Shown: positions 1 to 35,526 of the stretch, piece after piece
How positions within the stretch are numbered: the first letter of the stretch is position 1
Layout of the letters: each line of letters opens with the position of its first letter
Origin: Dehalococcoidia bacterium
GTDB lineage: Bacteria; Chloroflexota; Dehalococcoidia; Tepidiformales; Tepidiformaceae
NCBI GenBank assembly: GCA_022826585.1
Contig: JAJDUR010000059.1
Coordinates: 1 to 35,526 of the forward strand
DNA: 35,526 nucleotides
Direction of reading: 5' to 3'
Translations under genes and position numbers: made by a program
The notes under the pieces: model-generated
Databases searched by the model: none
Told to the model about the DNA's origin: nothing
What the model saw: the letters and a program-made list of their open reading frames with translations, nothing else

Positions 1-91
1 CAACCGCTTCGAGGAGAGCGCCGCCGCGTGCAGCAATGGCAGCTTCGCGATCGGGGGAGTGAGGGAGTGGCTCCGCAGTCACGCTTCCAGC

Positions 92-1027
92 TTAGACCCG
101 GGCGGGGTCGAGACGGGCGAGGAGGGCGGTTAGCTGGTCGAGGCGGGGGGTGGGGACGCCGAGGGCGCGGGCGCGACGGGCGGGTTCGGCGAAGATGGCG
201 TCGACCTCGATGGCGCGGCCCTCGACGAAGTCGATGAGGGTGCTCGGGCGGTAGGGGCCCATCACGTCGGTGAGGGTGAACATGCGCGTGATGACCTCGT
301 CGCCGTCGATGCGCTCGGCGCTGTCCCGGGCGGCGAGTTCGGCGTTGCCGGCGGCGACGACCTCCTCCATGAGGGCACTGGCCTCGGCGCGGAGGGCGGG
401 GTCGGTGACGATGGCCTCGGTAGTGACACCGCCGGCAGCGACGGTGAGACCGTTGAAGGGCACGTTCCAGCAGAGCTTCTCCCAGCGCGCGCGGATGATG
501 GAAGAAGCGACCGAGAACTCGACGGTGGCGCCGTCCCAGAGTGCGAGGGCGCGCTGGAGCTCGGCCGGGTCGTCGTGGAGGTGGGCGATGGAGACCTGGC
601 CGTACTCGTAGTGGTGGATGACGCCGGGCTTGCCGCGGTTGATGCAGGTGAAGGCGAGCCCCCCGAAGATGCGATCGGTGCCGAGGGCGCGCGCCAGCCG
701 CTCCTCGATGCCGAGCCCGTTCATGACGGCGAGGACGCGGGTCTCGGGGCCGAGGCAGGGGCGGATGAGGCGGGGGGCGGCCTCCATGGACGTCGTCTTG
801 AGGCCGCAGAGGACCCAATCGACGGGGCCGATCTCGGCGGGGTCGCGGGCGATAGCAGGGCGATCGAGGGCAAAGGCGCCGTGGTGCGACTCGATGCGGA
901 GCCCGCCTTCGGCGACGGCGTCGTAGTCGCGACGGAGAAGGAAGCGCACATCGTGTCCGGCCTGCGCGAGGCGGGCGCCGTAGTAGGAGCCGACGGCGCC
1001 GGCGCCGATGACGGCTACGCTGGCCAT
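92..1027 (-). CDS. Ketopantoate reductase family (ApbA/PanE-like) oxidoreductase
   Basis: 311 residues, close to the usual length for the family. The chain opens with a Rossmann nucleotide-binding loop (VAVIGAGAVGSYYGARLA, residues 4-21), which binds NADP(H) in this family. The middle has the WEKLCWNVPFNGL stretch, which carries the family's catalytic lysine region, and the C-terminal half is the helical domain. The best-known member reduces 2-dehydropantoate to pantoate for CoA synthesis, but paralogues acting on other 2-keto acids are common, so I give no gene symbol. The start is the ATG that directly precedes the Rossmann fold; an open frame continues upstream but is low-complexity antisense of the neighbouring gene. 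It follows the luciferase-like gene on the same strand after 22 bases, so the two probably form an operon. Confidence 0.88.
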   Translation of the reverse strand: MASVAVIGAGAVGSYYGARLAQAGHDVRFLLRRDYDAVAEGGLRIESHHGAFALDRPAIARDPAEIGPVDWVLCGLKTTSMEAAPRLIRPCLGPETRVLAVMNGLGIEERLARALGTDRIFGGLAFTCINRGKPGVIHHYEYGQVSIAHLHDDPAELQRALALWDGATVEFSVASSIIRARWEKLCWNVPFNGLTVAAGGVTTEAIVTDPALRAEASALMEEVVAAGNAELAARDSAERIDGDEVITRMFTLTDVMGPYRPSTLIDFVEGRAIEVDAIFAEPARRARALGVPTPRLDQLTALLARLDPARV

Positions 1028-1049
1028 GGCGCGGGAGCGGGCCGCGGGC

Positions 1050-2108
1050 TCACGCCGGGTCGAGGGCGGCGAGCTCGCGCGGGACGCGGGGCGTTTCGAC
1101 GGCCTTGACCTCGCGCAGGACGTGCTGGAAGCGCTCGCGCTGGGCGGGCGTCTCGACAGGCATGTCGAAGTGGAAGCGTCCGGCGTACTCGCGGTGTTCG
1201 GCGACGAATTGCGGCAGGTTGTCCCAGGTGGAGGTCTGGGCGAATTCGCGCAGGACGTCCTCGGGGATGACCTGCTGCATCTCATCCCACTTGCCCTGGA
1301 GCGACATGGAGTGGAGCTGCTGGCCGAGCTCCTCCCAGCCGTGAAGCCGGAAGACGTCGTGGTAGCTGCGGGTCGAGCCGTAGAAAGAGATGGGCTGGCG
1401 GAGACCCTCGAGCTTCTGCTCGATCTCGGACTCGTCCTCGCCGTAGACGGTGAAGCCCCCGGCGGAGATCTCGATGTCCTGCCAGGTGCGGCCGCCGCGC
1501 TCGAGCCCCTTCGCGACGTTGGGGAGGAAGACCTCGCGCATGTACCGGTTGGTGGTGAACCCGTGGGGGAGAACGCCGTCGGCAACCTCTCCGGCCACGC
1601 GTGTCATGGCCGGGCCGACGGCGGCGAGGAGGACCTTCGGGCGGGGGAAGCCGCTGGGGCCGGGGAAGAAGAGGGGGTTCATGAGGGTGTACTGGTAGGT
1701 CTCGCCGACGTAGTCGGGCTTCTCGCCGGTCTCGAAGGAGTCCCAGATGGCGTGGAGGGTGCGGATGTAGTCGCGCATGCGGGGGGCGGGCGCGCTCCAG
1801 GGCATGCCGAAGCGGCGCTGGATATGTCCCTTCACCTGGCTGCCGAGGCTGAGCGAGAAGCGCCCGCCGGTGGCCTGCTGCAGGTCCCAGGCGCCCATGG
1901 CCAGCACCATGGGGGCGCGGCCGAAGGCGATGGCGAGGGTGCCGATCTCAATAGTCTCGGTGGCGAGGGCGGCGGCCGTGGCGAGGACCATGGGGTCGTG
2001 GGCCATCTCGCCGGTGCCGGTGTAGTCGTAACCGAGCTCTTCGGCCCTTCGCGCCTGGGGGCCGACCTCCGCCAGCCAGGTCGCGGGGTACGTGTTGCCA
2101 ACCTTCAT
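1050..2108 (-). CDS. Luciferase-like F420-dependent oxidoreductase
   Basis: About 352 residues with the luciferase-like monooxygenase TIM-barrel fold. Typical features are the early ARRAEELGYDYTGTGEMAHDP strand-helix unit, the ATETIEIGTLAIAFGR segment, and FSLSLGSQVKGHIQRRFGM followed by the R-x-R-x-YI-x-TLHAIW region. It most resembles the F420-dependent branch of the family (TIGR03617-like); the substrate cannot be read from sequence. Two ATGs lie 6 bases apart, at 2114 and 2108. A strong GGAGGAG touches the first and sits six bases before the second, so I prefer 2108. A TAGGAT -10 candidate lies at 2133-2138. The adjacent downstream gene is a ketopantoate-reductase-like protein in the probable same operon; the arsC-like gene diverges upstream. 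Confidence 0.87.
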   Translation of the reverse strand: MKVGNTYPATWLAEVGPQARRAEELGYDYTGTGEMAHDPMVLATAAALATETIEIGTLAIAFGRAPMVLAMGAWDLQQATGGRFSLSLGSQVKGHIQRRFGMPWSAPAPRMRDYIRTLHAIWDSFETGEKPDYVGETYQYTLMNPLFFPGPSGFPRPKVLLAAVGPAMTRVAGEVADGVLPHGFTTNRYMREVFLPNVAKGLERGGRTWQDIEISAGGFTVYGEDESEIEQKLEGLRQPISFYGSTRSYHDVFRLHGWEELGQQLHSMSLQGKWDEMQQVIPEDVLREFAQTSTWDNLPQFVAEHREYAGRFHFDMPVETPAQRERFQHVLREVKAVETPRVPRELAALDPA

Positions 2109-2132
2109 CGCCATCTCCTCCCGGGGGAGGCG

Positions 2133-2138
2133 ATCCTA
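2133..2138 (-). promoter_or_regulatory. -10 candidate for the luciferase-like operon
   Basis: TAGGAT on the minus strand, about 24 bases before the preferred start codon and upstream of a strong GGAGGAG ribosome-binding site. No convincing -35 box is visible. Confidence 0.35.
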
Positions 2139-2193
2139 CCGCGCGCGAAGCTCAGGCGGGCGGCCCGTTCACACAGGCATCGGGGACGTGGGC

Positions 2194-2206
2194 TAGCATC
2201 GGCAGC
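2194..2206 (+). promoter_or_regulatory. Leaderless-type -10 element of the arsC-like gene
   Basis: TAGCAT (2194-2199) followed by only seven bases before the ATG at 2207. There is no room for a Shine-Dalgarno, so transcription likely starts at or next to the start codon. No clear -35 box was seen. Confidence 0.45.
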
Positions 2207-2617
2207 ATGAGCGAGGGTGGCGTGGCGCGCGTTCCGGAGGTGCTGTTCCTCTGCGTGCACAACGCGGGCCGCTCGCAGATGGCGGCGGGGTTCGCGCGCC
2301 ACCTCGGGGGCGACCGGGTGCGGGTGCGGTCGGCGGGGTCGGAGCCGGCGGAGGGGGTGAACCCGGTGGCGGTGGAGGCGATGGCGGAGGTGGGGATCGA
2401 CATCTCCGGGGCGGTGCCCGCGCGGCTCGGGGACGAGGCCGTGCGGTCGGCGAACTACATCGTGACGATGGGCTGCGGGGACGCCTGCCCGGTCCTCCCG
2501 GGGCGGGAGTACCTCGACTGGGCGCTCGACGACCCCGCGGGACAGCCGATCGGGGTCGTGCGCGCCGTCCGGGACGAGATCGAGCGGCGGGTGCGGGAGT
2601 TGCTGCGGGGGATCTAG
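2207..2617 (+). CDS. arsC: Arsenate reductase ArsC / low-molecular-weight phosphatase family
   Basis: 136 residues. The N-terminal P-loop CVHNAGRS gives the CX5R active site (Cys16, Arg22) shared by thiol-type arsenate reductases and low-molecular-weight tyrosine phosphatases. The later MGCGDACP motif (Cys90, Cys94) supplies extra cysteines typical of the arsenate-reductase branch, followed by the usual LDWALDDPAGQ segment. It would reduce arsenate to arsenite in the cytoplasm using a low-molecular-weight thiol or thioredoxin; which one is not clear. No arsR or efflux pump lies next to it, so the arsenic role rests on family resemblance only. Its stop codon overlaps that of the convergent PIN toxin in a shared CTAG. 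Confidence 0.85.
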   Translation: MSEGGVARVPEVLFLCVHNAGRSQMAAGFARHLGGDRVRVRSAGSEPAEGVNPVAVEAMAEVGIDISGAVPARLGDEAVRSANYIVTMGCGDACPVLPGREYLDWALDDPAGQPIGVVRAVRDEIERRVRELLRGI

Positions 2618-3024
2618 CCTTCGAAGGGGTCCAGCACGACCACGCCGCCGTAATCCTGGCCACCGCTCATGTCTTCCGAGTAGACGGCGTCACAGCCAAG
2701 CGCACGAGCTGCGGCGAGGATGGCGCCGTCCCAGTACGAGAGTGCGTAGCGCTGGCTGAGGGAGACACCGTCGCGAAAGACGGCGAGCGTGATGGGCTGG
2801 ACCGGGAAGGCGTCGAGCGACTCGATGAAGCGGAGGGCCTGCGCGGGGGTGATCGCGCCGGGCCGGCTTGCGCGGGTGGCCTGGTGATAGAACTCCTGCA
2901 GCACCTGCACGGAGAGGGCGAGGTCGCCTTCCCGCAGCAGGAGCGCCGCACGGTCGCGCTTGCGGGCATCCTCCGTCAGGGCGCTGACGGCGTAGAGAAG
3001 GACGTTCGTGTCAACGAAGCGCAT
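2614..3024 (-). CDS. vapC: PIN-domain ribonuclease toxin (VapC-type)
   Basis: 136-residue PIN domain. The acidic residues that hold the metal in this nuclease fold are visible: Asp5 in FVDTNVLLY, Glu in LQEFYHQ, Asp in YWDGAILAAA, and a final acidic pair in YSEDM. Relatives cleave RNA, often initiator tRNA or rRNA, when released from the antitoxin. Its start lies inside the end of the antitoxin gene (14-base overlap, 3011-3024), the classic arrangement for coupled toxin-antitoxin translation. The stop overlaps the convergent arsC-like stop. Length and motifs look intact. Confidence 0.87.
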   Translation of the reverse strand: MRFVDTNVLLYAVSALTEDARKRDRAALLLREGDLALSVQVLQEFYHQATRASRPGAITPAQALRFIESLDAFPVQPITLAVFRDGVSLSQRYALSYWDGAILAAARALGCDAVYSEDMSGGQDYGGVVVLDPFEG

Positions 3025-3289
3025 CGCGGTCGTAGAGGGCGTCCCGCGGCAGGTTGTCCGCCATGCGCAGCCCGCCGCCGTCGGCGGTAATGTCGTGAAT
3101 CACCTCGTCGAGCAGCCGTGCGCGGCGCTCACGCTCCGTCTCCCCGGTGCGTCCGGGGAGACCCTGTCCGCGGGCGAGGGCTCCAAGATAGTCGCGAACG
3201 AGGGCCGACACGGAGGTGTCCAGTTCGGCCGCCCGGATGCGGGCGAGCCGGTGCGTCTCTTCGTCGACCGATACGGTGATGTTCTTCAT
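3011..3289 (-). CDS. vapB: Ribbon-helix-helix antitoxin (VapB-type)
   Basis: 92 residues. The N-terminus, MKNITVSVDEETHRLARIRAAELDTSVSALVRDYL in outline, has the strand-helix-helix pattern of ribbon-helix-helix DNA-binding antitoxins. The C-terminal half, rich in charged residues, is where such antitoxins usually wrap the toxin. It lies directly upstream of, and overlaps, the PIN toxin gene. A perfect inverted repeat (3303-3319) sits 13 bases upstream of its ATG and is the likely autoregulatory operator. No clear Shine-Dalgarno precedes the ATG. Confidence 0.82.
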   Translation of the reverse strand: MKNITVSVDEETHRLARIRAAELDTSVSALVRDYLGALARGQGLPGRTGETERERRARLLDEVIHDITADGGGLRMADNLPRDALYDRDALR

Positions 3290-3302
3290 ACAGATTCACA
3301 AG

Positions 3303-3319
3303 TCCTGTGAAACACAGGA
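3303..3319. promoter_or_regulatory. Palindromic operator candidate for the toxin-antitoxin operon
   Basis: TCCTGTG-AAA-CACAGGA, a perfect 7-bp inverted repeat with a 3-base spacer, just upstream of the antitoxin start. On the minus strand it overlaps a possible -10 (TATCCT). Ribbon-helix-helix antitoxins bind such short dyads to repress their own operon. Confidence 0.6.
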
Positions 3320-3377
3320 TACGCTGCAGCGCAGTCGCGCGGCAAACAGGACTTCCACATGGGTGTGCCGCAAAGAA

Positions 3378-3403
3378 GGAACGCACCCATGCGGGTGCGT
3401 TCC
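3378..3403. terminator. Perfect 11-bp hairpin between vapB and prpE
   Basis: GGAACGCACCC and its exact complement are separated by the four-base loop ATGC. On the minus strand the stem is followed by TTCTTTG, a weak T-tract, so it could end leftward transcription. On the plus strand no T-tract follows. No rightward gene ends here, so it may instead be a leader structure or protein-binding site. Confidence 0.4.
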
Positions 3404-3531
3404 GAAGAGCCGCTGGGGTGGAGGGAACCCCGGCACCGCGGACGATAGTGAGCCTTCGTTAAGTGCCCGCGAACGGGGCGGGCGAGCGCCGTAGACTACC
3501 GGTCGCGACTCCAGCGCCGAGGTTCCCGCCC

Positions 3532-5430
3532 ATGTCAGCCCGCTACAACGAGATCCACGCCCGCTCCCTCGCCGACCCGGAGGTGTTCTGGGCCGAGGCG
3601 GCGGAGGCGATTCACTGGGAGCGGCGCTGGGATCGCGTGCTCGACGACTCGCGGGCGCCCTTCTACCGGTGGTTCGCGGGAGGGGCCACGAACACCTGCT
3701 ACAACGCGCTCGACCGGCACGTGGAGGGCGGGCGCGCGGACCAGCTCGCGCTCATCTACGACAGCCCCATCACGGGCGTTGTCGAGCGGTTCACGTACCG
3801 GGAGCTGCGCGATCGGGTGGCGCGGGTGGCGGGGGTGCTGGCGGAGGCGGGCGTGGAGAAAGGCGATCGCGTCCTCGTGTACATGCCGATGGTGCCAGAG
3901 GCGGTGATCGCGATGCTGGCCTGCGCGCGGCTGGGGGCGGTGCACTCGGTCGTGTTCGGCGGGTTCGCGGCGAGCGAGCTGGCGGTGCGCATCGACGATG
4001 CGACGCCGAAGGTTGTGCTGTCGGCCTCGTGCGGCATCGAGCCGAACCGGATCGTTCCCTACAAGCCGCTCCTCGACGAGGCGATCGACATCGCGGCGCA
4101 CAAGCCGGGCCGCTGCGTGATCCTGCAGCGCCCCCAGGAAGTGGCCGACCTGGTGGAGGGGCGCGATCTCGACTGGATGGCGGCGGAGGCCTCGGCGGAG
4201 CCGCAGCCGTGCACGTGGGTGGAGGCGACCGACCCGCTCTACATCCTCTACACCTCGGGAACGACGGGGCAGCCGAAGGGCATCGTGCGCGACAACGGCG
4301 GCCACCTGGTGGCGCTCAACTGGAGCATGAAGAACATCTACGGCGTCGAGCCGGGCGAGGTGTACTGGGCGGCTTCGGACGTGGGCTGGGTGGTGGGGCA
4401 CTCGTACATCGTCTACGGGCCGTTGATCCACGGGAACACGACGGTGCTGTTCGAGGGCAAGCCGGTGGGGACGCCGGACGCGGCGGTCTACTGGCGCGTC
4501 ATCGCCGAGCACGACGTGAGGGTGCTGTTCACGGCGCCGACGGCGTTCCGGGCGATCAAGCGGGAGGACCCAACCGGGGAGCTCATCCGGCCCGAGCAGA
4601 TCGCGGGGCTGCGGGCGCTCTTCCTGGCGGGGGAGCGGGCCGACCCCGACACCGTGCAGTGGGCCGAGGACCGGCTCGGCGTGCCCGTCATCGACCACTG
4701 GTGGCAGACGGAGACGGGCTGGTCCATCTGCGCGAACCCGGCCGGCATCGAGCTGATGCCGATCAAGCACGGTTCGCCGACGAAGCCGGTCCCGGGCTGG
4801 GATGTCCGGGTGCTGGACGAGGCGCAGCACGAGGTGGCGGCGGGGGAGATCGGGGCGCTGGTCGCGAGGCTGCCGCTGCCTCCGGGCAGCTTCCCCACGC
4901 TGTGGCAGGCGGAGGAGCGGTACCGGGAGGCGTACCTCGAGGAGTTTCCCGGGTACTACAAGACGGGGGACGCGGGCTACATCGACGAAGACGGCTACGT
5001 GTACGTGATGACGCGCACGGACGATGTCATCAACGTGGCCGGACACCGGCTCTCGACGGGCCAGATGGAGGAGGTGCTGGCGGCGCACCCGGACGTGGCC
5101 GAGTGCGCCGTGGTGGGGGTGGCGGACGAGCTGAAAGGGCAAACGCCGCTGGGGCTGCTGGTGTTGAACGCAGGCGTCGAGCGCGACCACGGCGCCATCC
5201 AGGGGGAGGCGGTGCGACTGGTGCGGGAGCAGATCGGCCCGGTGGCTTCGTTCAAGACGGCGATCGTCGTCGGGCGGCTGCCGAAGACACGCTCGGGGAA
5301 GATCCTGCGGGGAACGGTGCAGAAGATCGCGGACAGCGAGGCGTACACGGTTCCACCGACGATCGACGACCCCGCCATCCTGCCGGAGATCGCGGAAGCG
5401 CTCCGCTCGGCGGGCTACGCGGGCGGCTGA
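3532..5430 (+). CDS. prpE: Propionyl-CoA synthetase (acyl-AMP ligase family)
   Basis: 632 residues, matching the usual length of about 630. Adenylate-forming motifs appear in order: YTSGTTGQPKGIVRDNGGH (A3), GERADPDT, WWQTETGW (A5), YYKTGDAGYIDEDGY (A7), and KTRSGKILRGT near the C-terminus with the catalytic lysine (A10). The IVRDNGGH extension and the SASCGIEP segment favour PrpE over acetyl-CoA synthetase Acs. It activates propionate, and probably acetate, to the CoA thioester through an acyl-AMP in the cytoplasm. The start is the ATG preceding SARYNEIHARSL, where family members begin; a longer GTG start at 3463 would add unlike sequence. A TAGACT at 3492-3497 may be the -10. The lysine would be a candidate acetylation site, as known for the family. 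It stands alone on its strand before the MMPL gene. Confidence 0.9.
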   Translation: MSARYNEIHARSLADPEVFWAEAAEAIHWERRWDRVLDDSRAPFYRWFAGGATNTCYNALDRHVEGGRADQLALIYDSPITGVVERFTYRELRDRVARVAGVLAEAGVEKGDRVLVYMPMVPEAVIAMLACARLGAVHSVVFGGFAASELAVRIDDATPKVVLSASCGIEPNRIVPYKPLLDEAIDIAAHKPGRCVILQRPQEVADLVEGRDLDWMAAEASAEPQPCTWVEATDPLYILYTSGTTGQPKGIVRDNGGHLVALNWSMKNIYGVEPGEVYWAASDVGWVVGHSYIVYGPLIHGNTTVLFEGKPVGTPDAAVYWRVIAEHDVRVLFTAPTAFRAIKREDPTGELIRPEQIAGLRALFLAGERADPDTVQWAEDRLGVPVIDHWWQTETGWSICANPAGIELMPIKHGSPTKPVPGWDVRVLDEAQHEVAAGEIGALVARLPLPPGSFPTLWQAEERYREAYLEEFPGYYKTGDAGYIDEDGYVYVMTRTDDVINVAGHRLSTGQMEEVLAAHPDVAECAVVGVADELKGQTPLGLLVLNAGVERDHGAIQGEAVRLVREQIGPVASFKTAIVVGRLPKTRSGKILRGTVQKIADSEAYTVPPTIDDPAILPEIAEALRSAGYAGG

Positions 5431-5540
5431 TTACCGCTTCGTGACCGAACCTTGACCACTCCTGAACCTCGCTAGTTGACCCGGGCATCCACCTGGCCAA
5501 AGGTGGGCGTGAAGGGCGCCCCCGGTCGGGAAGGGTGGTT

Positions 5541-7769
5541 ATGGCTCGCGGTAGCTCCAAGTACCTTGAGGGGTCGATAACCGCCCGTCTGGCGAGGGTG
5601 AGCGCCCGCTACTGCTGGTACGTCATCGCCGCCTGGATCGCACTGGTCGTGGTGGCGGGAAGCCTCGCCTTCGACATCGGCGATGTCCTCACGGCCGACG
5701 ACGCGGTGGTCTCCAACGCCGAGTCGGAGCGTGCCGAGACGCTCCTTGAAGAGCGTCTGCGGGGTCCGGAGGCGCCCCAGGAGTTCATCGTCGTGCGGAG
5801 CGCGGCCGGCACCGTCGACGATGCCGCCTTCGCGGAAGTGACGAGCGAGTTGCTGGTCCGCATCCGGATGCTCGAGGGGACGGTCGTGGCCGTTACGAGC
5901 TACTACGAGACGGGGTACGAGGGGTTCGTATCCGCGGACCGCCGCACGACGCTCATCCCGGTGACGCTGGCGGGTGAGCTCGCCGACGCGGAGGCGACGG
6001 CGGGACCGCTCGTCTCGGTCGTGGAGAGCTTCGAGGCGCCCGCGGGATTCGAGGCGCTGGTGGCGGGGCAAGGCAGCATCGGGCGGACGTTCACCGAGAC
6101 CTCGGAGCGCGACCTGCGCCGGGGCGAGGGCATCGGCGTGCCCATCGCGCTCCTCATCCTGGTGGCGGTCTTCGGGGCTGCGGTGGCGGCGGGCATCCCC
6201 CTCATCGTCGCGTTGGTCGCGGTCGTCACGGCGCTCGGCGTGGCGTTCATCGTCGGGCAGGGATTCGAGCTCTCGTTCTTCGTCGTCAACATGATCACCG
6301 TGATCGGGCTGGCCGTGGGGATCGACTACTCGCTCTTCATCGTGCAGCGGTACCGGGAGGAGCGGCTGCGCGGCTTCACCATCGAGGAGGCGATCTCACG
6401 GGCGGGGGCGACGGCGAACCGCGCCGTGCTGTTCTCGGGCGGGGCGGTGGTGATCGGTCTGCTCGGGCTCCTGCTCGTCCCCAGCAACGTCTACCAGAGC
6501 CTCGGGCTGGGGGCGATCTCGGTAGCGGTGGTCGCGGTGCTGGCGGCGCTCACGCTGCTGCCGGCCCTCCTGAGTGTGCTCGGAGACCGGATCGACTCGC
6601 TGCGTATCCCGTTCCTGCCGCGCCTGCGGCTGCACGAGCGGACGAGTGCAGGAGCCTGGAACTTCATCGTGCGCGTGGTGATGCGGCAGCCGCTGATCAG
6701 CCTGTCGGTGTCGTGCAGCCTGCTGATCGCGGCGGCCGTACCGGCGTTCACACTCCAGTCGGGCATCTCGGGAGTCTCGACGCTTCCGGCCGGGAACGAG
6801 CAGCGCCGGGCCTTCGAGATCCTGCAGGAGGACTTCAGCGCCGGGCTCGTGTCGCCGGTGGAGGTGGTGGTGGACACACCGGACGCTTCCTCGCCGGCGG
6901 TGATGGCGGCGATCTCGACGCTGAGGGGGCTGCTCGAGGACGACCCGATGTTCGACAGCGTCTCCGCCACGACGAACGAGACGGGCGACCTTGCCCTCGT
7001 CTCGACGTTGCTGACGATCGACCCCCGCAGCCCGGAGGCGTACGACGCCATCCGGCGGCTGCGCAGCGACTACATCCCGGCGGCCTTCGCTGGCACGGAG
7101 GCGAATGTGCTGGTGACCGGCCTGACGGCCGAAGAGGTCGACCTGATCGATGTGATCACGCTGTACACGCCGATCGTGTTCTCTGTGGTGCTGGGGCTGA
7201 GCTTCATCCTGCTGTTGCTGGTGTTCCGATCGATCGTGGTGCCGTTGAAGGCGATCATCATGAACCTGCTCTCGGTGGGGGCGGCCTACGGGCTGCTCGT
7301 GGTCGTGTTCCAGCACGGCATCGGGAACGAGCTCTTCGGGTTCCAGCAAACGCGAACGATCGAGGCCTGGCTGCCGCTGTTCCTGTTCGCGATCATGTTC
7401 GGCCTCTCGATGGACTACCACGTGTTCCTGCTGAGCCGCATCCGGGAGCGCTACGGGCTGACGGGCAGTAACCGCGAGTCGGTGGCCTTCGGGGTGCGTT
7501 CGACCGGAAGCATCATCACGGGGGCGGCGTTGATCATGGTGGCGGTGTTCATGGGCATGGCCCTTGGCGACCTGGCGCCGCTGCAGCAGGCGGGGTTCGG
7601 GCTGGGGGTGGCCGTGATCATCGACGCGACGCTCATCCGCTCGGTAATCGTGCCGGCGAGCATGGCGGTGCTGGGCCGGTTCAACTGGTACCTGCCGCGC
7701 TGGCTCGAGTGGCTCCCCGAAATCCGCATCGAGGGCGACCTGAACCCGGACCGCGAAGGGGTCAAGTAG
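5541..7769 (+). CDS. MMPL/RND-type membrane transporter
   Basis: 742 residues with the two-fold repeat of MMPL transporters: one membrane helix, a large external domain, then five helices, repeated. The first helix is near residues 24-42 (WYVIAAWIALVVVAGSLAF). Each half carries the family's hallmark acidic-tyrosine motif in a helix, GLAVGIDYSLFIVQRYREE and FGLSMDYHVFLLSRIRERY, which in mycobacterial MmpL3 relays protons. The likely role is proton-driven export of lipids or hydrophobic compounds across the cytoplasmic membrane; the substrate is unknown. I chose ATG 5541 over GTG 5535 because GGGAAGGG (5528-5535) then sits five bases upstream. No regulator or partner lies adjacent. The 3' flank carries the hairpin array 7771-7867. 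Confidence 0.87.
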   Translation: MARGSSKYLEGSITARLARVSARYCWYVIAAWIALVVVAGSLAFDIGDVLTADDAVVSNAESERAETLLEERLRGPEAPQEFIVVRSAAGTVDDAAFAEVTSELLVRIRMLEGTVVAVTSYYETGYEGFVSADRRTTLIPVTLAGELADAEATAGPLVSVVESFEAPAGFEALVAGQGSIGRTFTETSERDLRRGEGIGVPIALLILVAVFGAAVAAGIPLIVALVAVVTALGVAFIVGQGFELSFFVVNMITVIGLAVGIDYSLFIVQRYREERLRGFTIEEAISRAGATANRAVLFSGGAVVIGLLGLLLVPSNVYQSLGLGAISVAVVAVLAALTLLPALLSVLGDRIDSLRIPFLPRLRLHERTSAGAWNFIVRVVMRQPLISLSVSCSLLIAAAVPAFTLQSGISGVSTLPAGNEQRRAFEILQEDFSAGLVSPVEVVVDTPDASSPAVMAAISTLRGLLEDDPMFDSVSATTNETGDLALVSTLLTIDPRSPEAYDAIRRLRSDYIPAAFAGTEANVLVTGLTAEEVDLIDVITLYTPIVFSVVLGLSFILLLLVFRSIVVPLKAIIMNLLSVGAAYGLLVVVFQHGIGNELFGFQQTRTIEAWLPLFLFAIMFGLSMDYHVFLLSRIRERYGLTGSNRESVAFGVRSTGSIITGAALIMVAVFMGMALGDLAPLQQAGFGLGVAVIIDATLIRSVIVPASMAVLGRFNWYLPRWLEWLPEIRIEGDLNPDREGVK

Positions 7770-7770
7770 A

Positions 7771-7867
7771 GGGGAGCGCCGCGCTCCGCTCCGCTGCGCG
7801 CGGCTGAGGGGGGAGGAGAGCGCTCGCTTCGCTCGCTGAGGAGAGCGCCCGGCTGCGCCGCGCTGAG
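7771..7867. repeat. Modular hairpin array, three units
   Basis: Three consecutive units start with G(G)GAG(A)GCG and end with CTGAG, with a different GC-rich self-complementary centre in each (7771-7808, 7815-7840, 7840-7866). A similar four-unit array lies at 9153-9264, so the epoxide hydrolase gene is bracketed. There is no coding potential. It resembles a bacterial interspersed palindromic repeat, but I do not recognise the family. Confidence 0.6.
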
Positions 7868-7955
7868 TGGGTGGTGGCCGGGAGCGATGAGCCACGAGCC
7901 AATGGGCTGACGCTAATCGGGTAGGCTGCCGGGACCACTCGTGCGGAGGGGTGCG

Positions 7956-9152
7956 ATGGCGGCGGAGCCCTACACGATCCATCTTCCGGATGAGCTGCTG
8001 GAGGACCTGCGGCGGCGGCTGGTGAACGCGCGCTTCCCGCAGGACTTCGCGAACGACGACTGGGGGTATGGGGTCAACGGGGCGTACCTGCGGGAACTGG
8101 TCGACTACTGGATCGAGGAGTACGACTGGCGGGCGGTGGAGCGCGAGATGAACGGGTTCGCGAACTTCCGCGCGGAGATCCAGGGCGTGCCCATCCACTT
8201 CATCCACGAGCGGGGGAAGGGGCCCGATCCGAAGCCGCTGATCCTGTCGCACGGGTGGCCGTGGTGCTTCTGGGACTTCCACGAGCTGATCGGGCCGCTG
8301 ACCGACCCGGCGGCCCACGGGGGCGACGAACGAGACGCCTTCGACGTGGTGCTGCCGTCGCTGCCGGGGTTCGGGTTCTCGGCGCCGCACGAGGTGCCGG
8401 GCATCAACTTCTGGCGGACGGCGGACCTGTGGGCGGAGCTGATGGGGGAGGTGCTCGGGTACGACCGCTTCCTCGCGCACGGGGGCGACTGGGGAAACCT
8501 GATCAGCGCACAGCTCGGGCACAAGTACGCGGACCGGGTGGCGGCAATCCACATCACGGGGGCGATCCCGCTGACGGTGCTGGCGGACCCCGAGGGGACG
8601 CGGCTGCTGGCGCAGCGCACAACGACGCCGGAGCAGGCGGCGCGCAACCCGGACCTGGTCGAACCGGGGGTGCTGCGGCCGCGTCCGGGGAGCGCCCACG
8701 CGGTCGTGCAGATGAACGAGCCACAGACGATCTCGTACGCACTGCACGACTCGCCCGTGGGGCTGTGCGCGTGGATCCTCGACCGGCGCTACTGGTGGAG
8801 CGACAACGACCGGGGCAAGCGGGCGGTGGAGCAGGCGTTCTCGAAGGACCACCTGCTGACACTGATGATGCTGTACTGGGCGACGGGCGCATATGTGACC
8901 TCGGCGCGGTACTACGCGGAGGTGGCGAAGAACCCGTGGCGCCCGTCGCACGACCGGCGGCCGGTGGTGGAGGCGCCGACGGGCATCTCGTTCATGGCGC
9001 AGGACATGACCTCGCAAGGGCGGGGCTGGACCGAGGAGTACTACAACCTGGTCTGGACGCGGGCTCGGGACGGGGGCGGGCACTTCGCAGCCCCGGAGCG
9101 TCCGGCGGAGATCGTGGAGGACATCCGGGAGGCGCTGCGCCCGTATCGGTAG
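7956..9152 (+). CDS. Epoxide hydrolase (alpha/beta-hydrolase with EHN domain)
   Basis: 398 residues. The first 110 or so form the epoxide-hydrolase N-terminal domain (DELLEDLRRRLVNARFPQDF and WRAVEREMNGFANFRAEIQGVPIHF). The alpha/beta-hydrolase fold follows: oxyanion-hole HGWPWCFWDF, LPSLPGFGFSAP, and the nucleophile elbow HGGDWGN, where the Asp attacks the epoxide. A C-terminal GGHFAAPE carries the catalytic His. This is the microsomal/limonene-independent type that turns epoxides into diols in two steps through an ester intermediate. The start is ATG 7956 with GGAGGGG just upstream; a GTG 15 bases earlier is possible. Hairpin arrays flank both sides of the gene, which fits an inserted cassette but does not prove it. 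Confidence 0.92.
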   Translation: MAAEPYTIHLPDELLEDLRRRLVNARFPQDFANDDWGYGVNGAYLRELVDYWIEEYDWRAVEREMNGFANFRAEIQGVPIHFIHERGKGPDPKPLILSHGWPWCFWDFHELIGPLTDPAAHGGDERDAFDVVLPSLPGFGFSAPHEVPGINFWRTADLWAELMGEVLGYDRFLAHGGDWGNLISAQLGHKYADRVAAIHITGAIPLTVLADPEGTRLLAQRTTTPEQAARNPDLVEPGVLRPRPGSAHAVVQMNEPQTISYALHDSPVGLCAWILDRRYWWSDNDRGKRAVEQAFSKDHLLTLMMLYWATGAYVTSARYYAEVAKNPWRPSHDRRPVVEAPTGISFMAQDMTSQGRGWTEEYYNLVWTRARDGGGHFAAPERPAEIVEDIREALRPYR

Positions 9153-9264
9153 GAGAGCGCCGCCCTGCGGGCGGCTGAGTGGAGCGCTCGCGCCTGCGGC
9201 GCCTCGCTGAGGAGAGCGGCGGCTTCGCCGCCTGAGGGGAGCGCGCGGTTGGCACCGCGCTGAG
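9153..9264. repeat. Modular hairpin array, four units
   Basis: Four units, each opening GGAGAGCG or GGAGCGC and closing with (G)CTGAG or CCTGAG. Their stems differ but stay complementary: GCCGCCC/GGGCGGC around TGC, GGCGGC/GCCGCC around TTC, and GCGCGGT/ACCGCGC around TGGC. It begins at the stop codon of the epoxide hydrolase and is related to the array at 7771-7867. A fragment of the same type (GAGGAGAGCGCC) appears at the left window edge, 11-22. Confidence 0.65.
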
Positions 9265-9278
9265 TCGGGGAGGGGGGA

Positions 9279-9309
9279 CCAACAGCCAATGGCCAAGAGC
9301 CAACAGCCA
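9279..9309. repeat. Short CCAACAGCCA direct repeat
   Basis: The 10-mer CCAACAGCCA occurs at 9279-9288 and 9300-9309, separated by ATGGCCAAGAG, itself a related word. The reverse complement of the same 10-mer lies at 33709-33718 beside the selenoprotein gene, and a looser relative (GAGCCACGAGCCAATGG) lies near 7890. The location next to the hairpin array and tRNA suggests a mobile or recombining spacer sequence. Confidence 0.45.
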
Positions 9310-9315
9310 GGTAGC

Positions 9316-9391
<76 letters not shown>

Positions 9392-9401
9392 ACTCCGCCC
9401 A

Positions 9402-10058
9402 TCAATGGTAGCTCGCTTTGCCCGGTCGCTCGACTGCGACCGTAAGGGCGGACTCCAGGGCGTCGACGCGCTGCTCGAGGCGGGCGACACGGTCTTCGAG
9501 ACGGGTGCGAGTCTGCTGCTCCTCGAAGCGGGCGACCTGATCGAGGAAGCGCTCCCAGCGTCCGGGCTCGGCGCGGATGAGGGCGGGGCAGTTCTTCCCG
9601 GTCCAGTGGTTGTGCTGGACGATGCCTTCGGCACCGTGGCCGTCGAGGCGGAGGCGGGCGGTGAGCCAGGCGGCGTTGAGGTCGGCGGCGGCCTCGTCGA
9701 TGCCCTCGTTCATGCAGATCTCGAGGCCGATGGAGGTGGTGTTGCCGGGGCCGCCGGCACCGTCGCCGGCGTGCCAGCCCTGCTCGCCCCAGTCGAGGGA
9801 CTGCCAGACCTCGTGGTCGTCGATGGTGGCGTGCCAGGAGTAGGGCGCCTCGCGTGCCATCCAGCGGGCATGGGCGTGAGCGTCGGCGGTGGGGCGGGGA
9901 TTGCCGGTCTGATGGATGGTGATGAAGGCGGCGAGTCCGCCGGCGAAGGGGCGGTTGGGGCGGTTGTCGGTGCGGGTCAGCAGGAGCTGGTGGACGGGTG
10001 GCGGGGAGAACATGGGGAGAGGGTGGGGGAAGCGGGCGGGAAGCTCGGAGCGCTCCAT
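9402..10058 (-). CDS. N-acetylmuramoyl-L-alanine amidase (amidase_2/PGRP fold) with C-terminal coiled coil
   Basis: 218 residues. The amidase_2 fold is recognisable from FITIHQTGNP, YSWHATIDD, TSIGLEICMNEG and VQHNHWTGKNCPALIR, which hold the zinc-binding histidines and the final C/K pair as in CwlA/XlyA-type amidases. These enzymes cut the bond between N-acetylmuramate and L-alanine in peptidoglycan. There is no signal peptide or membrane helix, so export would need another route or a holin. Residues 170-210 (LEDRVARLEQRVDALESAL) form a heptad coiled coil in place of the usual SH3 or LysM wall-binding domain. The start is uncertain: family members begin at about Met16, and the upstream 15 residues are unlike them. 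It sits in a minus-strand run with the unknown membrane protein and tRNA-Thr. Confidence 0.85.
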   Translation of the reverse strand: MERSELPARFPHPLPMFSPPPVHQLLLTRTDNRPNRPFAGGLAAFITIHQTGNPRPTADAHAHARWMAREAPYSWHATIDDHEVWQSLDWGEQGWHAGDGAGGPGNTTSIGLEICMNEGIDEAAADLNAAWLTARLRLDGHGAEGIVQHNHWTGKNCPALIRAEPGRWERFLDQVARFEEQQTRTRLEDRVARLEQRVDALESALTVAVERPGKASYH

Positions 10059-10106
10059 GGCACCCCGACCGCGAACCGGGGACCCCGGCGGGTTGCAGAG
10101 TCAGGG

Positions 10107-12029
10107 TCAGTCCCGGCCCAGCCCCGCCGCGATCCGTCTCCAGAAGACGACGGCGATGACGCCGACGGCGCCGACGATGGCAAGGATCAGGCCGTTGCGG
10201 GCGACGTTTCCAGAGGCGGCGTCGATGCCGGACTCGGAAACCTCGAGCAACTCGTCGACCAGCGCCTCGGAGGTGTTGGGGAATTGCGAGTCGGATCCCG
10301 GGGCGGCTTCCTCGCGGACGCCATCGAACACCGCTTCGGAGGTCGACTGGTAGACGGGTCCGAAGAGGGCGGCGATCGCGGCGGCCGAGAGCAGCAGGAG
10401 GCCCGCCGCCCAGGCGAGGCGGCCGCGCCAGCTCCTCCCACCGAGGAAGGCGACCAGGAGCAGGACGGCGGCGGCGATGAGGGCCGGGACCCACAGGTCC
10501 CCCGCCCCCACGCCGACCACGTCGCGGAACTCGTCCAATCCCTCGAAGCCCCCCGGGGACTCGTCGGAGGCGTCGAGGACGTAGCCGCTGGAGAGCACGA
10601 GGCGAGCGTCCTGGATCCCGTCGAAGGCGTCGTCGTCCGAGAGGTCGGCGCGCAGGTCGTCGTCGGTGTAGGTCCAGCCCATGGCGAAGAGTTCGCGGAT
10701 GTCGTCGAGGGCGAGCAGCGCGTCCGGGCCGCCGTCGCGTTCGAGGGCGGCGCGAAGGTCCTGCTCGGTGTAGGTGACGGCGTCGGGCACGCGCGCCAAG
10801 ACCGACTCGTCGATTGAGGTTGCGATAGAGGGGACGGCTATCGCGACGATGTCGTTGGCGGGGACGTCCCAGGGGATGCAGGGCGGCAGTTCGTGCTCGA
10901 GTGCGGCGCGCGCGGCGGCGTTCTCCGTGGCGGTGGAGCAGTCCGGCAGGAGCCGGATCCCGTCGCGCAGGGACGCGGTCGCCACGGCAGTGAGCGCGTG
11001 CCAGGCGTCGGGCTTGACCGCCGCGAGGTCGAACGTGGTGGCGAACGCATCGGCCCCGCCGGTGACGTAGGCGCCAACGTCACCGGCGAGCATGGCCACC
11101 TGCGCGTCGAGCCATTCCCCGGCCACCGCGTCGCTCAGGGCGTCGAGGACGTCGGCGCGGGTGAGCACGACGCCGTAGGGCAACGTGACGACTTCGTCGA
11201 CGTTCTCCCTCGCCGCGGGCTCGATGACGTTGGCGTAGGCGACGTCGTAGGGGTCGGCCTCCATGATGACGGCCGCGATCTCGTCGGCGGCTCGCTGGGC
11301 CTCGTCCTCGCCGAAACCGATGCGGATGGCGAGCGCGTCGGACCCCGCGACGGCGTAGTCGACGACCTCGTTGGCGGCGCCTTCGACCTGGGCGGCCATC
11401 CACTCGGGTGTGGCGACGCTTGTGAACACGCGCGCGAGACTGCCGCCCTCCTCGCCGCTTGCCCCACGGAGGATAGCCACCCATCCGGAGTCCTCGCCAC
11501 CGGCAGGCAGTCCGTCGTCGACCCACTCGCTGAAGACCGGGGTCAGCTCGCGTTCGAGGAGGCGCTCGTAGGCGCCCGTTTCGCGAAACAGGGCGGAGAG
11601 CTCGCGGACGAGGGCATCGAGGTGCGGGGCCGCATCGACGCGAATGGTGACCTCATCCTCCTTCCCCAGCACGTACGCCATCGCACCCTCGATGGCGGGC
11701 GCGACGAGCGCCTCGAGGTCCTCGGGCGGGATCGCGCGGCGGACGGCGCCGGCGACCTGGTCCGGGGTCAGCCCGGAGGCGGCCAACGGGTTCTCCTCGA
11801 ACTCCAGGCCGAACTCGTCGGCGTCGAGCTCCCAGGCGTCTTCGAGGAGGGCCAGCGTGAGGTCCTCGACAACGAACCGGTAGGTATCCGCTTCTGCAAG
11901 CTGGTCGGAGACGAAGCCGGGGCGCGCGATCGTCGCGTTCGTGGCGACCGCCACCAGGGTGGTGGCCAGCACCACCAGAAAGACGATCGCCAGGAGCACG
12001 GCGGCGCCGCGCCGTATCCAGATGAGCAC
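10107..12029 (-). CDS. Unknown membrane-anchored protein with large extracytoplasmic domain
   Basis: 640 residues that I do not recognise. The N-terminus is an uncleaved anchor helix (residues 9-29, AVLLAIVFLVVLATTLVAVA). A roughly 490-residue acidic, Asp/Glu/Ala-rich outer domain follows, then membrane helices near 518-536, 545-568 and 608-628, ending in WRRIAAGLGRD. A single Cys pair lies in LLPDCSTATE and LPPCIPWDVP and might form a disulfide. The outer domain contains short repeated phrases such as YTEQDLRAAL and YTDDDLRADL. The start is GTG 12029, placed so the anchor is at the N-terminus; no Shine-Dalgarno is visible. It lies between the ROK kinase (48 bases upstream) and the amidase (48 bases downstream), so an envelope role is plausible but unproven. 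Confidence 0.7.
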   Translation of the reverse strand: MLIWIRRGAAVLLAIVFLVVLATTLVAVATNATIARPGFVSDQLAEADTYRFVVEDLTLALLEDAWELDADEFGLEFEENPLAASGLTPDQVAGAVRRAIPPEDLEALVAPAIEGAMAYVLGKEDEVTIRVDAAPHLDALVRELSALFRETGAYERLLERELTPVFSEWVDDGLPAGGEDSGWVAILRGASGEEGGSLARVFTSVATPEWMAAQVEGAANEVVDYAVAGSDALAIRIGFGEDEAQRAADEIAAVIMEADPYDVAYANVIEPAARENVDEVVTLPYGVVLTRADVLDALSDAVAGEWLDAQVAMLAGDVGAYVTGGADAFATTFDLAAVKPDAWHALTAVATASLRDGIRLLPDCSTATENAAARAALEHELPPCIPWDVPANDIVAIAVPSIATSIDESVLARVPDAVTYTEQDLRAALERDGGPDALLALDDIRELFAMGWTYTDDDLRADLSDDDAFDGIQDARLVLSSGYVLDASDESPGGFEGLDEFRDVVGVGAGDLWVPALIAAAVLLLVAFLGGRSWRGRLAWAAGLLLLSAAAIAALFGPVYQSTSEAVFDGVREEAAPGSDSQFPNTSEALVDELLEVSESGIDAASGNVARNGLILAIVGAVGVIAVVFWRRIAAGLGRD

Positions 12030-12077
12030 GGGTCCATGGTGGGGAAGGACGCGTCAGTGCGCCAGCGCGGGGCGGGG

Positions 12078-13019
12078 CTACGCTGCCAGGGCGACGGCGG
12101 CGGCACCGAGGAGGCCGGCGTCCTCGCCGAGGGTGCTGGTGCGGACGGGGGTGCCGGCGGCGGGGCCGTAGCCGAGGGAGGCCATGGCGGCGCGGAGGGG
12201 GTCGAGGAGGAGGTCGCCCATGCCGAGAAGGCCGCCGGAGAGGGTGACGGCGTCGGGGTTGAGGATGTTGACGATGCCGCCCAGCCCGATGCCGATGGTG
12301 TGCCCACCGTTGCGGATCTCGGCGATGGCGGCCGCTTCGCCGCGGCGGGCGGCCTCGGCGAGGTGGCCGGCGGTGGCGGGACGGTCGCCGGAGATCTCGG
12401 CGAGGATGGGGGCCGAGCCGGACTCGACGAGGCGCTGGGCGCGGCGCCCGAAGGCGACGCCGCCGGCGATCGCCTCAAGGCAGCCGCGCGCGCCGCAGCC
12501 GCAGGGCGGCCCGGCAGGGTCGAGCACGATGTGGCCAATCTCGCCGGCGAGTCCCTGCGCCCCCCGGTAGAGGCGGCCGTCGACGACGAGGCCGCCGCCG
12601 ATGCCGGTCCCGAGAGTGGCGTGGAGCAGGTGGCGCGTCCCCTTGCCCGCCCCGAAGCGGTGCTCGCCGAGGGCTGCGGCGGAGGCGTCGTTCTCGATGG
12701 AGACGGGGATGCCGAGGCGCTCAGAGAGAGGGGCTGTGAGGGCGAGGTTGCGGAAGGCGGGGATGTTGGGCGAGACCATGACAACGCCGCGGTCGGCATC
12801 GATGAGGCCGGCGACGGCGAGGGAGGCGGCCACGGGGGGCTGGGGGCCGCGGTCGCGCACGTCCGCCAGGAGGTCGCCGATGCGCTCGAGGGCGGTCTCC
12901 GGGGAGGCGTCCGGGGTGCTGTCCACCTCGAGACGGGCAAGGATCTCGCCCGTCTCGCCGACGAGGGCGGCGCGCAGGTTCGTGCCGCCGAAGTCGCCGG
13001 CGATCACGGTGCGGGTCAT
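12078..13019 (-). CDS. ROK-family sugar kinase (glucokinase-like)
   Basis: 313 residues. The phosphate-binding loop GDFGGTNLRAALV opens the chain. The sugar site appears as VSIENDASAAALGE, with the catalytic Asp in ENDA, and GEIGHIVLD. The zinc-binding ROK signature follows as PCGCGARGCLEAIAGG. A second ATP loop, LGGIVNILNPDAVTLSGG, closes the core. ROK members phosphorylate glucose, N-acetylglucosamine or similar sugars; the lack of an N-terminal DNA-binding domain makes it a kinase rather than a repressor. TACAGT lies six bases before the ATG and no Shine-Dalgarno is present, so the mRNA is probably leaderless. It diverges from the F420-type gene at 13086. Confidence 0.9.
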   Translation of the reverse strand: MTRTVIAGDFGGTNLRAALVGETGEILARLEVDSTPDASPETALERIGDLLADVRDRGPQPPVAASLAVAGLIDADRGVVMVSPNIPAFRNLALTAPLSERLGIPVSIENDASAAALGEHRFGAGKGTRHLLHATLGTGIGGGLVVDGRLYRGAQGLAGEIGHIVLDPAGPPCGCGARGCLEAIAGGVAFGRRAQRLVESGSAPILAEISGDRPATAGHLAEAARRGEAAAIAEIRNGGHTIGIGLGGIVNILNPDAVTLSGGLLGMGDLLLDPLRAAMASLGYGPAAGTPVRTSTLGEDAGLLGAAAVALAA

Positions 13020-13031
13020 GGAGGCACTGTA
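13020..13031 (-). promoter_or_regulatory. Leaderless-type -10 element of the ROK kinase
   Basis: Minus-strand TACAGT (13026-13031) followed by six bases and the ATG. No Shine-Dalgarno fits between them. Confidence 0.5.
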
Positions 13032-13085
13032 CGCGAGGGCCGCCCTTCGCTGGACAGGCCGGGGGTACGCCGCCACCCTGCGCCC

Positions 13086-13523
13086 ATGGAGGCGTGGCAG
13101 GAACGTCTGCTGGCGGAGGAGCGCTCGGGGGTGCTGGGCACGGTCGCGCGCAGCGGGTTGCCGCAGCTGGTGCCCGTGTGCTTCTCGCTGGTCGGGAGCG
13201 ACGTCGCGATCGCGATCGACGAGAAGCCGAAGCGCGGCAGGAAGCTCGCCCGCGTCCGCAACATCGAGCGCGACCCGCGCGCGACGCTCCTGGTGGACCA
13301 CTACGAGGACCAGTGGGAGCAGCTCGCCTGGCTACGGCTGGAGGGCGACGCGGGCGTGCTTGAGCGAGGCGACGAGTGGCCCGAAGCGCTCGACGCGCTG
13401 CGGCGCCGGTATCCTCGTTACCGGGCGATGGCGCTCGAAGAGCTGCCGCTCATCCGGCTGCGGCCGACGAGGGTCGTCGGGTGGCGCTGGCAGGACGGGC
13501 AGGCCCGGGAACACCAGACCTGA
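13086..13523 (+). CDS. PPOX-class F420-dependent oxidoreductase
   Basis: 145 residues with the split-barrel flavin/F420 fold: ERSGVLGTVARSGLPQLVPVCFSLVG, AIDEKPKRGRKLARVRNIERDPRATLLVDHY, then WLRLEGDAGVL and a C-terminal PTRVVGWRW. The conserved K-P-K-R and R-x-R-NIERDPR segment lines the phosphate pocket in this family (TIGR03668-like). The reaction is probably F420-linked reduction of an unknown substrate in the cytoplasm. The start ATG 13086 is where the fold begins; longer in-frame extensions upstream are antisense to the ROK gene. The next gene, a luciferase-like F420-type enzyme, starts 10 bases after the stop, so they form an operon. Confidence 0.86.
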   Translation: MEAWQERLLAEERSGVLGTVARSGLPQLVPVCFSLVGSDVAIAIDEKPKRGRKLARVRNIERDPRATLLVDHYEDQWEQLAWLRLEGDAGVLERGDEWPEALDALRRRYPRYRAMALEELPLIRLRPTRVVGWRWQDGQAREHQT

Positions 13524-13533
13524 GGAGGTCGCG

Positions 13534-14493
13534 ATGCGTATCGGACTGATGGTGGAGGGCCAGAACGACCTCACGTGGGAGCGCTGGCTGCACATCGCGA
13601 ACCTGACGGAGCGGCTGGGCTTCGCCTCGCTGTTCCGGTCGGACCACTACTTCACGGGGAACCGGCAGTTGCAGTCGCTGGAGGCATGGCTCTCGTTCGC
13701 GGCGATCGCGCGGGAGCAGCACTCGTACCGGTTCGGGGCGCTGGTCACGCCGATCACGTTCCGCCGGCCGGTGAACGACGCGCGCAGTGCGGCGCAGGTC
13801 GACCTGCTGAGCGGGGGGCGCTTCGTGATGGGGCTGGGGGCGGGGTGGAACGAGGCCGAGCACCGCGCCTACGGGATCCCCTTCCCACCGATCAAGGAGC
13901 GCTTCGACCGGCTGGACGAGGCGGTTCGCCTGATGCGGGCGCTGTGGACGGAGCAACCGGCGTCGTTCGAGGGGCGGTTCTACCAGCTGGAGGAGGCGGG
14001 CTACCGGTCGCAGCCGGAAGCGGGGCGGCCGCCCATCCTCATCGGCGGGGCAGGGGAGCGGCGCACGCTGCGCATCGCGGCCGAGCACGCCGACGAGTGG
14101 AACTGCGTGACGGTGACGGAGCCGGAGGGGTACGCGCACAAGGTGCGGGTGCTGGAGCGGCACTGCGAGGACGTGGGCCGCGACCCGGCGGCAATCTACC
14201 GCTCGATGATGGTGTTCCCCATCGCCGGCCCGAACGAGCGAACGCTGAAGGCGATCACGGCCAAGACGATGGCGCACTTCAGCCTCGATCCGAAGGCGTC
14301 GCCACGGGTCATGATCGAGCGGATGGAGGGGCGGGGCATCCTGAGCGGGACGACCGACGAGGTGGTCGACAAGCTGGGTAGGCTGGCGGAGCTGGGGCTG
14401 GAGGAGATGGTGCTGCAGCACATCGACTTCGACTCGGACGAGGGGCCGGAGTACTTCGCCTCGGAGATCGCGCCGCAGGTGGCGGACCTGTAG
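13534..14493 (+). CDS. Luciferase-like F420-dependent oxidoreductase
   Basis: 319 residues, TIM-barrel luciferase-like fold: MRIGLMVEGQNDLTW, RLGFASLFRSDHYF, YRFGALVTPITFRRP, and GGRFVMGLGAGWNEAEHRAYGIPFP, followed by RFDRLDEAVRLMRALW and PPILIGGAGERRTLRIAAEHADEWN. These match the F420-dependent branch (TIGR03560-like). GAGGAGG, which includes the end of the preceding gene's stop codon, lies five bases before the ATG, so translation is likely coupled to the PPOX-class partner. The substrate is unknown. It converges on the TlpA-like gene with only three bases between stop codons. Confidence 0.88.
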   Translation: MRIGLMVEGQNDLTWERWLHIANLTERLGFASLFRSDHYFTGNRQLQSLEAWLSFAAIAREQHSYRFGALVTPITFRRPVNDARSAAQVDLLSGGRFVMGLGAGWNEAEHRAYGIPFPPIKERFDRLDEAVRLMRALWTEQPASFEGRFYQLEEAGYRSQPEAGRPPILIGGAGERRTLRIAAEHADEWNCVTVTEPEGYAHKVRVLERHCEDVGRDPAAIYRSMMVFPIAGPNERTLKAITAKTMAHFSLDPKASPRVMIERMEGRGILSGTTDEVVDKLGRLAELGLEEMVLQHIDFDSDEGPEYFASEIAPQVADL

Positions 14494-14496
14494 CGG

Positions 14497-15213
14497 CTAC
14501 TCGGGGGTGTAGCTGACGCCGATCTTGGCGAGCTCCTCGACGAGCACTTCCTCCACGATGAGGCCGGCGCCGAGAGCGCGGACGACGCCGTCGGCGTCGA
14601 TGAAGAAGGTGGTGGGCATCCCGGGGATGCGGTAGTGCACGGCCACGGCGCCGTCGGTATCGAGGACGGCGGGGTACTCCGCGACGAACACGTCGAGGAG
14701 GCCCACGGCGCGCTCGGCGTCTTCCTGCAGGTTGACACCGAGGAAGACGACCTCGCCGTCGAGGGCGGCGTAGGCCTTCTGGAAGTCGGGGATCTCGCGG
14801 CGACAGGGGCCGCACCAGCTCGCGTACCAGTTGAGGACGACGGGCGTCCCCCGGAAGTCGGAGAGGCGCACGATGCGCTCGGGGTTGCGGGCGTCGCGGA
14901 GGGCGAAGTCGGGGGCGGGCCGGCCGATCTCGGGGTGGTGGGCGTCGAGGACGCCGACCTCGGGGTCTTCGGTGGGGGCGGCGGCGGCTGTGGGTTCCGG
15001 CGTGGCGATGGGTTCCTCGGTCGCAGTGGACGCCACGGTGGCGGTGGACGGCGCGGTGGCGGCGGGCGGTTCGCTGACGCGAGCCGGTTCCTCTTCGTCC
15101 CCGCCGGCGGCGAAGAGCCACGCGACCATGACGGCAACGACCACGACGACGATCGCGAGCGCGGCGTAGCCGCCGTAGCGCTGCATGGAGCCGCCCTTCC
15201 CGTCTTCGGCCAT
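14497..15213 (-). CDS. Membrane-anchored TlpA/ResA-like thiol-disulfide oxidoreductase
   Basis: 238 residues. An N-terminal membrane helix (about residues 16-36) is followed by a Thr/Ala/Pro-rich linker to about residue 85, then a thioredoxin fold outside the membrane. The active site is WYASWCGPCRREIP (CxxC), with the cis-proline loop in IPGMPTTFFID. Relatives reduce or form disulfides in exported proteins such as apocytochromes. The start is ATG 15213; a GTG two codons earlier is also possible. It stands before the YihY gene on the same strand, with 80 bases between them. No cytochrome biogenesis gene is visible in the window, so its partner is unknown. Confidence 0.88.
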   Translation of the reverse strand: MAEDGKGGSMQRYGGYAALAIVVVVVAVMVAWLFAAGGDEEEPARVSEPPAATAPSTATVASTATEEPIATPEPTAAAAPTEDPEVGVLDAHHPEIGRPAPDFALRDARNPERIVRLSDFRGTPVVLNWYASWCGPCRREIPDFQKAYAALDGEVVFLGVNLQEDAERAVGLLDVFVAEYPAVLDTDGAVAVHYRIPGMPTTFFIDADGVVRALGAGLIVEEVLVEELAKIGVSYTPE

Positions 15214-15293
15214 GGTCACCCCGGTGAGGCTCTATCGTGCCATCGCGACCGGCATGGCGCGAAGGATGAGGTCAAGGCGGGGTATGTCCGGGC

Positions 15294-16274
15294 TCAGGCG
15301 GGGGCGTCGTCGCGGGGTGGATCGGCCCGCCTGGGTTCGTCGTCGTGGAAGACCAGGCTGCGGAGCATGCTCCAGACGAGCTCGCGGAATGTGGCACGGG
15401 GGACATCGTCGGGGCGGTCGAACTCGCCATGGGTGACGCGCGGGTAGGTAGACGAGATTTCGGCGCCGAGGAGGAACGTGTTCGCGCCGAGGAAGACCAG
15501 GAAGAGGAAGGCGACGACGGCGCCAAGGGAGCCGAAGACAAGGTCGTAGCGGCTGAAGTGCTCGAGGTAGATGCCGAACGCGAGCTTGAGCGCCTCGAAC
15601 AGCACTGCCGCGAGCAGCGCACCCGGCCAGACGTGACTGAAGCGAACGTGCCGGGCGGGGACGAGCCAGTAGAGCAGGGCAAAAGCCACGAAGGAGAGGG
15701 CCGACAGGACGAGGAAGGCAGCCACGCCCCAGCCGAGGCCAAGGCCCTCGGCGAGTGCGCCGAGCACCTGCATGTCCTCGATCGCCTGGCGGGCGACGCG
15801 CAGCGTGGTCGTCGCGCCAAGAGAGGCAAGGAAGATCAGGCCGACGAGGGCCATCATCCCGAAGTCGACGAGCTTCTGGCGGATGAAGGGGCGCCTCCCG
15901 GAGAGGTCGAAGGCGATGTCCAGGGAGCGGCGGATGACGGCGAACATGGCGCTCGCGGCCCACGCCAGGCCGATGAGACCAAGGACGCCAAGCACGCCGC
16001 TCGATGCGCCGGTCAGCTCGCGGACGGCGTTCTCCACGTCCCTGGCGCCGCCCGCGTCGACGGGCAGGAGGCCGGTCAGCTCGTCGATGAGGCGGCGCTC
16101 GATGTCGTTGTCCTGCAGCAGAAGGCCGAGCACGCCGATCGAGACGATGACCAGGGGAAAGAGGGAGAAGAGGACGTAGTAGGAGATGGCCGCGGCCATC
16201 TGGGGGCAGTTGTCGTCGAGGAACCCGAACAGGGAGTGCTTGAACAACAGCCACAGGCGTCGAAGCGACAGCAT
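15294..16274 (-). CDS. YihY/BrkB-family inner membrane protein
   Basis: 326 residues. Family signature near the N-terminus: DNCPQMAAAISYYVLFSLFPLVIVSIGVLG. About six membrane helices follow, including GVLGVLGLIGLAWAASAMF, WGVAAFLVLSALSFVAFALLYWL and FGSLGAVVAFLFLVFLGANTFLLG, and the motif RHVRFSHVWPGALLAAVLFE is typical. Members were once called ribonuclease BN, but that is now considered wrong for YihY; the function is unknown, perhaps transport. The C-terminal tail is acidic and hydrophilic. Both GGAAGG and a TACAGT eight bases before the ATG are present, so start-site use may be leaderless or nearly so. Confidence 0.9.
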   Translation of the reverse strand: MLSLRRLWLLFKHSLFGFLDDNCPQMAAAISYYVLFSLFPLVIVSIGVLGLLLQDNDIERRLIDELTGLLPVDAGGARDVENAVRELTGASSGVLGVLGLIGLAWAASAMFAVIRRSLDIAFDLSGRRPFIRQKLVDFGMMALVGLIFLASLGATTTLRVARQAIEDMQVLGALAEGLGLGWGVAAFLVLSALSFVAFALLYWLVPARHVRFSHVWPGALLAAVLFEALKLAFGIYLEHFSRYDLVFGSLGAVVAFLFLVFLGANTFLLGAEISSTYPRVTHGEFDRPDDVPRATFRELVWSMLRSLVFHDDEPRRADPPRDDAPA

Positions 16275-16288
16275 GCCCTTCCACTGTA
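16275..16288 (-). promoter_or_regulatory. -10 element close to the YihY start
   Basis: Minus-strand TACAGT (16283-16288) lies eight bases before the ATG, with GGAAGGGC in between. Transcription would begin at, or a base or two before, the start codon. Confidence 0.4.
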
Positions 16289-16343
16289 GGCGCGGGCCGG
16301 AACGGCGGCCAACCGGGGACGCCCGGGCGGGCCTGCCCGCGGG

Positions 16344-17741
16344 CTACTCCTCTTCCGGGAACAGCACCACGCGCACGTGCTGGTCGTCGAGCAGATAGCG
16401 GCGAGCGGCGGCGGCCACTTCCTCGAGGGTCAGGGCGTCCAGGCGCGCGTCGAAGCCGTTGATCTCGGAGAAGGCCTCGCCGCGCTGGATGGCTGCCTGG
16501 ATCTGGCCGAGCCAGAAGCCGTTCTCACGCAGCTGCTCCTCGCGCGAGCTGCGCAGGAGCTCCTTCGCGGTGTCGAGGTAGCGCTGCTCGCCGCCGGCCC
16601 GCAGCCACTCGATTTCCGCAGCCACCTCGGCGCCCAGCTCCTCGACGCGGTCGGGGTCGCTCCCGAAGATGACGAAGACCTGGTATTCGTGGTCGGGCAG
16701 GGACCCGAGTCCGGCGCCGACGTTGACGGAGTAGGTGCCGCCCAGCTCCTCGCGAAGCCGCTCCCGCAGCCGGATCTGGAGCATCTCGCCGGCGACCTGG
16801 ACGGTCAGCGCCTCCTCGCGGCTCCATTCCGTGTCACCGGCGTACACCAGGATGGTCTGGCTGCGGGGTTCGATACCGATGCGGACGACGTGCTCCTCGA
16901 TCCCGGACGGGGGATCGATCTCCAGATTCCGGTACTGCTCGACGCGTCCGGAGGTGGGCAGGCTGGCCAGGTAGGTCTCGCTCAGGGAGCGCAGGTCGTC
17001 CCAGTCGAAGGCGCCCACGAAGACGAAGGTGGCGTCGCCCATGTCGGCGAAGCGATCGGCGTAAACCGCCTCGGCTCGCTCCATGCTGAGTTCATCCACG
17101 AGGTCGAGCGTGAGGGTCCGGCGCCGGAAGTGGTGCTGGGCGAGCACGCGGTTGGCGGTGTCGTAGAGGACGGCGTCCGGCTGCGTCGAGCGGGTCTCGG
17201 CCGTTGTGCGCAGCCTCGCCTCGTAGGTCGAGTAGTAGGCGGGATCGAGGCGGGGCTCGGTCACGTAGAGGGTGATGAGCTGGAAGAGCGTCTCAAGGTC
17301 CTCGGGGGAGGAGCTGCCGCTCAGTCCCTCGAAGAGAGCGCTGATATAGGGCGACACCGAGACGCGCTTGCCGGCCAGCAGCTTGTCCAGGGTGACGCTG
17401 TCGTGCAGGCCGACGCCGCTGCCACTCACGAGTGCGGCCGCATGCAGGGCGGACACGTGGTCCTCATCGGCGACGAGCGAGTGGCCACCCGGGCTGAACG
17501 CGTCGAACAGCACTTCATCGTTCTTGAAGTCGGTCTGCCTGGCGATGACGGTAATGCCGTTGGAGAGCGTCCACCGCTCCGCATCGATGGAGTCGATCCG
17601 CTCCTCGGCGACGATGCTCCCCGGGGTGGGCAGGGTTGCGAGGAGGGGCACATCGGCGACGTCGTCCTCGTAGGGCTCGACGCTCAGGGTGCTGGCGGTT
17701 TCCAGCCTGGTCCGGACCGCCGCGGCCAGTTCGTCGTCGGG
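16344..17741 (-). pseudogene. C-terminal part of M16 zinc protease, frameshifted
   Basis: About 465 residues that continue the protease of 17684-19357 in another frame. It begins at PDDELAAAVRTRLE and holds the second M16 repeat: WTLSNGITVIARQTDFKNDEVLFDAFSPGG, a catalytically inactive equivalent of the first domain, then LGGTYSVNVGAGLG and VVLFPEEE at the end. In two-domain M16 proteases this half closes the chamber and binds substrate, lacking HxxEH. There is no start codon with a Shine-Dalgarno at the junction, so the fragment would not be made alone. A one-base loss in the C run at 17739-17742, or a sequencing error there, explains the break. Confidence 0.8.
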
Positions 17742-19357
17742 GTGGAGTCGGCGTCTTCCGGTCGCAGGACGAGTACGACGGTGTTGCCGGGCTCGGACCA
17801 GGAGGCGGCCACGGCGTCGACTTCCGCCAGGGAGACCCGGGGAAGGATCGCCTGGTAGTAGGCCCACTCGGCCTCGACGCCGGGCACCGGGACCCCGGTG
17901 AGGAAGTGGTTCGTGTACTCCCCGGCAAGGGCGCTGGACTCCAGCTGGTCCCGCTCCTTGTAGAGGCTCTCGGCCGAGCTCAGGAGGTTGATCTTTTCGC
18001 GGGCCAGCTCGCTGGCCGTAAAGCCATGCTGGGCGACACGCTGCATCTCCTCCAGCAAGGCGTCGAATCCGCGTTCGACCCCGTCCAGCTCCGTCACGAC
18101 GGAGAAGTTCACGATGTCGAGCGGCTCCACGAACGAGCTGCGGGAGCCTCCGGCCCAGAGGTAGGGCGGATCGGCCACCTGCCCCCGTTCAAAGAGCCGG
18201 GCGTTGATCATCATGTACGCAAGCCGCCGGGCGACGAGACGCTGGAAAGCGGCCACGTCCCGGCCGGCGTCGGGGGCCAGCTTCACCACGAGCGTGAGCT
18301 GGGTGCCGGGGGCCTCGGGGTCGGTGAAGATGTCGATGCGGGGAGCTTCGTGTCCGGGAACTTCGAAGCGGGGCCGATCGGTGGGTTCGGCGACGGCGGC
18401 CCGTTCCTGGTAGGCCTCGCCCTCGGGGGGCGGCGCGAAGTGCTGCTTCACCTTCGCCTCGATCTCCCCGACATCGAAATCGCCGACGGCGATAACGGCC
18501 ATCAGGTCGGGGCGGTACCAGCGCTCGTAGAAGGCGCGAAGCTCTTCCGGAGGCGCGTTTTCGATGACCTCGAGCAGGCCGATCGGAGCGCGGTCGACGT
18601 AGCGGGAGGAACCGAAGAGCAGGGGGAAGAAGCTCTCCTGCCAGCGGGAGGAGAACCCCTGGAACAGGCGCCACTCCTCCAGGATCACGTCGCGCTCAAG
18701 CTCAACCTCCTCGGGGGAGAGCGTCACGGCGAAGGCCCAGTCGCTCAGGATCTGGAATGCGGTCTCGAGGATCTCCGGGTCGTCGGTCGGGATCTCGAGG
18801 AAGTACCGGGTGATGTCGAAGCCGGTCCCCGCGTTCAGGTCGGCGCCGAAGCTGCTGCCGATGGACTCGAGGTAGTCGACGATCTGCTGCTTCTCGAAGC
18901 GCTCGGTTCCGTTGAAGGCCATGTGCTCGACGAAGTGGGCGAGCCCGCGCTGCTGCTCCTCCTCGAGGATCGAGCCCGCCCTGACGACCAGGGAGAGGTA
19001 GGCCCGGTCGAGCGGCTCCTGGTTGTGCCTGATGTAGTAGGTGAGGCCGTTGCTGAGGGTGCCGCGTACGACGGCCTCGTCGAAGGGCAACAGGGCGTCC
19101 GGTTCCGTCGGCACCGCCAGGGGCGCCGGGGTGGGCGTGGGGGTCGGGATGGGCGTCTCCGCGGCCGGGGTGGCGGTCGCGGTGGCTGCGGCGGTTGGGA
19201 CGGGAGTTGCGGCGGGCGTCCCCGTTGCAGGTGCGGCGGTGCTGGTGGGCGATGGCGTTGCGGTGGGCTCCGGTTCATCGGAGCCGCATGCGACGAGCGC
19301 AATCGACGCCACCACGGCGCAGGCAAGGGTCGCCGCTACCTTCATCGCTGCGTTCAT
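17684..19357 (-). pseudogene. N-terminal part of M16 zinc protease lipoprotein, frameshifted
   Basis: As it stands, 557 residues. A lipoprotein signal ends in ALVAC with Cys24, so the protein would be tethered outside the membrane. A Pro/Thr/Ala linker runs to about residue 88. The catalytic M16 domain follows: LSNGLTYYIRHN, then HFVEH (His141, Glu144, His145), the inverted HxxEH zinc motif, with the third ligand glutamate region in ELERDVILEEW. The chain then leaves the M16 pattern after RPEDADST, while the next frame resumes it. Rejoined, the protease is about 1,000 residues, as expected for PqqL-like M16 peptidases. GGAAG lies eight bases upstream of the ATG. An earlier in-frame start at 19459 would put 34 residues before the signal and is unlikely. 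Confidence 0.82.
17739..17742 (-). other. Frameshift site in the M16 protease gene
   Basis: A run of four C on the minus strand. Inserting one C changes ACC-CCG-ACG to ACC-CCC-GAC and joins the two halves into one continuous M16 protein. No slippery heptamer or following stem is evident, so mutation or base-calling error is likelier than programmed frameshifting. Confidence 0.7.
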
Positions 19358-19480
19358 CGATCTCGCTTCCGGGTGTCCGGCCCGCCTGGGAGGGTTCGAG
19401 GGGAGACGGGGGGACGGCCGACCGTGAGCGATTGTCCCCGACGGGCAAGCTGTGCGCACCCACCACCCGGAGGGTCGCCT

Positions 19481-21994
19481 TTACGCGCGATTGCCGGGGA
19501 GGAGGGCAGGGGGATATCGGGTACCGACCTGGCCGCTGGCGATGAGGGCGTCGAGCTCCTCGCGGGTGTAGCCGAGGAGGTCGAGATAGGCCCAGTCGTT
19601 GTGCTCGCCGAGGACGGGTGGCGGGAGGTGGATGGCGTTTGCGGTATTCGCGAGCTTGAAGTTCATGCCGGGGTAGCGGTGCGTCCCGACGTTCGGCTGG
19701 TAGACCTCTTCGAAGAAGCCGCGCGCGTTGAGGTGGGGGTCGGCCTGCGCGTCGAGGCCGTCGAGGAGGGGGGCGGCGCAGACGTCGCGGGCCTGGAGGG
19801 CATGGAACAGCTCGTGCTTGTCGCGCGTACAGGTGAGAGTGGCGACCGCTTCGTCGAGGGCCGTCCGGTGCTTGCGGCGGGCCTCGGCGGTGGCGAAGCG
19901 GGGGTCGCCGGCGAGGGAATCGTCGCCGAGCACGCGGCAGAGGGCGGCGAACTCGGCGTCGGTGGCGACATCGATGGCGATCCACTGGTCCTCGCCGCGG
20001 GCGGGGTAGGCGTCGTGGGGGGCGTTCCAGGGGTGGGTGTTGCCGAGCATGCTGTTGACTCTGCCGTTCATGCCGCAGTCGAGGAGGAACTGGCCGAGGA
20101 TCGGCAGGAAGGACTCGGCGAGCGCCATCTCGATCTGCTGGCCCTCGCCCGTCCGCTGGCGGTGGCGGAGGGCCATGAGGACCGCGAGGGCGCCGTGGGC
20201 GCCGGCGATCGCGTCGGAGGCAAGTGCGTCGCCCGTGAGCTCGGGCTCGCCATCGGGGTAGCCCCGGAGCAGGGTATGGCCGACGGTGGCCTCGGCGTGC
20301 ATGCCGAAGCCGCGGTAGTCGCGGTAGGGCCCGCTGAGGCCAAAGGCGGGCATGCGCAGCATGACGAGGCCGGGATTGATCTCGCGGAAGGCCTGGTAGC
20401 TGATCCCGGCGCGGGCCATGGTCTCGGGGACGTTGTTCTCGACGAAGACGTCGCACTGCGAAACGAGGCGGCGGATGGTCTCCCGGCCCTCGGGAGCCAT
20501 GATGTCGCAGGTCATGGAGCGCTTGTTGCGGGCGCCGACGTTGAATCCGGGGTTGCGGTTCCACGGGTCGTCGCGGGGGTCGAAGTCGGGGTAGGCGCTG
20601 AGGGGCTGGCCCTGCTCGGCCACGCGGCGGGATTGCTCCTTCGTGAGGGACCCCTCGGCCCCCCGGGTTGCCGGCTGGATGCGGTTGACGGGCTCGACGC
20701 GGACGACCTCGGCGCCCCAGTCGGCGAGGAGCTGGCTGACGTGGGTGCCCGCCCAGACCACCGTGACCTCGGCGACGCGGATGCCCTCGAGGGGGAGGCG
20801 ACCGGCGGGGAGGGGACGGGCGGGCGGGACGGCAGGGGGGCGGGGCGCGAACGGCTCCTCGCCATCGTGCTCGCCCAGGAGGGGTGCGCAGCGCGCGGGC
20901 TGGCGGGGGGTAGCCGACATGAGGAAGGGGCGGCCGGGGTAGTGGAGGCGGCCGGCCTCGGGGTGGTCGACGGGGTCCCAGACGGCGCGTTCGAGGAAGT
21001 GCGGGTCTTCGAGCAGGTCCCGGGTGGTCTGGAGGGCCCCGCAGGGAAGGTGATGCTGCTGGGCGAGGGGGATGATCTCGCGCTTCGTGCGTTCGGCGAG
21101 CCAGGCGCGGTACGCGCCCTCGACCTCCTCGGCGAGGGCGGGAGGCATCAGGGTCATGGGAGCGTTGATGTCGGGATGCTCGAGCAGGTCTTCGCGATCG
21201 ATGAGGTGGAGGAGGGCATGAAGCCGGGGCCCCATGCCCATGATGTTCACGTAGCCATCGGCGCAGGGGCGCACGCCGGCGGCCACCCGCAATCCGGTGG
21301 CGCCCCGCCCGCCTCCGACGCCGGCGTAGGAGGCGGCCAGGAGGGCCGTGCTGCGGCGATCTCGGGAGCTGGCCTGGCACTCGGCGAGGGAGAGGTCGAT
21401 CCAGTCGCCCCGGCCGCCAGCCTCGACGCGCAGGCGCACGAGCATGGCAGCGAAGGCGCTGATGATGCCGGCGTGGTAGCCGGCGAAGTGCCCGGCGTGC
21501 TTGAGCGGCCCGAGGCTGGCGTGGCCGGTCATGTGCATGGGGCCGCCGAAGCCCTGCAGGGTGATCTCGGAGCCGCGGTAGCGGCGGTAGGGACCGGTCT
21601 GTCCGAAGGGGGTGATGGAGAGGAGGACGAGGTCGTCGCGGGTGGCGGTGAGGGCGTCCCAGCCCCACCCCCACGAGGCGGGATCGCCGGGGGCGTAGTC
21701 CTCGACGACGATGTCGGCCTCGGCGGCGAGGGCGCGGACGCGCTCGGCGCTGGCAGGGTCGGTCACGTCGAGGATGCTGGAGCGCTTGTTCGTGTTGAGG
21801 TGGAGGAAGAGGCCAGAGCGTTCGGGGTGAGGCTCGTCGCCGGGGAAGGGACCGAAGGAGCGGAGGGGGTTGCCGCCGGGCGGTTCGAGCTTGAGCACGT
21901 CGGCGCCGTAATCGGCGAGGAGCTTGGTGGCGTAGGAACCGGCGACCTCGCGGGAGAGGTCGAGGACGCGGACTCCGGCGAGCGGTCCAGCCAT
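19481..21994 (-). CDS. Double-domain CaiB/BaiF (family III) CoA-transferase
   Basis: 837 residues, twice the normal length, with two family III CoA-transferase units in tandem. The first starts at LAGVRVLDLSREVAGSYATKLLADYGADVLKLEPPGG; the second starts at about residue 400 with LEGIRVAEVTVVWAGTHVSQLLADWGAEVVRVEP. The second unit keeps the position expected for the catalytic Asp of formyl-CoA transferase (Asp594 in SDAIAGAHG); in the first unit the matching site reads AGHFAGYHAG, with Gly168 there. The enzyme probably moves CoA between carboxylic acids; the acid is unknown. Pairing of two units in one chain fits the interlocked dimer of this family. It diverges from a VOC gene at 22059. Confidence 0.88.
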   Translation of the reverse strand: MAGPLAGVRVLDLSREVAGSYATKLLADYGADVLKLEPPGGNPLRSFGPFPGDEPHPERSGLFLHLNTNKRSSILDVTDPASAERVRALAAEADIVVEDYAPGDPASWGWGWDALTATRDDLVLLSITPFGQTGPYRRYRGSEITLQGFGGPMHMTGHASLGPLKHAGHFAGYHAGIISAFAAMLVRLRVEAGGRGDWIDLSLAECQASSRDRRSTALLAASYAGVGGGRGATGLRVAAGVRPCADGYVNIMGMGPRLHALLHLIDREDLLEHPDINAPMTLMPPALAEEVEGAYRAWLAERTKREIIPLAQQHHLPCGALQTTRDLLEDPHFLERAVWDPVDHPEAGRLHYPGRPFLMSATPRQPARCAPLLGEHDGEEPFAPRPPAVPPARPLPAGRLPLEGIRVAEVTVVWAGTHVSQLLADWGAEVVRVEPVNRIQPATRGAEGSLTKEQSRRVAEQGQPLSAYPDFDPRDDPWNRNPGFNVGARNKRSMTCDIMAPEGRETIRRLVSQCDVFVENNVPETMARAGISYQAFREINPGLVMLRMPAFGLSGPYRDYRGFGMHAEATVGHTLLRGYPDGEPELTGDALASDAIAGAHGALAVLMALRHRQRTGEGQQIEMALAESFLPILGQFLLDCGMNGRVNSMLGNTHPWNAPHDAYPARGEDQWIAIDVATDAEFAALCRVLGDDSLAGDPRFATAEARRKHRTALDEAVATLTCTRDKHELFHALQARDVCAAPLLDGLDAQADPHLNARGFFEEVYQPNVGTHRYPGMNFKLANTANAIHLPPPVLGEHNDWAYLDLLGYTREELDALIASGQVGTRYPPALLPGNRA

Positions 21995-22045
21995 GCGCTA
22001 CCCCGCGGGCACGATACACGCTTGCGGGGCGGGCGAGCGGGGGCG

Positions 22046-22058
22046 TAGGTTGCCGCCC
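22046..22058 (+). promoter_or_regulatory. Leaderless-type -10 element of the first VOC gene
   Basis: TAGGTT (22046-22051), then seven bases, then ATG. No Shine-Dalgarno is present. Confidence 0.45.
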
Positions 22059-22523
22059 ATGAAGTACGAAGACATGTTCCACGTGGGGATCATCGTGCCG
22101 GACCTGGAGTCGGGCCTGAAGGAGATCGCCAACCGGTTCGGGGTGACGTTCCCGGACCCGCCCCCGACCTCCGGGGCGGACGTGCTGGTGAAGACGGCGG
22201 CGGGGGAGACCCGGGCCGAGGTGATCGGGGTCTACTCGGCGGAGGGGCCTCCGTACCTGGAGGTGATCCGGGCGGTGCCGGGCACGCCGTGGGAGGCGGG
22301 CGAGGGCTCGCGCATCCACCACCTGGGTGCCTTCGTCGACGACCTCGACGACGAGGTGGCGCGCCTGATGGCGGAGGGTATCGAGCTCGAAGCGACCCTC
22401 GATGTCGGGGGCGGCATGATGGCGGTCTCCTACATGAACGGGCCGCTGGGCATACGGCAGGAGCTGCTGCCAGGGCACCTGCGCGAGGGGATGCTCGCGA
22501 ACCTGCGGGGCGAGGGCGGCTAG
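22059..22523 (+). CDS. VOC/glyoxalase-fold protein, copy 1
   Basis: 154 residues of the vicinal-oxygen-chelate fold: FHVGIIVPDLESGLKEIANRFG at the start and IHHLGAFVDDLDDEVARLMAEG in the second half, each with the leading His that usually binds metal, and QELLPGH with a possible Glu ligand. Proteins of this type include methylmalonyl-CoA epimerase-like enzymes and dioxygenase-like lyases; the substrate is not clear. The start is the ATG just after the -10 element; a longer ATG start at 21993 lies within the CoA-transferase promoter region. The next gene is a close paralogue. Confidence 0.82.
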   Translation: MKYEDMFHVGIIVPDLESGLKEIANRFGVTFPDPPPTSGADVLVKTAAGETRAEVIGVYSAEGPPYLEVIRAVPGTPWEAGEGSRIHHLGAFVDDLDDEVARLMAEGIELEATLDVGGGMMAVSYMNGPLGIRQELLPGHLREGMLANLRGEGG

Positions 22524-22525
22524 CG

Positions 22526-22987
22526 GTGATCAACTACGAGGACGTTTTCCACGTCGGGATCATCGTGCCCGACATCGAGCAGGGGATGGACGAGATCGCG
22601 AAGCGGTTCGGGGCGAGCTGGCCGCGACCGCCGGGGTCGGCCAGCATTCGCGTTCGCACGAAGGCGGGCGTGCAGGTGATGAACTCGCGGTTCGCCTACA
22701 CCGCCGAGGGGCCGCCGTACATCGAACTGATCGAGGCGGTGCCGGGGACGGTGTGGGAGGCGGGCGAGGGCTCGCGGCTGCACCACCTGGGAGCGTTCGT
22801 CGACGACCTGGACGCGGAGATCGAGCGGCTGACGGCGGAGGGCGCGGACCTGGAGATGGAGAGCGTCGACGAGAACGGCCAGCGCATCCTGGCCGTGACC
22901 TACATCAACAGCGACCTGGGGGTGCGGCTGGAGCTGCTGCCCTCGGCGGGGCGGGAACGGCTCCTCTCGGTCACGAAGCCGCTGTAG
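22526..22987 (+). CDS. VOC/glyoxalase-fold protein, copy 2
   Basis: 153 residues, plainly a duplicate of the preceding gene: both share YED-FHVGIIVPD, AEGPPY-E-I-AVPGT-WEAGEGSR and HHLGAFVDDLD. It has a GTG start three codons before YEDVFHV, two bases after the stop of copy 1, with GAGGGCGG upstream, so translation is coupled. Divergence in the central loop (residues 35-60) suggests a different substrate or a heterodimer with copy 1. The metal ligands seem kept (His8, His92, Glu138 region). Confidence 0.82.
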   Translation: MINYEDVFHVGIIVPDIEQGMDEIAKRFGASWPRPPGSASIRVRTKAGVQVMNSRFAYTAEGPPYIELIEAVPGTVWEAGEGSRLHHLGAFVDDLDAEIERLTAEGADLEMESVDENGQRILAVTYINSDLGVRLELLPSAGRERLLSVTKPL

Positions 22988-22992
22988 CGGCC

Positions 22993-23010
22993 GCCACCGC
23001 TAACGGTGGC
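22993..23010. terminator. Hairpin between convergent VOC and NTF2-like genes
   Basis: GCCACCG-CTAA-CGGTGGC, a perfect 7-bp stem overlapping the NTF2-like stop codon. Neither side has a T-tract, so this is at best a weak or factor-assisted bidirectional terminator. Confidence 0.3.
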
Positions 23011-23389
23011 CGATCCAGGCGGTGATGCGCCAGCCTTCCTCCACCTGCGCGACCACGTAGGAGGCGTCGAAGTTGACGTACTCCTCGCCAGCCTTGTTGT
23101 AGCGCCCGCAGTTGACGGTGACGAAGGCGGCGGTGGGACTGGTGAAGGTGACGTCGACCGTGTGGAGGACGCTGTGGTCGTAGTCGTCGGGCAGGCCGTC
23201 GTGGGCGGCGGCCCAGCGCGCGTCCGACTCCTCGACCGTGGAGATGAGGTTCACCCGGCCGCCCCCGATGCCCAGAGCGGGCACGTGGCAGTAGGGCCGC
23301 ATCATGGTCGGGTCCTTCGCGTGGTAGGAGAACCCGAAGTGGTCGCTGTATTCGCGAACCCAGGCGGCGAGTTCGGCTTCGGTTGTCAT
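23000..23389 (-). CDS. NTF2/SnoaL-like domain protein
   Basis: 129 residues. Pattern of the cone-shaped NTF2-like fold: an N-terminal helix (EAELAAWVREYSDHFGFSYHAKDPTMMRPYCHVPAL), a helix near DARWAAAHDGL, and antiparallel strands HTVDVTFTSPTAAFVTVNCGRYNKAGE and NFDASYVVAQVEEGWRITAWIGH. Such proteins serve as small-molecule isomerases, polyketide cyclases or ligand-binding modules; no active-site set is clear here. It lies on the same strand downstream of glpX, 31 bases apart in transcription order, after GGAGG-like sequence. Confidence 0.72.
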   Translation of the reverse strand: MTTEAELAAWVREYSDHFGFSYHAKDPTMMRPYCHVPALGIGGGRVNLISTVEESDARWAAAHDGLPDDYDHSVLHTVDVTFTSPTAAFVTVNCGRYNKAGEEYVNFDASYVVAQVEEGWRITAWIGHR

Positions 23390-23420
23390 GGCGGTCCTCC
23401 CGTTGACGGCGTGGTCGGGG

Positions 23421-24401
23421 TCAGATGCTGAGGAACTGCTCGACCTTGTGGGTGTGGTGCTCGGCCTCGATGGTGCGGATGGTGCGAGAACGGCTGCGCA
23501 TCACGAGGGAGTGCGTGCGGGCGCCGGAGCGCGTGACCTCGACGCCGCGCAGGAGGTAGCCGGTCGTGATGCCGGTGAGGGCGAAGAAGCAGTCGTCGCC
23601 GCTGACGAGGTCGTCGAGGGTCAGCACCTGGGTGAGGTCGAGACCGCGCTCGGCGGCGAGGGCGCGATCCTCGTCGTGGCGGGGCCAGAGGCGGCACTGC
23701 ATGTCGCCGTCGAGGGACTTCATGGCGCAGGCAGCGGAGACGCCCTCGGGGGAGCCGCCGATGCCGAGGAGCATGTCGACGCCGGTGCCGTCCATGCCCG
23801 CCATGACCGCCCCGGCGACGTCGCCGTCGGTAATGGAGATGATGCGGGCGCCGGCGGCGCGGATTTCGGAGACGATGTCGTCGTTTCGGGGGCGATCGAG
23901 CAGGGTGACGGTGACCTCGGTGAGGGGGATACCGCGGGCCTTCGCGACCTGTTCGAGGTTCCAGCGCACGGGAGCAGAGAGGTCGATCTTCCCTTTCGCC
24001 TCGGGGCCGACGGCAATCTTCTCCATGTAGAAGATGTCGTGTGGGTTGTACATGGAGCCGCGGGGGGCGGCGGCGATGACGCTGACGGCGTTGGCGCGTC
24101 CGAGGGAGAGGAGGGTGGTGCCGTCAATGGGGTCGACGGCGATGTCGACCTGGGGACCGCTGCCAGTGCCGACGGCCTCCCCGTTGAAGAGCATGGGCGC
24201 CTCGTCCTTCTCACCCTCGCCGATGACGACGACGCCATCGATATCGATGCTGTTGAGCATGGTGCGCATGGCATCGACGGCGCCGCCGTCGGCGCCGTTC
24301 TTGTCGCCGCGCCCGGTCCAGGGGACGGCGCCGAGGGCGGCGGCCTCGGTGGCGCGGGCGAGCTCCATAGAGATGTTGCGGTCGGGAGGGACGTCGTTCA
24401 C
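23421..24401 (-). CDS. glpX: Class II fructose-1,6-bisphosphatase
   Basis: 326 residues, the normal GlpX length. Metal-binding motifs are present: GEGEKDEAPMLFNGE, DIAVDPIDGTTLLSLG and DGDVAGAVMAG with GIGGSPEGVSAACAMK. It hydrolyses fructose 1,6-bisphosphate to fructose 6-phosphate for gluconeogenesis or the Calvin/pentose routes. The start is GTG 24401, whose GTGA overlaps the stop TGA of the upstream HD gene (24398-24400), a four-base overlap that signals translational coupling. A later ATG (MELARATEAAA) is the next candidate. The stop is TGA, showing TGA is a normal stop here. Confidence 0.94.
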   Translation of the reverse strand: MNDVPPDRNISMELARATEAAALGAVPWTGRGDKNGADGGAVDAMRTMLNSIDIDGVVVIGEGEKDEAPMLFNGEAVGTGSGPQVDIAVDPIDGTTLLSLGRANAVSVIAAAPRGSMYNPHDIFYMEKIAVGPEAKGKIDLSAPVRWNLEQVAKARGIPLTEVTVTLLDRPRNDDIVSEIRAAGARIISITDGDVAGAVMAGMDGTGVDMLLGIGGSPEGVSAACAMKSLDGDMQCRLWPRHDEDRALAAERGLDLTQVLTLDDLVSGDDCFFALTGITTGYLLRGVEVTRSGARTHSLVMRSRSRTIRTIEAEHHTHKVEQFLSI

Positions 24402-24955
24402 GGGTTGACCCCAAGCTGTTCGGCGACGGGCTTGAGCGCATCGGCGACGAAGAGGATGTGCTCGTCGAGTTCGACGCCGAAGTCGGCGGCGCCGTTGCGG
24501 AGGTCGTCGCGGCTGACGCTGCGGGCGAAGGCCTTGTCCTTCATCTTCTTCTTGACGGAGGAGGCCTTGAGCGTGGAGAGCGACTTGTCCGGCCGGACGA
24601 GGGTGCAGGCGATGACGAAGCCGGCCATCTCGTCGGCGGCGTAGATGGCGCGGTCCATGTCCTGCGTGTAGTCGAGGCCGAGGAAGGGGGCGTGGCAGAG
24701 AATGGCGTAGCGGATGTCCTCGGGGACGCCCCGGGCTTCCAGGAGCTTCGAGCCCTCCTTCGGGTGGAGTTCCTCGGTGGGGTGGATCTCCCAGTCGAAG
24801 TCGTGCAGGAGGCCGACGATGCCCCACTTCTCCTCATCCTGGCCGAGCTTGCGGGCGTAGGCCTGCATGACGGCCTCGACGGCGACGCCGTGCCTGCGCG
24901 TACGCTCTTCCTGCGCAAACTCGGCGAGGATTTCCCAGGCGCGATCACGCTGCAT
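24398..24955 (-). CDS. HD-domain phosphohydrolase
   Basis: 185 residues. The HD core appears as RRHGVAVEAVMQAYARKLG and WGIVGLLHDFDWEIHP, where the first His and the HD pair bind metal, with a later His in ILCHAPFLG and Asp in YAADEMAGF. Such enzymes hydrolyse nucleotides or other phosphate esters. The start has GGAGGG five bases upstream and TAGGAT as a likely -10. It overlaps glpX by four bases, so a role in the same sugar-phosphate context is possible, but there is no direct evidence. Confidence 0.85.
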   Translation of the reverse strand: MQRDRAWEILAEFAQEERTRRHGVAVEAVMQAYARKLGQDEEKWGIVGLLHDFDWEIHPTEELHPKEGSKLLEARGVPEDIRYAILCHAPFLGLDYTQDMDRAIYAADEMAGFVIACTLVRPDKSLSTLKASSVKKKMKDKAFARSVSRDDLRNGAADFGVELDEHILFVADALKPVAEQLGVNP

Positions 24956-25007
24956 TCGGCCCTCCGGCGGCAGGCGCAATCCTACCACCCGGGGGGCGGT
25001 TTCCCCC

Positions 25008-25841
25008 CTAGATGGGGTGGGCGGTGAGGAACTGGACGCCGCGGGCGAGGACCTCGCCGGTGAAGACGGCGCCCATGCAGATGTAAAGGAGGCCGGTGGC
25101 GCTCTGCATCGAGCGAATCTGGGCGGTGCGGAGGGCGAGGACGGCGAGGACGAAGGCGAAGAGGAGGCCGACGCCGATTCGGAACCAGAAGAGGGGGTTG
25201 GCGAGGAGGCCGCCGTCGACGGGGTTGGCGGGGGTGGGGGTGATGCGCTCGGGAATGGCGGCGTTGATAGCGAGCAGCACCACCTGCAGGACGATGGCGC
25301 CAATCAGGATCCAGGCGAGCTCGCGCAGGGGGCGGCCGGGAAGGGAGCCCTCGGTGAGGTACCAGTGCCCCCACGTCATCGAGGTGGAGACGGCGCCCAT
25401 CGCGACAGTGCCGGCGAGAAGGGCGAGGAACACACCCGCGTACCCCCAGACGGGCGGGGCGAGCATGCCCGCGAGGAAGGCCACGCAGATGACGCCGACG
25501 ACGGAGCCGCCGATGGCGACGATGCGCCCGACGGGATCCCAGCCCATGAAGACCATGAAGGCGTAGAACGCGGACGTTCCGGCCACGACGAGCAGGAGGT
25601 CCTGCATCGGTCCGTACCAGTCCGGGTCGATCAGGTAGCCGTCGACGTCCGGCGCGACGTTGAGGGAGACGGCGAGCCAGTAGGCGAGCCCGGCGACGAT
25701 GGCGGCCAGGGCGGTCATCGTGAGGACAAAGCCGCGGGTGACGCCGCCGCGCAGGTCGGCGGCAAGCGTGACCCAGAGGCTGCCGATGGCGAGCTCGATG
25801 AGGATGATGAGGAGCGTGTAGGGAAGCGCCTCGGCGTTCAC
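25008..25841 (-). CDS. Unknown multi-pass membrane protein
   Basis: 277 residues with about eight membrane helices, among them LPYTLLIILIELAIGSLWVTL, GFVLTMTALAAIVAGLAYWL, DLLLVVAGTSAFYAFMVFMGW and LAWILIGAIVLQVVLLAINAA. Between helices four to six lies the unusual stretch SMTWGHWYLTEGSLPGRPL; the His/Trp/Tyr cluster could be a ligand or cofactor site. I cannot place the family. It begins with GTG; TACACT lies seven bases upstream, so it is probably leaderless. It diverges from the fused SDR gene and lies 52 bases before the HD gene on its own strand. Confidence 0.7.
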   Translation of the reverse strand: MNAEALPYTLLIILIELAIGSLWVTLAADLRGGVTRGFVLTMTALAAIVAGLAYWLAVSLNVAPDVDGYLIDPDWYGPMQDLLLVVAGTSAFYAFMVFMGWDPVGRIVAIGGSVVGVICVAFLAGMLAPPVWGYAGVFLALLAGTVAMGAVSTSMTWGHWYLTEGSLPGRPLRELAWILIGAIVLQVVLLAINAAIPERITPTPANPVDGGLLANPLFWFRIGVGLLFAFVLAVLALRTAQIRSMQSATGLLYICMGAVFTGEVLARGVQFLTAHPI

Positions 25842-25854
25842 GGCAGCGAGTGTA
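25842..25854 (-). promoter_or_regulatory. Leaderless-type -10 element of the membrane protein at 25008
   Basis: Minus-strand TACACT (25849-25854), seven bases, then GTG. No Shine-Dalgarno. Confidence 0.5.
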
Positions 25855-25946
25855 TCAGCGCCTCCCTATGGGGCCCGCCGGGGAGCCTTTCCCCGGTTCC
25901 CTGCGCGCATTGCCGCGGCTTCGCTATCCTCCGGGCGGAGGCGAGC

Positions 25947-27683
25947 GTGAACGAACAGGTTGTGCTGATTACCGGGGCATCGCGCGGGTTCGGGGGCGAG
26001 GCGGCTCGCCGCATCGCGGCGCGGGGCAACACGGTGATCGCGACGATGCGGAACCCGGAGCGAGACGGCCCGGCGATCGCGGCGGGGCTCGAGGACCGCA
26101 TCGCGACCAGGCGGCTGGACGTGACCGACGTGGAGGGCGTGGAGCGGGTGGTGGGGGCGACGCTCGCACAGCACGGGCGCATCGACGTGCTCATCAACAA
26201 CGCGGGCTACGGGCTGTACGGGCCGATCGAAGAGGTATCGGAGGAACAGGTGTGGCGGCAGGTCGACACGAACGTGCTGGGCCAGTGGCGGCTGGCGAAG
26301 GCGGTGCTGCCGTCCATGCGCGCGCGGGGGGCGGGGAAGATCGTGAACGTGAGCTCGCTGGCGGGGCGGGTGCCGGGGGCGTGGCTGGGGATGTACGCGG
26401 CGGTCAAGCATGCGGTCGAGGGAATGTCGGAGGCGCTGCGGTTCGAGGTGGGGCATGCGGGGGTGCAGGTCTGCATCCTGGAGCCGGGGATGTACGTGAG
26501 CGACTGGCAGACGGGGAGCCTGGACGTGGCGGCGCCGCAGCTGGAGGGGCGGAGCGCCTACCAGAAGACGGTCGAGCAGGCGCTGGCGAACTTCCGGGCG
26601 CGGGCGAAAACGCGGCCGGCTTCGGGGTCTGTCGGGGTAGCGATGGCGGACATGGTCGAGCTGGAGCAGCCGCTGCCGATGCGCTGGCCGGTGGGGGAGG
26701 ACAGCACACACCTGATCGAGTCGCGCTTGGGGACGACGGAAGCGGGGTGGGAGGCGCTGCGGCTCGCGAGGACGCTTCGGACGTGGCGGCGGCCGGGGGA
26801 GCAGGGCGGCAGGGAGCGGGACTGGGGCGGGGAGAGCGTCGTGCTGATTACGGGAGCGTCGCGGGGATTCGGGGCGGCGGCGGCGCGGGAGTGCGCGGCG
26901 CGAGGGAGCCTCGTGGCGGCGACGATGCGGAACCCGGAACGGGACGGGGCGGCGGTGCGGGAGGGGTTCGAGGAGCGCATCGAGACGTTCGCGCTGGACG
27001 TGACCGATGCGGAGTCGGTCAGGGCGGCGGTAGCGGCGGTGCGGGGGCGGTTCGGGCGAGTCGACGTGCTGGTGAACAACGCCGGGTACGGGCTCTACGG
27101 GCCCCTGGAGGACCTCAGCGAGGAGGAGAGCCGGCGACAGCTCGACACGAACCTGCTGGGGCAGTGGCGGATGCAACAGGCGGTGCTGCCGCTGATGCGG
27201 GAGCAGGGATGGGGGAAGGTCGTGAACGTGAGCTCGCTCTCCGGGCAGGTGCCGCGGGCGACGCGGGGGATGTACGCGGCCTCAAAGTTCGCCGTGGAGG
27301 CGATGTCGGAAGCGCTGGCGGACGAGGTGGCGCCGTTCGGGGTGCAGGTGACGATCCTGCAGCCGGGGCAATACCGGAGCGACTGGCAGACGAGCAGCCT
27401 CGACGTGTGCGCGGTGGTGCGCGAGGGGCGCAGCGCCTACCAGCCGGGCGTGGAGCGCAAGCTCGCGGAGTTCCGGGCGGTGGCGACGACGAGACCGGGA
27501 TCGGACGCGGTGGGCATGGCGATCGCCGACGCCGTCCAGCTGCAGCAGCGGCTGCCGGTGCGGTGGCAGCTGGGGGAGGACGCCCTGCGCCTGATTCCGG
27601 CGCGACGGGCGACTCCCGACGACATCTGGGAACGGGAGCGCCGCGCCGAGGGCTGGGGCTTCACCATGGACGACATGGCGTAG
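25947..27683 (+). CDS. Tandem fused short-chain dehydrogenase/reductase (two SDR domains)
   Basis: 578 residues carrying two complete classical SDR domains in one frame. Domain 1: TGASRGFG at 9-16, NNAGYGLYGP, and YAAVK (Tyr150, Lys154). Domain 2: TGASRGFG near 302, NNAGYGLYGP, and YAASK (Tyr443, Lys447). The upstream Ser of each active site is in NVSSL. Both halves look able to bind NAD(P)H and act. A charged linker (GEQGGRERDWGGES) joins them, and each ends with a matching LPMRWPVGED/LPVRWQLGED stretch. The start is GTG 25947 after GGAGG; a TATCCT lies further upstream. The substrate is unknown. The halves are clear paralogues, so a duplication with loss of the intervening stop is the simplest origin. 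Confidence 0.9.
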   Translation: MNEQVVLITGASRGFGGEAARRIAARGNTVIATMRNPERDGPAIAAGLEDRIATRRLDVTDVEGVERVVGATLAQHGRIDVLINNAGYGLYGPIEEVSEEQVWRQVDTNVLGQWRLAKAVLPSMRARGAGKIVNVSSLAGRVPGAWLGMYAAVKHAVEGMSEALRFEVGHAGVQVCILEPGMYVSDWQTGSLDVAAPQLEGRSAYQKTVEQALANFRARAKTRPASGSVGVAMADMVELEQPLPMRWPVGEDSTHLIESRLGTTEAGWEALRLARTLRTWRRPGEQGGRERDWGGESVVLITGASRGFGAAAARECAARGSLVAATMRNPERDGAAVREGFEERIETFALDVTDAESVRAAVAAVRGRFGRVDVLVNNAGYGLYGPLEDLSEEESRRQLDTNLLGQWRMQQAVLPLMREQGWGKVVNVSSLSGQVPRATRGMYAASKFAVEAMSEALADEVAPFGVQVTILQPGQYRSDWQTSSLDVCAVVREGRSAYQPGVERKLAEFRAVATTRPGSDAVGMAIADAVQLQQRLPVRWQLGEDALRLIPARRATPDDIWERERRAEGWGFTMDDMA

Positions 27684-27686
27684 CCG

Positions 27687-29009
27687 CTAGCGGGCGACGA
27701 TGCGATAGATCCCGTCCCCGTCGAAGGTGATGACGTAGAGCTCGCCGTCCGCATCCTCGGCGAAGGAGACGACAAGGACGGGCTCTCCCTCCCAGAGGAC
27801 CATGGGGGCGACGAAGCCGCCGGCCGCGGCGGTCTCGGCGTGGATGGCCCAGATGCGTTCGCTGCAGAAGTCGCTGTAGAGGTACCACCCGTAGAGGAAG
27901 GGGATGGCCTCGCCCCGGTAGACGTGGCCGCCGGTGATGGAGCAGCCCTGATCGTGACTGTATTCCCAGGCCGGAAGGACGAGCCCGGTACGGTCGCAGC
28001 CCGTTTCCGGAAGGAAGCAGCGTGAGCCCTCCATGATGTTCCAGCCGTAGTTCCCACCGGCCTCGATGATGCTGATCTCCTCGACGCGGTTCTGGCCGAC
28101 ATCTCCGGCCCAGAGGAGGCCCGTCTCGCGGTCGAAGCTCATGCGCCAGGGGTTCCGCAGGCCGTAGGCCCAGATTTCGGGAAGGGCGCCGCCCTCTTCG
28201 AGGAAGGGGTTGTCGGGCGGAATGGCATAGGGGCGGTCGGCGGAGGCGTTGCGAACGTCGATGCGGATGATGGCGCCGAGGTGCGTTCCGAGGTCCTGCC
28301 CGTGACCGTAGGGATCGTTGGCGGCGCCACCGTCTCCAAGGCCGAGGTAGAGCATGCCGTCGGGACCGAAGAGGACGGTGCCACCGTTGTGGTTGGCGAA
28401 CGGCTGGCGGACCCGGAGGAGAACGAGCTCGCTCTCGGGGTCGAGAGCCAGGGTCTGGCCCACACCGGTCGTCTCGAAGCGGGAGAGACGCGTCCTGCCC
28501 GGTTCTTCGGACGGGCTGTAGTGGGCGTAGACGTAACCGTTGGCACCGAATTCGGGATCGAGGGCGATCGACAGGAGGCCTTCCTCGCCGCAGCAGACGG
28601 TGGCCTCGCGGTGGTCGAGGACGGTGCGGGGTTCGTCATAGGGGCCGTCACGGGGGACGGAGAGCACCTCTCCCGCCTGCAGGACGATGAGGAAGAGGTC
28701 GTGCTCCGGTACCTCGATCAAGGCGATGGGGCGCTCCAACTCGGGAAGCCCGGGGAAGGCAGGAACGAGGACGACAGCAGGCCCGGATGGGGTGGGCTCG
28801 GATGACTCCGGGGAAGCGCGATCGTCGTCGGCCCGTGGGGTGGGTGAGGGGGCGGGAGAGGCAGTGGGGCTCTCGCGAATGCTGGTCGCGGTCGCCGTGG
28901 GGCTGACCGCGAGCGGGCGGCTGTCGTCAGAACCACCGCAGGCGATGGGGAGGAGGCCGGCGAGGAGGCACGCGGCGAGCAGAAGGAGGCGCCGCGGGCC
29001 GGGGCTCAC
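27687..29009 (-). CDS. PQQ-dependent sugar dehydrogenase-like lipoprotein
   Basis: 440 residues. A short signal ends at IAC-GG (Cys24), suggesting a lipoprotein, although Pro at -3 is unusual. A Ser/Pro/Thr linker to about residue 75 leads into a six-bladed propeller typical of soluble glucose/aldose-sugar dehydrogenases: EEGLLSIALDPEFGANGYVYAHYS, NHNGGTVLFGPDGMLYLGLGDGG, IWAYGLRNPWRMSFDRETGLLWAGDVGQN and GGHVYRG. Relatives oxidise sugars with PQQ outside the cell; CCGEEG, a vicinal-cysteine pair also found in relatives, is present. The start is GTG 29009, and its GTGA overlaps the aminotransferase stop, so translation is coupled. Confidence 0.88.
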   Translation of the reverse strand: MSPGPRRLLLLAACLLAGLLPIACGGSDDSRPLAVSPTATATSIRESPTASPAPSPTPRADDDRASPESSEPTPSGPAVVLVPAFPGLPELERPIALIEVPEHDLFLIVLQAGEVLSVPRDGPYDEPRTVLDHREATVCCGEEGLLSIALDPEFGANGYVYAHYSPSEEPGRTRLSRFETTGVGQTLALDPESELVLLRVRQPFANHNGGTVLFGPDGMLYLGLGDGGAANDPYGHGQDLGTHLGAIIRIDVRNASADRPYAIPPDNPFLEEGGALPEIWAYGLRNPWRMSFDRETGLLWAGDVGQNRVEEISIIEAGGNYGWNIMEGSRCFLPETGCDRTGLVLPAWEYSHDQGCSITGGHVYRGEAIPFLYGWYLYSDFCSERIWAIHAETAAAGGFVAPMVLWEGEPVLVVSFAEDADGELYVITFDGDGIYRIVAR

Positions 29010-30181
29010 GGGTCGAGGCGCTGGGCGGCGACGTCCAGGGCGGTGCCGACGTCGGCGGCGAAGCCGTGCTCGCCAAGGAGACGGCCGAGGGAGGCGAGGA
29101 AGAAGAGGACGTTGCCGGCGGTGGACGACTCGCCCATGAGGCCGACTCGCCAGACGCGGCCACGCAGGTCGCCGATTCCGCCTCCGACCTCGATGCCGAA
29201 GCGGTTCAGCAGGGCGCCCCGTACGGCCCCATCGTCGACGCCTTCGGGGATGCGCACGGTGGTGAGGACGGGGAGGCGGTGCTCGGCATCGGCGTGGAGG
29301 GTGAGGCCCATCGCCTCAAGGCCCGCCTGGAGGGCGCGGCCGTTCGTCTCGTGTCGCTGCCAGCGGGCTTCGAGCCCTTCCTCGAGGACGAGGGCGAGGG
29401 CGCGGTGGAGGGCGTAGGTCATGGAGATGGGGGAGGTGTGGTGGTAGGCGCGGCGGCTGTCCCAGTAGGCCTCGAGCAGGCCGAGGTCGAGGTACCAGCT
29501 GTTGGAGGGCGCCTCGCGGGCCTGGACGGCGCTCCAGGCGGCGGGGGAGAGGGTGACGGGGGAGGCGCCGGGGGGCGCGGAGAGGCACTTCTGCGTACCG
29601 GAATAGGCGACGTCGACGCCCCACTCGTCGATCTCGACGGGCACGCCGCCGAGGGAGGTGACGCAGTCCAGCAGCAGGAGGGCGCCGTGCTCCTTACAGA
29701 GCGCGGAGATGGCCTCGACGGGCTGGCGGACGCCGGTGGAGGTCTCGGCGTGGACGACGGCGACAAGCTTGGTGGGCCCGGCGCGAAGCTCGCGCTCGAT
29801 GGCCTCGGGCGGGATGGGAGAGCCCCAGGGGGCGGTCACGACGGTGACCTCGGCGCCGGTGCGGGCGGCCATCTGCGAGATGCGATCGCCGAAGTAGCCG
29901 CAGATGCCGATGATGGCGCGGTCGCCGGGCTGGAGGAGGTTCATCACGGCCGCCTCCATGCCGCTGGTGCCGGTGCCGGGCGTGGCGAGCGTCACCTCGT
30001 TCCCGGTGCGGAACACCTGCCGCATCATCTGCTGGCACTCGTCCATGATGCGGATGAACTCGGGGTCGAGGTGGCCGAGGAGGGGGAGGCCCATGGCGGC
30101 CAGCACGCTCGTATCGGCGCCGCTGGGGCCGGGGCCCATGAGGACGCGCTTGGGGGGATCAAGGGAAGGAATCTCGGTCAT
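29006..30181 (-). CDS. Class V aminotransferase (alanine-glyoxylate/serine-pyruvate type)
   Basis: 391 residues. The N-terminus has LMGPGPSGADTSVLAAMGLPLLGHLDPEF, typical of the class V AGXT branch. PLP-site features: TPGTGTSGMEAAVMNLL, HAETSTGVRQP, LLLDCVTSLGGVPVEIDEWGVDV, and SGTQKCLSAPPG with the PLP lysine. It would transfer amino groups between alanine or serine and glyoxylate. TAGCAT lies six bases before the ATG and no Shine-Dalgarno is present. Its stop overlaps the start of the sugar dehydrogenase gene; the link in function is not obvious. Confidence 0.92.
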   Translation of the reverse strand: MTEIPSLDPPKRVLMGPGPSGADTSVLAAMGLPLLGHLDPEFIRIMDECQQMMRQVFRTGNEVTLATPGTGTSGMEAAVMNLLQPGDRAIIGICGYFGDRISQMAARTGAEVTVVTAPWGSPIPPEAIERELRAGPTKLVAVVHAETSTGVRQPVEAISALCKEHGALLLLDCVTSLGGVPVEIDEWGVDVAYSGTQKCLSAPPGASPVTLSPAAWSAVQAREAPSNSWYLDLGLLEAYWDSRRAYHHTSPISMTYALHRALALVLEEGLEARWQRHETNGRALQAGLEAMGLTLHADAEHRLPVLTTVRIPEGVDDGAVRGALLNRFGIEVGGGIGDLRGRVWRVGLMGESSTAGNVLFFLASLGRLLGEHGFAADVGTALDVAAQRLDP

Positions 30182-30193
30182 GGGCCCATGCTA
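30182..30193 (-). promoter_or_regulatory. Leaderless-type -10 element of the aminotransferase
   Basis: Minus-strand TAGCAT (30188-30193), six bases, ATG. No Shine-Dalgarno. Confidence 0.5.
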
Positions 30194-30220
30194 ACGGCTG
30201 GGCCTTTTACGGAACCGCCC

Positions 30221-30258
30221 AGGGGCCCTTGCTCACGCTAGGGGCCCTCGCTCACGGC
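30221..30258. repeat. 19-bp imperfect tandem duplication over the RodZ-like stop codon
   Basis: AGGGGCCCTTGCTCACGCT at 30221-30239 is followed directly by AGGGGCCCTCGCTCACGGC at 30240-30258, with 16 of 19 bases identical. The second copy encodes the last residues (AVSEGP) of the RodZ-like protein; the stop codon lies at the junction. Confidence 0.6.
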
Positions 30259-31014
30259 AATGAAGACGCCCCGACCCGGCTCCAGCTCGACGCCCGCACT
30301 GGGCGCCTGCTCGAAGACCGTGCCGCGGGGGTACTGCTCGTTGCGACCGGTGACGACGGTGACCTCGAAGCCGGCCTCTTCGACGGCGAGGATGGCGACG
30401 TCCTCGGGCTGGCCGATGACGTCGGGAACGACGCCATGCTCGACATCGAGGCCGCTGCTGGTCTCGACGTCCTCGCTCTCGGGCGCGGCGGTGACGGTGG
30501 GGGCGGGCGTGAGGGGTTCTTCACTCGCCTCGCCACCGACGTTGGCGATGAGGATGGCGGCCACGATGACGAGGGCCGTGACGCCCACCGCCACGGCCAC
30601 GATGACGCCGGTGCGGGCGAAGGAGAACGGCCCCGCGCCGAGGCGTCGCGCGGGAATGGCGACGCCGATATCGACGCCGATCATGGGTTCGTTGGGGACA
30701 CGCGAGCCGAAGAGAGCGGAGGGTCCGCGCCCGGAGCGCCGCTCCCCGTTCGATGGACCGGCGGCAGGGCTGCTCGTGGAAGGCGCTTCTTCGGGGAAGC
30801 GGGCGAGGAGGCGGGCGGTGTCGAGGCCGAGGTACTGGGAATACGAACGGAGGAAGCCGCGGGCATAGACGGGCGCGGGGATGATGTCGAAGCGCTCGTC
30901 CTCGAGTGCCTGGAGGTAGCGGCGGGAGATGCGGGTGTCGCGCTCGGCGTCTTCGAGGTTGAGGCCGCGCTCCTCGCGAGCCTGGATCAGCCGCTCACCG
31001 ATGCCGAGGCTCAT
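30238..31014 (-). CDS. RodZ-like HTH protein with C-terminal PASTA domain
   Basis: 258 residues. The first 73 hold the RodZ-type helix-turn-helix (IGERLIQAREERGLNLEDAERDTRISRRYLQALE and FLRSYSQYLGLD), the part that binds MreB in model bacteria. A low-complexity region follows, a membrane helix near 132-158 (GVIVAVAVGVTALVIVAAILIA), and a PASTA domain from about 193 (VVPDVIGQPEDVAILAVEEAGFEVTVV). PASTA domains usually sense peptidoglycan or muropeptides. This joins a cell-shape cytoplasmic module to an external wall-binding one; RodZ more often ends in DUF4115. It is minus-strand, downstream of dapA with 89 bases between. Confidence 0.85.
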   Translation of the reverse strand: MSLGIGERLIQAREERGLNLEDAERDTRISRRYLQALEDERFDIIPAPVYARGFLRSYSQYLGLDTARLLARFPEEAPSTSSPAAGPSNGERRSGRGPSALFGSRVPNEPMIGVDIGVAIPARRLGAGPFSFARTGVIVAVAVGVTALVIVAAILIANVGGEASEEPLTPAPTVTAAPESEDVETSSGLDVEHGVVPDVIGQPEDVAILAVEEAGFEVTVVTGRNEQYPRGTVFEQAPSAGVELEPGRGVFIAVSEGP

Positions 31015-31103
31015 GGCCTACTCCCGGAGGAGGACGGTACCACCCCGCCCCGAGGGAGCCAAACATCGCGGTGGGCCCGGTTCGGAGCAACCAGAGCCGG
31101 GGC

Positions 31104-31997
31104 TCAGCTGGCGGGGAGGGCGTCGAGCTGGTGGCGCTTCACCTCGGCCATCACCTTCGCGCCGACGGCGTCGTCGGGCTCGACGACGGGGAGGCGGGGC
31201 GGGCCGATATCGACGCCGAGCTGGCGGAGCACGTAGCGGATCGTGCTGGGGCTGCCGTTGAGGAAGCAGGCGTCGGTGAGGGGCACGAGGGGGCGGTGAA
31301 TCTCGGCGGCGGCGGCGAGGTTGCCGGCGAGCACATGGTCGAGCATGGCGCGCTGGCGCCCGGCGACGATGTGGGCGGTGACGCTGATGGCGCCGTACGC
31401 GCCCATGTTCCAGAGGTGGAAGTTGTCGTTGTCGTTGCCGCTCCAGATGCGGAAGTCGGGCTTCGCCTCGATCACGCGGGCGGTGGCGTGGAGGTCGCCG
31501 TTGGCCTCCTTGTTCCCGACGATGTTGGGGATCTCGGAGAGCTGAAGGAGGGTATCGACGGTGAGGTTGACGCCGGTGCGGCCGGGCACGTTGTAGACGA
31601 TGACGGGGAGGCTGGTGCTCTCCGCGATGCGGCGGAAGTGCTCGATGATGCCGGCCTGGGGGGGACGGATGTAGTAGGGAGCGACCGCGAGGATGGCGTC
31701 CGCGCCGGCGGCTTCGGCGCGCTTCGCCAGCTTGATGGAGTGGTGGGTGTCGTTGGTGCCGGCGCCGGCGACGACGGTGCCGCCTTCCCCGAGCTCCTGC
31801 TTGGTCTCCTCCCAGAGGCGGGCCTTCTCGTCGTCGCTGAGGAGGGGGGACTCGCCCGTCGTGCCGGTGACGACTACGCCCTCGTTGCCGGCGCGGACGA
31901 GGGAGGCGGCGAGGCGGCGGGCGAGGGCGTAGTCGACCTCGCCCCCGGCGGAATAGGGGGTGACCATGGCAGTGAGCAGGCGACCAATGGTGGACAT
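31104..31997 (-). CDS. dapA: 4-hydroxy-tetrahydrodipicolinate synthase
   Basis: 297 residues, normal DapA length. Key motifs: VVVTGTTGESPLLSDDEK (pyruvate-carboxylate loop), VIVYNVPGRTGVNL with the catalytic Tyr, and IVGNKEANGDL with the Schiff-base Lys (family usual: IVGIKEASGD). It condenses pyruvate with aspartate semialdehyde in the lysine and diaminopimelate path, which also feeds peptidoglycan. DapA-like aldolases for other substrates exist, so the name is probable, not certain. GGAGC lies about seven bases before the ATG. Nearby rodZ-PASTA and the amidase agree with a cell wall containing diaminopimelate or lysine. Confidence 0.88.
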   Translation of the reverse strand: MSTIGRLLTAMVTPYSAGGEVDYALARRLAASLVRAGNEGVVVTGTTGESPLLSDDEKARLWEETKQELGEGGTVVAGAGTNDTHHSIKLAKRAEAAGADAILAVAPYYIRPPQAGIIEHFRRIAESTSLPVIVYNVPGRTGVNLTVDTLLQLSEIPNIVGNKEANGDLHATARVIEAKPDFRIWSGNDNDNFHLWNMGAYGAISVTAHIVAGRQRAMLDHVLAGNLAAAAEIHRPLVPLTDACFLNGSPSTIRYVLRQLGVDIGPPRLPVVEPDDAVGAKVMAEVKRHQLDALPAS

Positions 31998-32073
31998 GAT
32001 GCGCTCCGAAAACGTGGGCGCTCAGTCTATCTCTATCGGGGGTGGAGCGGCACCGCCGGCGGGGCGGGCGGCC

Positions 32074-33282
32074 CTAGAAGCGGAGGGGGAGCTGGCCCCA
32101 CGAGCGGAAGTGCTTGCTGAGAAAGCGCCACTGGCGCTCGTCGCCGTAGTGGGAGCCGGCCTCGCGGCCGTAGAGGCGGTCGGGCGGACCCGCGAGCCTC
32201 TGGTAGCGGAAGCGGGCGACTTCCTGGCCGTCCTCCAGCATGAAGGGCACGTCGTGGGCGCGAACCTCGAGGACGGCGGGGAGGCCGGAGGGGACGGCGG
32301 CGCCGAAACCGGGATCGAAGAAGCCGGCGTAGTGCGTGCGCAGCTCGCCGCTGGTGGCGTCGAAGGGGACCATCTCGGCGGCAAGCTCGGGGGGGATGGC
32401 GATCTGCTCGCGCGAGCGGAGGAGGTAGAACTCCTCGGGCTCGAGCACGAGCTGGTTGGCGGGCCAGATGGGCTCCCAGAACTCGCGCGGGTCGTGGTCA
32501 CGGCGGGCAAGGTCAAGGAGCCCGCTGTTGTTCCGCTTCGCCTTGAAGCCGACGGGCAGGACCGCCTCCTCCACACCGACCCCCGGGTCGTCGGGCGACT
32601 GGCGAAGCTGGATGGAGAGAGTCTCGGAAGCCGACGGGGGAAGCGGGGGCGGTTCGGCGCTGCCGGAGGGATCCTCAACGATGAAGCGCAGCTGGTTGAG
32701 GGCCGTACCAGCGTGGACCTTGACGAGGAAGGATCGGGAGAACACCTCGAGCCAGAGCGCGCCCTCGTAGCCGGGAGCGATGTCGTCGAAGCGGTGGGAG
32801 TAGTCGGTCACGACGCGAGTGAAGATGTCGACCCGTCCCGTGGAGCTCTTGGGGTTGGTGAAAGCGCGGACGTTTCGCGGGAGCCGCAGGCCCTCCATGA
32901 GGGGAATCAGGTAGGGGCGCTTCGGCTCGAGGATGCCGCCGGAGCGAATATCGATGCCCTTGTCGATCTGCAGGTCGCCCAGGCGATCCTTCACGGTCTG
33001 GTCGCCGGGGAGGAAGCTGGAGCCGATGCGGTAGGCGGTAGGGCCGAGGAGGAGGTCGAGGCTGGCGGGCTGGAAGCCGCTCTCGGGAATCTCGACGGCG
33101 GAGGTGGTGAGAATGCCAAGGCGCTCCGCTTCCCGCAGCCCCTGGCGGGGGACGACGCCGGGGGGCAGGTCCCAGGCTTCGGGCCAGACGGGGGCCGAGG
33201 GCGGCGGCGGACGCCAGGGGGCGGCGGCCTGCTCACCGTCGGCGCGTTCGACTTCCTGGGCCACGTCCGCTACCTCAGACAT
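32074..33282 (-). CDS. dcd: Double-domain dCTP deaminase
   Basis: 402 residues, about twice the bacterial Dcd length. Two dUTPase/dCTP-deaminase-like units are seen: one with PASLDLLLGPTAYRIGSSF and AFTNPKSSTGRVDIFTRVVTD, the second with LEPEEFYLLRSREQIAIPPELAAEM, THYAGFFDPGF and a C-terminal W-x-LPLRF. NPKSSTGR matches the nucleotide-binding and catalytic segment of dCTP deaminases. It would convert dCTP to dUTP for thymidylate synthesis. The first 45 residues are Pro/Ala-rich and unlike the family. TAAACT lies eight bases before the ATG. Similar two-unit forms occur in alphaproteobacteria, which may hint at transfer. Confidence 0.85.
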   Translation of the reverse strand: MSEVADVAQEVERADGEQAAAPWRPPPPSAPVWPEAWDLPPGVVPRQGLREAERLGILTTSAVEIPESGFQPASLDLLLGPTAYRIGSSFLPGDQTVKDRLGDLQIDKGIDIRSGGILEPKRPYLIPLMEGLRLPRNVRAFTNPKSSTGRVDIFTRVVTDYSHRFDDIAPGYEGALWLEVFSRSFLVKVHAGTALNQLRFIVEDPSGSAEPPPLPPSASETLSIQLRQSPDDPGVGVEEAVLPVGFKAKRNNSGLLDLARRDHDPREFWEPIWPANQLVLEPEEFYLLRSREQIAIPPELAAEMVPFDATSGELRTHYAGFFDPGFGAAVPSGLPAVLEVRAHDVPFMLEDGQEVARFRYQRLAGPPDRLYGREAGSHYGDERQWRFLSKHFRSWGQLPLRF

Positions 33283-33296
33283 GCCGGGCGAGTTTA
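33283..33296 (-). promoter_or_regulatory. -10 element close to the dcd start
   Basis: Minus-strand TAAACT (33291-33296), eight bases before the ATG. Confidence 0.35.
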
Positions 33297-33348
33297 AGGC
33301 CGCGCCCGGCGATAACTCTCCGGCAGGGGTGCAGATGTCGCCGCTCGT

Positions 33349-33687
33349 TCAGCCCTCCGCGGCGGCGCGGCGCTCGCGCGCCTCGATGGAGTAGGGGAGC
33401 TCGTTCATGAACTCGAGCTCTTCCTCCTCGAGGCACTCGCCGAGGCCCTTCGACCACTCGCTGAACTCGGGGTCCCGGCCCGCGACTTCGAGGACGGACC
33501 GGACGGCGTTGGCGTCGGGCATCTCCCAGAGGTCGTAGCAGCGGTTCAGGCGGCCGATGCTGTTCTGGTAGGCGCCGTGGAGGCGCCACCCGTTCTTTTC
33601 GAGAACGGGGACGAGGTGCGACATGATCTCCTGGAACTCCTGCGTCTTGCCGTACTTGCACTCCAGGCGAACGAGCATGAAAGGCAT
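33349..33687 (-). CDS. NIPSNAP/Dabb-like small protein
   Basis: 112 residues with a ferredoxin-like alpha/beta pattern: LVRLECKYGKTQEFQEIMSHLVPVLEKNGWRLHGAYQNSIG, then CYDLWEMPDANAVRSVLE and a C-terminal helix. Proteins of this shape are small dimers with mixed roles; a function cannot be set. GGAGG lies six bases before the ATG. It follows the selW-like selenoprotein gene on the same strand after 37 bases and is likely co-transcribed with it, which makes it a candidate partner. The gap contains the AGCCAACAGCCAG repeat word. Confidence 0.7.
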   Translation of the reverse strand: MPFMLVRLECKYGKTQEFQEIMSHLVPVLEKNGWRLHGAYQNSIGRLNRCYDLWEMPDANAVRSVLEVAGRDPEFSEWSKGLGECLEEEELEFMNELPYSIEARERRAAAEG

Positions 33688-33708
33688 TGCGACCTCCGGT
33701 CGGGCTGC

Positions 33709-33718
33709 TGGCTGTTGG
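33709..33718. repeat. CCAACAGCCA repeat word (reverse orientation)
   Basis: TGGCTGTTGG on the plus strand, identical to the reverse complement of the word repeated at 9279 and 9300. It lies between the selW-like and NIPSNAP-like genes. Confidence 0.35.
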
Positions 33719-33723
33719 CTGAT

Positions 33724-34008
33724 CTACGAGAGACGGGCGGCGATGGCTTCCTGCAGCTCCTTCACCTCCGGGTAGCGCCCCTGCGCCTTCTTGGAGAACA
33801 CGAGGTCGCCATCGACGGCGACCTCGAAGGCGCCGTCGGCGCCGGGGATGAGGGTGAGGGAGGCGGTCTGCTCGGCGAACATGTCGAGAAGCTCCTGGGC
33901 CGTCCACGCGGCCCGTGCGGTGTAGTCTCAGGGGACGCAGTATTCGATCGAGATCGCCAATGCCTGCTGGACCATGGGGAGGGCCTCCAGTTCGGATTGG
34001 TTGCTCAT
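33724..34008 (-). CDS. SelW/Rdx-type selenoprotein (in-frame UGA as selenocysteine)
   Basis: 94 residues when TGA at 33928-33930 is read as selenocysteine. The start gives MSNQSELEALPMVQQALAIS, then IEYC-VP-U-DY, with Cys24 and Sec27 forming CxxU. The rest, ARAAWTAQELLDMF, LTLIPGADGAFEVAVDGDLVFSKK and GRYPEVKELQEAI, continues the Rdx (SelW/SelT/SelH) thioredoxin-like fold without a break, including the usual VDG-x-LVFSKK and GRYP motifs. Such proteins take part in thiol redox reactions; the family often has CxxC in place of CxxU. A hairpin follows the UGA (33897-33914). TACACT lies six bases before the ATG, so a leaderless mRNA is likely. It needs SelA, SelB, SelC and SelD, which are not in the window. 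Confidence 0.88.
33897..33914 (-). promoter_or_regulatory. SECIS candidate downstream of the SelW-like UGA
   Basis: RNA stem GGGCC/GGCCC, 5 bp, with an 8-base loop GCGUGGAC, starting 13 bases after the UGA. Bacterial SECIS elements are coding-region hairpins just downstream of UGA with a G at the start of the loop, as here. A partly overlapping alternative stem (CCGCACG with CGCGUGG) exists. Not tested by folding. Confidence 0.5.
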
Positions 34009-34020
34009 GGAGCCAGTGTA
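34009..34020 (-). promoter_or_regulatory. Leaderless-type -10 element of the SelW-like gene
   Basis: Minus-strand TACACT (34015-34020), six bases, ATG 34008. Confidence 0.5.
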
Positions 34021-34050
34021 GCGCCCCCGGCTCCCCGGAGGCGGGCGCTA
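34019..34050. promoter_or_regulatory. Inverted repeat between divergent selenoprotein genes, operator candidate
   Basis: TAGCGCCC (34019-34026) and GGGCGCTA (34043-34050) are exact reverse complements. The left arm overlaps the edge of the minus-strand -10 and the right arm overlaps the start of the plus-strand TATAAT. A further CTCC-CC-GGAG lies inside. A single regulator bound here could control both genes. Confidence 0.5.
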
Positions 34051-34054
34051 TAAT
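34049..34054 (+). promoter_or_regulatory. -10 box of the UGSC gene
   Basis: TATAAT, a consensus -10, rare in this GC-rich sequence. GGGGAGG follows at 34064-34070, six bases before ATG 34077, so this gene has a normal leader. No -35 consensus is visible. Confidence 0.6.
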
Positions 34055-34076
34055 CGCGGCGCTGGGGAGGCTCCCA

Positions 34077-34595
34077 ATGACCACGATTCTGGACCCCACC
34101 GACGAGCGCGTTCCCGTACGACGCTCGCTGACGAAGCGACCCGAGGCGATCAGCGGCACGGTTGCGCTGCTGGACATCTCGAAGCCGCGGGGCGACGTGC
34201 TGCTGGACCAGCTCGAAGTCCTGCTGCGGGAACGGCTGCCCGAGGTGGACGTGCTCCGCTACAGCAAGCCGACCTTCACGAAGCCGGCGCCGGAGGCGCT
34301 CCGGCAGGAGCTGGCGAAGGAGGCGGACTTCGTCGTCGAAGGGCTTGCCGACTGAGGGTCGTGCACGACGTGCAGTGTGCACGACACGACCTGGCTGGAA
34401 ATCAACGGCATCCCCTCGGTGTTCATCACATCGGACGAGTTCGTGGAGGCGGCTGAGGCGCAGGCGGAATCGCTGGGGCTGCCTGAAGTGCGGCGCCTGT
34501 TCGTGCCCCACCCCATCCAGGACGCGAACGACGACGAGATGCGGGAGAAGGCGGATGCGATCGTGGACGACGTGATCGCGGCGCTGATCGACTAG
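34077..34595 (+). CDS. UGSC-motif selenoprotein (in-frame UGA as selenocysteine)
   Basis: 172 residues when TGA at 34353-34355 is read through. The chain runs [28 protein letters not shown], then [34 protein letters not shown] and [17 protein letters not shown]. Sec93 with Gly-Ser-Cys96 gives the UGSC motif that defines a known (seleno)protein family of unclear function; here a second Cys99 makes UGSCTTC. A split reading would leave a 92-residue fragment and a GTG-started fragment with no Shine-Dalgarno, both without the motif. An 8-bp hairpin follows the UGA (34359-34384). It is transcribed away from the SelW-like gene across a shared 68-base region. A redox role is inferred from the Sec/Cys pattern. 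Confidence 0.88.
34359..34384 (+). promoter_or_regulatory. SECIS candidate downstream of the UGSC UGA
   Basis: UCGUGCAC (34359-34366) pairs exactly with GUGCACGA (34377-34384) around a 10-base loop GACGUGCAGU that starts with G. It begins three bases after the UGA. A competing 7-bp stem GGUCGUG/CACGACC (34357-34363 with 34385-34391) and a small UGCAC-GAC-GUGCA hairpin also exist. Which one forms is unknown. Confidence 0.5.
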
Positions 34596-34636
34596 AACGG
34601 GGAAACGGACGGCATTCCCCACGAGGGGAACCGCGA

Positions 34637-34648
34637 TACACTGGACCC
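34637..34648 (+). promoter_or_regulatory. Leaderless-type -10 element of secA
   Basis: TACACT (34637-34642), six bases, ATG 34649; no Shine-Dalgarno. The same hexamer and spacing occur at the SelW-like gene. Confidence 0.5.
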
Positions 34649-35526
34649 ATGGCGAAGCTTGGCTTCATCAGCCGCGTAGTAGGCGACTCGAACGAGCGCG
34701 AGGTGAAGCGCCTCGGCTCGGAGAGCAGGGCCGTCGAGGAGTTGGGCGAGGATTTCGCCGCGCTCTCCGACGAGGAGCTCGGCGGGATCACCGACGAGTT
34801 CCGGGAGCGGCTCTCGCAGGGCGAGACGCTGGACGACCTGGCGCCGGAGGCGTTCGCGGCCGTGCGGGAGATGGCCTGGCGGAAGGTGGGGGAGCGCCCC
34901 TACGCCGTGCAGCTGATGGGCGGGTTCGTCCTGCACCAGGGAAAGATCGCGGAGATGCGGACGGGCGAGGGCAAGACCCTGACCGCCATCCTCTCGCTCT
35001 ACCTGAACGCGCTGGCGGGCAAGGGCGCCCACCTGGTGACGGTGAACGACTACCTGGCCCGTCGTGACGCCGCCTGGTACGGGCCGGTGTTCCACGCGCT
35101 GGGGATGACGCTGGGCGTCATCCAGAACAACCACATCCAGTACCTGTACGAGCCGGGGTATCGACCGGACGAGGACGGCGAGGGGGGCCTTGCGGACCTG
35201 CGGCCCTGCGAGCGCCGCGACGTGTACCGGACGGACGTGACGTACGGGACGAACAACGAATTCGGGTTCGACTACCTGCGCGACAACATGGTGCGGGAGG
35301 CGGACCTGAAGACGCAGCGGCCGCTCTTCTACGCGATCGTCGACGAGGTGGACAACATCCTCATCGACGAGGCGCGGACGCCGCTGATCATCAGCGGGCA
35401 GGCGGAGGAGGCGAGCGGAACCTACCAGCAGTTCGCGCGGGCGGTGCGCGGCCTGCACGCCGAGCTGGACTACCAGATCGACCAGAAGGCGAAGCACGTG
35501 GCCCTGACGGAGACGGGCATCGCCAA
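34649..35526 (+). CDS. secA: Preprotein translocase ATPase SecA (3' end outside the window)
   Basis: The first 292 codons of SecA, still open at the window edge. DEAD-like motor motifs: [12 protein letters not shown]-type Walker A (seen as [23 protein letters not shown]), [38 protein letters not shown], and [19 protein letters not shown], where Asn replaces the more usual Ser after DEVD. It drives exported proteins through SecYEG. Between GVIQ and the YGTNN motif is an extra charged stretch ([16 protein letters not shown]) that is absent in E. coli SecA but occurs in some Chloroflexota. The start follows a TACACT -10 by six bases. Confidence 0.95.

Follow-up and report, generated by a model that had tools for sequence, protein, structure and literature searches.

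A predicted SelW-like selenoprotein gene divergent from a UGSC selenoprotein gene in a Tepidiformaceae bacterium

The stretch of DNA analysed here (35,526 nucleotides, called the window below) is predicted from its sequence to carry, on the minus strand at 33724-33975, a real selenoprotein gene of the known and common SelW-like (Rdx) family, a reading to which we assign a probability of about 0.9. A selenoprotein gene of the UGSC family lies next to it in divergent orientation, and a redox relay between the two products is plausible, though unproven.

Frame, start codon and family of the SelW-like gene

The first-pass annotation had proposed a 94-residue selenoprotein encoded on the minus strand from the ATG at 34006-34008, through a TGA at 33928-33930, to the TAG at 33724-33726. 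These coordinates are correct and, with TGA read as U, the translation has 94 residues with U27 in the motif YCVPU. Frame and TGA position stand, whereas the start codon has to be revised. When the region between the start of the UGSC gene and the UGA of the rdx gene was aligned for 8 sequences of the genus, the ATG at 33973-33975 was common to all of them and was preceded in all of them by a Shine-Dalgarno-like GGAGG (33984-33988, minus strand; spacing 8 nt in seven sequences, 7 nt in the eighth), whereas only 4 of them have an ATG at the place that aligns with position 34008. For this reason ATG 33973-33975 is taken as the start, and the gene likely comprises 33724-33975 on the minus strand and would encode 83 residues with a CxxU motif and Sec at residue 16. 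The in-frame extension upstream (33976-34008, minus strand) is probably 5' leader and not coding. Further upstream, the sequence gctacact, identical in 8/8 genus sequences, includes TACACT (34015-34020, minus strand), a candidate -10 element of the SelW-like gene; the equally invariant attatagc (8/8) lies opposite TATAAT (34049-34054, plus strand), which may serve as -10 element of the UGSC gene. At 36 bp downstream of the SelW-like gene follows a NIPSNAP-domain gene (PF07978, 38.6 bits; 33349-33687, minus strand), which is probably co-transcribed with it and which is present at 8/8 genus loci; no NIPSNAP gene was found near 7 other loci of Sec-type Rdx, of which one extends no further than the rdx gene. 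As had been claimed, the gene is hidden from stop-to-stop gene finding; the SelW/Rdx family itself is well known.

The search against PF10262 that the first-pass annotation had suggested gave an Rdx match for residues 19-90 of the read-through protein (E=1.2e-24, 86.7 bits, cut-off 22.6), and TIGR02174 (CXXU_selWTH) scored 66.8 bits with a cut-off of 34.2. A chance read-through is excluded because 63 of the 72 Rdx-matched residues come after the TGA. The equivalog model SelTWH_Campy (NF041051) reached 77 bits, short of its cut-off of 88. A structure model built from 29 sequences (pLDDT 88.1) places the CxxU motif YCVPU where the first strand (residues 17-24) ends, with a helix at residues 30-47. 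At E<=0.001 this model gave 23 Foldseek matches, all of them to entries of Rdx, MIEN1 or SelW; bacterial Rdx proteins account for the best 21 matches to solved structures (TM 0.76-0.95, rmsd 0.8-1.1; 2oka and 2fa8 at the top), and mouse SelW (2npb) ranks 23 with TM 0.63-0.66 and E 1.8e-4. The window gene thus shares with bacterial SelW-like selenoproteins (PF10262, TIGR02174) the CxxU motif, the fold and a UGA with a downstream hairpin, but differs from the usual members in being divergent from a UGSC selenoprotein gene and in having a Cys paralogue in its own genome, whereas very few or no Cys homologues of SelW-like proteins among Sec-using organisms are reported in the part of PMC1794560 that was accessible. 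Both SelW-like and UGSC proteins are known selenoprotein families according to the accessible portions of PMC1794560, PMC2398784, PMC9312934, PMC5029168, PMC12013277, PMC1088965 and PMC13188914.

Predicted decoding of the in-frame UGA

The assembly of the window's genome (2.7 Mb in 127 contigs, 93.67% complete, 5.14% contamination) holds all components of the selenocysteine machinery for which a search had been proposed, each above its cut-off: tRNA-Sec (71.1 bits; tca anticodon with ARAGORN), SelA (517.8 bits), SelB (293.2 bits) and SelD (337 bits). The SelD gene of this genome (L048, G000:C41:13067-14002) has one in-frame TGA itself, and SelD is for this reason probably a selenoprotein as well.

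A true stop codon in close relatives, which would have spoken against selenocysteine, was not encountered: all 9 genomes of the genus, the window's own included, keep TGA as well as the sequence downstream of it. The other 29 genomes of the family that were searched yielded the TGA form in 5, only a Cys form in 10 and no match in 14, and altogether 43 of 99 genomes (own included) gave 57 Rdx matches, 23 with one in-frame TGA and 34 without. A Cys paralogue of Rdx is present alongside the TGA form in 8/9 genus genomes. Named genomes were scanned with a profile of the Sec clade alone, a mixed Sec/Cys profile being too divergent, and 50 loci were obtained, of which 47 display the CxxU pattern and 3 display no pattern. 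The nearest of these relatives come from Dehalococcoidia/Chloroflexi MAGs, one of them titled Tepidiformaceae, and further ones from Poribacteria, a Rossellomorea, a Planctomycetota and a Gammaproteobacteria record; judging from isolate names, several of the MAGs presumably derive from sponges. Many Poribacteria genomes have Sec-form Rdx with a hairpin in a different register (L155-L187). Tandems of Cys-Rdx and Sec-Rdx, about 70-120 bp apart, were seen in four genomes of the class (L058 and L059 in G026 and G014; L300 and L304 in G215 and G251).

From the 36 non-independent pairs of the 9 genus sequences, pN/pS was 0.27 after the TGA and 0.13 for the 9 codons that precede it, and the codons downstream of the TGA are, on this sequence comparison, under purifying selection. 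At 14-31 nt after the UGA, the RNA could form a SECIS-like hairpin, GGGCCG-CGUGGA-CGGCCC (33897-33914, minus strand), whose 6 base pairs are intact in all 16 Sec sequences (96/96 cells). At one pair, G-C (9 sequences) alternates with C-G (7), both partners being wobble bases in synonymous codons (Arg U+5 and Ala U+10); this covariation concerns one pair only and possibly goes back to one or two events. Codons U+6 (GCC), U+7 (GCG) and U+9 (ACG) are each represented by a single codon in 16/16 sequences, while all other downstream invariant residues that have synonyms vary in codon usage. The hairpin appears in the minimum-energy fold of the single sequence in 11/16 cases, and in more distant homologues a hairpin occurs at a similar position in a different register. 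The conserved hairpin is a putative bacterial SECIS which, together with SelB and tRNA-Sec, would recode the UGA as selenocysteine. By analogy with the family, Cys13 and Sec16 of the CxxU motif would then cycle between the thiol/selenol and the selenenylsulfide state and so move two electrons.

Other readings of the TGA fare poorly. Its use as a simple sense codon, which the first-pass annotation had already discounted, is rejected, as TGA terminates 3 of the 6 neighbouring family-assigned genes examined and TAG the other 3; prpE, glpX and the HD gene, three of the examples named earlier, lie outside this set. That TGA does terminate genes here could suggest that it is a real stop in a pseudogene or behind a short peptide, but the pN/pS of 0.27 after the TGA, the TGA kept throughout the genus, the hairpin conserved at synonymous sites and the complete Sec machinery make this very improbable. 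Still harder to credit, and refuted by the relatives, is a sequencing error in a Cys codon (TGC or TGT): the TGA is found exactly at the Cys position of the Cys homologues, as such an error would have it, but an identical TGA occurs in 9/9 genus genomes and in 5 other genomes of the family, and 47 of the 50 named loci have CxxU.

The UGSC neighbour and the extent of the Rdx-UGSC link

On the plus strand, divergent from the SelW-like gene, lies a gene (34077-34595) that had been overlooked in the first-pass annotation and is predicted to encode a UGSC family selenoprotein of 172 residues with Sec at residue 93 (in-frame UGA at 34353-34355, plus strand). It is a member of the family by both models, with 167.8 bits for PF24696 (cut-off 25) and 169.3 bits for NF041046 (cut-off 125), and it has the UGSC motif. 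The gap between the genes amounts to 68 bp from ATG 34008 and to 101 bp from the likely start of the SelW-like gene. A SECIS-like hairpin, CGUGC-AGUGU-GCACG (34369-34383, plus strand), follows the UGA; 28/28 close UGSC genes have the same codons from U+5 to U+9, the hairpin is part of the minimum-energy fold in 16 of these 28, and its counterpart in the UGSC-B genes read is CGUGG-AGUGU-C(C/U)ACG. No relatives of UGSC were found in a scan of viral contigs, and comparison with PDB sequences, using an alignment (A2) that includes one row with wrong coordinates (L080), gave no match up to E=1. A structure model of UGSC is weak (pLDDT 64.8; 9 sequences with 85-98% identity to that of the window), and its listed fold matches are mostly flavodoxin-like or other alpha/beta proteins with E>=1.8e-3 and TM <0.54. 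The accessible text of PMC2398784 suggests a thioredoxin fold for UGSC and describes UGSC as fused with a conserved domain that is left unnamed.

The same alignment A2, in which the misplaced row L080 has 26% identity, gave weak matches to the models of GrdB and GrdF (10 and 9 of 16 members, respectively, at E<=0.1; best E 1.6e-4). The window's UGSC stays far below the curated GrdB cut-off (13.9 vs 602.2 bits) and has 172 residues vs 431 model positions. UGSC itself resembles the Sec subunit of a reductase with two components.

Sec-type Rdx and UGSC genes are divergent in all genomes of the genus, with the match ends no more than about 110 bp apart in 8/9 and about 2.6 kb apart in the ninth (G005). 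The Cys-Rdx paralogue is located just upstream of a different UGSC gene, on the same strand, in 8/8 genus genomes with a Cys copy; the UGSC gene of this second pair is cut by a contig end in the window's own genome. Searches of 294 genomes of the class detected UGSC in 94 and Rdx in 122, and comparison of the two lists gave 57 genomes with both. Twenty Rdx places were chosen first, 5 of them because both genes were known to lie on one contig (G128, G278, G180, G105, G090). A same-strand UGSC gene follows downstream in 17 of the 20, at <=90 bp in 7 and at 1.0-3.5 kb in 10, and all 17 are Cys-Rdx; the three unlinked places comprise one Cys and two Sec types, and for one Sec type the downstream sequence read amounts to only 0.7 kb. 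A further 20 Rdx places, taken from 16 two-family genomes not yet sampled, had no UGSC gene (0/20) within <=3.5 kb on each side, or less near contig ends. Genomes G017 and G057 show linkage, no UGSC gene was found within about 1.5 kb of Rdx in G042, G062, G065, G067 and G094, and for the Sec-Rdx of G009, G014 and G026 no UGSC link was detected. Taken together, 28 of the 55 two-family genomes examined (a tally set up without G046 and G261) have the link: 9 belong to the window's genus, G017 and G057 add two, and 17 come from the first 20 places. They belong to families f1, f2, f21 and, at 3.5 kb, f50.

Pairing of the Sec form with UGSC was seen only in the window's genus: outside it, none of the 23 Sec-Rdx genes read has a UGSC gene in its stretch; for 13 of them the sequence to one or both sides is short or cut. 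In a tree of 53 Rdx rows, which was calculated from few columns and has many open forks, one clade (99/95) unites the 11 rows of linked Cys-Rdx from f1 and f21, apart from the window's Sec sequences. Moreover, genome G064, which is rich in UGSC, gave no Rdx match and genome G065 gave one. Because the link is clade-bound and G064 lacks an Rdx match, Rdx is not an obligate partner of UGSC; a role as general partner is ruled out likewise, the 20 further Rdx stretches being devoid of UGSC. Titles and abstracts in the partially covered literature do not mention an Rdx-UGSC link or a UGSC expansion, and novelty of the link is not established. A 2025 study by Haft and Tolstoy reportedly may treat UGSC neighbourhoods.

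A partner family of UGSC and possible roles of SelW

A protein of about 350 residues is encoded downstream of the UGSC gene paired with Cys-Rdx in 7/7 genus genomes searched that have the Cys pair and in two stretches of f21. It has no Pfam match, and the same family recurs among the UGSC neighbours of G064 and G065 (for example L206:6809-7921, beside UGSC). The domain described as a fusion partner of UGSC in the accessible text of PMC2398784 may or may not correspond to this family; the UGSC literature, as far as it was accessible, mentions neither the family nor a link to Rdx.

UGSC-partner cassettes are numerous in both genomes. The pattern TGAGGNNSNTGYACN occurred 170 times in G064 vs 14 times for the reversed control, and 46 vs 16 times in G065. 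Stretches of G064 picked around matches (L190-L205 and L210-L269; 1,351,846 bases, 27% of the genome) were analysed with a home-made UGSC profile of 65 sequences, some from G064 and G065 themselves, and 148 UGSC domains were obtained: 142 have a UGA in U[GA]xC, 1 has UGAs outside the motif and 5 are without UGA. Clustering of the 142 candidates gave 141 groups at 90% identity and 90 at 70%, and in 91% of the candidates the downstream folding energy is below that of synonymous resamplings (mean z -1.3). A partner gene lies on the same strand within 400 bp of 138 of the 148 UGSC domains, and whole-genome searches gave 142 partner matches in G064 (202 candidates, 142 of them scored) and 56 in G065. 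Among 195 near neighbours in G064, a set that includes some false or antisense ORFs, 56 form one cluster (representative SBP_bac_5) and 48 the partner cluster, while two further clusters, with 23 and 18 members and always on the strand opposite UGSC, resemble antisense frames. SelB of G064 scored 353 bits, and the listed contamination of this genome is 7%. The largest bacterial selenoproteome cited in the accessible part of PMC13188914 has 63 selenoprotein genes (a Methylomirabilota MAG) and followed one of 57 in an Olavius symbiont; the largest in the set of PMC12013277, as far as its text was accessible, has 46. The 142 candidate UGSC selenoprotein genes of G064 exceed the 63 of the Methylomirabilota MAG and, if they are true, the UGSC-partner expansion would represent the richest bacterial selenoproteome yet described. 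Stop-to-stop gene finding overlooks the SelW-like gene of the window and this very large gene family in a relative alike.

What SelW does in the cell can be framed in several ways, bacterial SelW-like and UGSC proteins being functionally largely uncharacterised according to the accessible text of PMC13188914, whose section 9 names clusters of Prx with SELENOW-like proteins and does not name SelW with UGSC. We give about even chances to a SelW that acts independently, as a general antioxidant or redox regulator, with its position beside UGSC due to common selenium or stress regulation or to chance inherited within the genus. This agrees with the lack of UGSC near any of the 23 Sec-Rdx genes outside the genus, with the NIPSNAP gene that comes after the genus gene and with the many UGSC genes of G064, a genome without Rdx match. 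The well-supported separate clade of Cys-type Rdx upstream of UGSC in several families, however, is not what independence would lead one to expect. If SelW has a specific job, the likeliest is that it would reduce UGSC (UxxC) or exchange with it, and this we propose only tentatively.

Equally tentative is a broader version, according to which Rdx would be the dedicated redox partner of a two-component reductase made up of UGSC and the partner of about 350 residues and related to GrdB, CxxU and UxxC working together like GrdA and GrdB or like thioredoxin and GrdB. GrdA is a CxxU protein, and the likeness to glycine reductase (selenoproteins A and B) consists in the pairing of a CxxU protein with a UxxC protein. 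Two separate Rdx-UGSC arrangements, the linkage in 28 of 55 genomes with both families, the weak resemblance of UGSC to GrdB and GrdF and the partner adjoining nearly all UGSC domains in the G064 stretches are in favour of a dedicated partner; on the other hand, a link is missing from the stretches read in 27 of the 55 genomes, UGSC-partner cassettes abound in G064 and G065, which have no and one Rdx, respectively, and the GrdB score of the window's UGSC is only a small fraction of the cut-off. Moreover, no tie between Rdx and GrdA was found, and UGSC is much shorter than the GrdB model. Somewhat less probable again is that Rdx would, in the linked clades, take the part of GrdA or thioredoxin as electron carrier of an unrecognised selenoenzyme system of UGSC, as GrdB-like Sec subunit, and its partner, one that has multiplied to well over 100 cassettes in a relative, many of them beside substrate-binding proteins. 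The SelW-UGSC pair kept in the genus, the second link in other families and the co-occurring partner family together delineate a concrete redox pathway that can be tested.
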